From: SAR202 cluster bacterium
Lineage (GTDB): Bacteria; Chloroflexota; Dehalococcoidia; Lucifugimonadales; OSU-TB39
Direction: 5' to 3'
Assembly: GCA_009392195.1 (NCBI GenBank)
Contig: VFGY01000016.1
Coordinates: 1 to 64,000, forward strand
Length of the DNA stretch: 64,000 nt
Part shown: positions 1 to 64,000 of the stretch, piece by piece
Layout: each line of letters opens with the position of its first letter
How positions within the stretch are numbered: position 1 is the stretch's first letter
Notes under the pieces: model-generated
Database searches by the model: none
What the model saw: the letters and a program-made list of their open reading frames with translations, nothing else
Told to the model about the DNA's origin: nothing
Program-made: the position numbers and the translations under genes

Positions 1-31
1 TTCTTGGCCCTTTAAGTGTAGCTACAATCAT
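1..31 (-). CDS. possible 5' end of a CDS running off the window (MIVATLKGPR...)
   Basis: Minus-strand ATG at 31 preceded by GGAG with 8-nt spacing; open to the window edge; product unknown. Confidence 0.3.
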   Translation of the reverse strand, partial: MIVATLKGPR

Positions 32-72
32 ACTTGATACTCCAAAATTGTTATCCTGAATTATATTAGCGA

Positions 73-1449
73 TTATCTTTTTGAGTATCTCCTTGAAGAA
101 GATTTTTTCTTGTTTCTATAGTCGGGAGCTTTTATGGGTACTACTTGTGAGATATACCCATCTTGAACTCGTGAGGTGATTGGGTCAAGTTCGTCTTTAA
201 AATCAAGCATACTGGTGATAACAGTTGGTAATCTTGAATTGTGTCTATGAACTATTATTTGATAGAGTTTTTCTATAGCCCATGTACTACTTCTTTCTTT
301 ACCAAGATCATCCAGTATTAATAAGCTAGCATTTTTAACTTCGTCGAAAAGCGTGTCATATTGCACATCGCTTTGTGGGTTATATGTGAACCTTAAATGG
401 TCCATAAGTTCTGGTACAAATGCGAAAAATACGTTCGAATTGTTTTTAATTTGTTCAACTGCTATTGCTATAGCCAAATGGGTTTTCCCTACTCCCGTTT
501 CGCCGTAAAGGGTTAGCCATCCATCAGGATTTTGAGCAAAAGATTGGGATGACTTTAATGCAGCGGATAAACTTGAATATTGATCACTTGTCAAATTTTG
601 ACGTTCTAATATGAAATTTCCAAATGTCATTGTTTTTTGCATTGCTATTGGTATGTCTCCAATACTAGTCGTAGTTTTGGAAATAGTTTTGCTTAAATCT
701 ATAATTTTCCCATTGTTAGTGTCTTTTATCCTAGACAAAATATATGGGTCAAATTTAGATAGATTTTCACCGATTGTGATTACAGTTGGGAGTTCTAAAT
801 TGTATCTGTAATTAAGTATCTGTCTTAATTTTTCTTGAGCCCAAGGTGAACTTATTTGTAATCCAAGGTCATCAAGTATTAAATATGGGGTGTTTTTGAC
901 TTGTTCAAATAATTCGCTATATGAAGTATCACTGGTAGGATGGAATGTAGATTTAAGATGATCAACAAGGTCTGGAACATGTACGAAAAGTACCAAATGG
1001 CCTTTATCAATAATTGAATGACCGATGGCTGATGCCAAATGGGTTTTACCACTTCCATGGGGTCCTGTTAAGATCAGCCAGCCTTTAAGACTATCTGTAT
1101 ACTTTTTTATCTCAGTTAAAGATTTCAAGTATTCTAAGTTAACTGTGGTATCAGATTTCCAATAATCATCTTTTAATGTTTCGAACTTAAACCTTTTTAA
1201 ACTTTCCAAATTGCTGTATCTATACAATTTTTTTGTTTTTTCCGTGTCAATTTTAGTGGATTGACAACTGCATATAAGGATTTCTCCAAAATCTTGATGA
1301 CCAACCGGAACATTTTTAGTTTGCCATCCTACGCCATTGCATTCTGGACATGGGTTGTTTTTTTTAGGTATTAAACTTTCGTTTGATTTATTATCTTCTG
1401 AAGTATTGGTTATAGCCACTTTTTTTAGAATTTTCCCCAATTCTTCCAT
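73..1449 (-). CDS. DnaC/IstB-like helicase loader with two tandem AAA+ ATPase domains and N-terminal Cys cluster
   Basis: Two Walker A motifs (GPHGSGKTH, GETGVGKTH), two Walker B motifs (YLILDDLG, LLILDDLG), CPEC...CSC N-terminus; next to dnaB and DnaD-like gene. Confidence 0.85.
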   Translation of the reverse strand: MEELGKILKKVAITNTSEDNKSNESLIPKKNNPCPECNGVGWQTKNVPVGHQDFGEILICSCQSTKIDTEKTKKLYRYSNLESLKRFKFETLKDDYWKSDTTVNLEYLKSLTEIKKYTDSLKGWLILTGPHGSGKTHLASAIGHSIIDKGHLVLFVHVPDLVDHLKSTFHPTSDTSYSELFEQVKNTPYLILDDLGLQISSPWAQEKLRQILNYRYNLELPTVITIGENLSKFDPYILSRIKDTNNGKIIDLSKTISKTTTSIGDIPIAMQKTMTFGNFILERQNLTSDQYSSLSAALKSSQSFAQNPDGWLTLYGETGVGKTHLAIAIAVEQIKNNSNVFFAFVPELMDHLRFTYNPQSDVQYDTLFDEVKNASLLILDDLGKERSSTWAIEKLYQIIVHRHNSRLPTVITSMLDFKDELDPITSRVQDGYISQVVPIKAPDYRNKKKSSSRRYSKR

Positions 1450-2068
1450 CGTTTTTACCCTCCCTATACCAATTTTCTAATATGGTTTTAATATAATTCC
1501 AACTTCTCTTGTTCCTAAGCACAGATTCTTTGAAAGCACTGGTTATCCATGGATGGGGATAAGTTGTTTCAGCAATTTTCAGTTCATCTGCAATAATTGG
1601 GTTTAGAGTACCGATATTATCTTCATAAAGTTTGAAAATATTTGGTGATTCTTTTGGGCTATCTCCGTTAGGTTGTAAAACGGATTCAGATTTATCTAGG
1701 TTTTTAATTTTGTTAAGCATTGTTATATTTCTAGTGGTGTTGAGTGCTATTACAATACTGCTTGATTGATCTATATTTATTTCATGACATACAAAAAGAT
1801 TGAGGAATTGTGGCTTATTTAACATTGATAGACAAACGGTATGTGGTTCGGCGCCTGTTTGGGAGATAATCGTATTTACTAATTTGTCTCCTGTAATTTC
1901 TTCTATGGTAATGTATTTTGGGACCCTCTTTACTTGATTTATCATCCAAATAATCCGCAAAATGAATTTTAAGTCGTTTATTTCTTCGACTTCATCCAAT
2001 AATTTCCCAAATACCAAATTAGGGATTGGAGTGTATCTTATTTCTTTGGATATATTCGTAGATGACAT
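1391..2068 (-). CDS. DnaD-like replication initiation protein
   Basis: C-terminal DnaB/DnaD-type segment (WITSAFKESVLRNKRSWNYIKTILENWYREG); likely start MSSTNISKE inside the longer ORF. Confidence 0.75.
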   Translation of the reverse strand: MSSTNISKEIRYTPIPNLVFGKLLDEVEEINDLKFILRIIWMINQVKRVPKYITIEEITGDKLVNTIISQTGAEPHTVCLSMLNKPQFLNLFVCHEINIDQSSSIVIALNTTRNITMLNKIKNLDKSESVLQPNGDSPKESPNIFKLYEDNIGTLNPIIADELKIAETTYPHPWITSAFKESVLRNKRSWNYIKTILENWYREGKNDGRIGENSKKSGYNQYFRR

Positions 2069-2078
2069 TGTGAAGTAT

Positions 2079-3443
2079 TTATGGATTAGTGTTCGGGTAT
2101 TGTAGGCTGTCAAATTTTACAACGTCTCTGTTGAAATATAGTGGAACTGTACCGGTTGGACCATTTCTATGCTTCGCTATGATTATTTCCGCTATATTTT
2201 CGGGGTAAGGCTCTGTGGGGTTGGATTTTTCCCACTCTTCTCGATTTGAATAAACATCTTCTCGGTAAATGAAAGCAACGATATCAGCATCTTGTTCGAT
2301 ACTTCCACTTTCCCTTAAGTCAGATAAAATTGGGCGATGAGATTGGCGTTGCTCGGGCGCTCTACTTAATTGGGAACACGCTATAACAGGTACCTGTAAA
2401 TCTCTAGCTATACCTTTAATTGACCTAGAAAAATCACCCATTTCCTGCACTCTATTGTCGCTTCTTCCAGTACTACTACTCATCAATTGTAAGTAGTCTA
2501 TTATCAATAGGTCTAGCCCTCTTTCTGATTGTAGTCTCCTAGCTTTACTTCTTATTTCTACTACTCCTTGTATGGGAGTATCATCAATATAGATTTGTAG
2601 TTGGGATAATTTTCCTATAGCGTCTATGATTCTGTCAGCTTCTTGTTCACTGTATACCCCAATACGGAGTCTGTGGCTATCAACATTTGCATCACTGGAA
2701 AGCATTCTTACAGCTATTTGTTCAGCACTCATTTCAAGACTGAATATACCGACCTTGGCTCCGTTTTCTGAAGCATGCCTTGCAATATTAAAAGCGAGAG
2801 TACTTTTGCCTAAACTTGGTCTTGCTGCTACTACAATCATGTCAGATCTTTGTAGACCATTTCCTAACATTTTATCGATGTCACTGAAGCCTGTTGGGAT
2901 TGTTGTTAGTTCATCTTCTGAATCCTGGGATTGTGTTTGTTCAAGATGGTCATCTAAAACTTCTCTAATATGTACAAAATCTCGCGTACTTCTACCTTGT
3001 CGTACTTGATATAAAAGTTCTTCTGCTTTACGAATTGCTGTATCGGTATTTGCTGGACTTTCATATCCTATTTCGGCTATATCGCTAGCGGCTGATATGA
3101 GTTTTCTCATTATGGACGCTCGATGAACTATTTCACCATAATGTTCGACATGTACTGAGGTTGGAACTGATTCTACGAGATGTATAAGATATTGATTACC
3201 ACCCATTTCTTCAAAGATATTTAGCCTAGATAATTCATGGGCCAAAGATATTTGATTAATTGGCTCACCTCTATCAAATAGCAAAATACAGGATTCAAAA
3301 CATGACCTTAACTTAGCCTGATAAAAATCTTCAGGCTTAAGAAAATTGGATATTTTTGAAATGGCATTTGGATCAATAATTAGTGAACCAATTATCGCTT
3401 CCTCGGCACTGGGATCATGAGGTAAAAGTCTATCAGTATACAC
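2079..3443 (-). CDS. dnaB: replicative DNA helicase DnaB
   Basis: PHDPSAEEAIIGSLI N-terminus, ARPSLGKSTLAFN Walker A, LLIIDYLQLM, SDLRESGSIEQDAD. Confidence 0.97.
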   Translation of the reverse strand: MYTDRLLPHDPSAEEAIIGSLIIDPNAISKISNFLKPEDFYQAKLRSCFESCILLFDRGEPINQISLAHELSRLNIFEEMGGNQYLIHLVESVPTSVHVEHYGEIVHRASIMRKLISAASDIAEIGYESPANTDTAIRKAEELLYQVRQGRSTRDFVHIREVLDDHLEQTQSQDSEDELTTIPTGFSDIDKMLGNGLQRSDMIVVAARPSLGKSTLAFNIARHASENGAKVGIFSLEMSAEQIAVRMLSSDANVDSHRLRIGVYSEQEADRIIDAIGKLSQLQIYIDDTPIQGVVEIRSKARRLQSERGLDLLIIDYLQLMSSSTGRSDNRVQEMGDFSRSIKGIARDLQVPVIACSQLSRAPEQRQSHRPILSDLRESGSIEQDADIVAFIYREDVYSNREEWEKSNPTEPYPENIAEIIIAKHRNGPTGTVPLYFNRDVVKFDSLQYPNTNP

Positions 3444-3572
3444 TTATGTGCAACCCCTAATTTTGGATTAGCGAACTACGATTTAACTATCTTTTTTGCT
3501 GATAAGTCAACCGTTTTTAATGCCAACAAGTTCGTTCAGAAAGTTGGATGTCAGGTTTATTATATATAACCG

Positions 3573-4184
3573 TTAGTTTTCCTCAACTGCCTCTTGATTT
3601 TCATCATTTTCGGCAGAGGTTCCTTCATTTTCCGCGGCAATATCCTCTGAATCTACGTTTGTTTCGTTAGGTTCTTCTGGAGTCTCATCTTCAGTTTGTT
3701 CTTTAGAAAGACTTTCTTCAAATTCTTCAGCAGTGATATCTTCAGGATGAACTAACAAAGAAATTTTAGCTTGTACTTCTTGATGTAAGTTGAGATCTAT
3801 GTCGAAAATGCCAAGTTGCCTAATACTTTCAGGTAAAATTATCATTTTCCTTTCAATATCTTTAGAACAAAGAGCAGTTAACTCTGACGCAATCATATTG
3901 TTTGTTACAGAACCATAGAGTTTTCCTGTGGGACCAGACCTCATCGGCAAATTTACTCTCATTCCGTCTATTTCACTAGCCAACTCTTTCATGTCATTTA
4001 ATCTTTGGATTCTGTTCTTGTCAGCTTCAACTTTTAATTTTGGAATACGCTCCAATGATGATTTTGTAGCAAGGACAGCGATATTTTTGGGCAGAAGATA
4101 GTTTTTTGCGAATCCTCTTTTTACTTCTTTCACATCGCCACCATGCGCAACACCTTCTACATCTTCTAAAAACAAAACTTTCAT
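3573..4184 (-). CDS. rplI: 50S ribosomal protein L9 with acidic C-terminal extension
   Basis: MKVLFLEDVEGVAHGGDVKEVKRGFAKNYLLPKNIA. Confidence 0.95.
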   Translation of the reverse strand: MKVLFLEDVEGVAHGGDVKEVKRGFAKNYLLPKNIAVLATKSSLERIPKLKVEADKNRIQRLNDMKELASEIDGMRVNLPMRSGPTGKLYGSVTNNMIASELTALCSKDIERKMIILPESIRQLGIFDIDLNLHQEVQAKISLLVHPEDITAEEFEESLSKEQTEDETPEEPNETNVDSEDIAAENEGTSAENDENQEAVEEN

Positions 4185-4337
4185 TCTAAATCCTAGTATT
4201 TATATTAGTGTATAATTAAACGAGCATTACTTTTTTCAAAAATAATATTATACCATGTGGAATTAAGATAAGCATGGTGTAAATTTTTGGGATTAGAAAT
4301 AACATGGTTGGTTAAATTTATTATAATAATCCTTCCG

Positions 4338-4367
4338 TTGACATAAAGTTTACACACAATATAGAAT
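4338..4367 (+). promoter_or_regulatory. candidate sigma70-type promoter for rpsP operon
   Basis: TTGACA at 4338-4343, TATAGA at 4360 (16-nt spacer) or TAGAAT at 4362 (18-nt spacer). Confidence 0.5.
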
Positions 4368-4422
4368 TTCTTTGGTCAAATTTTGGTTTGCCAATGAGAT
4401 AAAAACAAAGAGGTTATATCTA

Positions 4423-4674
4423 ATGTTGAGAATTAGGTTGAGGCGTACGGGAGCAAAAAAACATCCTAGCTATAGGGTAGTTGTGGCTGATATTAGGGCT
4501 GCCAGAGATGGTAGTTTCGTGGATTATCTAGGCAATTATGATCCAATGACAGATCCTCCCACTGTTAACATAGATCGAGAAAAATTTGATGATTGGGTTA
4601 GTAAAGGAGCTCGGCCTTCAGACTCAGTTGCTAGTTTGATAAAAACTTTAGAATCTTCAAAAGGTGAAAGTTGA
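4423..4674 (+). CDS. rpsP: 30S ribosomal protein S16
   Basis: MLRIRLRRTGAKKHPSYRVVVADIRAARDGSFVDYLGNYDP; start inside longer ORF. Confidence 0.96.
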   Translation: MLRIRLRRTGAKKHPSYRVVVADIRAARDGSFVDYLGNYDPMTDPPTVNIDREKFDDWVSKGARPSDSVASLIKTLESSKGES

Positions 4675-4675
4675 T

Positions 4676-4906
4676 ATGAAGGATTTGGTTGAATATATTG
4701 CGAAGTCAATAGCCAGTAAACCCGAAGAGGTTACTGTAACTGAAGAAACTAATGATGAAGAAGTGACTTTAATAAAGCTTGAGGTTGCACCAGAGGATAA
4801 AGGTAAAGTTATAGGGCGTCAAGGAAGAGTTGCGCAGTCTATTAGGTTGTTGTTGAGAGTATCTGCTGTAAAAAATGGGACGAAAGCAATATTAGAAATA
4901 GTGTAG
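4676..4906 (+). CDS. khpA: KH-domain RNA-binding protein (KhpA/YlqC family)
   Basis: MKDLVEYIAKSI... GKVIGRQGRVAQSIR KH motif; between rpsP and rimM as in many bacteria. Confidence 0.92.
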   Translation: MKDLVEYIAKSIASKPEEVTVTEETNDEEVTLIKLEVAPEDKGKVIGRQGRVAQSIRLLLRVSAVKNGTKAILEIV

Positions 4907-4993
4907 AGTAACTTCCGCTTTTTCTAATATAAAAACTCATGCTTGTTTGTATTGAATTGTAGTCCAACTTGAATCTTAACGGATAGATTTGAA

Positions 4994-5500
4994 ATGAAAC
5001 ACCGAATCCAAAGTGATTCACAATTGGTAGTGGTGGGTGTAGTAATTGGATTTTGGAAATTAGATGGCCACATTAAAATTAAACCACTAACTTCTAATCA
5101 TCATCGGTTCGATATTGGGAATATTGTAATTATTGAGAACAGAAAATTCAAAATTACAAGCTCAATAAAAAATAAAAACAACCTTGTCTATGTTAAATTT
5201 GCTGGTGTTTCTACGCGTTCAGATGTCGAAGGTTTTTATCGCAAGAATATTTATATTGGTATTGAACAAATAGATGAATTGCCTGACGGTACATTTTATT
5301 ATTTTCAATTAATTGGGATAGAAGTTTGGACCCATAAGGAAGTTTTGTTGGGCAATATTGTAGAAATTTTGAAGTCTTCTGCTAATGATGTATTCGTTGT
5401 ACAAAATGAATCTGGGAATGAGACTTTAATACCCGCAGTTAAAGAAACCATTTTAGATGTAGATGTTAAATCAAATAAAATGTTGGTTAAATATATTTAA
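4994..5500 (+). CDS. rimM: ribosome maturation factor RimM
   Basis: GVVIGFWKLDGHIKIKPLT; DGTFYYFQLIGIEVWT; LIPAVKETILDVD; synteny with rpsP. Confidence 0.88.
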   Translation: MKHRIQSDSQLVVVGVVIGFWKLDGHIKIKPLTSNHHRFDIGNIVIIENRKFKITSSIKNKNNLVYVKFAGVSTRSDVEGFYRKNIYIGIEQIDELPDGTFYYFQLIGIEVWTHKEVLLGNIVEILKSSANDVFVVQNESGNETLIPAVKETILDVDVKSNKMLVKYI

Positions 5501-5602
5501 ATCTCAAAAAAAATCTAATAAGAAATAATCTTTTTTAACTTGGATATATGTCATAATAGAATTGGAATTCCCGTTATTTCTTTGGATATAGGAGGTACTA
5601 GG

Positions 5603-6364
5603 ATGTCTGGACATTCTAAATGGTCAACCATAAAACATAAAAAAGGTGTTACTGATGCTAGGAGAGGTAAATTATTTACCAAATTAGCTAAAGAAATAAT
5701 TGTAGCTGCAAGGCAAGGTGGGGAGGACGTTGATAAAAATTTCAGATTAAGACTAGCTATACAAAAAGCGAAAGATAGCAATATGCCGAATGACACTATT
5801 CAGCGCGCAGTGAAAAAGGCTACTGGTTCAGGTGCAGACGGAGAACAGATGGATGAAGTCGTTTATGAAGGTTATGGACCTGGAGGTACCGCCGTTTTAA
5901 TTGAAGTATTGACAGATAATAAAAATCGTTCTGTTTCAGCTATAAGATCTACTTTTACGAAAGGTGGTGGGAATTTAGCAGAATCAGGTGCTGTTGCTTG
6001 GCAATTTGATAAAAAAGGTTTGATAGTTGTTAAATCAGATTCAACTGATGAATCAGAAGAATTGGAGCTTGTAGCGATTGATGCAGGAGCAGAAGATATC
6101 GATGCCGATGATGGATCATTGTATGTTTATACTGATATTGCTGCGATAGAATCTGTTCGCACAAAGCTGGAAGAAAATGATTTGGATATTACCACTACAG
6201 AAATATCTATGGTTCCTAAGACTACTCTACAATTGGATTCGAAAGCATCGATTCAAACAATGAGGCTTTTGGACAGTTTAGACGAAATAGATGATGTTCA
6301 AAAGGTGTATTCAAATGCTGATTATACTGATGAAGCTTTAGTGCAATACCAGAGCCAAAATTAA
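5603..6364 (+). CDS. YebC/PmpR family transcriptional regulator
   Basis: MSGHSKWSTIKHKKGVTDARRGKLFTKLAKEI; start inside longer ORF. Confidence 0.95.
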   Translation: MSGHSKWSTIKHKKGVTDARRGKLFTKLAKEIIVAARQGGEDVDKNFRLRLAIQKAKDSNMPNDTIQRAVKKATGSGADGEQMDEVVYEGYGPGGTAVLIEVLTDNKNRSVSAIRSTFTKGGGNLAESGAVAWQFDKKGLIVVKSDSTDESEELELVAIDAGAEDIDADDGSLYVYTDIAAIESVRTKLEENDLDITTTEISMVPKTTLQLDSKASIQTMRLLDSLDEIDDVQKVYSNADYTDEALVQYQSQN

Positions 6365-6393
6365 TTCTAAATATTACAGCTAGGAGTTGCGGT

Positions 6394-6894
6394 TTGCGAA
6401 TTATGGGGATAGATCCCGGTACTGTAAGGATGGGTGTGGGAATCTTGGATGAATCTGGAGATCAACTCTCTTTGGTTCATTGCGGAGTTTTAAAAGCGTC
6501 GAATTCACTAGAGATGCATTTTAGATTGAGTGAATTGTTTGACCAACTTTTTGAAATGGCCAATAAATTTAAACCAGATGAAATAGCGATAGAAAGCGTA
6601 TTTTCTAAAGTTAATTTTAAATCAGCAATATCAATAGGCCAGGCTCAGGCATTGGGTTTGATAGTTGCTGGTAAAATGGAATTACCTATTCATTTTTACA
6701 CTCCAACGCAAGTAAAAAAATCTGTAACTGATTATGGATTAGGGACTAAGCAACAAGTTCAAGATACGCTGAAATTAATTTTTGGGATAGAAGAAGATTT
6801 AGGTTTATATGATGCATCAGATGCTTTAGCTGTAGGTGTGTGCCACGCAAATTCTATACGATTTAATGAAATAATTGAAAAAGAAGTGTTTTGA
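6394..6894 (+). CDS. ruvC: crossover junction endodeoxyribonuclease RuvC
   Basis: MRIMGIDPGTVRMGVGIL; IAIESVF; DASDALAVGVCH; followed by ruvA. Confidence 0.94.
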   Translation: MRIMGIDPGTVRMGVGILDESGDQLSLVHCGVLKASNSLEMHFRLSELFDQLFEMANKFKPDEIAIESVFSKVNFKSAISIGQAQALGLIVAGKMELPIHFYTPTQVKKSVTDYGLGTKQQVQDTLKLIFGIEEDLGLYDASDALAVGVCHANSIRFNEIIEKEVF

Positions 6895-6933
6895 TTTTTA
6901 TTGGACACCATTACTTATTGAAAGGGGCCGTTT

Positions 6934-7512
6934 ATGATAACTGAACTAGAAGGTGAGTTGGTTGGATCTGGAATAGATTGGGTTGATCTGAAACTAGTGG
7001 GTGTAACGGTAAGAGTCTTTGTTCCAGAAAACACGGTAGATGGACGTAATTTAACTAATGGGTTATTGAGAGTATACACAGTTTTTGTAATCAAAGATGA
7101 TTCTCCTGTTTTGTATGGATTTAAAGATTCAGAAACACGATCTGTTTTTGATTCATTAAATAAAGTAGGTGGGATTGGTCCTAAATTGGCTTTAAGTATA
7201 TTATCTAAATTTGATTATAATTCGCTTACTGTAGCCGTAGAGAGTGGTGATGTTGACTCTTTAAGTCAAGTTCCAGGGGTTGGTAAAAGAACTGCAAGTA
7301 GAATCATGCTTGAACTTTCAGGAAAACTTCAATTGCAAAGTGATTCTGACCTAGAAACTGCTGAAGTTGAAAGTTTAGTTCAAGCTCTTACTTCCCTTGG
7401 GTATAGTAACAGTGAAGTGTTTAAAGTAATCAATTCGGGCAATATTAGTTCTTTGCCTACAGTTGAAGAGAAAATACGTGCTTGTTTAGAAATATTGAGT
7501 GCAGGTGGATAG
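6934..7512 (+). CDS. ruvA: Holliday junction branch migration protein RuvA
   Basis: VGGIGPKLALSIL, VPGVGKRTASRIMLEL helix-hairpin-helix motifs. Confidence 0.94.
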   Translation: MITELEGELVGSGIDWVDLKLVGVTVRVFVPENTVDGRNLTNGLLRVYTVFVIKDDSPVLYGFKDSETRSVFDSLNKVGGIGPKLALSILSKFDYNSLTVAVESGDVDSLSQVPGVGKRTASRIMLELSGKLQLQSDSDLETAEVESLVQALTSLGYSNSEVFKVINSGNISSLPTVEEKIRACLEILSAGG

Positions 7513-8284
7513 TTTGAATACGGAGATGGATTTATGGTCTGATATATATGATCAGGTATATCTTGATGTAAATGAAGATATTGATTTTTATGTTCAAGAA
7601 TCTATTTTAAGCGATGGATCAGTACTAGAATTAGGATGTGGTACTGGTCGGGTTACATTTCCTATTGCCAGAGAGGGTATAGATTTAATTGCAATAGATA
7701 ATTCTACCGGAATGTTGAAAATGGCTTTGGAAAAAATTAAGCATCAAGATACTTCATGCACTAACTTAGAATTTGTCAAATCAGACATGAGGAATTTTAC
7801 ATTTAACAAAAAATTTAATTTGATTATTATTCCTTTTAGAGGTTTTCAATCTTTACTCAATATCAATGATCAAATTCAAACACTTTTAAATATAAAAGAA
7901 CATTTGAATAGAGATGGTAGATTTATATTTAATGCGTTTGTTCCAAGCTCTGAGTCAATGGAGGGTCCTGAGGATATTTTATCCCACTATAAAGATGTTC
8001 AAGACGTGGAAAACGATCGCAAATTTATCATTTGGAATCAAAGCGAATATGATCAATTTAATCAAATAGTTCACACTAGAGTGGTGGTAGATGAATCTAA
8101 TAATTTGGGTGACGTAGTGAGACGTTTTTACAGAGATTTTTCTCTCCGTTATACATTTCGTTGGGAATTCTATCATTTATTGAGGTCAAATGGATTTAAA
8201 TTATTAAATCTTTATGGGGATTTTGAAAAATCTGATTTTGATGATTCGAGTACTGAGATGGTTTGGGAATTTGGTTTGGAATAG
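7499..8284 (+). CDS. class I SAM-dependent methyltransferase
   Basis: VLELGCGTGRVTFPIAREG motif I. Confidence 0.85.
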   Translation: MQVDSLNTEMDLWSDIYDQVYLDVNEDIDFYVQESILSDGSVLELGCGTGRVTFPIAREGIDLIAIDNSTGMLKMALEKIKHQDTSCTNLEFVKSDMRNFTFNKKFNLIIIPFRGFQSLLNINDQIQTLLNIKEHLNRDGRFIFNAFVPSSESMEGPEDILSHYKDVQDVENDRKFIIWNQSEYDQFNQIVHTRVVVDESNNLGDVVRRFYRDFSLRYTFRWEFYHLLRSNGFKLLNLYGDFEKSDFDDSSTEMVWEFGLE

Positions 8285-8424
8285 GTGAACTAGTACAACT
8301 TGATTATTTGATTTCCTATCTGGATTTCCCCAATCAATCTAATTGCTATTACTTATGTGAATTACGAAGCTATCCTAAATGGTAATTGAATCGTTTCAAT
8401 GGATAGAAGCTGTTTTTTAAGGAG

Positions 8425-9705
8425 ATGATTTTCATGATAAGAAATGTATATGCCATCGCCATATTTATCGTGTTACTGGTGGTTTTGGGATGTGGAGGAG
8501 TAGAAGATACATTAACAACTGAGAATATCAATCTAGTTCAAGATCCAGTTTCAACGAACATAGTTGAAATCAAAGAATCTACATACGATAGTGATAATGA
8601 AGTGGCGATTGAAGATAATTTATCGAGTCCTGAAGACCAAGTTTTAAATGAAGATGATGACACTATAGTTGGATACATCGATGTGATTGGAGCGTATGAA
8701 TTAGCCATAAATGATGTTTATAACAAAGTACTGAACTCTATAGTTCACGTAGAAGTTGAATATAAATCTTTATCTAATGCATATACTCAACAGAGAAATT
8801 CATCAAGAGGCGAAGGTTCAGGATTTGTTTGGGATAGCAAAGGACACATAGTAACGAATCACCACGTTGTTGCAAGTGCATCGTCGATTAATGTCATATT
8901 TGCTGATTATTCAGAATATGAAGCAACGTTGATTGGTAGTGACTCGGACTCTGATTTAGCTGTATTAAAATTAGTTTCCAAAAATGATCTTCCGAATCCA
9001 ATAGAACATGGAGATAGTGATATTTTAAAAGTTGGTCAGATGGCTATAGCTATAGGAGCCCCATTTGGTCAGGAATTTACTGTTACTAGCGGTATAATAA
9101 GTGCTTTAGGTAGGACCATACAGAGTGTTAGAGGTACTTTTTCAAATCCTAAAATAATCCAAACAGATGCTCCAATCAATCCAGGCAATTCTGGTGGGCC
9201 TTTGCTAGATAAATATGGCAGAGTTATCGGTATAAATTCTCAGATTGCCTCAGCTAGTGGTAGCAACGCAGGCGTTGGTTTTGTTGTGCCTATTAATACA
9301 GCGAAACTTGTTGTGCCAGAATTAATAAGTTCAGGAAAATTTGATCATCCATATCTAGGGATTTCAGGAGTAACTCTTAGAAGGCAAATTGCCGAATCTC
9401 TAGATATACCACCGAATACCAGAGGTATATTAGTAGCACAAGTTGTTCCGAATAGCCCTGCTGAAGAAGCAGGATTAAAATCCAATGAAATTAAAACCAC
9501 ATCGGGTTCGATTAATTATGTGTCAGGTGGAGATATAATTATTAGTGTTGAAGGATTTCCTATAAGATCTATGGAAGAATTACTTTCATATATGTCTGAT
9601 AACGTTAGACCAGGTGATCAAATAACACTTGAGGTTATTTCCTTTAATGGTAAGACCCGGGATGTTAACATATCAGTTGGTAGTAGGCCGAATAACCAAA
9701 CTTGA
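8425..9705 (+). CDS. HtrA/DegP-like trypsin-type serine protease with PDZ domain, lipoprotein signal
   Basis: Lipobox-like LVVLGCGG; TNHHVV, DSDSDLAVLK, NPGNSGGPLL catalytic motifs; C-terminal PDZ. Confidence 0.93.
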   Translation: MIFMIRNVYAIAIFIVLLVVLGCGGVEDTLTTENINLVQDPVSTNIVEIKESTYDSDNEVAIEDNLSSPEDQVLNEDDDTIVGYIDVIGAYELAINDVYNKVLNSIVHVEVEYKSLSNAYTQQRNSSRGEGSGFVWDSKGHIVTNHHVVASASSINVIFADYSEYEATLIGSDSDSDLAVLKLVSKNDLPNPIEHGDSDILKVGQMAIAIGAPFGQEFTVTSGIISALGRTIQSVRGTFSNPKIIQTDAPINPGNSGGPLLDKYGRVIGINSQIASASGSNAGVGFVVPINTAKLVVPELISSGKFDHPYLGISGVTLRRQIAESLDIPPNTRGILVAQVVPNSPAEEAGLKSNEIKTTSGSINYVSGGDIIISVEGFPIRSMEELLSYMSDNVRPGDQITLEVISFNGKTRDVNISVGSRPNNQT

Positions 9706-9742
9706 TAATTAAAATTTAATTGATTTATGTGACTGGTTTTAT

Positions 9743-11770
9743 TTGGTTGATGAGATTAGCATGAATAAATTTAAGTTAGTTTCGGATTTTATTGTTACTG
9801 GAGATCAGCCTGATGCACTTAATCAGGTTGTTGACGGTTTGAATAAAGGAATGAAATCACAAACCCTAATGGGAGTAACTGGTAGCGGTAAAACTTTCAC
9901 CGTAGCCAATGTTATCGAAAAAATTCAAGCTCCGACATTGGTTATTGCCCATAATAAAACGCTTGCTGCGCAGCTTGCTACTGAATTCAAGGAATTTTTC
10001 CCGGAAAATGCTGTGGAATATTTCGTGAGTTATTATGATTATTATCAGCCTGAGGCTTATTTACCAAGTACAGATGTATATATAGAAAAGGACGCTGACA
10101 TAAATGACCAATTAGACCAACTTAGACATTCTGCAACTCGCGCTTTGTTGAGTCGAAGAGATGTTTTGATAGTTGCATCAGTGTCCTGTATATTTGGTTT
10201 GGGTTCCCCTGAAGAATATCAATCTTTTGTGGTTAATATTAAAAAGAGTGAACTTTTTTCTCGGAAGCAATTGATAAAAAATTTAATTGATATGCAATAT
10301 GAGAGAAATGATTATGATTTATCTAGAGGTAGATTTAGAGTTAGAGGTGATACTCTTGATATTTTGCCAGTGTATGAAGATGAAGAAGGAGTCAAGATAG
10401 AATTTTGGGGAGATGAGGTTGAAAGGATAACTAAAATGGATCCTCTAACTGGAGAATTGTTAGGTGAAGTTGAATTAGTAGATATATATCCTGCTAAACA
10501 TTTTGTTACTGCGGAAGATAAGTTAAAAGCAGCTATTGAAAGTATCGAGATAGAACTAGACCAAAGGTTGATTGAGCTGAAAAAAGATGCCAAGTTGTTG
10601 GAAGCCCAAAGACTTGAATCTAGAACTAGGTACGATTTAGAAATGCTGAAAGAGAGTGGCTATTGTTCTGGGGTAGAAAATTACTCAAGACATTTGTCGC
10701 AAAGGCAGCCCAATAGTGTTCCTTATACATTAATGGATTATTTTCCAGAAGATTTTGTTTTATTTGTAGATGAATCACATATGACTTTGCCTCAAATTAG
10801 AGCTATGTATGGAGGAGATCGTTCCCGAAAAGAAGTTTTGGTGGACCATGGTTTTAGGTTACCTTCTGCTTTAGATAATCGCCCGTTAAATTTTGAAGAG
10901 TTTATTGCTTCTACCAATCAAGTGGTATTTGTTTCTGCCACTCCTGGCCCTTATGAAAATCAACAGAGTTCACAAACTGTAGAACAGGTGATACGCCCAA
11001 CCGGGTTAGCAGATCCCGAGATAGAGGTGAAAGGAACTATTGACCAGATAGATGATTTATTGAGAGAGATTAAAGTTAGGATAGCAAAATCTGAAAGATG
11101 TTTAGTCACAACACTTACAAAACGAATGGCAGAAGAATTAGCTGAATATCTAATTGAAATGGGGATTAAGACTCATTATTTGCATTCTGAAATAAAAACC
11201 TTTGAAAGAAGTGAGATTTTACGCGACCTTCGGTTAGGTCTATATGATGTAATTGTAGGAATCAATTTATTAAGAGAAGGATTGGATTTACCTGAAGTCA
11301 GCTTAGTGGCAATTTTGGATGCGGATAAGGAAGGATACCTTAGGTCTCATACAGCTTTAATTCAAACGATTGGTAGGGCAGCTAGGCATATTGAAGGTAA
11401 AGTGATTATGTATGCAGATAAAATAACGCGTTCTATGCAAAAAGCTATAGAAGAAACGGAAAGACGACGTAATAAACAAAACGATTATAATAAGAAAAGA
11501 GGAATCACTCCGCGATCAATTAGTAAAACGATTCACGATATTACAGAAAGAATTAGTGATGCAATGTCTACTGAAATTGATGAAAAAGACGTTGTTAATG
11601 TAAATGTAGAAAATGTCGATAAATTAATTGTTGATTTGGAAAAACAAATGAAACGTTCATCCGAAGATTTAGAATTTGAAAAGGCGGCAATAATAAGGGA
11701 CAAAATAATCGAAATAAAAAAATTAAAACAACAACAAAACACAGAAACTATAGATATAGTAATGCAATGA
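9743..11770 (+). CDS. uvrB: excinuclease ABC subunit B
   Basis: [45 protein letters not shown]-terminal UVR motif. Confidence 0.97.
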
Positions 11771-11924
11771 TTTGAGAAATTTATAGCATAATTTTTTTGT
11801 TTCTAATTTGCGTAAATACTGAAATCATGAATGAGTTTATGGAATACTAGCAAAAATTAATATATTATCGAATGTGTACCATATGAATTACAATTCAGAA
11901 TAAATTTATAGAGGTGACAGACTA

Positions 11925-12239
11925 ATGACTGATGAAAAAGCAATAACAGGAGAGGATATATATGAGGCACTTAAAGATGTTTATGACCCTGAAATTCCTG
12001 TTAATGTAGTTGATTTAGGGCTTATTTATGATTGTGCTGTAGAAAATGGTGACGTCAATGTAACAATGACATTGACATTCCCTGGTTGCGGTATGGGTCC
12101 TCAAATCGCTCAGCAAGCGGAGTGGCGTATAGCTGAGATAGATGGGGTAGGAGATGTTTCTGTAGAAATTGTTCATGATCCGCCTTGGAATCCTGACATG
12201 ATTACAGAAGATGGTAAGATAGCTTTAGGTATGGATTAA
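11925..12239 (+). CDS. MIP18/PaaD-like (DUF59) Fe-S assembly protein
   Basis: [42 protein letters not shown]. Confidence 0.9.
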
Positions 12240-12289
12240 GTCCACTAAACTTAAAAATATGAATTTACAGTAGATATTTAGGAGAAACG

Positions 12290-13114
12290 ATGGCGGGTAC
12301 TCAAAATCCCCACGGTCATAATCACGGAATGGATTCTGCTCGAGCTAAAGTCGAACAGATGAAAAAACAGTGGGCACAAAAAAAGGCAGTGGCAGATACT
12401 TTAGCTTCAGTTGGAACCAAGGTTGGCGTTTATAGTGGAAAAGGAGGTGTTGGCAAAACTACTGTATCGGTTAATTTAGCTGTTACTTTAGCTCAAACCG
12501 GTAAGGATGTTGGGATTTTAGATGTAGATATTGATTGCCCAAATGTTGTTAGAGCTCTAGGTGTGGCTGAAAAACCTGAAGTTGGAGAAGACAACAAAAT
12601 GATACCTCCTGAGGCATTTGGAGTTAAAGTTATGTCGATGGCTTTTTTCCAAAAAAAAGAAGACGAAGCAATAATTTGGCGTGGTCCAATGATTCATAAT
12701 GCCATTAACCAGTTGTTGCAATCAACTAATTGGGGCAAGTTGGATTATTTGATAGTAGATTTACCACCGGGAACTTCTGATTCACCATTGACAGTAATGC
12801 AGACACTTTCTCTGGATGGTTTCGTTGTTGTAACTACCCCTCAAGACTTATCTAAAATTGATGCTTTACGCTCAATTAACATGATTAAAAAGCTAAACAT
12901 ACCTGTGTTGGGCGTAGTGGAAAATTTTTCAGGCGAAATTTTTGGAACTGGTGCAGGTAAGGCGTTAGCTAATTTAGCCAAAGTAGATCATTTAGGAAAT
13001 TTATCATTGAAAGTAGACTATCGTGAGTCTTTAAAACCTACTGTGTTGACTAGTTCAGATGTGAAGCAAGAATATGAGTTAGTTGCTTCTAATACTATTA
13101 AAGTTTTACAATAA
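12290..13114 (+). CDS. Mrp/NBP35/ApbC-like P-loop ATPase
   Basis: GVYSGKGGVGKTTVSVNLA; LIVDLPPGTSD; directly after DUF59 gene. Confidence 0.92.
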   Translation: MAGTQNPHGHNHGMDSARAKVEQMKKQWAQKKAVADTLASVGTKVGVYSGKGGVGKTTVSVNLAVTLAQTGKDVGILDVDIDCPNVVRALGVAEKPEVGEDNKMIPPEAFGVKVMSMAFFQKKEDEAIIWRGPMIHNAINQLLQSTNWGKLDYLIVDLPPGTSDSPLTVMQTLSLDGFVVVTTPQDLSKIDALRSINMIKKLNIPVLGVVENFSGEIFGTGAGKALANLAKVDHLGNLSLKVDYRESLKPTVLTSSDVKQEYELVASNTIKVLQ

Positions 13115-13157
13115 TCTTTCTGTATTTTGATGAAGTTGTTTTATCTGGAGAATTACA

Positions 13158-14450
13158 GTGAGTCAACTTGCTATTTATGGTGGCCCCCAAACTATAACTC
13201 ATGATTTCGGAGAGATCTTTGATTGGCCTATTATAACCAACGAAGATGAATCTGCTGTTTTGGATATACTTAGGACAAGAAATATGTCCGGTATTGACGT
13301 TACTATTAAGTTTGAACGTGAATTTGCAAGATATCATGGCGTAGAGTACGCTCTAGCTACAAATAATGGAACTGCTGCTGTTCATTCGGCAATGTTTGCA
13401 TGTGGTATTGGAATAGGGGATGAGGTTATATGCCAAAGTTCTACTTTTTGGGCGTCTGTGTTACCAGTCTTAAATTTGGGTGGAACGGTTGTTTTTGCAG
13501 ATATTGATAAGAATACCTTAACTTTAGATCCGATTGATGTTGAAAGTAAGATTACAAGAAATACCAAAGCCATAATTGTAGTACATTATTTCGGACATCC
13601 TACGGATATGGATCCTATAATGGATATTGCTAAGAAAAATGGCATTAAAGTCATTGAAGATGTTTCTCATGCACATGGAGGATTTTATAAAGGCAGACTT
13701 TTAGGGACAATTGGCGATGTTGGTGCTATGTCAGTTATGTCTGAAAAAGGATTTGCTATTGGAGAAGGTGGTGTTTTAATTACCCGCGACCAGAAAATTT
13801 ACGAACGTGCCATAGCATTTGGTCATTATGAGAGAACAGGTGGATTTGGAACTAGGTCAACTAGTGACTTAATCCAGGACAAAGAATTGCAACGATTTTC
13901 GGGTACTCCGTTGGGTGGTTTCAAATATCGAATGCACCAAATGTCTTCTGCAATAGGTAGGGTCCAATTGAAATATTATAAGCAACGAATGCTTGAAATT
14001 CAAAAGGCAATGAACTACTTTTGGGATTTGTTAGAAGATGTACCTGGAGTCAAATCTCATCGCACTTCCATTAATTCTGGAAGTACCATGGGAGGTTGGT
14101 ATATGCCTCATGGGATTTATTGCCCAGAGGAAATTGGAGATATATCCCTTGAAAAATACTGTGAAGTTGTCCGAGCTGAAGGAGTTTATACAAAGCCCGG
14201 AATGAATGAATTGCTGCATTTAAAGCCTATATTTAATGATGCTGATATATATGGTCATGGCATACCCACAAGAATAGCTAACTCGAATAATGATATACGA
14301 CAAATGAAAGGTAGTTTACCTATATGTGAATTTATGTCTGACAGAGTGTTTTCGATTCCTTGGTTTAAACATTATAGACCGGATGTGATAGAGCAGTATG
14401 CTAGTGCATTTGCAAAAGTATCCAATTTAGCTGCAGAAATAGAACAATGA
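13158..14450 (+). CDS. DegT/DnrJ/EryC1/StrS family aminotransferase
   Basis: LATNNGTAAVHSAMFACGIGIGDEVICQ; VIEDVSHAHGG; SEKGFAIGEGG with candidate PLP Lys. Confidence 0.93.
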   Translation: MSQLAIYGGPQTITHDFGEIFDWPIITNEDESAVLDILRTRNMSGIDVTIKFEREFARYHGVEYALATNNGTAAVHSAMFACGIGIGDEVICQSSTFWASVLPVLNLGGTVVFADIDKNTLTLDPIDVESKITRNTKAIIVVHYFGHPTDMDPIMDIAKKNGIKVIEDVSHAHGGFYKGRLLGTIGDVGAMSVMSEKGFAIGEGGVLITRDQKIYERAIAFGHYERTGGFGTRSTSDLIQDKELQRFSGTPLGGFKYRMHQMSSAIGRVQLKYYKQRMLEIQKAMNYFWDLLEDVPGVKSHRTSINSGSTMGGWYMPHGIYCPEEIGDISLEKYCEVVRAEGVYTKPGMNELLHLKPIFNDADIYGHGIPTRIANSNNDIRQMKGSLPICEFMSDRVFSIPWFKHYRPDVIEQYASAFAKVSNLAAEIEQ

Positions 14451-14471
14451 GGTTACAAAATCATAACAAGT

Positions 14472-15524
14472 TTATAAATTACTGACTCTGTAATATAGCT
14501 TTTGTATTTGCCTGTTTAAAATGAACTTGAGTGTTTTGTCATTGTGAATCAAAAAAAGAGATTTCGTTATCATTATATAAATCCACTTTCTTTTGACTTT
14601 GATTGGGGTTTTTAAATCATGTTGATTCTTGTTAGAAGCTAATTTATTTAAAGTTTCAACACCTATCAAAAACGGCCATAATGCCGCTAGTCTTAACCTT
14701 GGTAAAGATTTAGGAATAAGCATGATGTATGTCGCCGCTCTTACATAATACTTCGTTGCTAGTGGTAATAATTCTGATAAAGCTAATCCGATTTGATTTT
14801 CATGATGATTTAACAGTTTATAGGAATCAAAATTGAGATGTTCTAAGCTACTTTTGGGTATATAGCATTTTCCTTCAATTAGGTCGGAGTTGAAATCACG
14901 AATAATATTTGTTAGTTGAAGAGCTTTTCCGAAATCACTTGAAAGCTCAAAAAAATAATCAGTATCAGATAATTCTAATTTCTTTTCATGCAACAAAATT
15001 AAATTACTAAAGAATTCTCCTACACTTCCAGCAATTTTGTATATATAAGTATCTAATTCAGAGTATGTATTCAAAAAATTGACTTCATTTGGTGAATGAG
15101 GGACTAACTTTTCAAGTTCGAATGACATACCGTCAGTAATGTGTAGGAGTACTTTTGAAACAATGTGTTGATTTTCTGATGATAAATTATCAAAAACCTT
15201 TTTGTAAGATGTTATTTTTGAACAGCATCCCTTAATGTTGCAATGGAGTGATTTGCTTAGGTCGTTGTTACTTAAAGTATTTGTGAAGGATTTGCGAATT
15301 TCATATAAATGAGAAGTTTTGGAATTTATCGGAAGAGATTCATTGTCTACAATATCATCTATATATCTTGCTATTAAATAAGCTATGCCCGCAGGAGTAA
15401 AAATTTCCCTTGGCAATACTTTAAGCGTTAGGTAAAACGATCTAGAAACCATTTTCAGTTCGTTATGTATAAACGCTTTTTCTTTTGAGGACAATTGACT
15501 TTTAGTTATTTGCGAGATTTTCAT
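14472..15524 (-). CDS. squalene/phytoene synthase family protein
   Basis: RSFYLTLKVLP, RYIDDIVDNE and LTNIIRDFNSDLIEGKCYIP (two Asp-rich motifs). Confidence 0.9.
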   Translation of the reverse strand: MKISQITKSQLSSKEKAFIHNELKMVSRSFYLTLKVLPREIFTPAGIAYLIARYIDDIVDNESLPINSKTSHLYEIRKSFTNTLSNNDLSKSLHCNIKGCCSKITSYKKVFDNLSSENQHIVSKVLLHITDGMSFELEKLVPHSPNEVNFLNTYSELDTYIYKIAGSVGEFFSNLILLHEKKLELSDTDYFFELSSDFGKALQLTNIIRDFNSDLIEGKCYIPKSSLEHLNFDSYKLLNHHENQIGLALSELLPLATKYYVRAATYIMLIPKSLPRLRLAALWPFLIGVETLNKLASNKNQHDLKTPIKVKRKWIYIMITKSLFLIHNDKTLKFILNRQIQKLYYRVSNL

Positions 15525-15692
15525 TTGTTAAATTAATTAGGTGGATTTGTTAATCTAACTTAACTACATTGATAAATATAATTAAAGACTAGTTTTATTT
15601 CAAAAGACTATATTGTTATAATTGCGCTTATAGTAGTATAAGCTAGATTTATATTAACTGATATTTTATATTTAAAGGTTTTAAATTCAACT

Positions 15693-16391
15693 ATGAGTAC
15701 CGATATCCCTTTATTGGAAACCAAATTACTGTCTAAAACGTTTGATGCTGGTGAAGATTCGATACAACCCCTACAATCAATAAATTTCACCGCAAAATCT
15801 GGTAATTTTATAGCTATTATGGGGCCATCTGGTTCTGGTAAAACAACTTTGCTTAATTTGATGGCTGGTTTAGATAAACCAACTGATGGGAAAGTTTTGT
15901 TTGAAGGAAAAGATGTAGTTCAAATGTCTGAAAAAGAATTGACTCAGTTTAGACGACATAGTCTAGGTTTTGTTTTTCAATCTTTTATGTTAATGCCATT
16001 ATTGTCCGCTTTTGAAAATGTTGAATTAGTATTAAGAATCGCAGGTGTTGGAGCTTCTCAAAGAAAGGATAGAACTTTAAAGGCTTTAGAAATGGTGGGT
16101 ATGTCACATAGGATGAATCATAGGCCTCACGAATTATCCGGAGGAGAAAAACAAAGGGTTGCAATAGCAAGAGCTACTGTATCTGATCCATATATAATAT
16201 TTGCAGATGAGCCTACAGCAGAATTGGATTCGATTAATGCTCAAGCAATATTCAGTATCTTTAAGCAATTGACCATTGAAAAGGGTATGACTGTTATTAC
16301 TACTACACATGATGCTACATTAATCGATATGGCGTCTGAAGTTTATGAAATAAGGGACGGCGTTCTTCATAGAAAAGTTGCGACCAACTAA
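15693..16391 (+). CDS. ABC transporter ATP-binding protein (LolD/MacB-like)
   Basis: IMGPSGSGKTTLLNLMAGLDKPTDGKV; LSGGEKQRVAIARA; FADEPTAELD. Confidence 0.94.
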   Translation: MSTDIPLLETKLLSKTFDAGEDSIQPLQSINFTAKSGNFIAIMGPSGSGKTTLLNLMAGLDKPTDGKVLFEGKDVVQMSEKELTQFRRHSLGFVFQSFMLMPLLSAFENVELVLRIAGVGASQRKDRTLKALEMVGMSHRMNHRPHELSGGEKQRVAIARATVSDPYIIFADEPTAELDSINAQAIFSIFKQLTIEKGMTVITTTHDATLIDMASEVYEIRDGVLHRKVATN

Positions 16392-16517
16392 GTATTTTTA
16401 AAGCGTTTGATTTTTGTGTATGTCATTATTTCTTTATTGGCAAATTTGTTTGATTATTGATTATTCTAATAAGTTGAACCAAAGGTGCTAATAAGATAAC
16501 TTTGATTGAGAAATTCA

Positions 16518-16538
16518 TTTGACTTTTAGACGGTCAAA
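16518..16538. promoter_or_regulatory. inverted repeat TTTGAC-N9-GTCAAA overlapping a candidate -35; putative operator
   Basis: Perfect 6+6 palindrome 16518-16523/16533-16538 upstream of the dehydrogenase gene; TTGACT-16-TATTAC promoter-like. Confidence 0.4.
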
Positions 16539-16573
16539 AGTATTACATGATTTGAACCCGGAGGTGTATTAAT

Positions 16574-17554
16574 ATGTCTAAGCCGAGAGCTTTGGTTACG
16601 CGTGGTATATTTGATGAAGCGTTAGAAATGATAAGAGAGACCATCGATGTTGATTTATGGGAAGATGAGATGCCTCCTAGTAGAGATGTGTTACTTGAAA
16701 AAGTTAAAGGTGTTGATGGATTGTTATGTTTGTTAACGGATAAAGTTGATTCAGAACTTATGGACACAGCTGGTCCGCAATTGAAAGTAGTAAGCCAGAT
16801 AGCTGTGGGGTTTGATAATATTGATATTCCTGAGGCAACAAGACGTAATATACCTGTAGGTAATACACCTGATGTTTTGACCCAAACAACTGCCGATGCT
16901 GCATGGGCTTTGTTACTAGCAGCAGCAAGGCGAATAGGTGAAAGTGAAAGAGCCGTACGTTCAGGAAATTGGCGTACTTGGCATCCATTACATTATTTGG
17001 GACAAGATGTATACAATGCTACATTGGGCATAATTGGTATGGGCCGCATAGGGATAGAGGTTGCTAAAAGAAGCTCGGGGTTTAATATGCAAGTTTTGTA
17101 TAGTGACATATACAGAAGAGAGGATCTTGAAAAAGAATATGGATTCAAATATGTAGATCTTGAGACCATTTATAAAGAGAGTGATTTTATAAGCGTACAT
17201 ACAGTATTGAGTGAAGAGACCCATCATCTAATAAGTACAAAAGAATTTGGTATTATGAAAAATAATGCAGTGATTGTTAATGCTGCTAGAGGTCCTATTA
17301 TTGATTCAAAAGCACTGTATAAAGCTCTTAGCGAACAAACAATTGCTGCTGCTGGTCTTGACGTTACTGATCCTGAACCAATACCTGTAGACGATCCTTT
17401 GTTGACTTTAGAAAATTGTGTTATTGTTCCCCATATTGCTAGTGCTAGTGTAAAAACTAGACGAGAAATGTCTATGATATCGGCAGAGAATTTAATTAGA
17501 GGTATCAAGGGAGAAAGATTGTTAACTCCTGTTAACCCTGAGGTTTACGATTAA
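16574..17554 (+). CDS. D-2-hydroxyacid dehydrogenase (glyoxylate/hydroxypyruvate reductase-like)
   Basis: TTADAAWALLLAAARRIGESERAVRSGNW; LGIIGMGRIGIEVAKR; NAARGPIIDSKAL. Confidence 0.92.
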   Translation: MSKPRALVTRGIFDEALEMIRETIDVDLWEDEMPPSRDVLLEKVKGVDGLLCLLTDKVDSELMDTAGPQLKVVSQIAVGFDNIDIPEATRRNIPVGNTPDVLTQTTADAAWALLLAAARRIGESERAVRSGNWRTWHPLHYLGQDVYNATLGIIGMGRIGIEVAKRSSGFNMQVLYSDIYRREDLEKEYGFKYVDLETIYKESDFISVHTVLSEETHHLISTKEFGIMKNNAVIVNAARGPIIDSKALYKALSEQTIAAAGLDVTDPEPIPVDDPLLTLENCVIVPHIASASVKTRREMSMISAENLIRGIKGERLLTPVNPEVYD

Positions 17555-17616
17555 AAGATATGCGTTTAATTGACGGAGGTATGAACTAAAATCACTCTTT
17601 TTGCGCGAGGTGCTTA

Positions 17617-20112
17617 ATGACTAAATATGAAACATTAGATTTATCTGATATTTGTAATGTTGGTTTGAGTGAGGTTCCATTAAAACCTGCTTTTGGGCTT
17701 CAAGAATATAGAGGTATTCCGTTCATTATAGGTGGCGACTCTCAAGATGAATCGAATTTATTCTTGAAATTGGATTCCAATTCTGGTCCAGTTCGAATAA
17801 AGGTTAATAAAAAAGCATATCAAGTTATATTTGCACATAGGCTATTAGATTCAAAATTTATGAAAGATGGAAGTATAGGGTGTAATGCAGCTGAATACAA
17901 ATTTTTCATGAAAGATGGAAGTGAAAAATCTACCTTCATTAGAGAAAGATTTGAGATTTCATCGATATTGAAGGATGCAATCCCCGGTGTTCCTGGATCT
18001 CCATTTTCTGCCGTACCGGATTTGGATGACTCGTTGATGGATAGGTTTGAAGGTCCTTGGGATCAAATTGGAAGGCGACAAATGGAATCCTCACAAGCTA
18101 CTGTACGAGATTATTATTTGTGGAATTGGTGTAATGAATTATCAGATACAGAAATTGATTATATTGAAATGATACCAGGAGAATTACCTGTTTTAATAGC
18201 GGCAATCACCTTGTCGAAAGTGAATGAAAATCCTTTTGCACGTGTTGGGAAAAGACCGGTGAAGATTAGAGTGAATAGTAATGATCTGAAAGAAATTCCA
18301 GGTGAGACTTTGGAGATTGAGGTTGATACTGGTGTATCAACCTATCCTCATTCTTTACCTGAAGATTCTGCTGATAAATTTATCGAGGATAAATTCAAAG
18401 GATGGGGTGAACGTGAAAATTCTGTTTCCACTTCGTCTTATGTTGATATCGCGGCTACGAATTCAGCCGATATTAAAGTTAGGCAAAACGGAAACGAAAT
18501 TGGTTCTGCATCTTGGGGTAAATTGTTGAAAGATAAGACATCTAAATCTGACAAAGTAGACTTTAAACTTATAGAAGATGGGAAAAATTGGGTTCATGTT
18601 AAAGTTGTTGATGATGAAACTAACAAAATAGTTCCTTGCCGAGTGCATTTCAGATCTCCTGAAGGAGTCCCATACCAGCCACATGGTCACCATAATCAGG
18701 TTAATACCAATTTAGAAACTTGGCATATTGACATAGGCGGAGATGTGAGACTTGGTCGCGTTACATATGCATATATAGATGGAACCAGTCAGGGCTGGTT
18801 GCCCAGAGGAGAAGTAATTGTAGATATAGCAAGAGGCTTTGAATACGAGCCACTAAGAGTCAAAGAATTTATTAAGCCAGGCCAAAGGGAATTAAATTTG
18901 CGATTGAAAAGATGGACCAATATGAATAAAAAGAATTGGTATAGTGGAGATTCCCATGTACATTTTTTGGGGACACAAGGTGCACATACTGAATCTATGG
19001 GAGAAGATTTGAATGTTGTTAACCTCTTGCAATCACAATGGGGAAGTTTGTTCACTAATAAGGAGGATTTTACAGGACACCCTAGTGTTTCTCAAAATGG
19101 AGACAATATAGTATATGTATCCCAAGAGAATAGACAGCATTTTATGGGACACATGATATTGTGGGGGTTGAAAAAGGCTGTAATGCCTTGGTGTACCGAT
19201 GGTCCAGGGGAGGGAGATATTGGAGGAGCGATGGAGACTACCTTAAGCCATTGGGCTGATGAAGCTCACGAACAAGGTGCTTATGTTATTAGTCCTCACT
19301 TTCCTAATCCTAATGGAGAACCAGCAACATTGATTGCAACAGGTCGTTTAGATGGTATTGAGATGTTGAGACAAACTGAATATAACCACCAAGAATATTA
19401 CAGATATTTGAATTGTGGGTATAAGCTTCCGTTAGTAGGCGGGACAGATAAAATGGATAGTAATGTACCAGTTGGGTTATATCGTACATATGTACGTTTA
19501 GATGATGATCAGGAATTCACTTATAAGAATTGGTGTGAAAATGTGAAAAAAGGACGTACATTTTTGAGTGGTGGTCCGATTATAGACTTGAATGTTGAAG
19601 GAGCAGGAATTGGTGATGTGTTCCGTGTTTCTGGACCAGGTGAAATACAAATAAGTGCATATGCAGAGAGCATCATCCCGATAAATACGCTAGAGATTAT
19701 TTGTAACGGTAAGGTAGTAGCATCTGCCAACTCTACGTCAGGTGCACGCAGGCTTGAAATCAATGAGAAATTAAAAGTAGATTCCCATAGTTGGATTGCA
19801 GCTAGGGCTGGAGGCCCAAGTTATTTTGGTGATTTGAACCATATGGATGTATGGAATAGGGGTGTGTTTGCACATACTTCTCCAATATATATTGAATGTG
19901 GGGGTAAGTGGCAAATGTTTGATCGTCTTACTGCTGAATATATGTTGAACTTGATAAATGGCAGCATGACTTATATAAACAATCTTTCGACCCAGGATGA
20001 TCATAATAGAGTTACTCACCATCATCATTCCCATGATCATATGGAATTTTTGCAAAAGCCATTCAAAGAAGCACGCAAGCTTATATCAGAAAGAATTCGT
20101 AATAATATTTGA
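17617..20112 (+). CDS. CehA/McbA-type PHP-like metallohydrolase with His-rich C-terminus
   Basis: NWYSGDSHVHFLGTQGAHTESMGEDLNVVNLLQ; VISPHFPNP; VGGTDKMD. Confidence 0.75.
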   Translation: MTKYETLDLSDICNVGLSEVPLKPAFGLQEYRGIPFIIGGDSQDESNLFLKLDSNSGPVRIKVNKKAYQVIFAHRLLDSKFMKDGSIGCNAAEYKFFMKDGSEKSTFIRERFEISSILKDAIPGVPGSPFSAVPDLDDSLMDRFEGPWDQIGRRQMESSQATVRDYYLWNWCNELSDTEIDYIEMIPGELPVLIAAITLSKVNENPFARVGKRPVKIRVNSNDLKEIPGETLEIEVDTGVSTYPHSLPEDSADKFIEDKFKGWGERENSVSTSSYVDIAATNSADIKVRQNGNEIGSASWGKLLKDKTSKSDKVDFKLIEDGKNWVHVKVVDDETNKIVPCRVHFRSPEGVPYQPHGHHNQVNTNLETWHIDIGGDVRLGRVTYAYIDGTSQGWLPRGEVIVDIARGFEYEPLRVKEFIKPGQRELNLRLKRWTNMNKKNWYSGDSHVHFLGTQGAHTESMGEDLNVVNLLQSQWGSLFTNKEDFTGHPSVSQNGDNIVYVSQENRQHFMGHMILWGLKKAVMPWCTDGPGEGDIGGAMETTLSHWADEAHEQGAYVISPHFPNPNGEPATLIATGRLDGIEMLRQTEYNHQEYYRYLNCGYKLPLVGGTDKMDSNVPVGLYRTYVRLDDDQEFTYKNWCENVKKGRTFLSGGPIIDLNVEGAGIGDVFRVSGPGEIQISAYAESIIPINTLEIICNGKVVASANSTSGARRLEINEKLKVDSHSWIAARAGGPSYFGDLNHMDVWNRGVFAHTSPIYIECGGKWQMFDRLTAEYMLNLINGSMTYINNLSTQDDHNRVTHHHHSHDHMEFLQKPFKEARKLISERIRNNI

Positions 20113-20138
20113 ATTTGTATATTCTTTGGAGCTAAGAC

Positions 20139-20918
20139 ATGGAAAATATTAAATACGAATCTATAGCAGGAAAAAAAGTTGTTATAACTGGAGCAAGTGG
20201 TGGCATTGGGGAAGCATTGTCTACTATCTATGCTGAAAATGGAGCTAAGTTAATATTGACGGATATTTCCGCCAGACTGAAAATCGGTAATTATCCTGAT
20301 GGTGCTATATTAATACCTGGTGATTTGTCTAGTTTGGATAGCGTTGAAGATTTAGCAAAATGTGTATTGGATGAAGTTGGTAGTGTAGACATATTAATAA
20401 ACAATGCGGGACTACAAATAGTTACTCCTGTAGATGAATTTCCAGACAAAGAATGGCTCAAACTTATCCAAGTAATGCTAGTAGCTCCTTTTCAATTAAC
20501 AAAATATTTTTTGCCAGGAATGAAAAAGAATAAATGGGGTAGGATTATAAATATTTCATCTATCCATGGATTAGTTGCGAGCCCTTTCAAATCAGCGTAC
20601 GTAGCTGCTAAACACGGATTAGTTGGTTTTACAAAAACCGTTGCAACAGAAGTTGGAGAAGATGGTATCACTGCAAATTCTATATGCCCTGGATACGTTG
20701 ATACTCCTCTTTCGAGAGGCCAAATTAAATCGCAGTCTTTGGTACATGGTATTGATGAAGATGAAGTGATAAGCAAAATAATGTTGCAAAATGCTTCTAT
20801 TAAAGAACTTATAGATCCTTCTGAAATAGCTTCTTTAGCTTTATTTTTGTCTTCTGATTCAGCTAAATCTATAACCGGTTCAGCATATAGTATAGATGCC
20901 GGATGGACTGCCCGTTAA
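20139..20918 (+). CDS. short-chain dehydrogenase/reductase (3-hydroxybutyrate dehydrogenase-like)
   Basis: VVITGASGGIGEALS; NNAG; YVAAKHGLVGFTK. Confidence 0.9.
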   Translation: MENIKYESIAGKKVVITGASGGIGEALSTIYAENGAKLILTDISARLKIGNYPDGAILIPGDLSSLDSVEDLAKCVLDEVGSVDILINNAGLQIVTPVDEFPDKEWLKLIQVMLVAPFQLTKYFLPGMKKNKWGRIINISSIHGLVASPFKSAYVAAKHGLVGFTKTVATEVGEDGITANSICPGYVDTPLSRGQIKSQSLVHGIDEDEVISKIMLQNASIKELIDPSEIASLALFLSSDSAKSITGSAYSIDAGWTAR

Positions 20919-20948
20919 CGTAGTGGTTTTATGAGCCAGTAGTAATAT

Positions 20949-23063
20949 TTAGTTGTCCTCTCCGAATCTTTTAATTTCATCGATGATTTCTTGAGGTATA
21001 TCTTTTGGTACTTGGTTTAATTCAATTTTGGCTGATTGTACTTGTTGTTTGATTTTATCGACAACTTCTGGATTTGATAGGGTAGTTGTATCTCCCACTT
21101 CAACAAAATTAGAAATAGATGCAATAACTCTACGCATTATTTTGCCAGAACTAGTTTTAGGTAAATCAGTGGTTACCCAAACATGCGCTGGTCTAGCAAT
21201 AGGTCCTATATTGGTAGCTATTGCTTGTTTAACATCGTTTTCGATTGTTGTTTGTTTTTCGTAACCTGGCTTAAGAGAAACATACATTTCTGGGACCCTC
21301 CCTTTTAGGTCGTCAATTGCTGGAACTGCTGCGGCTTCTCCTATAGATGGTACAGTAAGAGCTGCTGATTCAAGCTCCTTTGTTCCAAGTCGATGTCCTG
21401 CTACGTTGATAACGTCATCTAAGCGTCCAACTATTCTGAAATAACCGTCGGATGATTGAGTTGCACCATCACCGGTTACGTATGGCCAATCTCGCCAGTC
21501 TTTACTTTCGGGTTTGGCGTATTTTTTGAAATAAGTGTTTATAAATCTTTCAGGGTCTTTCCAAATTGTTTGCATGCGACCTGGCCATGGATTACTTATA
21601 CAGATATTGCCAGCACTACCACTGCCTGGTTCAATTACATTACCGTTTTCGTCAAGAATGACAGGAAAAATCCCTAATGTACCAGGTCCACAACTCCCTG
21701 GTTTCATTGGTTCAGTTCCAGGTAATGTGGCGCCGATGAAACCACCTGTTTCGGTTTGCCAATATGTGTCTACGATTACCGCTTTTCCTCTACCTACAAC
21801 TTCGTAATACCAACGCCACACTTCAGGTTCTATTGGTTCACCTACTGTGGTCATATGTTTGAAATTATAGTTATACTTAGCGGGTTCATCTGGCCCTGCT
21901 TTTCTTAACATTCTGATTGTTGTTGGAGCTGTGTGAAATATATTTACACCCAGTCTTTCCGCGATTCTCCATGGTCTTCCTGCATCAGGGAAAGTTGGGA
22001 CACCTTCATACATCACACTTGTTGCTCCTATCGAAAGAGGCCCATAAACTATATATGAATGGCCTGTAATCCATCCTATATCTGCAAAACACCAATATAT
22101 GTCATCTGGGTGTATATCCTGGTAATATTTTGATGTTGCTGCTGCGTATGATAAATAACCGCCTGTGCTATGTTGTATTCCTTTTGGTTTTGCAGTAGTC
22201 CCACTGGTATACATCAAAAATAATGGAGAATCGGACGACATTGATTCAGGTGGGGTTGTTTTACCCTCATATGATTCTAATAATTCATTGACTGAATAAT
22301 CTCTGCCTTGAATCATTGGTGAAGATGATGAGTATTTATTTGGATATCGTTGCCAAATTAAAACTTTTTCAACATCTGTCCCATTAGAACTCGCTTGTTC
22401 TACAGCTTCATCAGCTTTAACCTTATGGTCCAATAATTTGCCGTTACGATTGTAAGAATCTGCTGTAATTAAAATGTTACTTTCTGAATCTATAATCCTA
22501 TCACCACATGCGGTTCCGCTGAATCCTCCGAATACTTGACTATGGATAACTCCCAGTCGAGCACATGCGAGCATGGTAATTGGTAATTCTGGAATCATTG
22601 GCATATGGAGTGTTACTCTATCTCCAGGTTTTAATCCACAGAATTCTTTTAACAAAGTAGCAAATTCATTTACTTTTACAAATAACTCTGAGTATGTAAT
22701 TACTCGGTCAGGCTCGTTTTCTTGTTCAGATACCCATATAATAGCTGCTTTATCTGCATAATCAGATAAATGCCTATCGACACAGTTATAAGAAGCGTTT
22801 AGTTTCCCACCAACGAACCAATTGTAAAATGGAGGGTTGGAACTGTCTAATATTTGGTCCCATTCTTTATCCCAGGTTATTAGGTCGGAATATTGTTTGA
22901 AACATTCTGGGAATTTATCAATTGTGAAATTTGATTTTATGTTTTTGTCATTGATGTTTGCTTGATTAGCAAACTCATCAGAAGGATAAATTAACTCTTC
23001 TTCTCGCCAATGGGATGCTATTTCTGATTCGTTTGCGTTAGCTTTGTTTGTATCTTTAGTCAT
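20949..23063 (-). CDS. acs: acetate--CoA ligase (acetyl-CoA synthetase)
   Basis: LMYTSGTTAKPKGIQHSTGGYL; YWQTETGG; DLPKTSSGKIMRRVI. Confidence 0.95.
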   Translation of the reverse strand: MTKDTNKANANESEIASHWREEELIYPSDEFANQANINDKNIKSNFTIDKFPECFKQYSDLITWDKEWDQILDSSNPPFYNWFVGGKLNASYNCVDRHLSDYADKAAIIWVSEQENEPDRVITYSELFVKVNEFATLLKEFCGLKPGDRVTLHMPMIPELPITMLACARLGVIHSQVFGGFSGTACGDRIIDSESNILITADSYNRNGKLLDHKVKADEAVEQASSNGTDVEKVLIWQRYPNKYSSSSPMIQGRDYSVNELLESYEGKTTPPESMSSDSPLFLMYTSGTTAKPKGIQHSTGGYLSYAAATSKYYQDIHPDDIYWCFADIGWITGHSYIVYGPLSIGATSVMYEGVPTFPDAGRPWRIAERLGVNIFHTAPTTIRMLRKAGPDEPAKYNYNFKHMTTVGEPIEPEVWRWYYEVVGRGKAVIVDTYWQTETGGFIGATLPGTEPMKPGSCGPGTLGIFPVILDENGNVIEPGSGSAGNICISNPWPGRMQTIWKDPERFINTYFKKYAKPESKDWRDWPYVTGDGATQSSDGYFRIVGRLDDVINVAGHRLGTKELESAALTVPSIGEAAAVPAIDDLKGRVPEMYVSLKPGYEKQTTIENDVKQAIATNIGPIARPAHVWVTTDLPKTSSGKIMRRVIASISNFVEVGDTTTLSNPEVVDKIKQQVQSAKIELNQVPKDIPQEIIDEIKRFGEDN

Positions 23064-23309
23064 TTTTAAACCTTTTATATTTATTTGGTTATCAAATAAT
23101 TTGTCCTGATCTGAGCGTTGCTATTATACAATAATAAATTTTGTAATAAAATGGATACCTTTAAGATTATAAATAATGGTGTTAAGGAACGATCGGTGGC
23201 AATGTGCTTAATATAAAACTTCTATGCTATGTTAATTTGTTAAGTTCAAAAATGCTTGGAAGTGGTATAATTTTCAGCAAATCTATTAGGATTAAAAGAG
23301 GTATATAAA

Positions 23310-23561
23310 CTGAAAATAAAAGTTATGGTTTTTGCTAAATTTAAAGAGGTTGCAAATACCGGGGATTTTGAATTACACCTTCCATTGGGTACGAATGTGG
23401 GGAAAGCGATTACTGAAATCTGTTTGAAATACCCCAGTTTAAACTTAGAAGATGCAAAATTTTTGATTGCGGTCAATTATGATTATGCTGATTACGATAA
23501 AGTATTACAAGATGGTGATGAAATTGCCTTAATACCTCCTGTAAGTGGTGGTTGGGCATAA
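23310..23561 (+). CDS. moaD: MoaD/ThiS-family sulfur carrier protein, likely CTG start
   Basis: ALIPPVSGGWA C-terminal GG; upstream of moaE; in-frame CTG at 23310 (LKIKVMVFAKF) with upstream AAAGAGG. Confidence 0.85.
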   Translation: MKIKVMVFAKFKEVANTGDFELHLPLGTNVGKAITEICLKYPSLNLEDAKFLIAVNYDYADYDKVLQDGDEIALIPPVSGGWA

Positions 23562-23588
23562 AATTCAAGGTAAATGTAAAGTTCAATA

Positions 23589-24011
23589 ATGATAATAATA
23601 ACTGAAGATCAATTGGATATTCAAAGTTTCACAGACTATGTCGTTGGTGATGAAAATGGTGCGATTAACACTTTTTTGGGAGTTACTAGGAATGTTACTG
23701 ATGGTAAAGCAGTGCTGAAGCTAGAATACGAATGTTACTTGCCGATGGCGCAAAAAACATTGGAACAAATAAGGGATGAGGCGATTGTGAAATGGGAGGT
23801 AAGTTCTGTTTCTATAGGACATAGAATAGGCACTTTGGATATAGGGGAAATAAGTTTGGTAGTAGCTGTATCTGGTCCACACAGAGCAGATGTTTTTAAG
23901 GTCTGCCAATATATTGTTGATAGAATAAAAGAAATTGTTCCCATATGGAAAAAAGAGTTTTTTGAAGACGGAGCAATATGGGTTGAATCTCCGGGCTGTG
24001 AACCTCAATAA
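23589..24011 (+). CDS. moaE: molybdopterin synthase catalytic subunit MoaE
   Basis: GAINTFLGVTRN; LEYECYLPMAQK; IGHRIGTLDIGE; VPIWKKEFFEDG. Confidence 0.93.
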   Translation: MIIITEDQLDIQSFTDYVVGDENGAINTFLGVTRNVTDGKAVLKLEYECYLPMAQKTLEQIRDEAIVKWEVSSVSIGHRIGTLDIGEISLVVAVSGPHRADVFKVCQYIVDRIKEIVPIWKKEFFEDGAIWVESPGCEPQ

Positions 24012-24084
24012 GCTGAAAAGTATATGATAAAATATTTCAGATGATGAAATTTGTTGATTCTATATTTAAATAGAATAGTATTTT

Positions 24085-24173
24085 GGAGGGATCGCATAGT
24101 GGTCTAGTGCGGGCGCCTGCTAAGCGCTTAGGGGGAGAGATCCCTCTCACGGGTTCGAATCCCGTTCCCTCCG
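24085..24173 (+). tRNA. tRNA-Ser(GCT)
   Basis: Acceptor GGAGGGA/TCCCTCC, anticodon GCT at 24119-24121, long variable arm, GGGTTCGAATCCC T-arm. Confidence 0.95.
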
Positions 24174-24217
24174 CCGGTTTTTATTTTTTTGAACAGGATT
24201 GTAATAGGGAAATCTAA

Positions 24218-25510
24218 ATGGATACATACAATATTTGGACAATTGGATGCCAAATGAACAAAGCCGATTCAGAACGCCTTGGTAGCGCACTTGATCAAAT
24301 GAGTTTGTCTTTGGTTCACTCTCCTGAACAAGCCGATGTTGTTGTTGTTAATAGCTGTGTTGTAAGGAAAAGTGCAGAAGATAAAGTTACCGGAATGCTT
24401 GCGAAACTGAATGGTTTCAAAAAAAATAACCCTAGCCAAGTTATTGCTTTGATGGGGTGTATGGTTGGTCCAAAGCAAGACAAATTGCAAAAACAATTTC
24501 CTTTTGTTGATGTGTTTATGAGACCGCAAGAATATGATCCTCTATTACAATTGATAGGTGTGAAAACAGGGATAGATCCAGATGGATGTGTAGGAGATTT
24601 GACCGCTACTCCTGGTGTGACTGCTTTTATACCTATAATTCATGGCTGCGATAAATTTTGTTCTTTTTGCATAATTCCATATAGGAGAGGAAGAGAAGTC
24701 AGCAGGACTATAACCGATATAGTTAGAGAAACAGAACTTCTTGTTGCGCGGGGAGTTAAAGAGATTACTCTACTTGGTCAGAATGTTGATTCATATGGGC
24801 ATGACTTTGATGAAAAGAGAGACCTAGCAGATTTATTGATTGCTTTAAACGATGTTAAGGATTTAAAGAGGATTAGGTTCTTAACTTCTCATCCTAATGA
24901 TATGAGTGACCGCATAATCGATACTGTTGCTCAACTAGATAAGGTATGTGAACATATCAATTTGCCCTTCCAAGCTGGTGACGACGATGTTCTAGAGAAG
25001 ATGAGAAGAGGATATACCAATAAGGAGTATAGGTTATTAGTGGATAAGATAAGAGATAGAATACCTAATGTGTCGATGGGTACTGACTTAATTGTTGGAT
25101 TTTCAGGTGAAACTCCCGAACAGTTTCAAAAGAGTGTTGAAATGTTAGAAGACATCAAGTTTGATAAGGTTCATTCAGCTTCTTATTCTGTTAGAGAAGG
25201 TACTATTGCATTTAGAACATTACCGGATGATGTGCCAGTAGAGGAGAAGAAAGCTAGGTTGAAAACAATAGATGACCTTCAAAAAGATATACAAAGTGAT
25301 TTAAATGCTAAGTTGAATGGTACTTTGCAAGAAGTTTTAATTGAAAAAATAACAGATGATATATTTGAAGGAAGAACTAAGAATGATAAGATAGTACGTG
25401 TGAGTGGTACTGCCACTACTATTGGAGAAATTATAGAAGTAAAAATACAAAAAGCTGGCCCATGGAGCTTGTCTGGTCTTACTGTTGACCGACTTGAAGT
25501 ATTGATATAG
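24218..25510 (+). CDS. miaB: tRNA-2-methylthio-N6-dimethylallyladenosine synthase MiaB
   Basis: TIGCQMNKADSERL; CDKFCSFCIIPYRRGREVSR radical SAM motif; NLPFQAGDDDVLEKMRRGYT. Confidence 0.95.
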   Translation: MDTYNIWTIGCQMNKADSERLGSALDQMSLSLVHSPEQADVVVVNSCVVRKSAEDKVTGMLAKLNGFKKNNPSQVIALMGCMVGPKQDKLQKQFPFVDVFMRPQEYDPLLQLIGVKTGIDPDGCVGDLTATPGVTAFIPIIHGCDKFCSFCIIPYRRGREVSRTITDIVRETELLVARGVKEITLLGQNVDSYGHDFDEKRDLADLLIALNDVKDLKRIRFLTSHPNDMSDRIIDTVAQLDKVCEHINLPFQAGDDDVLEKMRRGYTNKEYRLLVDKIRDRIPNVSMGTDLIVGFSGETPEQFQKSVEMLEDIKFDKVHSASYSVREGTIAFRTLPDDVPVEEKKARLKTIDDLQKDIQSDLNAKLNGTLQEVLIEKITDDIFEGRTKNDKIVRVSGTATTIGEIIEVKIQKAGPWSLSGLTVDRLEVLI

Positions 25511-25520
25511 AGGTAATTTT

Positions 25521-26726
25521 TTGGCTACACAAACTAAAATGCCTGTTGTACCTATAACTGAATTAGAGCAATCTGCTTTTTGTCAGACTGAAGAAGATTT
25601 AGAATCTAAATCCTTAATTGAAGAATTTGCTGTGGGAGTTAAATGGCAACGTATTCCAAAAAAATATCTTGGTTTGTCTCCTAAACTTCTTGCTGGAAGA
25701 ATACAAAGTGCCAAAAAGTTACTTGGCCAAAAAGTTGTGATTTTAGGTCATCATTATCAAAGGGATGAAGTAATACAGTTCGCAGATTACACTGGAGATT
25801 CATTTAAATTATCTGAATATGCTGCATCTCAAACTGATGCTGAGCATATAATTTTTTGCGGTGTTCATTTTATGGCTGAAACTGCAGATATTTTAACTGA
25901 TAATTCTCAAAATGTGATTTTGCCGAATATGACGGCCGGATGTTCAATGGCGGATATGGCGATAACTGACGATGTTCTTGATTGTTGGGATGATTTGAAT
26001 TCTGTATTGAAAAGACAAATTGTCACTCCTATTACTTATATGAATTCAACTGCTGATATTAAATCATTATGTGGCGAAAACGACGGGGTTGTTTGTACTT
26101 CCTCTAACGCAAAAAAAACATTTGAATGGGCTTTAAAAAAACAAGGAAAGATTTTATTTTTGCCTGACCAACATCTTGGTAGAAACACAGCATCTAGAAT
26201 GGGTGTTTCTAATGACGAAATGATAGTTTGGGATCCATTTAAGCCTTTGGGTGGAAATAGTGAAGAAGATATAAATAAATCAAAAATAATATTATGGAAA
26301 GGTCATTGTTCAGTACATACCCGATTTACCTTAAAACAGATAAATAGCGCTAGAGATAAACATAATGACGTTAAAGTAATTGTTCATCCTGAGTGTACTC
26401 CCGATGTAGTCGATAATGCAGATCTTTATGGTTCTACCGAATTCATTATAAATGAAGTTGTAAATGCTAAGCCTGGTAGCACATGGGCGATAGGTACAGA
26501 AATAAATTTAGTGAATAGATTAGCTAAAGAAAATCAGGATAAAAATATATTCTGTTTAGATTCAATTGTATGTCCATGCGCTACTATGTACAGAATTCAT
26601 CCTGCTTATTTATTATGGATGTTAGAAAATTTGGTGGAAAATAATCCTACTAATGTTGTAAAAGTGGCTTCCAAAACCAAGGAAAACGCAAGGAAAGCTT
26701 TAGATTTGATGCTTTCATTAAGTTAA
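25521..26726 (+). CDS. nadA: quinolinate synthase NadA
   Basis: ILGHHYQRDEVIQFADYTGDS; LPDQHLGRNTA; VHPEC; TTG start. Confidence 0.95.
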   Translation: MATQTKMPVVPITELEQSAFCQTEEDLESKSLIEEFAVGVKWQRIPKKYLGLSPKLLAGRIQSAKKLLGQKVVILGHHYQRDEVIQFADYTGDSFKLSEYAASQTDAEHIIFCGVHFMAETADILTDNSQNVILPNMTAGCSMADMAITDDVLDCWDDLNSVLKRQIVTPITYMNSTADIKSLCGENDGVVCTSSNAKKTFEWALKKQGKILFLPDQHLGRNTASRMGVSNDEMIVWDPFKPLGGNSEEDINKSKIILWKGHCSVHTRFTLKQINSARDKHNDVKVIVHPECTPDVVDNADLYGSTEFIINEVVNAKPGSTWAIGTEINLVNRLAKENQDKNIFCLDSIVCPCATMYRIHPAYLLWMLENLVENNPTNVVKVASKTKENARKALDLMLSLS

Positions 26727-26746
26727 GGTCATCGGTCGTACTTGCT

Positions 26747-27604
26747 TTGGATAGTTTGCTGAAATATGAAGTCAATCAACTAATCGAGAATTCTTTAAGC
26801 GAAGATTTGTTTTCAGGCGATGCTACCACAGACATACTATTCAACAATGCAGTTCATGGAAAGGCATCTATATTAGCTAAGTCCGATGGAGTTTTATGTG
26901 GGTCTGATGTCGTAAGTAAAGTATTTGAACGAATTGATTCCAGATTGAAAATAGAATGGTTTTTACATGATGGAGATTCCTTTGTAGGTAAAGATAAGGT
27001 TTCAGTAGCTGAAATATCTGGGTCAATCGCTAGTATTTTAAAAGGTGAGAGAACGGCTATAAATTTCCTCCAACATTTGAGTGGCATCTCTACACAGACC
27101 AAAGTTTACGTAGATGCAATATCTGCATATAAAACCCAAATTCTTGATACAAGAAAAACCATTCCAGGATTACGTAACTTACAAAAATATGCCGTTAAAA
27201 TAGGCGGAGGTAAAAACCATCGGAAAAATTTAAGTGATGGAATATTAATAAAAGATAATCATATCAATGTAGCTTCTAAACATGGATACGGATTTGATTC
27301 AATAATATCTAAAATGAAAAAAAATGCTCCTAAGGATTTAAAGGTTGAAATTGAAGTATCAAATATTGAAGAAGTTGTTAGAGCACTGGAATCAGATGCA
27401 GATATTATTATGCTTGATAATATGAGTTCTGAAGAAATGAAAGTGGCTGTTGAAATAATTGACAGCAAAGCATTAACTGAAGCTTCTGGTGGCATAAATT
27501 TAGATAACATAGTATCAGTTGCTCAGACAGGAGTTGATTTTATATCAATAGGAGCGCTAACTCACTCAGTATCTGCCATCGATTTTAGTTTGGAAATGAT
27601 TTAA
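26747..27604 (+). CDS. nadC: nicotinate-nucleotide pyrophosphorylase NadC
   Basis: SLSEDLFSGDATTDILF; ILDTRKTIPGLRNLQKYAVKIGGGKNHR; IKDNHI. Confidence 0.95.
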   Translation: MDSLLKYEVNQLIENSLSEDLFSGDATTDILFNNAVHGKASILAKSDGVLCGSDVVSKVFERIDSRLKIEWFLHDGDSFVGKDKVSVAEISGSIASILKGERTAINFLQHLSGISTQTKVYVDAISAYKTQILDTRKTIPGLRNLQKYAVKIGGGKNHRKNLSDGILIKDNHINVASKHGYGFDSIISKMKKNAPKDLKVEIEVSNIEEVVRALESDADIIMLDNMSSEEMKVAVEIIDSKALTEASGGINLDNIVSVAQTGVDFISIGALTHSVSAIDFSLEMI

Positions 27605-28059
27605 GGTTTATTGATTTTGTCTTTTGAATCAATCATTATAGTGACAGGGCCGTCGTTTAATATATTAACTACCATGTGAGATTGAAATTTACCTGTTTTA
27701 GTTATTACCCCTGTCTTTTTGAAATCATTAGTCAACTGATTGAAAATAACATTGGCTTTTTCTGGTGGAGCTGCTTCTGTAAAACTTGGCCTTCTACCTT
27801 TTCTAGTATCGCCATAGAGCGTGAATTGGCTTACAAGTAAAATTTCGTAGTTAGCTTCTTTAACTGATATATCAAAATTCCCGTTATCGCTAGGGAATAA
27901 TCTCATGTTTGTAATTTTTTGTACCAAATACTCTATATCTTTAGCTTCGTCTGTTTGTCCAATCCCAACTAACAAAACTAATCCATTTTCTATAGATGAA
28001 AAGGTTTTGTTAGATATTGATACTGATGCTTTAGATACCCGTTGTAAAACAATTTTCAA
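27601..28059 (-). CDS. dtd: D-aminoacyl-tRNA deacylase
   Basis: MKIVLQRVSKASV; LLVSQFTLYGDTRKGRRPSFTEAAPP. Confidence 0.95.
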   Translation of the reverse strand: MKIVLQRVSKASVSISNKTFSSIENGLVLLVGIGQTDEAKDIEYLVQKITNMRLFPSDNGNFDISVKEANYEILLVSQFTLYGDTRKGRRPSFTEAAPPEKANVIFNQLTNDFKKTGVITKTGKFQSHMVVNILNDGPVTIMIDSKDKINKP

Positions 28060-28067
28060 CTGTGAAT

Positions 28068-28445
28068 TTACTTGGTAGACGTTTTCGAAGTAGATTTTTC
28101 TGTTGAATTATTAGCTTTTGATGTTGAATCTGAAGTGGCTTTGGGATTTTTATTCTTAGATTCATTATCTTCCTTTGTGGTTCCTTTTGGATTTATTTTT
28201 TCGGAAGATGTTTTATCATCAGTGTTTTCAGAAGAAGGCTGAGATGTGCTACCCTTTTTGCCGTAATCATTCACATAAAATCCGCTTCCTTTAAATACAA
28301 CGGGTACTGATAAAATGACCCGTTGAGATTTAGTATCGCATCTTGGGCATGGTGCTACGGTTTCTGCTTGAAAGCTCTGTCTTAGTTCAAATCGATGTCC
28401 GCACTCTGGACAATCGTATACATATGTAGGCACTTTGATCTCCAA
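28068..28445 (-). CDS. FmdB family zinc ribbon protein with Ser/Thr/Lys-rich tail
   Basis: PTYVYDCPECGHRFELRQSF; CPRCDTKSQRVI; low-complexity C-terminus. Confidence 0.85.
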   Translation of the reverse strand: MEIKVPTYVYDCPECGHRFELRQSFQAETVAPCPRCDTKSQRVILSVPVVFKGSGFYVNDYGKKGSTSQPSSENTDDKTSSEKINPKGTTKEDNESKNKNPKATSDSTSKANNSTEKSTSKTSTK

Positions 28446-28532
28446 TAAAATGGTAATAAATCAGCAGTGTAAATGTTAAACTGCTAATTCAAAATAGCAT
28501 TGAGGTGTTACTGTGTCAAGCAAATTGCACCA

Positions 28533-30737
28533 TCAAGAATTATATTGAGATATTCCTGCTTCCCAGTAATTTCGTATTTCATCAACAGTGGTTTCTATTA
28601 GATTTCCAATAGATATATTTTTTTCTGATACATATCCTACTTTCAAAATGGGAATTGATTGTTGTTTGCATTGTTGGATGATCTGCTGTTCATTAGCTGG
28701 ACTTACAGAAATTAAAATTCTAGACTGTTCTTCTCCGAATAATGCGACATCCCATCTTTCTTTGATTTCACAAGTTACGGTTATTCCTTTTGATCCCTTT
28801 ATACAGCACTCGGATATAGCTACTGCAATGCCTCCGTCTGAACAATCGTGAGATGATTGTATAATCCCCATTTTAATTAATTCTCGGCATATACTTTGAA
28901 CTTTCTTTTCCATTTGCAGGTCAATATGAAGTTTCCCTGCTACTAATTGGTGATTAATGTAGGACCATTCGCTACCACTTAATGCTTGAATATTTGTGCT
29001 GAGAGAAGACATCCCCAATAGGTATACTACGTCACCAGCCGATTTGAAATCGCTAGATACCGCTTGTGTATCGTCTTTAATCAGACCTAAAGCACCTATT
29101 ATAGGTGTGGGGTATATGTTTCCTTCGTTAGTTTGATTGTAAAGGCTAACATTACCGCTGATGACAGGTATATCAAATACTGTACAGGCGTCTACAATTC
29201 CTTCTATACATTTTTCCAATTGATAATAAACATCATTTTCTTCAGGGTTTCCAAAATTTAAACAATCAGTTATTGCTACAGGATTTGCACCCACAGTGGA
29301 AAGGTTTCTACATGCCTCTGCCACAGATATAGCTCCACCAATTTTAGGATCGATGTAGCAATATCTTCCATTACCATCAGTTGTTAACGCAAGTTTAATA
29401 TTTGTCCCCTTTATTCGTAAAACGGCAGCATCATTCCCAGGTGGGATTAGTGTATTGGTTTGGACTTGGTGGTCATATTGTTTGTAAATATGTTCTTTGC
29501 TTGCTATATTAGGCGAAGAAAGTAGTTTTTTTAATGCATCGATAGGGTTTGAAGGTAATTCTATTGGATCAAAATCGAAACTTTGTAAATCTTTAATATA
29601 TGAAGGTTTAGTAGTGTCAAATACATAATTTGGTGGGTTGGTTAATAAAGCAGTTGGTATTGTGGCTACTGAACTGGAATTGTATTCAATTCGAGCGATT
29701 CCATCGTTGGTTGCTCGTCCTATTTTGGAAAATGATATGCCCCATTTTTTACATGTATCAATAACTATATTTTCGTAATTAGGTTCTACAGCTATTATCA
29801 TTCTTTCTTGAGATTCCGATAGCATTATTTCGTATGGAGTCATACCGCTATCTCTTAATGGCACTTTATCTAATTCTATATAAATCCCGCATTTTCCGTT
29901 TTCTGCAGCTTCTATAGTGGCAGTTGCTAATCCAGCTGCACCTAAATCTTGTATTCCGACAACATGTTCGTTTAGAGCTAATTCTAAACACGCTTCTATT
30001 AAAATTTTTTCCATGAATGGATTGCCGACTTGTACTGCAGAACGAAGTTCTTGATTTTCATCTAATGACTTTGAAGCTAAGCCAGAAGCTCCATGGATTC
30101 CATCTCGTCCTGTTTCTGATCCAATTAGGAATATAGATGAATTGGGTTCCATAGTAGCTTTTTTGATCTTGTTATGATCTACCACACCAACGCACATAGC
30201 ATTAACTAGGGGATTTCCATTATAAGGACTAGAGAAATATACCTCTCCTCCTACATTAGGTACTCCTATACAATTACCGTAGTTAGAAATTCCATTAACT
30301 ACACCTTTTAAGAGGTTTATGCTGTTTAATTTAGATGCTTCGCCAAATCTAAGTGAATTCAAAAGTGCAATAGGTCTTGCACCCATGGAAAAAATATCTC
30401 GAACGATCCCTCCTATTCCAGTAGCAGCGCCTTGGATAGGTTCTATAGCAGAAGGGTGATTATGCGATTCGATTTTCATTACTATAGCGCGATTATCACC
30501 TATATCTATCGCTCCAGCATTCTCTGAGCCGTGTTCCACCAATACGTTATTTGCAGGTAATTTGCTAAAATGTTTTAAAAGTGATTTGGAGTGTTTGTAT
30601 CCGCAATGTTCGCTCCAAGCTGACCCAAACATACCTAATTCGAGTTCATTTGGCTCACGTCCTAGAGAAGAAACTATTTTTGCATATTCTGATTCAGATA
30701 TTGCTAATTCTGATAGTAATGTTTTCAAATTGTTCAT
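28533..30737 (-). CDS. purL: phosphoribosylformylglycinamidine synthase subunit PurL
   Basis: MFGSAWSEHCGYKHSK; KIESHNHPSAIEP; VGGEVYF; adjacent purQ. Confidence 0.95.
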   Translation of the reverse strand: MNNLKTLLSELAISESEYAKIVSSLGREPNELELGMFGSAWSEHCGYKHSKSLLKHFSKLPANNVLVEHGSENAGAIDIGDNRAIVMKIESHNHPSAIEPIQGAATGIGGIVRDIFSMGARPIALLNSLRFGEASKLNSINLLKGVVNGISNYGNCIGVPNVGGEVYFSSPYNGNPLVNAMCVGVVDHNKIKKATMEPNSSIFLIGSETGRDGIHGASGLASKSLDENQELRSAVQVGNPFMEKILIEACLELALNEHVVGIQDLGAAGLATATIEAAENGKCGIYIELDKVPLRDSGMTPYEIMLSESQERMIIAVEPNYENIVIDTCKKWGISFSKIGRATNDGIARIEYNSSSVATIPTALLTNPPNYVFDTTKPSYIKDLQSFDFDPIELPSNPIDALKKLLSSPNIASKEHIYKQYDHQVQTNTLIPPGNDAAVLRIKGTNIKLALTTDGNGRYCYIDPKIGGAISVAEACRNLSTVGANPVAITDCLNFGNPEENDVYYQLEKCIEGIVDACTVFDIPVISGNVSLYNQTNEGNIYPTPIIGALGLIKDDTQAVSSDFKSAGDVVYLLGMSSLSTNIQALSGSEWSYINHQLVAGKLHIDLQMEKKVQSICRELIKMGIIQSSHDCSDGGIAVAISECCIKGSKGITVTCEIKERWDVALFGEEQSRILISVSPANEQQIIQQCKQQSIPILKVGYVSEKNISIGNLIETTVDEIRNYWEAGISQYNS

Positions 30738-30762
30738 AGGTTGAATTATCTATATATATGGA

Positions 30763-31458
30763 TTATATGGATTTTTTATTGGAGATTATGGAGTTAAATA
30801 TTTTTGTCCCATCCGTACTGCCTAGAATTGATTCGCAACATCTTTCTGGGTGTGGCATCATTCCTACTACATTACCTTCCTTATTACTGATACCAGCAAT
30901 AAATTCTATAGAGCCATTTGGATTATAAGATTTTTCATGTAGACCTTTTTCTGAGCTGTATTTGAATAAGATTTGGTTGTTGTTTTTAAGTTCGTTTAAA
31001 ATTCTTGGTTCTGCATAATAACGTCCATCTCCATGGGATATTGGAATTTTCAACACCTGGTTTTGTTCACAAAGTTTGGTAAAAGGATTATTGGTATTTT
31101 CAACTTTTAAATTTACCCATTGGCAGCGAAATTGCAAAGATTCGTTTTTTAACAAGGCACCTGGCAATAGACCTGATTCGCATAAAATTTGGAAACCATT
31201 GCATATTCCTAAAACTAATCCTCCTGAATCAGAAAATTTCTTAATCGAATTCATGACTGGAGAAAATTGAGCGATTGCACCAGGTCTTAGATAGTCTCCA
31301 TATGAAAAGCCACCCGGTACTATAATGCAGTCAAGGTGCGATATGTCAGTAGCGTGATGCCATATATATTCTGTTTCTTGTTTAAGTACTTCTGATAACA
31401 CATGATAGCAATCGTGATCGCTCCAAGTACCTGGGAATTGAACTACACCAAATTTCAT
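30763..31458 (-). CDS. purQ: phosphoribosylformylglycinamidine synthase subunit PurQ
   Basis: [36 protein letters not shown]. Confidence 0.96.
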
Positions 31459-31477
31459 TTGTTATAAATCCATTGTT

Positions 31478-31918
31478 TTACTTGTTTAATATTTTATTTA
31501 CTGTAGCACTTATAATTTTGCCGTCGGCTTTTCCTTTTACTTTTGGCATTACCCACGACATAACTTTACCGATATCCTGCAAAGAATTAGCATTAGTTTC
31601 TTTTATTCCATCTTTTACAATAGCTTCTATCTCAGTTTGCGAAAGTTGCTCAGGGAGATAACTCATGATTATTGAAAGTTCTTTTTCTTCTACTTCTACA
31701 AGATCGGTGCGATTTCCGTTTGTATATGCTTCTATGCTTTCTCTTCTTTGTTTTGCCTGCTTATTTAGCACATCTACTATTTGTTCATTAGTTAGAGTCG
31801 AGCCTATAGATATTTCTCTGTTATGTATTTCAGATTTCAGATACCGTAGTACAGATTTGCTCACATTATCACCTTGCTTAATCGCGGTTTTAAGGTCTTC
31901 ATTTATTTTGTTAAGCAT
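31478..31918 (-). CDS. GatB/YqeY domain-containing protein
   Basis: DLKTAIKQGDNVSKSVLRYLKSEI; MSYLPEQLS; DIGKVMSWVMPKVKGKADG. Confidence 0.92.
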   Translation of the reverse strand: MLNKINEDLKTAIKQGDNVSKSVLRYLKSEIHNREISIGSTLTNEQIVDVLNKQAKQRRESIEAYTNGNRTDLVEVEEKELSIIMSYLPEQLSQTEIEAIVKDGIKETNANSLQDIGKVMSWVMPKVKGKADGKIISATVNKILNK

Positions 31919-31953
31919 TTATATATATTACCTGCCTTGATTATTTAATAAAA

Positions 31954-33435
31954 TTATTCCAATTTCGATATTGCATTATCAATTCTTTCAAATGATTTTT
32001 CCCGACCTATTATTTCTATGGATTTGAATAAAGGAGGAGATACTTCTAATCCACTGAGAGCCACCCTTACTGATCCTAATAACTGTCTAGGTTTTAATTC
32101 CATTTCCTCTGCTGAAAGTCTTAAAGAGGTTTCTATATTTGATTCATTGAATTGCTGAATATTTGAAAGATTTAGAACTACTGTCTTTAAAGCATGTTTT
32201 GTCGTTTCTTTATCTGTTCCTTTTTGCACTAAATCTTCATTGTTGTATTGTATATCATCAGAAAAAAAGAAGTTTACTAAAGGTTTTACATCTTGTAGCG
32301 TTTTAACTCGTTCTTTTATTAAAGGTATAATTGGAATAATTTGAGACAAAGATGGTACGGGATAAATTCCCATTTCTGGATATTTCTCCCAATATTCCAA
32401 TATCGTTGTAGCTAATGATTCGTCTGAAACGGTCCTTATAAAATAGCCATTTAACCAATTCAATTTTTGGATGTCAAAAATGGCTCCTGATTTACTGACT
32501 CTTTCAAGAGAAAAACCTTTGATTATTTCTGGGATTGTGAGTACTTCTGATTTGTCATCAACGGACCACCCTAGTAGAGATAGAAATACAAAGATTGCTT
32601 TTGGTAAATAGCCTTGTTTCCTGTATTCCAATACAGACGTTGTGCCATGTCTTTTGCTTAATTTGCTTTTGTCTGGTGCTAATATTATTGGTAGGTGGGC
32701 AAATTCTGGCGGAGTCCACCCAAGTGCTTTGTAAATAGCGAGGTGTTTAGGAGTGCTTGATAACCATTCTTCGGCCCTGATCACATGTGATATTTCCATG
32801 GAGTGGTCATCTATTACATTAGCTAAATGATATGTTGGGAATCCATCTGATTTAATTATAATGAAATCATCTATGACTTTGTTTTGGAACTTTACTTCCC
32901 CTCTGATTATGTCAAACAAATGCCATTCACCTTCTAATGGCATAGCGAATCTAATCACTGATGGTGTTTGTGTTTCTTCGATATCTTTTATTTGTTCCGG
33001 GGTTAAATATCTACATTTTTGATCATATGAAGTATCTAGTTTTTTTGCCCTTCTCTGCTCACGAACTTCATGTAATCTTTCTGGAGAGCAATAACATTTG
33101 TATGCTTTTCCGTTTTTTAAAAGCTGATTGGCAAATGGTATGTAATATGTCTCTAACCTTTTTGATTGAAGGTATGGGCCGAAAGGTTTGTCAGTATTAG
33201 GGCCTTCATCCCAATCCATTGACAACCAATTTAGGGATTCTAGTATATTTTCAACTGCTCCCGGTACGGTTCTACTTTGGTCTGTATCTTCTATTCTAAC
33301 GACAAATTTCCCGGATTTGTTTTTAGCAAAGAGCCATGTAAATATAGCAGTTCGTATATTCCCAACATGAGGGTCGCCAGTAGGACTAGGAGCATATCGC
33401 ACTCTAACTGTATTTTGGGAATTTGTCTTGTTCAT
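31954..33435 (-). CDS. gltX: glutamyl-tRNA synthetase
   Basis: RYAPSPTGDPHVGNIRTAIF; RIEDTDQSR; KLSKRHG. Confidence 0.96.
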   Translation of the reverse strand: MNKTNSQNTVRVRYAPSPTGDPHVGNIRTAIFTWLFAKNKSGKFVVRIEDTDQSRTVPGAVENILESLNWLSMDWDEGPNTDKPFGPYLQSKRLETYYIPFANQLLKNGKAYKCYCSPERLHEVREQRRAKKLDTSYDQKCRYLTPEQIKDIEETQTPSVIRFAMPLEGEWHLFDIIRGEVKFQNKVIDDFIIIKSDGFPTYHLANVIDDHSMEISHVIRAEEWLSSTPKHLAIYKALGWTPPEFAHLPIILAPDKSKLSKRHGTTSVLEYRKQGYLPKAIFVFLSLLGWSVDDKSEVLTIPEIIKGFSLERVSKSGAIFDIQKLNWLNGYFIRTVSDESLATTILEYWEKYPEMGIYPVPSLSQIIPIIPLIKERVKTLQDVKPLVNFFFSDDIQYNNEDLVQKGTDKETTKHALKTVVLNLSNIQQFNESNIETSLRLSAEEMELKPRQLLGSVRVALSGLEVSPPLFKSIEIIGREKSFERIDNAISKLE

Positions 33436-33465
33436 TTTTTATCTCAATTCAGGGTTTGATTTGTA

Positions 33466-34389
33466 TTATAAGATTTCCAGAAGATTTTTTAGGTCAGGTG
33501 CTAATGGGCATTCAAATTCTACATATTTCTTTGTGAAAGGCATCTTAAAACCAATTTTTTTGGCATGAAGGAATTGCCTTTCCAAATTTTCGTTTGCTTT
33601 TCCGTATAATTCATCACCGACAATAGAATAACCAATTGAGTTTAAATGTACTCTAATTTGGTGGGTTCTTCCAGTTAAGGGTGATATTTCTAATAAACTG
33701 TGGTTAGGGTATTTCATGATTTCTCTATATTTTGTAACTGAATGTTTGCCATCTGTAATCACGCACATTTTTTTTCGATCGGTAGGATGTCTTCCAATAT
33801 TGCCTTCGATTATAGCTTCTTTAGGTCGTATATGACCGTCAACTAGTCCTATATATACTTTGTTGATCTGTTTTGTTTTAAATTGATTAGATAATTCTAT
33901 GTGCGATTCTTCGTTTTTAGAAATAATTAAAATTCCAGATGTATCTTTATCCAATCTATGGACTATTCCTGGTCTAAATTTAGTGCCTGGAAATTTAATT
34001 TCTGGATAATTTGCAACAATCGCATTGGCAAGTGTCTTTGTTGTGTTAGTGGGCGTAGGGTGGACTGTTAGTCCGGCAGGCTTGTTGATAAGAATTATAT
34101 TTTCATTTTCAAATATTACGTCTAAGTTTAATTCAAAAGGATGGAGGGTAGTTGTTGGTAAGGGCTCTTTGATTGTAAATTTAATCGTTTGACCATCTTG
34201 GATCAATGAAGATGAACGAGCAGGTTTGCCGTCTATAGTAGCGTTTCCTTGGTCAATCATTTTTTTAATTTTCGTTCTTGAATATTTAGGGAGTTTTATA
34301 GATAGAAAAATGTCTAACCTAGAATTAGAGTTAGTAACTTTTATTTCAAATGTTTTAGAGGGATTATCAGAAGGTAAGACTACATGCAT
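33466..34389 (-). CDS. RluD-family 23S rRNA pseudouridine synthase
   Basis: S4-like N-terminus; INKPAGLTVHP; GIVHRLDKDTSGILI; GRTHQIRVHL. Confidence 0.95.
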   Translation of the reverse strand: MHVVLPSDNPSKTFEIKVTNSNSRLDIFLSIKLPKYSRTKIKKMIDQGNATIDGKPARSSSLIQDGQTIKFTIKEPLPTTTLHPFELNLDVIFENENIILINKPAGLTVHPTPTNTTKTLANAIVANYPEIKFPGTKFRPGIVHRLDKDTSGILIISKNEESHIELSNQFKTKQINKVYIGLVDGHIRPKEAIIEGNIGRHPTDRKKMCVITDGKHSVTKYREIMKYPNHSLLEISPLTGRTHQIRVHLNSIGYSIVGDELYGKANENLERQFLHAKKIGFKMPFTKKYVEFECPLAPDLKNLLEIL

Positions 34390-34397
34390 TTCAAGTT

Positions 34398-34946
34398 TTA
34401 TTTTTCAATTACTTTAGATATTTTTTCTCTGTAAAGTATTCCTGAGATTAAAATGGTTATCCCCACTACTATACTAGAATCAGCAATGTTGAACACTGGC
34501 CACCAACCAACTGAAATAAAGTCGGTAACTGCCCCAAAAGCCAACCTATCTGACAAATTGCTTATTGCACCCCCTAATTGAAGTCCTAGTGCAATTCTTA
34601 GAATTATGTTGCCTTTTGTATATTCGTTATATATGTATATAAGGAATATTAAAGCTATTAACGAAGCTACTATGAGAAGAATCGTTTGGCCTTGAAGTAA
34701 TCCGAACGCGGTTCCAGTGTTATATGTATGGTAAATCCTGAAAATTCCGATTTCAGGCCATGACTCGTAAAGGTTAAATTGAGATTTAATTGTGTATTTT
34801 GATAATTGGTCTAATATGATTACAATGATTAATGTTGCCATCAAAACTAGGTCTGTATATATTAAGCGCTTAGTTTTTGAATTAGTTTTTGTTGTATTCT
34901 GATTCAAATCATCTGTGTCTGATGGTTCGATTAATTCATTATCCAT
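34398..34946 (-). CDS. lspA: signal peptidase II
   Basis: ILDQLSKYTI; YNTGTAFGLLQGQ; GGAISNLSDRL; AVTDFI; FNIADSSIVVG. Confidence 0.93.
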   Translation of the reverse strand: MDNELIEPSDTDDLNQNTTKTNSKTKRLIYTDLVLMATLIIVIILDQLSKYTIKSQFNLYESWPEIGIFRIYHTYNTGTAFGLLQGQTILLIVASLIALIFLIYIYNEYTKGNIILRIALGLQLGGAISNLSDRLAFGAVTDFISVGWWPVFNIADSSIVVGITILISGILYREKISKVIEK

Positions 34947-35035
34947 ACTGGCATCCTTAATATTCTCAACCTATTTTAAGATATGTGGTCTTATATAACT
35001 AGTCGGTAGCGCTTATTATGTATAAATGGTGGAGA

Positions 35036-35076
35036 AATATAAGTTTATGATTGGGATGATACTAATATAAGTTTAT
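35036..35076. repeat. direct repeat AATATAAGTTTAT x2, 28-bp period
   Basis: Exact 13-mers at 35036-35048 and 35064-35076 in the intergenic region. Confidence 0.6.
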
Positions 35077-35151
35077 AATGGTATTTAAATTGAGTTAAAT
35101 TAATCACGACGCGTTTAATTAGCTTAAATATTGGTTTTATGGAGTGTTTAT

Positions 35152-35310
35152 ATGTACTCGAAAATTGGTTTAGGCTTCATATTGATTATAGTTGGATTTT
35201 TGTTGCAGTCACGGATTATCGAATGGCTTTTGGATGTTGCAGGCTGGATTTTTATAATTATTGGATTAGTGGCTTTAATAACCGGTATAGTTGACCGAAT
35301 AAAAAAATAA
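35152..35310 (+). CDS. 52-aa two-helix membrane protein (not in the ORF track)
   Basis: ATG...TAA encoding MYSKIGLGFILIIVGFLLQSRIIEWLLDVAGWIFIIIGLVALITGIVDRIKK; GGAG upstream. Confidence 0.65.
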   Translation: MYSKIGLGFILIIVGFLLQSRIIEWLLDVAGWIFIIIGLVALITGIVDRIKK

Positions 35311-35347
35311 GTTGATCTAAAATACTTAATAAATTACACATGATTTT

Positions 35348-36463
35348 ATGAACCATTTCCAATTAATTTGTATTGATTGTAACGAAGCTCATAATCCATC
35401 ATTTGAATTACTTAGGTGTTCAAAATGTGATGGGATTTTAGATGTGAGGTATTCATCTTCGTATATTGAAGGAATTAGAGAAAATTTAAGTTTTAATGCA
35501 TTAATTGAATTAATGACTCCTATTATTGATAAGGAATTTATAGTTTCTTTAGGTGAGGGGAATACTCCGTGTACTGAGATATCAACGGTCGGCTCTGACA
35601 TTAAACAACATTTAATAGCTAAGTTAGAATATATGAATCCTACAGGATCCTTTAAAGATCGTGGGGTTGCTACAATGATTTCTGCTGCAAAATATTATGG
35701 GGTTAAAGAAATAGTAGAAGATTCATCAGGAAATGCAGGAGCTTCAGTTGCTGCTTATGCAGCTACTGCAGGAATTAAATCGAATATTTTTGTTCCTTCT
35801 AATGCGGCAGGGTCTAAATTGGCCCAGATATCGGCATACGGAGCAGTAGTGCATAAGATAGACGGATCAAGATCAGATGTTACAGAAAAATTGATTGATT
35901 ACAAAGATAAATTCGATTTACATTATGGTTCGCATGCTATCAGTCCTTTTTTTATAGAAGGTAACAAAAGATTTGCTTACGAAATTGCTTTGAATCCAGA
36001 GATCGATTTACCTCAACATATTATTTTTCCTGTGGGAAATGGAGGTCTTTTACTAGGGGCTTGGAAGGGATTCATGGAATTGTTTCTTTTTGGATTAATT
36101 AGGGAAATGCCTAAATTACATTCCGTACAATCTGAGTTGATTGATCCAATTACGCGTGCGTACTACTCGGATGTATTTGATTCGCAGGAGGGAGTGACAT
36201 TGGCAACTGGTATATCAGTAAAATCTCCTCCAAGATTGAACCAGATAATTGAAGTTATTAATCAAACTAAAGGTAGAGCGATATCAATAACAGAAAAACA
36301 AATGATTGATGCTAAGGAATTTTTATGCCATAAAGGTTTGTATTGTGAATATACATCTGCGGTGACTTTAGCTGGTTTGCATAAATTGGTAGAAATAGGA
36401 GAAATAAACACTGGGCAAACAGTTTTGTTGCCTTTGACCGGTACCGGATTAAAAGAAAATTAA
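35348..36463 (+). CDS. thrC: threonine synthase
   Basis: N-terminal CIDC...CSKC ribbon; EYMNPTGSFKDRGVATMI; EDSSGNAGASVAAYAA. Confidence 0.92.
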   Translation: MNHFQLICIDCNEAHNPSFELLRCSKCDGILDVRYSSSYIEGIRENLSFNALIELMTPIIDKEFIVSLGEGNTPCTEISTVGSDIKQHLIAKLEYMNPTGSFKDRGVATMISAAKYYGVKEIVEDSSGNAGASVAAYAATAGIKSNIFVPSNAAGSKLAQISAYGAVVHKIDGSRSDVTEKLIDYKDKFDLHYGSHAISPFFIEGNKRFAYEIALNPEIDLPQHIIFPVGNGGLLLGAWKGFMELFLFGLIREMPKLHSVQSELIDPITRAYYSDVFDSQEGVTLATGISVKSPPRLNQIIEVINQTKGRAISITEKQMIDAKEFLCHKGLYCEYTSAVTLAGLHKLVEIGEINTGQTVLLPLTGTGLKEN

Positions 36464-36468
36464 GGACT

Positions 36469-37656
36469 TTAAAAGGGTTTGTATTTTTCGAATGCCTTTT
36501 TAAAGCCATCTATTGAATTTTGTAGAACTGAGTCTTCTACACAATAGGCGATTCTAAAATGTCCTGGAGTTCCAAACCCTGTGCCTGGCACCACTAAAAC
36601 TCTTTGATCTTTTAATTCTTCTACAAAAGGTATTTCGTCAGATATGGGTGATTTTGGGAACATGTAAAATGCCCCGTCAGGTTTTACAACTGAATAGCCT
36701 ATGTTTGTTAATTCTTCGTATAGGAAATTTCTTTTCCTTTCGTAATCAGATACATCGATAGCTATATTTTGAAGAGATATTATAATTCGTTGCATTAATG
36801 CTGGTGCATTAACAAATCCTAATGTTCGATTACAAAAGGTTAATCCATCTATTATTTCTTTGTTGTTTTCGTAGTTAGGATTGACTGCTATATAACCTAT
36901 TCTTTCTCCAGGTATAGACAAATCTTTGGAGTGTGAAGTAGCCACTATACTTTTGTGATGGTAATCAAATATGTGGGGGTATTTTATATTGTCGAATATA
37001 ATTTTTCTGTATGGTTCATCACTGACTAATGTTATTTCTGTTCCTAGTTCTTTCTCTTTTTCCGACAAAATTTTAGAAATTGCTGAAAGTGTTTCTGGTG
37101 TGTATATTACTCCTGTGGGATTCCCTGGCGAACATATTAGAACCATTTTAGTTTTTGCAGTGATAGCGTTTTTAAGTTCATCTAATTTTGGAATAAACTT
37201 TGAATCTGAATTAACTACTTTACATTTAGCGTTGTGGTTATCAGCATAAAATATATATTCTACAAAATATGGCGCGAAAATTATTATCTCGTCTTCAGTG
37301 TCTAATATGGTTTTCATAACAACGTTTAAAGCACCGCCAGCACCAATAGTCATAACCAAATGAGAAGAGTTAAAGTTTAATCCAGTTTCAACTTTAAGTT
37401 GATTTGCTACAGCTGCTCTAGTTTCCGGATATCCTGAATTAGGCATATATCTGTGCATACCGTCAATTGGGGCTGAAGCTAATTCTCTTAGTTTTGCATA
37501 AAATTCTTTTGGAGGACTTATAACCGGGTTGCCAAGGGATAAATCGTAAATATTTTCCCTACCGACCTTTTGTTTTAGAGCTTCCCCTTCTTCAAACATT
37601 TTCCGAATCCAGGAGCCTTGTTCCATAAAGTGTTTAATTTTTTTTGATATAGTCAT
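36469..37656 (-). CDS. class I/II PLP-dependent aminotransferase
   Basis: CSPGNPTGVIYTPETL; VSDEPYRKI; SHSKDLSIPGERIGY. Confidence 0.93.
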   Translation of the reverse strand: MTISKKIKHFMEQGSWIRKMFEEGEALKQKVGRENIYDLSLGNPVISPPKEFYAKLRELASAPIDGMHRYMPNSGYPETRAAVANQLKVETGLNFNSSHLVMTIGAGGALNVVMKTILDTEDEIIIFAPYFVEYIFYADNHNAKCKVVNSDSKFIPKLDELKNAITAKTKMVLICSPGNPTGVIYTPETLSAISKILSEKEKELGTEITLVSDEPYRKIIFDNIKYPHIFDYHHKSIVATSHSKDLSIPGERIGYIAVNPNYENNKEIIDGLTFCNRTLGFVNAPALMQRIIISLQNIAIDVSDYERKRNFLYEELTNIGYSVVKPDGAFYMFPKSPISDEIPFVEELKDQRVLVVPGTGFGTPGHFRIAYCVEDSVLQNSIDGFKKAFEKYKPF

Positions 37657-37711
37657 ATTAAGTATCTAAAATGATTATTTTTTGATTATGATATTGCTCT
37701 TGTGCCGTGAG

Positions 37712-38191
37712 TTAATGTTTTTTATTTTTATACCATATTATTATAGGTGCAATAATCAATATGGAAGAAACAAAAATCCACAATATAGTTCCTTCTAATT
37801 GTGACTGTAGTGGATTTTCTTTAACATTTACTTGAAATGTTACATCTTGATGTTGCGTGTCAGCTAGTGATATTTTGATTTTAATTTCCCAATCGCCAGA
37901 TTTCTTGAAATTGAATTTAGCGTTATAGTCTTGAGGTATTTTTGGATTGCTAAGAGCAAATGATTTGTAAGGCTTATCAATATTTTGATTGTTTATAAAA
38001 ATCTCTATTTTTGCATCAGTTATGTATTTTTTGTTCTCTATATCAAATAAATTTATAGTGAAGTTGCATATTCCGACTTGGGGCTCTCTTGGATTGATTT
38101 TTAGTGTTGTTTCATATTGTCCAGATATTTTGCTTCGATTTCCAGTTAGTTCAGTATCAGCATTTAGGAAGTTGGGTTGGGCGGTAAACAC
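37712..38191 (-). CDS. secreted/membrane-anchored YtkA-like beta-sandwich protein; true start probably upstream (see finding)
   Basis: KSGDWEIKIKIS motif; C-terminal TM helix TILWIFVSSILIIAPIIIWY. Confidence 0.6.
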   Translation of the reverse strand: MFTAQPNFLNADTELTGNRSKISGQYETTLKINPREPQVGICNFTINLFDIENKKYITDAKIEIFINNQNIDKPYKSFALSNPKIPQDYNAKFNFKKSGDWEIKIKISLADTQHQDVTFQVNVKENPLQSQLEGTILWIFVSSILIIAPIIIWYKNKKH

Positions 38192-38277
38192 TAAACAAAT
38201 TATCGATAATAATAATTTTGTTGAAAAGTAATTTATTGTTGATTCTCCTTTGAATTATTGTTTGAGTAGTAATAATT

Positions 38278-39174
38278 TTAAAAGTCTATTTTGATCATTT
38301 TTATCAAATCTGATTCGATTTCGCCATACGTAACAAATCCTTCGTATTTTGCAGATACTATACCTTTTTTATCTATCATAAATGTAAATGGTTCTGTGAA
38401 AATCCCCCATTCAGTTACTATAGGTGAGATTCTTCGTTTAGAAAAATGTAGGGCTAATTCATGTGGGTTATCATAAATCTCTACGTGTATAAAATTCACT
38501 TTATCTTTATATTTGGCATTCAATTCGGATATTATTTTAACTTGTGGGCCGCAGGTTGCAGTTTGGCAAAATCCAGGTGTTGAGAATGTCAATAATATTG
38601 GTTTTGAATTTTTTATTGATTCCTTTACAGTGAATCTGTATAAGTCCAAATCAGGTTCTATATCAGATGTTATTTCATCGATTTTGGGATGCGAAAATCT
38701 TGTTTTATTAATACTTTTCGGAACTACATCGCCTATTTTAGGTGTTTTGCTTTCAGTAGTAACTTTGAAATGACTACTCAATGTTTTGGGTGTTGTACTT
38801 ATTGAAGATTTGATACTCCAAGTACCGGGTTTGTCAAAATAAATATGTGTAACGTAAACCCCAGTTTTCCCTGATGGCCAAGAAATAAATTGAGCATCGT
38901 AAGATGTAGTGTGTTGATCAGGAGCAGTTAATCTAATTTTGATACTTGGTATAGATATAGGTATTTGATTATCATCAATTATTGCAAATACGAATCTATT
39001 TTCACCTATATTTAGATCGGTAGATATAATTATTAGATTGTTTGTTTCATTAGGTTTTTGAATAATTGAATTTTCTGAAAATGTATCAGATAAATCAGTG
39101 GAATCTCTGCATGAACTTAATGAAAAAATTATCACAAAAACCGCTAGAGTAAAATTCAATATTTTATTGTTCAT
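38278..39174 (-). CDS. lipoprotein with YtkA-like domain fused to thioredoxin-like domain
   Basis: Lipobox IFSLSSC; PGTWSIKSSIS; LTFSTPGFCQTATCGPQV CX4C; start chosen at MNNKILNF. Confidence 0.7.
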   Translation of the reverse strand: MNNKILNFTLAVFVIIFSLSSCRDSTDLSDTFSENSIIQKPNETNNLIIISTDLNIGENRFVFAIIDDNQIPISIPSIKIRLTAPDQHTTSYDAQFISWPSGKTGVYVTHIYFDKPGTWSIKSSISTTPKTLSSHFKVTTESKTPKIGDVVPKSINKTRFSHPKIDEITSDIEPDLDLYRFTVKESIKNSKPILLTFSTPGFCQTATCGPQVKIISELNAKYKDKVNFIHVEIYDNPHELALHFSKRRISPIVTEWGIFTEPFTFMIDKKGIVSAKYEGFVTYGEIESDLIKMIKIDF

Positions 39175-39224
39175 AACAAACCCATAGTGATATAAGATGC
39201 GCCCCACTTTATCTTGTGCTGCTG

Positions 39225-39253
39225 TTGACCGCCAATACATTATATGGTATAAA
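39225..39253 (+). promoter_or_regulatory. sigma70-type promoter TTGACC-17-TATAAA, extended -10 (TGG)
   Basis: TTGACC 39225-39230; TATAAA 39248-39253. Confidence 0.65.
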
Positions 39254-39259
39254 AATGGC

Positions 39260-39359
39260 AGGCCAGTTAGTTGTGTGAGTAGATTATAATTAGTTTTAAC
39301 TAAGCTTCTACTGGCTCCTCCTTGAGTCGATCCCCAGATAAAACTGGGGATCGCTTTTT
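39260..39359 (+). ncRNA. candidate small regulatory RNA, about 100 nt
   Basis: Promoter upstream, internal stem GGCCAGT(T)AG/CTACTGGCT, TTAGT/ACTAA hairpin, C-rich CTCCTCCTT region, intrinsic terminator; no coding potential seen. Confidence 0.6.
39328..39359 (+). terminator. intrinsic terminator
   Basis: CGATCCCCAG-ATAAAA-CTGGGGATCG followed by CTTTTTG. Confidence 0.85.
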
Positions 39360-39445
39360 GAACTTCTACTTATAAATTGCACTGGTATTAATCAAAAGAT
39401 AAATTGTTACTTTAATATCAGTTTTTTGTGGGCAAATAAAGAAAT

Positions 39446-39520
39446 TGGTGGGCCCGGCTGGGTTCGAACCAGCGACCTAACGGTTATGAGCCGTTTGCTC
39501 TACCACTGAGCTACAGGCCC
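39446..39520 (-). tRNA. tRNA with CAT anticodon (Met or Ile2)
   Basis: Reverse complement GGGCCTGTAGCTCAGTGGTAGAGCAAACGGCTCATAACCGTTAGGTCGCTGGTTCGAACCCAGCCGGGCCCACCA, CCA encoded. Confidence 0.95.
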
Positions 39521-39614
39521 CACTTTTTGTAGCGTAACTTACGATTAGTTTGGTGTCAAGGAATCATTAAAAAGCGCCAAATATCTAATTAAAATAGATA
39601 ATTGCTCTATTTAT

Positions 39615-39857
39615 TTAATTTATAAGGCTGTTTATTAATATTCCTAATATCCAACTCATCATGAACGCTGGACCAGCACTAAAACGCCAGCCCTCGCTAT
39701 TTTCATTGGCTTGACCTAAGTAATTCAGCCAAATCAAAAATGCAAAAAAACCAATTGCCAGTATCCATACTGAAACAGTAGATACGCCGAGAGCAAGACC
39801 TACAACAAACCCGATACTAGCCCAGATAAACGGTGAATAAATGTCTCTATTTATCAT
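39615..39857 (-). CDS. 80-aa small membrane protein
   Basis: Hydrophobic helices SVWILAIGFFAFLIWLNYLG, PAFMMSWILGILINSLI. Confidence 0.6.
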   Translation of the reverse strand: MINRDIYSPFIWASIGFVVGLALGVSTVSVWILAIGFFAFLIWLNYLGQANENSEGWRFSAGPAFMMSWILGILINSLIN

Positions 39858-40110
39858 ATGTGTTAAAGTGCCTATTCATATAGTTAATTAATTGTTCAGA
39901 TAGATTATACTAACAGTTTTTAATTAAGTATTGCTATTTTTTTACTTTGATTTTGTAATCATTGGTACCAATTTACCATTCAAATATAATACACTTAAAG
40001 CAATATAATTGACCCGTTGAGTGAAATGGATTGTTATGAGAATTATTTGATTCAAATAGTCTATATTAATTAATATATTATAAATTGATGAGAAACTTAA
40101 AATATTTTAA

Positions 40111-42486
40111 ATGAAGAAAAAAAGTAAAAATAAAGAATTGGATGCAAATCAGAATCATCTGCTTAACCAAATACAAAATAAAGTTCTATGGTTGGCAGTT
40201 TATATGGTGGATTATGCAAATAAGCATAAAACCAGTTTAAGTGGTCTTAAGGTAGGTGGACACCAAGCTTCTAGTTCATCTGTGGCAACAATAATGACTT
40301 ATCTGTTTTTCGAATTTATGAAAAATGTAGATGCTATTTCAATTAAACCTCATTCATCTCCTGTTTACCATGCGATTCAATATTTATTAGGGAATTTAGA
40401 CGAATCTTATCTAAAGACATTGAGGTCTTTTGGAGGATTACAGGCATATCCAAGTAGAACAAAAGATCCCGATAATGTTGATTTCACCACAGGGTCAGTT
40501 GGGTTAGGAGCTGTTGCACCTAATTTTGCATGGTTAGCTTCAGAATATATACATACTAGATTTGATATGGCACCAGAAACAAAAGGTAGGTTTATAAGTT
40601 TAGTTGGTGATGCTGAATTAGACGAGGGTGTAGTTTGGGAAGCAATTGCAGACCAGTCTTTATCTTCAATCAATAGATTGATATGGATAGTTGATTTGAA
40701 TAGGCAGAGTTTGGATCGTGTTATTCCAGGCATAAGAGTTAATGTATGGAGGCAAATGTTCGAGGCTAATGGGTGGAATGTGGTTGAGGCGAAATATGGT
40801 GCGTTATTGGAATCGGCGTTTAGTATGGATAAAGGAGATTTATTACGTGAATCGATTGATAATATGCCCAACCAAATGTATCAGAGGCTATTGAGATCAG
40901 ACGGATTGGTTATAAGGGACTGGCTACCTAGATTTACAAAGCATGAAGCGGATTTGAGGGAATTTATAGGTCAATGGGATGACGATGGGCTACTAGAATT
41001 GATTAGTAATTTAGGTGGACATGATTTTAACACTTTGAGAGATAGGTTTGAAACTTTAGATGTAGAAACTGGTCCAAATGTTGTTTTTGCATATACTCTT
41101 AAAGGATGGAAATTACCTACTGTCGGAGACCCTCAAAATCATTCGGTTTTACTTAATTCAAAACAGATGGAAGAATTTAGGAATAGTTTGAATATAGAAA
41201 ATGGTAAAGAGTTTGAGGGATTTACGCCAAAATCAAAAGTTGGATTATTTTGTGCCGCAGTAAGTGAAAGATTAAATGCAAGTAAAGGCTTGGGTGAGAA
41301 GGATATATCGTATGCTGTGCCTAAATCTTTTTCTAAGGGATATAGCGGAAATATGTCAACTCAGCAGATATTTGGATTAATATTGACTGAATTGACTAGA
41401 AGTGCTCAAGAAGTATCAGACAGAATTGTTACTGTTAGTCCTGATGTTGCTAGCTCGACCAATTTGGGAGGGTGGATTAATAAGGTGGGAGTTTGGTCAA
41501 AACAGCCTTCTGAAGAATTGCCAATAGAACATCAACTTAGAGCTTTGACTTGGGAGGAATCTGATAAAGGACAACATTTAGAATTAGGAATTTCTGAGAA
41601 TAATCTTTTTATCTGTTTAGGGCAATTGGGACTTACTAATGAACGAGAAGGGGAATTAGTTTTACCCATTGGCACCTTGTATGATCCCTTTATACGAAGA
41701 GGGTTAGATGCATTGGTATATAGTTTGCAATCTGGAGGGAAGTTTATTTTTGTTGGCACTCCTTCAGGTTTAACCTTATCTCCAGAAGGTGGCTCACATC
41801 AATCTATAATAACCCCTTCGATTGGTTACGAACTCCCTGAGTTAAATTACTATGAGCCTTGTTACGGAAAAGAACTAGAATGGATATTATTAGATTCCTT
41901 GGACAATATCAAAAACAGAAAAGTATCCACCTACCTTCGTTTGACAAGTAAGAGGATTGATCAATCATTCGGTGATTTTCAAGGTAGCGTAGAATCTTTG
42001 GAAATTAGAAGAGAGCAGGTGATAAAAGGGGCATATAGAATAATAGATAGAAGTAAACAATCCGGGTATTCTATTGGCGACAATGTTGTAAACATATTAG
42101 GCTGTGGCGCGATTTTACCAGAAGCAATAAAAGCTAGCGAACAGTTGTATCAAGAAGGCATTTACGCAAATGTAATAAATATTACCGGCCCAGGACCTTT
42201 GTACAAAGACTTTCAATCATCTGTATCTTCTAAACTTACTGGCAAGTCTACAGAGAGTTATTTAAAAAAACTCATTCCTGAAAGTTCTCTCGGTGTTCCA
42301 GTAGTAACTGTAGTCGATGGGCATCCTCACTCGTTGTCGTGGGTGGGAGCTGCATTAGAAACAAAAGTTTTGCCCCTTGGAGTATCTGAATATGGGCAGT
42401 CTGGTACTCCAGAAGAATTATATGTGGAATATGGGATTGATTCTGTTAATATAATGAATGCCTGTTTTGAGGTGCTAGATTTATGA
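40111..42486 (+). CDS. AceE-like homodimeric pyruvate dehydrogenase E1 / transketolase family
   Basis: VGGHQASSSSVATIMTYLFF; GDAELDEGVVWEAI; RQSLDRVIPG; size 791 aa. Confidence 0.82.
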   Translation: MKKKSKNKELDANQNHLLNQIQNKVLWLAVYMVDYANKHKTSLSGLKVGGHQASSSSVATIMTYLFFEFMKNVDAISIKPHSSPVYHAIQYLLGNLDESYLKTLRSFGGLQAYPSRTKDPDNVDFTTGSVGLGAVAPNFAWLASEYIHTRFDMAPETKGRFISLVGDAELDEGVVWEAIADQSLSSINRLIWIVDLNRQSLDRVIPGIRVNVWRQMFEANGWNVVEAKYGALLESAFSMDKGDLLRESIDNMPNQMYQRLLRSDGLVIRDWLPRFTKHEADLREFIGQWDDDGLLELISNLGGHDFNTLRDRFETLDVETGPNVVFAYTLKGWKLPTVGDPQNHSVLLNSKQMEEFRNSLNIENGKEFEGFTPKSKVGLFCAAVSERLNASKGLGEKDISYAVPKSFSKGYSGNMSTQQIFGLILTELTRSAQEVSDRIVTVSPDVASSTNLGGWINKVGVWSKQPSEELPIEHQLRALTWEESDKGQHLELGISENNLFICLGQLGLTNEREGELVLPIGTLYDPFIRRGLDALVYSLQSGGKFIFVGTPSGLTLSPEGGSHQSIITPSIGYELPELNYYEPCYGKELEWILLDSLDNIKNRKVSTYLRLTSKRIDQSFGDFQGSVESLEIRREQVIKGAYRIIDRSKQSGYSIGDNVVNILGCGAILPEAIKASEQLYQEGIYANVINITGPGPLYKDFQSSVSSKLTGKSTESYLKKLIPESSLGVPVVTVVDGHPHSLSWVGAALETKVLPLGVSEYGQSGTPEELYVEYGIDSVNIMNACFEVLDL

Positions 42487-42534
42487 TTTATATTACGCAG
42501 ACTATTTTTCGAATTTATTATATAGAGGTGAATT

Positions 42535-43272
42535 GTGAACAATTATAAATCTATGATTTTAATTACAGGTATTATGATATCGATTTTAAGTTTTACAGCC
42601 TGTGGTGCATCTGATGATGCCGTAATTCAAGACAACCAGACTTCTGGTACAACATCCGTAGTATCCGAACCGGTAAAAACGAACCCTCCAAAACAAGGTT
42701 CAAGTAACAAAACTTATAGTTCTTCTCCAGTTATGAGTATTGACAAAAATAAAGATTACAATGCAATTATTGAAATGGAGAAAGGTGGAGAAATAGTAAT
42801 TCAACTTTTTGTTAATGAAGCACCAATAACTGTGAACAACTTTGTGTATCTTGCCAGAAATGGTTATTATGATGGTGTTACTTTTCATAGAGTAATAGAA
42901 GGATTCATGGCCCAAGGTGGTGATCCAACCGGAACTGGTACAGGGGGGCCTGGATATGAATTTGATAATGAACTAACCCCTAAAAGGCGTCATGATGGTC
43001 CAGGTGTTCTTTCAATGGCAAATGCAGGGATACAGAATGGTAAAGGTACAAATGGTTCTCAGTTTTTCATCACTTTTACTGAAACACACTTTTTAGATGG
43101 ATATAATTTAGATGATACACCAAAAGATTGTTCTCAGGCCGGTGTATCCTGTCATACAGTATTTGGAAGCGTGATTAAAGGAATGGATGTCGTTAACGGT
43201 ATTACTGTAAGGGATCCTAGTACTTCTATTAAAGCTGACGTTATGAAAACTATACGAATTACTGAAAAATAG
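42535..43272 (+). CDS. cyclophilin-type peptidyl-prolyl cis-trans isomerase, lipoprotein
   Basis: LSFTACG lipobox; [42 protein letters not shown] start. Confidence 0.93.
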
Positions 43273-43288
43273 GGGTTGGTTTATGCAT

Positions 43289-45409
43289 CTACTTAAAAGT
43301 AAACGTATAAAGTTTGCCGTTAGATCCAATCCAAGTTTTGTCGTGTAGATTTGCTTTGCTTAGTACTGGTTGGTTATTGATTCTAATAGCTTTTTCTTTA
43401 TTGTTGTTAATAATCGAAACGCCTTTTCTGGAAAAATGAAAACTTGTTTGCTCTAATCCGGGCAAGTTAATTTCTTTACCAGTAATCATGTTTTTTGAAA
43501 TTAATTTTGTTATGTTAGACCGTTGGATTTTAGATAAATCTAGGCTCTGGTTATCTTTTTCTCCCTTAAGTATTCCGTATGGATTAGCTTGATTGACCCA
43601 GTATATATAAAATGCCAAAAGTATTATTGCAATTGTAGAAGAAGAATAAATCGCAATTAGAGTAATTGTGTTTCCTGCAGAAGAACCTTGAATAGCAACC
43701 GACTTAGTAGCGATATTGGAGGAAATAGGTGGTTTATCATTTGATTCGTTCACAGGTTTTTGGCTAGATTGGTTTGGTGACTTATCTAATATGTTTTCTA
43801 CTTTAGCAGGAATTGAGTTAAATGTTACTTGGTCTCCTACATAGAAATAACTTTGTCCTGAATATTCTCCCTTCAAATTGAAATAAAGCGTGAAGTTATC
43901 ATTGGTATCAGGTTTTGCAAAAATATCATATTCTGATGCCGTATTACCTGGATAAATATCAGTCGGTACGATTTCAATTTGAATCCTAGATTCATTATCG
44001 CTTGCAACAATGAATTCTATTTGGTCTTGTTTAACTGGATACGCTGATTCGTTGATGTGAGATGACAAAGTTCCAATTTTGGTTCTTTGATTAATTGGAG
44101 TATTTTGATTGCTCCCTGGATTGATTGTTAATACAGGAAACGGCTTTACTTCAACATTTGATACTGTTGATAATTTATAATTATGATTATCCCATTCGAG
44201 TTCTAATTTGATTTTGTGAGTTCCAATCTCATTTAAAGATGGAATTACTGCTGAATATACATCAAATTCATTGTTGGATGGACCGCTATCTTTGGTTAAT
44301 GTGTACACAATTGATGATTCAGATGGACCAGTAATTTTAGCAAATAAATTAGCATCACTGACTGAAGTTGGAGTTTCGCCATCTAGTATTTGAACTGATA
44401 ATGCAATTGGTTGGTTTTGAGGTAAGATTTCCTTTGAAAGCAAATTCATGGAATATTTGTTTTTCGAACTTTCCCACGTTGAAACGTGACCTTTAAATCC
44501 ATTAAGTTGAAAACTCCAATTACCAGGGTCAGGTTCAAATAATTTCCACATCAAAACATGAGGTGAGTTAAGGATTACGTTTTGTTGAGATTTCCCAGAT
44601 ATTAGATAGCCAGATGGATTACCTAGTGCTATTTGACCTAATGACGATTCACGAAGAACAACTACTGTGGTTTCCTTTGTTCCTGGGGGAATGTGAATTG
44701 CTGATGTCATTGATTCATTTTGGTCTAGTTGGTTACTTGCTATATTTGTTAGATTCTTTGCTGAAGAGCTTTTATGTATTAATTGGTTGATTAGTTTTTC
44801 ATAACCATCTGGAATTGTTAGTTTGAACAATTCTCCATTAGTTCTCTCAGTTATTTGGTCGAGAAAATATATCGACTCGGTATTGTGGTCTGGTAAAGCG
44901 ATCCCATCTATATGCCACCCTTTGCTTTTAAATCTATTTGTTAAAGGAGCTGTTTGGGCAACTAGCCCATCAAATTCTCGATCAGATTTACCGGTGATTA
45001 AAAATACACCAGATTCGTCGGAGGCATTTTTTAAACCTAATAGTGAATGGCTTTCGCGAAGTGCTAGAAGTAGTCCGTCACCTTTATTGGAGAGGCCTTG
45101 GTTTAATTGGGATATAAATTTATTTACATTATTTTCAAAGTCATCTTGGTTACGATTAATTGGTCCAATGATATTGTATGGGTCAGCCGCATCTATGAAT
45201 GCAAAATCAGTGGTTTCAGTGATTTTGGTTAAAATTTGTACAAATGATTCTGTGTGTGTGTGGTTTGTTACTGAATGGTTTGTTGCCATAAAATCAGCGA
45301 CAACAACAACTATATCTGACTGTCTATTGGCTTCAATAGATTTTATAGGCGCAAATGTAAATATTGTAAGTATTAATATTGCAAATAGAGTTAAATATCT
45401 ATATTTCAT
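43289..45409 (-). CDS. exported vWA-like protein with TM helix and C-terminal FHA-like segment
   Basis: Signal peptide, DIVVVVADFMA Rossmann-like start, TM ITLIAIYSSSTIAIILLAFYIYW. Confidence 0.55.
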   Translation of the reverse strand: MKYRYLTLFAILILTIFTFAPIKSIEANRQSDIVVVVADFMATNHSVTNHTHTESFVQILTKITETTDFAFIDAADPYNIIGPINRNQDDFENNVNKFISQLNQGLSNKGDGLLLALRESHSLLGLKNASDESGVFLITGKSDREFDGLVAQTAPLTNRFKSKGWHIDGIALPDHNTESIYFLDQITERTNGELFKLTIPDGYEKLINQLIHKSSSAKNLTNIASNQLDQNESMTSAIHIPPGTKETTVVVLRESSLGQIALGNPSGYLISGKSQQNVILNSPHVLMWKLFEPDPGNWSFQLNGFKGHVSTWESSKNKYSMNLLSKEILPQNQPIALSVQILDGETPTSVSDANLFAKITGPSESSIVYTLTKDSGPSNNEFDVYSAVIPSLNEIGTHKIKLELEWDNHNYKLSTVSNVEVKPFPVLTINPGSNQNTPINQRTKIGTLSSHINESAYPVKQDQIEFIVASDNESRIQIEIVPTDIYPGNTASEYDIFAKPDTNDNFTLYFNLKGEYSGQSYFYVGDQVTFNSIPAKVENILDKSPNQSSQKPVNESNDKPPISSNIATKSVAIQGSSAGNTITLIAIYSSSTIAIILLAFYIYWVNQANPYGILKGEKDNQSLDLSKIQRSNITKLISKNMITGKEINLPGLEQTSFHFSRKGVSIINNNKEKAIRINNQPVLSKANLHDKTWIGSNGKLYTFTFK

Positions 45410-45609
45410 AACGCACCACTTTTTACAAGTATAAGAAAAGTTTAAACTCTATTTCACTATCGGTCAATTAGAATGGGGTTATTAGTTTTTTAATGTACTC
45501 AAATAAAAAGTCTTACCAGTTTGGTATGTTTATGAATTAACTGTAGTAGGGTAAGTTGAAAGGTGAAAAATAACCATTTCCAATAAGTCCAATTGCAAAT
45601 CGAAAGTTG

Positions 45610-46770
45610 CTAAATTAACTTTTGATGTTTGTTTTTGAAGACCTTAGATCCAATTTTCATATACCTTAATGCTTGTTCGGTAGCGGATGATATTAATTCA
45701 GGTGCGTTTTGAGAAGCTTCTTCTAGGGTCATAGGCTTTGATGTTATTGGGGATGCTGCGTCTATACCATGTTCGTGAACTACTGAAAAATTTTCGCCAA
45801 GTGAGCCAGATATTGCAATTACTGGTATACCTAAATTTTTAGCGCGCCTCGCTACACCTATTGGCGCTTTATTATAAATGGTTTGGAAATCTAATTGGCC
45901 TTCTCCAGTAATAACTAAATCAGTATCAACTAGGGCTTTGTTTAAATCAACATAGTCGAGGACTATGTCGACTCCCTTGCGTAATTTGCCATTTAAAAAG
46001 GCAATTAACCCCCCGCCAAGGCCGCCAGCAGCTCCGGATCCTTGTACTTTATCTATTTTTATTCCTAGATTTTTTTCAACAACATTGGCGAAATTTGTTA
46101 ATGCTTGGTCTAGCGTATTTACCATTTCAGGTGTAGCTCCTTTCTGCGGGCCGTAAATAGCAGATGCTCCTTCAGGACCTGTAAGAGGATTATTTACATC
46201 ACAGGCAATTGAGAAATTACTTTCATTTATTCGAGTATCTATACCGTCGATGTTGATCGTGTTTAATTTTGACAAAGATTCACCGCCAAAGGGCAGTTCA
46301 TTTCCTTTTGAATCAAGCAATTTAACTCCTAATGCTTGTGCCATTCCAGCTCCAGCATCATTGGTCGCACTTCCTCCTATGCCTATTATAAAATCCCTAT
46401 ATCCTTTATTCAGGGCATCTAATATAACTTCTCCTAAACCATAAGTAGTTGAGTTAAGAGGGTCTAATTTATCCGTTGATACTAGTGCAAGTCCTGAACT
46501 CCTTGCCATTTCAAGTATTGCTGTATTATTGCCTAGTGCTCCCCAAGCAGAATCTTGTTGGTCTCCTAAAGGACCGGTGACTTTAACTGAGTTAATCTTG
46601 CCTTGGCTGGATTCAACTAATGTTTCAAGGGTGCCATCACCACCGTCTGCTACAGGAATCAATATATTTGTTGAATTTTCAATGACATTTTCAATTCCCT
46701 TTATCATTGAGTTTCCAACTTCTGTTGCGGATAAACTCCCTTTAAAAGCTTGAGGTGCTACTACGATTTT
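45610..46770 (-). CDS. glycerate kinase (GarK/GlxK family)
   Basis: MKIVVAPQAFKGSLSATEVGNSMIKGI; PVADGGDGTLE; GIGGSATNDAGAGMAQALG; start inside longer ORF. Confidence 0.94.
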   Translation of the reverse strand, partial: KIVVAPQAFKGSLSATEVGNSMIKGIENVIENSTNILIPVADGGDGTLETLVESSQGKINSVKVTGPLGDQQDSAWGALGNNTAILEMARSSGLALVSTDKLDPLNSTTYGLGEVILDALNKGYRDFIIGIGGSATNDAGAGMAQALGVKLLDSKGNELPFGGESLSKLNTINIDGIDTRINESNFSIACDVNNPLTGPEGASAIYGPQKGATPEMVNTLDQALTNFANVVEKNLGIKIDKVQGSGAAGGLGGGLIAFLNGKLRKGVDIVLDYVDLNKALVDTDLVITGEGQLDFQTIYNKAPIGVARRAKNLGIPVIAISGSLGENFSVVHEHGIDAASPITSKPMTLEEASQNAPELISSATEQALRYMKIGSKVFKNKHQKLI

Positions 46771-46891
46771 CATATATAATTTACCTGTATCATGTAAGTT
46801 GATTAGATTATACAATATAGTAATATGTGAAAATACCCGATGGAATATAGCATAGATTATTTTCCAGACGGGATTTAAGGGACATTAATCA

Positions 46892-48238
46892 ATGGGTGGA
46901 AATGTGAAAGAACTTCAAGAATTAAAAACATCGATTATTGAAAGCATAGATCGTAAATCTATTGATGCCATCAATATAGCAAAGCAGGTATTGAAAAATC
47001 CAGAACCAGGTTTTAGGGAATATAAAACTAGCCAAATAGTCAAAAATGAATTTGAAAAACTAGGGTTAAATTATGAGGCAGATATAGCATTAACTGGAGT
47101 AAAGGCGAAATTAACAACTGGTAAATCAGGGCCAAATATTGCTGTTATAGGAGAATTAGATTCTTTAATCGTAAAAGGTCACGAATTTGCCGATCCAGAA
47201 ACACTTGCGGCACATGCTTGTGGTCATCATTGCCAAATTGCCATGATGCTAGCTGTTGCGAGTTGTTTTTCATCTTCAGATATATTGGAATCGTTGAGTG
47301 GATCGTTAACTTTCATAGCAGTACCTGCAGAAGAATATATAGAAATAGAATTTAGAAACGACTTGATGAAAGCCGGTAAATTAGAATTTTTGGGAGGTAA
47401 ACCTGAATTTGTGAGGTTGGGAGCTTTGGATGATGTAGATATAGCAATGATGACGCATACAGATGCTAGAGATTCCATGGGAGGTGATATAGGGGTAGCG
47501 CCTACAAATAATGGTATGCTGGCTAAATTAATATCATATGTTGGATTAGCCGCTCATGCAGGAGGATCTCCTCATACAGGTATTAATGCTTTAAATGCAG
47601 CTACAATTGCACTTTCGGCAATTCATGCACAAAGAGAAACTTTTCAAGAAGAGGATAGTATAAGGATTCATCCTATTATTACTAGAGGAGGATTAGCTGT
47701 AAGTTCAGTTCCATCCGATGTTAGAATTGAAACTTTTGTTAGAGGAAGTAATGTAGAAGCGATAATTGATGCAAGTGCAAAAGTAGACAGAGCGCTAAAG
47801 GCAGGAGCATTAGCAGTTGGGGCTGATGTTAATATTGTTACTCTTCCTGGTTATTTACCAATAGTAACAGATAATAATCTTGAAAATATTTATATTGAAA
47901 ATGCAAAAAGATTAGTGGGTTCAAATAAGGTTGTTAAGATGAAACACAGAACTGGTTCAACAGACATGGGTGATTTAAGCCAGATAATGCCAGTGATACA
48001 TCCGTATGTTGGTGCTGCTAGTGGGGTGGCTCATGGGCCCCATTATCTAATTGAGGATTACGAATTAGGAGTCGTCACTGGGGCCAAAGCAATGGCTTTA
48101 ACAATAGCTGATTTAATGATTTCAAATGGGGGTAAAGCCGAGAGTGTAATCGATGATCATAAAAATCTGATGACCAAATCCCAATATTTGAAATTCCTAC
48201 GTTCTAATTTCAAAGATGAATATTTCTCATATAAATAA
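46892..48238 (+). CDS. M20-family amidohydrolase/peptidase
   Basis: GELDSLI; AAHACGHHCQIAMMLA; PAEEYIEI; GLAAHAGGSPHTGINALNA. Confidence 0.9.
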   Translation: MGGNVKELQELKTSIIESIDRKSIDAINIAKQVLKNPEPGFREYKTSQIVKNEFEKLGLNYEADIALTGVKAKLTTGKSGPNIAVIGELDSLIVKGHEFADPETLAAHACGHHCQIAMMLAVASCFSSSDILESLSGSLTFIAVPAEEYIEIEFRNDLMKAGKLEFLGGKPEFVRLGALDDVDIAMMTHTDARDSMGGDIGVAPTNNGMLAKLISYVGLAAHAGGSPHTGINALNAATIALSAIHAQRETFQEEDSIRIHPIITRGGLAVSSVPSDVRIETFVRGSNVEAIIDASAKVDRALKAGALAVGADVNIVTLPGYLPIVTDNNLENIYIENAKRLVGSNKVVKMKHRTGSTDMGDLSQIMPVIHPYVGAASGVAHGPHYLIEDYELGVVTGAKAMALTIADLMISNGGKAESVIDDHKNLMTKSQYLKFLRSNFKDEYFSYK

Positions 48239-48241
48239 ACT

Positions 48242-50860
48242 TTAAGATTTAACTCGATTATTTAGCCACTCACCTATATCCTGAGAATTTTTATTCATCC
48301 ATGCGATATTGATTTTTATGTTTTCTATAGTTTGATTGATACTTCTATTAGCAGAGGGAGTTGGATTTGAATTGTAGAAAGATTCTACATCCTTAAGATG
48401 TTCAACAGATTTGAAGTTTGCTGGAGTTCCCACTAATCTCATAAGACTGAATCCACCGTCTCCATACCTTCTGTTGAATTCTATCCAATTGTTTTTCAAA
48501 AATTCCCATGCTAATTCTTCTCCTGACGGATTGTTGCCTATACCTACTACTATACCTATAGTGTTATGGTATCGGATTTCATCTGAAAGTGATTTTTCTA
48601 ATAATTGTTGTAATAAAAGTTTGTCAGTAAAACATGTCATCGACCGTAATATTCGAACTCTTTCCTCTTCAAGTTCACTGTCTTTTTGAAGGTTCCAAAG
48701 TTTGTCGAAAATCTCTTGATCTCCAGCTTTTGCAACCAAACTGTATACAGTACTTTTTATATTTGGATCGATAATTTTTCCGGAAGTACAATATTCTTTG
48801 AATATTTCTTTTGCTTTGGAGATAGTATTTGAATCCCCATTGTCTCCCAAAGTGTTTAATACAGTAGTACGCAATATCATATCTAGGTGTTTGTCTGAGG
48901 AACTAGGTGTCCAATTTATTGTTGGTTTAATTGAATCTAATAAACTAACAATAAATTTCTGTAATGATTTTGTATTCGTAGTGTTCGATAGTTGGTGTCC
49001 AATAGATTTTAAATTCGCACATAAATCCTGCCACACTATGGCATTAGTCTCATTTGTATAAGCTAAGCAAATGTCCAAAAAATTTGTAATAGGTATTAAT
49101 CCTGACTTTGATAATGCAAAAGCATCGTTTTGCAACCCTACTCTATCGGCAGGCGGAAGAAGTTTTTGTGAGATTGCGAAGCTGAGGGATTCCCAATTGT
49201 CATCATTGTAATTAACTCTGAAAAAGCCAGTTTGCAGAGGGTTAATCTTCACCCAATTATGGGATGGATCTATCGCCTTTATATTTTGTTCTATCGTAAT
49301 TGACGCATGTTTTTTGTCAAAAGAAGTTCTTGTTTCTTGAGAAGATAGTGGAGTTTGTATGTTTAATGGGATATGCCATATTTGGTTCATATTAGTTTTT
49401 TCTTCGACAATATTTGAAAATAGAAATTGTTGTTGCTTAACTTCTATATTTATTTCCTCATCCGGTTTTAATTCAATGTTTGCATTAATCCATGGATATC
49501 CAGTTTGGTTGGTCCAGCTATCCATTATTTGTGAAATTGGTTTACCTGATGCTTCAGAAAGAGCAATCCATAAGTCTTTAGTAGTTGCATTACCAAAAGA
49601 ATTTTTCATTAAGTAGCTAGAAATGCCTTTACGGAAAATTTCAGTTCCGATAAAGGATTCAATCATCCTTAATAGAGAAGCCCCTTTACTATAACTGATA
49701 GCGTCAAATAGTTGTCCTATTTCTCCTGGGTTATTAACCTCTTGTTCTATAGGATGAGAGTTTTCTAAACCATCTAAATTAAAAGCTTCATGAGTATCGT
49801 ATGTTATAAATTGATTCCATACTTCCCAGTCTGGAAAAAGATTGTCTACTGCTTTATCTCCCATCCATGATGCAAAACTTTCGTTAAGCCAAAGATCGTT
49901 CCACCAATTCATTGTGACTAAGTCTCCAAACCACATGTGAGCCATTTCGTGGGATATAATACTGGCTACATTTTGTTTAGTCATGGATGAACTCTTATTA
50001 GGGTCAACCAATAGTGCATTTTCTCTGTAGGTTATCGCACCCCAGTTTTCCATAGCTCCTGCTGCGAAATCTGGTATTGCGATGTGGTCGAGTTTAGGTA
50101 GTGGGTAAGGGATAGAGAAATATTCATTGAAATATTTTAGAAGGTTACAAGAAACGTCTAAGGCAAATGTTCCAAGTGATTCTTTATCTTTAGTCGTCCA
50201 AATTCTCATCAATGTGCCATCAGGAGTCATCCTTTCTATACAGCTTAATTCGCCGATGATGAAAGCGAGTAAGTAAGTAGACATTATTGGAGTTTCCGCG
50301 AATTCAATTATCTTTTTTTCACCAATTGGAGTGGTAGATAATATTGGCATGTTAGATATGGCTTGTAGGTGTGTGGGTATTATTAGCCGTAATTTGAAGT
50401 TTGATTTGAATTTGGGTTCATCCCAACAAGGGATAGCTTTTCTTGCATCAGTAGGTTCAAATTGAGTTGTTGCAAGATGTTTAGTTTTCCCGCTAGAATC
50501 CTTATATTGACTTCGATAAAAGCCACGCAATTTATCATTCAAAGTTCCAGTGTAGGAGATAAATAAAATATAATCTCCTATGGGAATTTTATTTTCAAAT
50601 TTAAAAAAAACTGATTCCGATTTTTTTTCTTCCGATATAGATTTTGGAATAAACACTTTGCCATGTTTTGAAGATAATTGGCATGAATTTATGTTTAATT
50701 CAGATGAATTTAGGATTATGGTATCGGTTTCCTTTAGTATTTGTATATCTATAGAAATATTGCCTGAAAAAACAAATTGGTTTAAATCAGGCTCAATTGT
50801 TATATCGTATTTTTTTGGACTTATATAATCTGGAAGTAGTCCCATATTAGGATTTGGCAT
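48242..50860 (-). CDS. pepN: M1 family aminopeptidase
   Basis: GAMENWGAITYRE; HEMAHMWFGDLVTMNWWNDLWLNESFASW. Confidence 0.95.
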   Translation of the reverse strand: MPNPNMGLLPDYISPKKYDITIEPDLNQFVFSGNISIDIQILKETDTIILNSSELNINSCQLSSKHGKVFIPKSISEEKKSESVFFKFENKIPIGDYILFISYTGTLNDKLRGFYRSQYKDSSGKTKHLATTQFEPTDARKAIPCWDEPKFKSNFKLRLIIPTHLQAISNMPILSTTPIGEKKIIEFAETPIMSTYLLAFIIGELSCIERMTPDGTLMRIWTTKDKESLGTFALDVSCNLLKYFNEYFSIPYPLPKLDHIAIPDFAAGAMENWGAITYRENALLVDPNKSSSMTKQNVASIISHEMAHMWFGDLVTMNWWNDLWLNESFASWMGDKAVDNLFPDWEVWNQFITYDTHEAFNLDGLENSHPIEQEVNNPGEIGQLFDAISYSKGASLLRMIESFIGTEIFRKGISSYLMKNSFGNATTKDLWIALSEASGKPISQIMDSWTNQTGYPWINANIELKPDEEINIEVKQQQFLFSNIVEEKTNMNQIWHIPLNIQTPLSSQETRTSFDKKHASITIEQNIKAIDPSHNWVKINPLQTGFFRVNYNDDNWESLSFAISQKLLPPADRVGLQNDAFALSKSGLIPITNFLDICLAYTNETNAIVWQDLCANLKSIGHQLSNTTNTKSLQKFIVSLLDSIKPTINWTPSSSDKHLDMILRTTVLNTLGDNGDSNTISKAKEIFKEYCTSGKIIDPNIKSTVYSLVAKAGDQEIFDKLWNLQKDSELEEERVRILRSMTCFTDKLLLQQLLEKSLSDEIRYHNTIGIVVGIGNNPSGEELAWEFLKNNWIEFNRRYGDGGFSLMRLVGTPANFKSVEHLKDVESFYNSNPTPSANRSINQTIENIKINIAWMNKNSQDIGEWLNNRVKS

Positions 50861-50884
50861 TAACGACTCCTTTCTGTAAAATGT

Positions 50885-51478
50885 TCAGCGATTAGAGATA
50901 ATGTCGTTGATTTTTTGAAGGGTTTGTTCTATTTTCCCTTCAGGGTTATTAACAACATGATCAAATTCATTTTTAGATTCTATTTCCAATAGAGCTGTTT
51001 CCATTCGCAGTCTAAATGATTCTTTTGATTCACTCATTCGGGCACTAAGATGTTCCGCAAGCTTTGATATGTCAGGCGGGGTTATGAATATAGTTATTAC
51101 TTCATTGATGATGTTTTTAATAGTTTTAGCACCTTGAATATCAGCTTTTATAATTACGTTTTTGTTTTGTGATAATGCTAGATGTACTTGATTTTTCGGA
51201 ACTCCGTAATTGTTGTTATATACTCTAGCCCATTCCAAAAAATCATTTGAGTCAATCATTTGTTGGAATTTTTTATTGCTTACGAAAAAATAATCTTTTC
51301 CATTTATTTCGTTAGTTCTTTGCTTTCTTGTTGTTACTGTAACTACATAATGGTTTGAAGTATAGATTTTTTTCATTCGATTCAAAATTGTATCTTTTCC
51401 AACTCCTGAAGGACCAGAGATAACAAATATTTTTGGAGTTTGTATTGGGTTTTTTGTCTCATGTATCTTATTATTCAT
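50885..51478 (-). CDS. gmk: guanylate kinase
   Basis: VISGPSGVGKDTILNRM; VTTRKQRTNEINGKDYFFVS. Confidence 0.95.
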   Translation of the reverse strand: MNNKIHETKNPIQTPKIFVISGPSGVGKDTILNRMKKIYTSNHYVVTVTTRKQRTNEINGKDYFFVSNKKFQQMIDSNDFLEWARVYNNNYGVPKNQVHLALSQNKNVIIKADIQGAKTIKNIINEVITIFITPPDISKLAEHLSARMSESKESFRLRMETALLEIESKNEFDHVVNNPEGKIEQTLQKINDIISNR

Positions 51479-51479
51479 T

Positions 51480-52778
51480 TTATGATATAAGTATATCTAG
51501 TGTATCGCGGAATTTTGGATATGAAACATCTACTGATTCAAAATTATTAATAGTGGTGACTCCCTTTCCTATTAGTCCTGAGATAGCTGCTAACATTGCT
51601 ATCCTATGGTCATTCAGCGAATCACATTCATTCCCATATAGTTGGTTAGATCCGTTGATGATCATTCCATCTTCGGTAGCACTGATGTCAGAACCTAAAG
51701 TACGCAAAGTATCAACTGTGGAAGTGATACGATCAGATTCCTTGTATTTTAATTCCTTAGCGTCTTTAATTATAGTTTTCCCTGATGCACAACTTCCGGC
51801 TAAAGCAAGGATAGGGATTTCATCAATGATTTCGGGTATTACTTTTCCTTGTATGGTGACACCCTTAAGCTGACTTGATTTTACTTGAATATCAGCAATA
51901 GGTTCAATCATTTCTTCTTGTAAATTGATTATTTTTATATTTGCGCCCATTGACTGCAATACATCAATAATTTTACTGCGAGATGGATTGATACCGACAT
52001 TTTTTATCAATATATTTGCATTTTTGTGACAAATTCCTGCAACCAACCAGAATGCAGCTGCACTGATATCTCCGGGTATTAGAATATCTTTTGCTTGCAA
52101 AGTTGATGAATTAATGGATATGTTGGCCTCATTAATTTCGATGTTTGCTCCCATGAACTTCAACATTCTTTCAGTATGGTCTCTTGAAGGTTTCAAATTA
52201 TATAGTTCTGTTTCGCCTTGGGCAAATAATCCTGCTATCAGTAAACAAGATTTGACTTGGGCACTGGCTACTTCAGGCGAATATTTGATTCCTTTTAAAT
52301 TACCTCCATCAATTGATATAGGAGGAACAGTGTTGTTTTTTGATCCATAGATTTGAGCTCCCATTTTTGAAAGAGGTTCTATGATCCTTTTCATAGGTCT
52401 GTTGCGAAGCGATGAATCTCCGTCAATAACTGATGCAAAAGGTTGTCCTGATAATAAACCTGCAAGTAACCTCATGGTAGTGCCGCTATTTTCTGCATCT
52501 AAAGCCACTTTAGGTTTTGTGAGACTGTTTAAACCGTTGCCAATTATATAGATTAATTCTTGATTAGTGTCAGGATCAATTTCTTTTTTTAAATTTACCC
52601 CAAGATGTTGCAGGCAATTGAACATTGATAAAGCATCACTACCAGTGTTGTGATTACTGATAGTAGAATTTCCTATAGCAATTGAATTTAAAAGCATTGC
52701 CCGTTGGGTGATTGATTTATCTCCAGGCAGGCTTATGACGCCTTCTAATTTATTTGCATTCGAGACTTTAAATTGCAT
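51480..52778 (-). CDS. aroA: 3-phosphoshikimate 1-carboxyvinyltransferase
   Basis: LPGDKSITQRAMLLNSIA; NSGTTMRLLAGLLS; KESDRI; NDHRIAML. Confidence 0.96.
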   Translation of the reverse strand: MQFKVSNANKLEGVISLPGDKSITQRAMLLNSIAIGNSTISNHNTGSDALSMFNCLQHLGVNLKKEIDPDTNQELIYIIGNGLNSLTKPKVALDAENSGTTMRLLAGLLSGQPFASVIDGDSSLRNRPMKRIIEPLSKMGAQIYGSKNNTVPPISIDGGNLKGIKYSPEVASAQVKSCLLIAGLFAQGETELYNLKPSRDHTERMLKFMGANIEINEANISINSSTLQAKDILIPGDISAAAFWLVAGICHKNANILIKNVGINPSRSKIIDVLQSMGANIKIINLQEEMIEPIADIQVKSSQLKGVTIQGKVIPEIIDEIPILALAGSCASGKTIIKDAKELKYKESDRITSTVDTLRTLGSDISATEDGMIINGSNQLYGNECDSLNDHRIAMLAAISGLIGKGVTTINNFESVDVSYPKFRDTLDILIS

Positions 52779-52916
52779 CTATGTTCTCAGATTAAGATAT
52801 TGGGTCAATTATGAAAAACAATAGTTAAGAAAACTATAATATCGTTTCTGAAGTTAGTATTATTGGCATCACTAATACTGGATTTTGTATTTGAATAAAA
52901 TTATAGGACTGGGTGA

Positions 52917-53402
52917 TTAATGTCCACCACATGCACATCCACCACCGCCACCATGTCCTCCACATCCGCCACCACCACCACCATGTCCTCCACATCCACC
53001 ACCACCACCACCACATGCACATCCACCACCGCCACCATGTCCACCACATCCGCCTCCGCCACCGCATCCGCCTCCACCACCGCCACATCCACATCCAGAT
53101 TGTGCATTTGGATTTGTGATAACAAATCCACTACGGTGTAGGCCGTCAACATAATCTATTTCAGAACCATCTAGTAATGGTGCACTATTTTCATCAACTA
53201 ATATTGTTAAATCTTTAAATTGCATAACTAAATCGGTTTTATCTGGTTCTTTGTCTATACCCATTTGATACTGGAAATCGCCATTGCCGTCATCAGTAGC
53301 TATCAACCGAAGTAAGGTCCCATTATCTGTTTGTTCAGATACTGCCTTTGTCATTTCTTCGATTGCTTTATCTGTAACTTGAATTAAAGAAGAATTAACC
53401 AT
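52917..53402 (-). CDS. A-type Fe-S carrier (HesB/IscA/ErpA-like) with 58-aa Gly/Cys/His-rich C-terminal tail
   Basis: VTDKAIEEM; GSEIDYVDGLHRSGFVITNPNAQSGCGCG core, then 58-residue G/C/H tail. Confidence 0.9.
   Translation of the reverse strand: MVNSSLIQVTDKAIEEMTKAVSEQTDNGTLLRLIATDDGNGDFQYQMGIDKEPDKTDLVMQFKDLTILVDENSAPLLDGSEIDYVDGLHRSGFVITNPNAQSGCGCGGGGGGCGGGGGCGGHGGGGGCACGGGGGGCGGHGGGGGGCGGHGGGGGCACGGH
52927..53042. repeat. 32-bp exact direct repeat, 84-bp period, inside the Gly/Cys/His tail coding DNA
   Basis: CCACATGCACATCCACCACCGCCACCATGTCC at 52927-52958 and 53011-53042. Confidence 0.9.
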
Positions 53403-53591
53403 TAAAACACCTCTTAGTTGTTTACGTGATACTTTGTATCGTGCTTCAGAATAATTTATATATTAGAATACCAGATTCAAGAGTAAAAATTAAATCATTT
53501 CAAGGTCAATTTGTACCAAGGTGATGGGTTTGACAAAAAATCAAATGGGTCTTGAAGGCGAACAAATATCATTAGATGTATTCTTAATTTG

Positions 53592-53621
53592 TTGACCTAA
53601 TATATTATAAATGAGTATAAT
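53592..53621 (+). promoter_or_regulatory. promoter for 5S rRNA
   Basis: TTGACC 53592-53597, 18-nt spacer, TATAAT 53616-53621. Confidence 0.65.
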
Positions 53622-53634
53622 TGAATAATAATTT

Positions 53635-53754
53635 CCTCTGGTGGCTGTTGCGAAGTGGAACCACCCGTTACCATCTCGAACACGGAAGTGAAACGCCTCA
53701 GCGCTCACGATACTGCATTCGCGAGGATGTGGGAAAATAGGTCGCTGCCAGAGG
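53635..53754 (+). rRNA. rrf: 5S ribosomal RNA
   Basis: CCTCTGG...CCAGAGG terminal stem; CACCCGTTACCATCTCGAACACGGAAGTGAAACGCCTCAGCG. Confidence 0.93.
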
Positions 53755-53940
53755 TTTTTGATTTATTGATGAACCGCCTGAATAGAAGATGGAATTATAC
53801 TCGATAGTTTTAGAGCAGATTGTTTATTTGTTACTTTAAGCTAATTGGACTTTTAGCCACTTTTGATTATTTTAAATCTTTACACCCAAACATCTGTGAC
53901 CATATAATTCATTTGTATTTGGTTAATCGATTCTTACAGT

Positions 53941-55131
53941 ATGGAGATTTATTTGACTAATTTTGATTCCAACCAAGATAACATCATGGACATGGGTGAA
54001 TTATTAGATAGTGCTGATAATTTAAAGCCGTTAAAAAAAGGAGAAATTGCTCGTGGTATTGTTATGCGAGTTGATCCAAATGGTGTTTATCTTAGCTTTG
54101 GGGGCAAATCTGAAGGGCTTGTACCAATAGCTGAAATGAAATCAGCATCTCTAAATGTTGATGGCTCAGATATAGAAAACAGCTTGGATGTAGGTAAAGA
54201 GGTTGCAGTAATGGTGTTGTCTGACGAAAGGTCGGATGGATCTGTACTTTTATCAATAGATAAAGCCTTAGCTGAATCTGGTTGGGTAATCTTGAAAGAT
54301 GCTTTGAATTCGGGAGAGATTCTAGAAGGTGCCGTTGTTAATTTCAATAAAGGTGGCGTCATTGTAAACGTACATGGGGTAGATTGCTTCGTGCCTATTT
54401 CTCAGTTGGTTAATAAGAATCAGAATGTTGAATTTGATAAGATTGACAAAGATGAATCAGATATAAATAACAATGTAGAAATAAAACAGCATGGATTGGA
54501 AAAAGGTGACGTGATTTCCGTTAAAGTTATTGAAGCTGATCGTTCCACAAGCCGTTCGGTTTTATCTGAAAAATTGGCCTCGAAACAGATTCGAGAAGCG
54601 AATAAAACCAGAATAATAAATGATTTGGTTGAAGGTGAAAGTAGGCAAGGCATTGTCTCTGGGATTAGTAAATTTGGAGCTTTTGTTGATATTGGTGGTG
54701 TTGATGGATTAGTTCATATATCCGAATTATCTTGGTCTAATGTCAAATCTCCCTCTGAAATAGTGTCGGTCGGGGATGCAATAGAAGTATATTTATTGAA
54801 TATCGACAAAGAGAATTTAAGAATTGGATTGAGTATAAAAAGATTGTTGCCCAAGCCTTGGGACAATATAGGCAGCAAGTATAATGTGGGTGATTTAATT
54901 GATGTTACTGTAACTAATTTGGTGGAATTTGGAGCTTTTGCAAGGATTGAAGAATCAATTGAGGGTTTAATTCATATATCTGAATTAGGACATGATGTTG
55001 TTAAGCATCCAAAGGAAGTTGTAAAAGAGGGAGATGAGATAAAGGTAAAAATTGTTAGTATAGATGTTGATAAAGAAAGGATAGGTCTAAGTATAAAACA
55101 AGTTGAAGAATATTTTGGCACCGAGTTATAA
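53941..55131 (+). CDS. S1 RNA-binding domain protein (four S1 repeats; ribosomal S1-like)
   Basis: Repeats such as GIVSGISKFGAFVDIGGVDGLVHISELSW and VTNLVEFGAFARIEESIEGLIHISEL. Confidence 0.9.
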   Translation: MEIYLTNFDSNQDNIMDMGELLDSADNLKPLKKGEIARGIVMRVDPNGVYLSFGGKSEGLVPIAEMKSASLNVDGSDIENSLDVGKEVAVMVLSDERSDGSVLLSIDKALAESGWVILKDALNSGEILEGAVVNFNKGGVIVNVHGVDCFVPISQLVNKNQNVEFDKIDKDESDINNNVEIKQHGLEKGDVISVKVIEADRSTSRSVLSEKLASKQIREANKTRIINDLVEGESRQGIVSGISKFGAFVDIGGVDGLVHISELSWSNVKSPSEIVSVGDAIEVYLLNIDKENLRIGLSIKRLLPKPWDNIGSKYNVGDLIDVTVTNLVEFGAFARIEESIEGLIHISELGHDVVKHPKEVVKEGDEIKVKIVSIDVDKERIGLSIKQVEEYFGTEL

Positions 55132-55184
55132 AGAGATGAATTTGTATATAAAATTTGTTAATATCTTGGTTAAGGTGGTGGTAA

Positions 55185-57671
55185 ATGACAAGTAGCAGCA
55201 GATTTGAAAAATTTTCCGAAAGGGCTAGGCGAGTTTTATCGTATGCCCAAGAAGAAGCACAGAAGTTTGAACATAACTATATAGGTACGGAACACATACT
55301 ACTTGGCTTGGTTAGAGAGACGGAAGGTGTAGCTGCTAGGGTTTTGATTAATTTAGATATTGAATTAGATAAAGTAAAGTCTGCAGTTGAGTTTATTATC
55401 GAAAGGCAGGAAAAAGGATCAAGCAAAGAAATAGGATTAACTCCTACTTCCAAAAAAGTTATAGAGCTATCAGTTGATGAAGCTAGACGTCTAGGTCATC
55501 ACTACATTGGCACAGAGCATCTATTAATAGGCTTGATGAGGGAAGGGGATGGAGTTGCAGCCGGAGTGTTAGAAAGCCTAGGAATAAATCTTGAAAAATT
55601 AAGGGAAGAAACTGGACGTGTGTTGGTTCAGAGAACTCCAAAACCAAAGCCAGTCAATGCTAAAGCTACTGGTCGTACTCCTACATTGGATCAGCTTGGT
55701 ATTGATTTAACTGTTGCAGCTAAGGAAGGTAAACTGGACCCCACTGTTGGTAGAGACCAGGAAATAGAAAGAGTTACTCAAATACTAAGCAGGCGTACAA
55801 AGAATAATCCAGTTCTTGTTGGTGAGCCAGGAGTTGGTAAAACAGCAATAGTAGAAGCTCTAGCTCAGCGTATATCAGATAAAGATGTTCCCATAACATT
55901 AAAGGGTAAGAGACTTGTTACCTTAGAGATGGGATCTTTAGTGGCAGGCACTAAATATAGAGGTGAATTTGAAGAGCGTCTAAAAAAAGTAATAGAAGAA
56001 TTAAAATCCGCGGGTGATTGCGTTTTATTTATTGACGAAATTCATACTATGGTTGGGGCGGGAGCTGCTGAAGGAGCGGTGGATGCAGCTAATATATTGA
56101 AACCATCATTGGCTCGCGGGGAATTGCAATGTATAGGCGCGACCACTTCTGATGATTATCGTAAGTATATTGAGAGAGATCCGGCTCTTGAAAGAAGATT
56201 TCAACCCGTAAGTGTTAATGAACCGAATGTTGAAGATACTGTTGATATATTGAAAGGAGTTAAAGGAAGGTACGAAGAGCATCACCAACTGGATATAAGT
56301 GAAGATGCTGTAATGGTTGCTGCTAATATGGCTGCTAGATATATATCTGATCGTTTTATGCCTGATAAAGCTATCGATTTAATAGATGAAGCCGCTTCAA
56401 GGGTGAGAATAAATTTTGGGGCAATACCAAAACCATTGAAAGAAGCTTTGAAAGAACTGGATTCATTAAAAATGCAAAAAGATGAAGCTATTGTTGGTAA
56501 ACAATATGAACAGGCAGCTGAACTAAGAGACAAAGAAGTCAAATTGGTGAAAAAAATAGAAAAAATGGAGAAGGATTGGCAAGAAAAGCAACAGGCTGAA
56601 ATGCCTATAGTTGGGGCTGAGCATATAGAAGAAGTCGTAAGTATGTGGACGGGTATTCCATTGCAAAGATTGTCTGCCACAGAAACACAAAGGCTCATAA
56701 ATATGGAATCTGAGTTGAAAGAAAAGGTTGTCGGACAAGATGAAGCAATAGTTGAGGTGTCTAAAGCAGTAAGGAGAGCACGTTCTGGATTGAAAAGCCC
56801 CAAACGGCCAGTAGGAGTGTTTATATTTTCAGGTCCCACCGGAGTGGGTAAAACTTATTTAGTGCAAAAATTGTCTGAATTTATTTTTGGTAGTGAAGAT
56901 TCTGTGATTAGAGTAGACATGTCTGAATTTATGGAACGTCATTCCGTAGCTAGATTGGTTGGAGCACCTCCCGGTTATGTTGGTTATGACGAAGGTGGTC
57001 AATTGACTGAAGCTGTACGGAAAAAATCCTACTCTGTAATACTTTTGGATGAAATAGAAAAAGCGCATCCTGAAGTGTTCAACATACTGCTACAAATTTT
57101 TGATGATGGCCACTTGACTGATGCGAAAGGTAGGAAAGTTGATTTTCGTAATACTATAGTGGTGATGACTAGTAACATAGGCTCTGATTTGATAAATCAG
57201 GACAAAAGCCTAGGTTTTTCAACTAAAGCACTAGAAGATGAAGAAGAACAAGCTACATATAAAAGAGTGAAGTCAAATGTTTTAGATGAAATTAAGAAGT
57301 TTTTCCGTCCTGAATTTCTAAATAGGATAGATGGTACCGTTGTGTTTCATGCTCTTAGTAAATCGCATATGAAAGAAATTGTAGATTTAATGTTGAATGA
57401 AGTTTCGGTTGGATTATTTGAAAAAGCTATAACTCTGGAAGTTACGGATAAGGCTAAGGATTGGTTGTCTGAAAAAGGATACGATCCTCATTTCGGAGCA
57501 AGGCCTTTACGCAGAATGATACAAGACCATGTAGAAGATAAATTGTCTGATGCAGTTTTGGCAGGTGAATTTAGCCCTGGAGATACAGCTGTTGTTGATT
57601 TGAGCGATGATGGCGAGATTCAAGTGAGATGTGAATCGCCGATACCTGTAGCTCCTAAACAAAAAACTTAA
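55185..57671 (+). CDS. clpC: ATP-dependent Clp protease ATP-binding subunit ClpC
   Basis: Clp N repeats, [31 protein letters not shown] motif, 828 aa. Confidence 0.95.
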
Positions 57672-57767
57672 TTGAATCCAATAATTTTATATTAGTCATT
57701 TATTTTTAAAACCTGTTGATGTTGTTTAAGTTTCTTTTCATGTCCGATTGTAACTACCATTGGTTAT

Positions 57768-59180
57768 TTGAAAATAAAAATTAAGTTAATGCCAGAATTC
57801 CAATACAAATGTAACAATTGTGAACGAATTGCACTCAGGTGGGAGGGTAAATGTTCCAGTTGTGGTGAATGGGGTAGTCTGGAAGAAACTCCTGTTAGTA
57901 GTGATGTAAAATTTTCGTTTGGATTTGATAATCCACAACCAACAATCGAATTATCAAAAATCTATGATAAAGAAGATTCTCGGTATAAATTTTTTTCTCC
58001 AGAACTGAATATGGTTTTTGGAGGTGGTTTAGTTCCTGGTAGTGTCACTCTTATTGCAGGTGACCCTGGAGTAGGGAAATCGACTTTATTACTGAAAATA
58101 TCAAGCCAAATTTGTTCAGAAAACAACAAAGTAGCTTATATATCAGGAGAAGAATCTGGTTCACAATTAAAGTCTAGGTCCAAACGTTTGGGTATATCAG
58201 GTAATGGTATGTATGTTTTGGAAACTTCTGATATTAATTATATTTTAAATCAATTAGATGGATTAAAGCCTAAGACAGTAGTCATTGATTCAGTAAATAC
58301 ATTGTATGATGACTCCGTTGAATCACCCCAAGGCAGCATCAATCAACTTAAGAGTTCTGTGAGTCGAATTACGCATTGGGCGAAAAGCAAAAATACACCC
58401 GTTATATTGATTGGACATGTTACAAAAGTGGGTGATATTGCAGGGCCGAGGGTACTTGAGCATATGGTTGATACTGTTATGTATATGGAAAGTGAACGTT
58501 TAGGAATAAACCGAATATTGAGATGTATCAAGAATAGGTTTGGTTCAACGAATGAGATAGCAATTTTCACAATGGATAAAAATGGTTTAAATGATTTGGA
58601 AGACCCAAGTAAGGCTTTTCTGTCAGATATAAATTCTAATCACGTAGGATCAAGTATGATAATTGCTCTGCATGGTACTAGACCGATAATTGTAGAAATT
58701 CAAGCACTAACTAGCAAATCATATTCCCCAGTGCCTAGAAGAATTTCAACAGGAGTAGATTTAGACAGGATTTTGTTGTTGACTACTGTAGTGAATAGGA
58801 AACTTGGTTTGAATGTTGCCTCACAAGATTTAATAGTTAATGTCACAGGAGGTTTCAAGGTATCTGAAACGGCAGGTGATTTAGGAATATCAATGGCTAT
58901 AATCTCAAGTTTGCTCAATGAACCTTTAAAGTCTCATCTAGCTATCATAGGGGAAGTAGGATTAGCAGGAGAAATTAGACAAGTTCCCTATATGGGAAAA
59001 AGAATTAGCGATGCCACAAAATTGGGTTTCAAAAGATTACTTCTTCCAAATCATGGTGTTAAGGACATTGCTGATGTTGACCTGAAAGCAATAGAGTTGA
59101 TAAAAGTCGATAATATATATGATGCAGCTACTACAATATTTGACTCAAAAATACTAAATAGTGATAAGCAGGGAAAATGA
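57768..59180 (+). CDS. radA: DNA repair protein RadA
   Basis: YKCNNCERIALRWEGKCSSCGEWGS; GDPGVGKSTLLLK; KNRFGSTNEIAIF; start may be 57789. Confidence 0.95.
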   Translation: MKIKIKLMPEFQYKCNNCERIALRWEGKCSSCGEWGSLEETPVSSDVKFSFGFDNPQPTIELSKIYDKEDSRYKFFSPELNMVFGGGLVPGSVTLIAGDPGVGKSTLLLKISSQICSENNKVAYISGEESGSQLKSRSKRLGISGNGMYVLETSDINYILNQLDGLKPKTVVIDSVNTLYDDSVESPQGSINQLKSSVSRITHWAKSKNTPVILIGHVTKVGDIAGPRVLEHMVDTVMYMESERLGINRILRCIKNRFGSTNEIAIFTMDKNGLNDLEDPSKAFLSDINSNHVGSSMIIALHGTRPIIVEIQALTSKSYSPVPRRISTGVDLDRILLLTTVVNRKLGLNVASQDLIVNVTGGFKVSETAGDLGISMAIISSLLNEPLKSHLAIIGEVGLAGEIRQVPYMGKRISDATKLGFKRLLLPNHGVKDIADVDLKAIELIKVDNIYDAATTIFDSKILNSDKQGK

Positions 59181-60364
59181 TTGAAAGATATGCATATATA
59201 AGAGCTGTTGGAGGAATATCCGGGGATATGCTTTTAGGTGCTTTGATTGACCTAGGTGCAGATGTCGATTTTATAAATGAACAATTAAATTCTTTAAACA
59301 TCGGTAAAATAGAATTGGAATTTTATAAAGGAACTCGTAAAGGGGTTTCTGGTATTGGATTGAGTCCATTGAAAGAGGTTTTGCTATCAGATTCTTACAC
59401 TTTCAAACAATTCATCAAAATTATTGAGGATTCTCCCTTAACTTCTTCTGTGCGTAAGAAAGCTCTATTGACCTTTAAAAATCTATTGAAAGCTGAGCAA
59501 ATAGTTCACGGATCAGATGAAGTTGAATTACATGAATTAGGTTCTATTGATACTATTATTGATGTTGTCGGTGTAGTATCTGGTTTTGAGTCACTTAAAA
59601 TAGATAGGATGTTTTGTTCTGCTTTGCCTGCAGGGTGTGGATTCATTAAATCTGGACATGGATTAATGTCTATACCTGCTCCTGCGGTTCTAGAATTGAT
59701 TAAGATGTCAAATTCTAAGTTATTAACTAATAGTAATTACTTTGAGGATTCAATAGAGATGATTACTCCTACAGGTGTAGCTTTGGCTACCACATTGGCT
59801 GAATTTTCGGATCCAATCATGAATGTAATGGAAACAGGGTTTGGGTTAGGAACAAGAGATATTGAAAAGTATCCTAATGTAGTTGAAATTTGGATGGGAG
59901 AGAGCATGTCAAATTCAGTAACCAATAAATATTCATTACTTGAAACGAATATAGATGATATGAGCTCGGAGTTAATTGGATATGTTCAAGAAAGACTCTT
60001 TGACTCAGGTGTTTTAGATGTCTGGACATCCCCTATTTATATGAAAAAAAATAGGCCGGCCGTAAAAATATCTTGTATTTTGCCTGTTGGTCTTGAAGAA
60101 AAAATAGCTCACCTTCTGATGAAAGAAACTAGTACATTTGGTATTAGGGTAACAAGTATTTCCCGATATGAGGCTGACAGAAAAATTCAAAAAATCAACA
60201 CTGAATTTGGTGAAATAAACGTCAAATTAAAAATCGTTGATGGTAAAGTAATAGATGTTTATCCTGAATATGAGGATTGTAGAAGAATAGCAGTAGAGGA
60301 AAATATTCCGTTACAAAAAGTTATAAGACTAGCGCAGTTAGAATCGAACCGACTATTGGATTAA
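59177..60364 (+). CDS. larC: nickel pincer cofactor biosynthesis protein LarC
   Basis: GGISGDMLLGALIDLGAD; ELHELGSIDTIIDVVG; TPTGVALATTL; TNIDDMSSELIGYV. Confidence 0.92.
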   Translation: MIERYAYIRAVGGISGDMLLGALIDLGADVDFINEQLNSLNIGKIELEFYKGTRKGVSGIGLSPLKEVLLSDSYTFKQFIKIIEDSPLTSSVRKKALLTFKNLLKAEQIVHGSDEVELHELGSIDTIIDVVGVVSGFESLKIDRMFCSALPAGCGFIKSGHGLMSIPAPAVLELIKMSNSKLLTNSNYFEDSIEMITPTGVALATTLAEFSDPIMNVMETGFGLGTRDIEKYPNVVEIWMGESMSNSVTNKYSLLETNIDDMSSELIGYVQERLFDSGVLDVWTSPIYMKKNRPAVKISCILPVGLEEKIAHLLMKETSTFGIRVTSISRYEADRKIQKINTEFGEINVKLKIVDGKVIDVYPEYEDCRRIAVEENIPLQKVIRLAQLESNRLLD

Positions 60365-60454
60365 TGTATGCAGAATTTTGAATTATCAGTTTTATGTATG
60401 TTGGGGAAATGATAAAATCTAACGTTATATATATGTATTTATCAGGCAAAAAAA

Positions 60455-61642
60455 ATGACTGTTGAACCGAAATTAGTTTACATGGATCATGCAGCTACGA
60501 CTCCTATAAGGGAAGAAGTTTTAGAGCAAATGATTCCATACATGAAACAATATTATGGAAATCCATCGAGCATATATACTCTTGCACAAGAGTCAAGACG
60601 GGCAATAGATGAGTCGAGAGAAAATGTCGCTCATTTAATCGGGGCGAGGACCAGAGATATCATATTCACATCCGGTGGTACTGAATCAGATAATGCTGCC
60701 TTGAAAGGGACTGCAGCAGCATTACGCTCTATGGGTAACCATATAATAACCAGCAGCATCGAACATCATGCTGTTTTGCATGCATGTCAACAATTAGAGG
60801 ATCTAGGGTTTGAGATTACATATTTGCCAGTGGATAAATATGGTTTAATTGATCCTGATGATGTGGGTAGGGCTATTAAAAAAGATACTATATTAACTAG
60901 CATAATGATGGCTAATAATGAAATAGGTTCTATTCAACCAATTAAAGATATTGCTCGGGTAGTTAAAGAAAAATCCAATAAACTTAATACCAAGATATTG
61001 GTTCATACCGATGCGGTACAAGCAGTAGGATCGGAAGAAGTTAATGTTAATGAACTAGGAGTAGACTTACTTAGTCTCAGTGCGCACAAATTTTATGGAC
61101 CTAAAGGGATAGGTGCATTATATATTCGTAGAGGTACTCCATTCGAACCTTTGATAGTCGGCGGAGGGCAAGAAAATCAACGTAGGTCTGGTACTGAAAA
61201 TGTAGCCAACATAGTTGGTTCCTCTATAGCTTTGTCCTTGGCTATACAAAATTTATCTGAAACTAAAAATTCTTGTAAATTATTGAGAGATGAAATAACA
61301 TCTAGGATTTTAGAAAACATACCGCGAACGACCTTAAATGGACACCCGACGAAGAGACTTGTAAATAATGCTAATATATCTTTCCATGGGTTAGAGGGAG
61401 AATCAATTTTATTGGGTTTGGATTTAGCAGGTATATCTGCTTCTAGTGGTAGTGCATGTACCTCAGGTTCTTTAGAACCTTCTCATGTTTTATTAGCTAC
61501 AGGCCAATCTGCAGAAATTGCTCAAAGTAGTGTTAGATTTACCGTTGGTTATGAAAATACAAAACAAGATGTTGATTATTTATTATCGGTTATTGTTCCC
61601 TTGGTAGATAAATTAAGGGAACTTTCTTCAATTTCAGTTTAA
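60455..61642 (+). CDS. cysteine desulfurase (NifS/IscS-like)
   Basis: [54 protein letters not shown]. Confidence 0.95.
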
Positions 61643-61665
61643 AAAATTTTGTTGAGAGGTGAAAA

Positions 61666-61992
61666 ATGAGTAGTCCTGTTAATGTAACAGAACAGACTTT
61701 TAATGAAGAAGTTTTAGGTTCAGAGGTACCAGTAGTGGTCGACTTTTGGGCTGAATGGTGTGGTCCTTGTAAGATGATTGCTCCGATTTTGGAAGAATTA
61801 GCGCAAGAATATGATGGTAAAATCAAATTTGCTAAGATTGATGTTGATTCGAATCCGAATTTAGCTAGTAACTACGGAATTAGAGGAATACCTAATCTTA
61901 CAATATTTGAAAAAGGCGAAGTAGCTGGCCAGTTAGTAGGTGCACATCCAAAAGCTACTATAAAGAAAAGGCTAGATGAAAGTATTTCATAA
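61666..61992 (+). CDS. trxA: thioredoxin
   Basis: VVDFWAEWCGPCKMIAPILEEL. Confidence 0.96.
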   Translation: MSSPVNVTEQTFNEEVLGSEVPVVVDFWAEWCGPCKMIAPILEELAQEYDGKIKFAKIDVDSNPNLASNYGIRGIPNLTIFEKGEVAGQLVGAHPKATIKKRLDESIS

Positions 61993-62020
61993 GAATTGAA
62001 ACCTATATCTTTTATAGTTT

Positions 62021-62647
62021 TTAAGTATTTAAAAAAGATTCTATAATATGTTCGAAGTTAGGGGGTATATGAGGTCCGAATGGGTCAAACCTAGTTCCTA
62101 AAACCCAATTATGTTCGTCGCTTTCAAAGGCTTCAATTATCCCATTTTCAACTGAATAACAACTTGCCCTTAGGATGTCAGATTTTTCAGTAATTGATAT
62201 TCCGTAAGAGTTTGGTTGCCCGATTCTCATCAATCCAGCATATCCAATTATTGTAGTTAACTTACTTCCAGGTGATATGAAGATGTCCTTCCGTTTCTGA
62301 TTTGATTCGTTTGGGACAACTGGTGGGGTGAATTTAGGATATTTGCCCCCCAATGCCAAATTAATAACATGCATTCCTAGGTTGATTCCTAAAATTGGCA
62401 TGTCATTCATTAAAGCTGATTTTGTAGTTGTGAGTAGGTTGGTTGGTATCTTAAGATCCGAGTTGTTTTCTTTAAGAAAATCTTCTGAACCAGTAATTAT
62501 CAAAGCATCAAAGTTGCTTGTAATTATTGGAGATTTAACTAAATCGTCCCAGAGATTTATGGATACCAATGAAACTTCTTTTAATTTTGAAGATATTATC
62601 TTTGTCTCATTGATTGAAAGAGATAAGATGATAATATTTTTTTCCAA
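62021..62647 (-). CDS. class I glutamine amidotransferase-like protein, catalytic residues apparently lost
   Basis: MPILGINLGMHVINLALGG aligns to the nucleophile elbow of peptidase C26/PuuD-like proteins but has Asn for Cys. Confidence 0.7.
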   Translation of the reverse strand: MEKNIIILSLSINETKIISSKLKEVSLVSINLWDDLVKSPIITSNFDALIITGSEDFLKENNSDLKIPTNLLTTTKSALMNDMPILGINLGMHVINLALGGKYPKFTPPVVPNESNQKRKDIFISPGSKLTTIIGYAGLMRIGQPNSYGISITEKSDILRASCYSVENGIIEAFESDEHNWVLGTRFDPFGPHIPPNFEHIIESFLNT

Positions 62648-62707
62648 CTATCGGTCCTGTTTATGACAAATAAATTGCAAATTTGAGTACATGCTTGACA
62701 ATGGATA

Positions 62708-63598
62708 TTACGGTCTAACAAATAAGAGGGATAAAATCTTTTCTGAGGATATGATATGCCTATTTAATTTTAAAGCTTTGGGGTCAATACCTAACGATAA
62801 CCCCAACATTTGAGGTAGATGTAAAATAGGAAGGCCTATTGTATGACCAGCAGCTTTTGAGGCTTGAGGTTGATATCCGTCAAGATTTAGGTGGCATAAT
62901 GGGCAGGGTGTGACCATAGCATCAGCACCATTATTTTTGGCCTCATCTGTATGCTTTGCAACCATGTTTACTGAATTTGATTCATTTATCATTAGTATAG
63001 GAAAACCACAGCAAAGGTTTTTGCCAGTAAAATCAGTAACTTCTGCTCCAACAGCTTCAATTATTGTTTCAAGAGAAGTTTCTCTTTCTGGGTGTCCTGA
63101 AAAGTCTAATGCAGTACTTGGTCTAACAATATAACAACCATAAAATGGAGCAAATTTTAATCCTTTCAGCGGATGTTTGACTAATGATTTAAGTTTGTCT
63201 ATCCCGATGTCTTCAATTATCGCCCATAGCAGGTGCTTCGGTTCTAGATTGCCACTGTATTCTAAACCTTCTTCAGCTAATGACTCGTTGATTTCTTTGA
63301 GGTATTCTGGATTGTCTTTCATCCGTTTGTTTGCTTGGGACATTACTCCTTGGCAAGTACTACAGATAGTAAGTAGAGGATTGCCTGACTTTTCTGCTAA
63401 TGCAAAATTTCTAGCATTTAGCGTGTCTCCAAGTTTTTGGTTTTTTTCTTGTAGTATTCCCGAACCAGTACAAGAGGCTCCTTTCATAGATTCATAATCA
63501 AGCTCTATTCCTAAAATAGAACAGACTTCCATTGTTGATACAAATAATTCAGGGCATGCACCTCTTGAGACACATCCAGGGAAAAATGCATATTTCAT
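62708..63598 (-). CDS. CCG-domain Cys-rich protein (heterodisulfide reductase B / SdhE-like)
   Basis: FFPGCVSRGA; CSTCQGVM; NLCCGFP; TPCPLCHLNLDGYQ. Confidence 0.88.
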   Translation of the reverse strand: MKYAFFPGCVSRGACPELFVSTMEVCSILGIELDYESMKGASCTGSGILQEKNQKLGDTLNARNFALAEKSGNPLLTICSTCQGVMSQANKRMKDNPEYLKEINESLAEEGLEYSGNLEPKHLLWAIIEDIGIDKLKSLVKHPLKGLKFAPFYGCYIVRPSTALDFSGHPERETSLETIIEAVGAEVTDFTGKNLCCGFPILMINESNSVNMVAKHTDEAKNNGADAMVTPCPLCHLNLDGYQPQASKAAGHTIGLPILHLPQMLGLSLGIDPKALKLNRHIISSEKILSLLFVRP

Positions 63599-63600
63599 AT

Positions 63601-64000
63601 TTATTTCTCTACTTTTTTGAAAAGATTTTTCACGAATTTTTGATTGGGATTTTTGAAATGTATAGGAGATGGAGCTCGTTTTTTCAATGCAAATCTAAGT
63701 CCTGGAAGCATCAATTTTACGATTTCCTTGATGTTAAATATTCCTTTACTTTCTAGTGGTAATCTGAATTCATCAATCCGACCACTATGTTCAATATGGT
63801 TACTAGCTGCTTTTGCATGTTTGGCACCGTATGTATTATCTAAACCATTAGTTAAAGCTATATCTCTGAGTTCCATTATCCTATCCATTGGGTCGACGCC
63901 TTTAGGACAAACTTCGACGCATTGCATACATCTAGTGCAATCCCAAAATCCGCCATCTTCGTCGTTTAAATCTTTCAACCTATCGATTTTTTTTGAGTCT
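63601..64000 (-). CDS. 4Fe-4S protein, SdhB/HdrC-like C-terminal part, truncated by window edge
   Basis: DCTRCMQCVEVCPKGVDPMDRIMELR; frame open to 64000 (..DSKKIDRLKDLN). Confidence 0.85.
   Translation of the reverse strand, partial: DSKKIDRLKDLNDEDGGFWDCTRCMQCVEVCPKGVDPMDRIMELRDIALTNGLDNTYGAKHAKAASNHIEHSGRIDEFRLPLESKGIFNIKEIVKLMLPGLRFALKKRAPSPIHFKNPNQKFVKNLFKKVEK

Follow-up and report, generated by a model that had tools for sequence, protein, structure and literature searches.

The window analyzed here, a stretch of 64,000 nucleotides from a SAR202 cluster bacterium (contig VFGY01000016.1), encodes an A-type Fe-S carrier in which the core has lost its cysteines and the candidate ligands all lie in a C-terminal tail rich in glycine, cysteine and histidine. 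We judge it slightly more probable than an even chance that this protein is a divergent carrier in which the flexible tail has completely taken over the ligation of the cluster, or of iron, from the folded core. The way in which A-type carriers bind their clusters is still debated, as is the question of whether ligation requires the fold or whether the fold serves for docking only; the family described below may represent a case in which evolution has separated these two roles throughout an order of bacteria abundant in the ocean. Besides, the family has a cultured representative with a closed genome.

Both its profile matches and its fold place the window protein among the A-type Fe-S carriers. 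The original prediction, made from the DNA letters and their translations, had proposed a core of the HesB/IscA/ErpA type, and profile searches agreed: the Fe-S_biosyn family (PF01521) matched residues 7-107 (E 4.6e-17) as the sole significant domain in the Pfam search, which returned no Nfu and no metallothionein family match, and the general NCBIfam subfamily TIGR00049 exceeded its cut-off of 58.8 with a score of 95 bits. None of the NCBIfam equivalog models (IscA, SufA, ErpA) passed its cut-off for this protein. AlphaFold2 gave a confident A-type core, with pLDDT of about 70-94 in the core blocks, and pLDDT below 50 over residues 103-157, which points to a disordered tail. Foldseek matched it best to structures of A-type carriers, with E values reaching 6e-8; the top set included AQ_1857, HI1723, the IscA proteins of E. 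coli and of T. elongatus (the latter with a [2Fe-2S] cluster), and SufA, as well as DsrR, a protein of the A-type fold. The loss of the first cysteine ligand was equally well founded, as the loop reads DDGNGDFQY where ordinary carriers have GGGCSG.xxY, and beyond this position the whole core is devoid of cysteine. Because this ligand is missing, the protein is a divergent homologue of the A-type carriers and a non-canonical member of their family. The predicted tail composition proved exact, the segment following NAQSG comprising, as assembled, 42 Gly, 10 Cys, four His, and two Ala, and its DNA forms an imperfect tandem repeat in which glycine is encoded by GGT, GGA, and GGC (Table 1).

Table 1. 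Features of the tailed carrier gene and of its surroundings in the window.
Feature	Position	Strand	Remarks
Guanylate kinase (gmk)	50885-51478	-	After aroA
aroA (EPSP synthase)	51480..52778	-	Next gene downstream of the carrier; conserved neighbor in other loci
CDS, 161-aa tail-bearing A-type carrier	52917..53402	-	ATG start; ribosome-binding site; PF01521, TIGR00049
Terminal CACGGH motif	52920..52937	-	Common to many family members
Gly/Cys/His/Ala tail, residues 104-161 (58 residues)	52920..53093	-	Composition; pLDDT
CGCG, residues 104-107	53082..53093	-	C-terminal CxC motif of A-type carriers, kept
A-type core, residues 1-99, cysteine-free	53106..53402	-	PF01521, AlphaFold2, Foldseek
Loop residues 37-45, first Cys ligand absent	53268..53294	-	Compared with ordinary carriers
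Ribosome-binding site AAGAGGTG	53408-53415		5 nt upstream of the carrier ATG; read from sequence
5S rRNA	53637..53753	+	Divergent, between carrier and S1 gene; Rfam RF00001, 80.9 bits
S1-domain protein	53941..55131	+	Divergent neighbor; arrangement conserved in about 18 loci
ClpC	55185-57671		After the S1 gene
Class-V aminotransferase, IscS/NifS-like cysteine desulfurase by sequence	60455..61642	+	PF00266; 7 kb off, non-adjacent

The gene is real, common to its lineage and part of an order-wide family. It lies on a 187-kb contig of an assembly of 2.05 Mb (97.9% complete, 9.2% contamination), and a search for long-tailed homologues, which the original prediction had proposed, found them across the order (SAR202/Dehalococcoidia), in which 53 of the 59 genomes hold a match of at least 75 bits, ordinary carriers scoring 58 bits or less. 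Most of these matches, together with those of further genomes, were read and carry Gly/Cys-rich tails wherever they are not cut by contig ends or runs of N. The named records with a tailed carrier include SAR202 and Dehalococcoidia MAGs as well as the cultured Ca. Lucifugimonas marina JH1073 (L099, CP046147), whose genome was closed with PacBio sequencing (PMC10444878). The occurrence of homologous tails in independently assembled genomes, one of them that of the closed isolate, rules out an assembly artefact or frameshift, a danger acknowledged from the start, and the parallel concern that close homologues might all end at CGCG was equally unfounded, since the homologues that were read extend further; the shortest tail, that of L056, has 11 residues and two cysteines. 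Elsewhere in the genome of the window the CxCGG pattern, searched at the DNA level, occurred at two further sites, neither of them a Gly/Cys tail.

Across 106 distinct members lacking the loop cysteine, four cysteines were counted in 9742 core residues (the core being taken as its last ~92 residues), while the tails measured 11-93 residues (median 37.5) with two to 12 cysteines per protein (median 6), and 85 members ended in a C-terminal histidine. In a set of 142 proteins, a tail rich in Gly, Cys and His with at least four cysteines was present in 87 of the 90 without the loop cysteine, and the ordinary CxCGxxF ending in 41 of the 52 that have it. Three SAR202 proteins (L067, L068, and L080, around 8031-8453) show a Gly/Cys-rich loop insertion at the place of the first cysteine in addition to a Gly/Cys tail. 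Additionally, a separate lineage of the class (L151, L152, L154, and L166) has tails rich in Ala, Cys and Glu, with ACACGGGGA repeats, on cysteine-free A-type cores.

The arrangement of cysteines within the tail was compared with shuffles for 91 tails retained after thinning. Successive cysteines were spaced as CxC in 221 cases, against 76 in the shuffles (maximum 103), an approximately threefold excess, whereas CxxC did not occur at all against 64 in the shuffles (minimum 42), and adjacent cysteines were found five times against 89. A secondary excess was seen for a spacing of seven (56, versus 26 in the shuffles, which reached 43 at most). Ala or Gly occupied the central position of CxC in 205 of the 221 cases, the first tail cysteine usually opened CACG or CGCG, and GGH was the commonest ending after the last cysteine (45 of the 91 tails). 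Given that CxC is in excess, CxxC absent and CC rare, the tail reads as a series of repeats of the C-G-C ligand motif of the A-type carriers themselves.

Chloroflexota carriers can be arranged in a graded series between the ordinary and the tailed form. At one end, ordinary carriers with GGGCSG and CxCGxSF have an added second C-terminal CGCGH (SCGCGHSF...CGCGH; L180, L181, L183, L186, and L191), and others keep the loop cysteine and bear a short GGGCGGGCSCGGH tail (L171, L175, and L178); further along, the loop cysteine is lost and the tails are of the CACGGQCSCGGH type (L055, L075, and L217), and the series closes with proteins that combine loss of the loop cysteine with long tails. Because the core tree, built on 100 columns, is poorly resolved and a single origin is not rejected, we infer the order of these steps with caution. 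The loop-cysteine state changed four times on the best, quick tree, of which the starred branches force two, and a single origin received a p-AU of 0.07, for which reason we do not claim a repeated and coupled loss of the loop cysteine; when loop loss was set against a strictly defined "two CxC" trait, the independent-pairs test had only two to four pairs to work with.

On the divergent side of the carrier, the window holds genes for 5S rRNA, S1, ClpC, RadA, a LarC-like protein, a cysteine-desulfurase-like protein and, after it, thioredoxin. The 5S rRNA gene is solitary, and the window contains neither a 16S nor a 23S rRNA gene. A layout of ClpC-S1, carrier and M50 protease-TyrA-AroA recurs in many other loci. 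No direct operon of the carrier with suf or isc genes was found, the neighbors in the lineage of the window being housekeeping genes (aroA, S1, and clpC). In the Lucifugimonas lineage, the carrier is divergent from a gene for an Lrp-type regulator, and a 4Fe-4S ferredoxin gene lies less than 200 bp downstream of it on the same strand in 15 loci. At 46892-48238 (+) the window also encodes a 448-aa protein resembling M20-type peptidases, with no Pfam match at E 1e-10.

With regard to the Fe-S machinery of the host, the genome of the window has SufB/D-type genes and a second, ordinary A-type carrier, which adjoins a GcvT/YgfZ-like gene and is ~28% identical to the tailed one. The Nfu domain (PF01106) is absent from this genome and exceeds the cut-off in none of the 59 genomes of the order, compared with 112 of the 251 genomes of the phylum. 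Its absence is also common in Chloroflexota without such a tail, so that a replacement of Nfu by the tail is suggestive only. The SufB/D-type matches number four in two places of the assembly (C16 118040-120901 and C7 1293-4071), compared with two in relatives, and the C7 pair may be contamination. The assembly encodes yet a third A-type protein (L193; G000:C1, a 2.7-kb contig, 734-1093, minus strand), which lies beside a phytoene/squalene synthase gene and whose nearest neighbor in the tree is not from Chloroflexota; it is probably contamination, the assembly being listed at 9.2%.

A tail of this kind could in principle arise by neutral expansion, a GGN/TGY-rich 3' end growing by slippage without any function, and the degenerate tandem repeat in its DNA would suit such an origin, as would the indels that make the tails of close relatives differ in length (e.g., 38 versus 45 and 37 versus 54). 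However, the tail is under purifying selection and is kept as a Cys-patterned element: dN/dS over 14 close-relative pairs, aligned with a codon aligner, was about 0.06 in the core and about 0.16 in the aligned tail codons, the tail value being approximate as the aligner sets gaps freely. Moreover, glycine codons are a single step away from codons for Cys, Ser, Arg, Asp, and Val alike, and yet Cys dominates the 91 tails (577 residues, compared with 134 Ser, 25 Asp, 21 Val, and four Arg); because these other neighbors are rarer, it is apparently selection, and not drift, that maintains the tail cysteines. The CxC enrichment, the absence of CxxC, the common GGH ending and the presence throughout the order also speak against neutral expansion, which is disfavored and which we consider improbable. 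It is extremely improbable that the protein is a thiazole/oxazole RiPP precursor in which the A-type domain would serve as leader and the Gly/Cys tail would be heterocyclized by a YcaO enzyme as in microcin B17, since the resemblance to a Gly/Cys-rich core peptide is set against a housekeeping gene context and an order-wide distribution. A YcaO-dependent RiPP/TOMM precursor was rejected, YcaO (PF02624) exceeding its cut-off in none of the 59 genomes of the order, that of the window included.

The main rival to a carrier function is a metallothionein-like buffer or metallochaperone for Zn, Cu, Ni or Fe, in which the tail would sequester ions and the A-type core would merely anchor it. Ten cysteines and four histidines within 58 residues, on a flexible tail of variable length with a terminal His, are compatible with such a role, CxC patterning is found in metallothioneins too, and at a distance of 6 kb the window contains a gene for LarC-type nickel insertion, which 11 loci have in the vicinity. 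Nonetheless, LarC is part of a clpC-radA block rather than a direct neighbor of the carrier, the spacing is almost exclusively that of the carrier's own ligand motif, one lineage has a ferredoxin gene next to the carrier, and an A-type core retained across the order at the dN/dS given above exceeds what an anchor needs; we therefore regard this buffer as unlikely, although it deserves serious attention. The many cysteines on a flexible arm, together with the genes for a cysteine desulfurase and a thioredoxin at 7-9 kb in the window, might also suggest a sulfur or redox relay whose cysteines take persulfides or form disulfides, feeding sulfur or shielding clusters from oxygen. Such a relay has a low probability in our estimation, as the CxxC redox motif is missing from all 91 tails, CxC pairs with a terminal His better match metal ligation, and these neighbors are not conserved as an operon. 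The original prediction had envisaged a metal or Fe-S tail fused to an A-type carrier, and this fusion fits all the evidence, the tail being selected and Cys-patterned; this tail may serve as a reservoir, or metallothionein-like element, or may provide the relocated ligands of a working carrier.

Taken together, the CxC-only pattern, the graded series, the presence of SUF without Nfu and the adjacent ferredoxin gene in one lineage are the reasons for which the relocated-ligand carrier is favored. A-type carriers are thought to use three cysteine ligands, of which the C-terminal CxC supplies two, and in NfuA an A-type domain without ligand cysteines targets apo-proteins while the C-terminal part carries the cluster (PMC8593673). 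By analogy with this degenerate domain, the core of the tailed carrier, which keeps the A-type fold, probably docks to SUF components and apo-targets and dimerizes. The tail would correspond to the C-terminal CxC pair of ligands of ordinary carriers in multiplied form, with a terminal histidine added, and may bind a single Fe-S cluster or iron ion, or several of them, for delivery to targets. On the simplest view of its origin, extra CxC/His units would have been added C-terminally, the loop cysteine would have become dispensable and the core would have remained as a docking and dimer module. A further and rather doubtful proposal is that the several CxC units of each chain hold several clusters or ions simultaneously, which would make the tail a length-tunable Fe-S store replacing Nfu in SAR202.

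The open-access literature searched yielded no description of an order-wide combination of a cysteine-free A-type core and a selected, CxC-patterned tail. With IscA, SufA, and ErpA (PF01521, TIGR00049) the window protein shares fold, sequence family and C-terminal CxC, whereas those carriers have the loop cysteine and a short ending in place of a cysteine-free core and a 58-residue tail with 10 cysteines. DsrR (PDB 2K4Z) has the A-type fold (Foldseek E 3.8e-5) and, like the window protein, is not known to have the full set of cysteine ligands, but it belongs to a sulfur-oxidation context, none of which was seen around the window carrier, and it is not known to have a Gly/Cys tail. Metallothioneins and the His/Cys-rich tails of metallochaperones present dense cysteines with histidines on a flexible chain, and metallothioneins resemble the family in cysteine density; however, the tails described here are attached to an A-type core and hold almost only CxC, with no CxxC and very few CC. 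NfuA likewise combines an A-type domain without cysteine ligands and a C-terminal part that supplies them, as we propose for the tailed carrier, but this part is an Nfu domain in NfuA and a disordered Gly/Cys/His tail in the window protein, whose genome is without Nfu. Overall, the fold and the family are already known, and the novelty lies in the cysteine-free core joined to a selected, CxC-patterned tail across an order.
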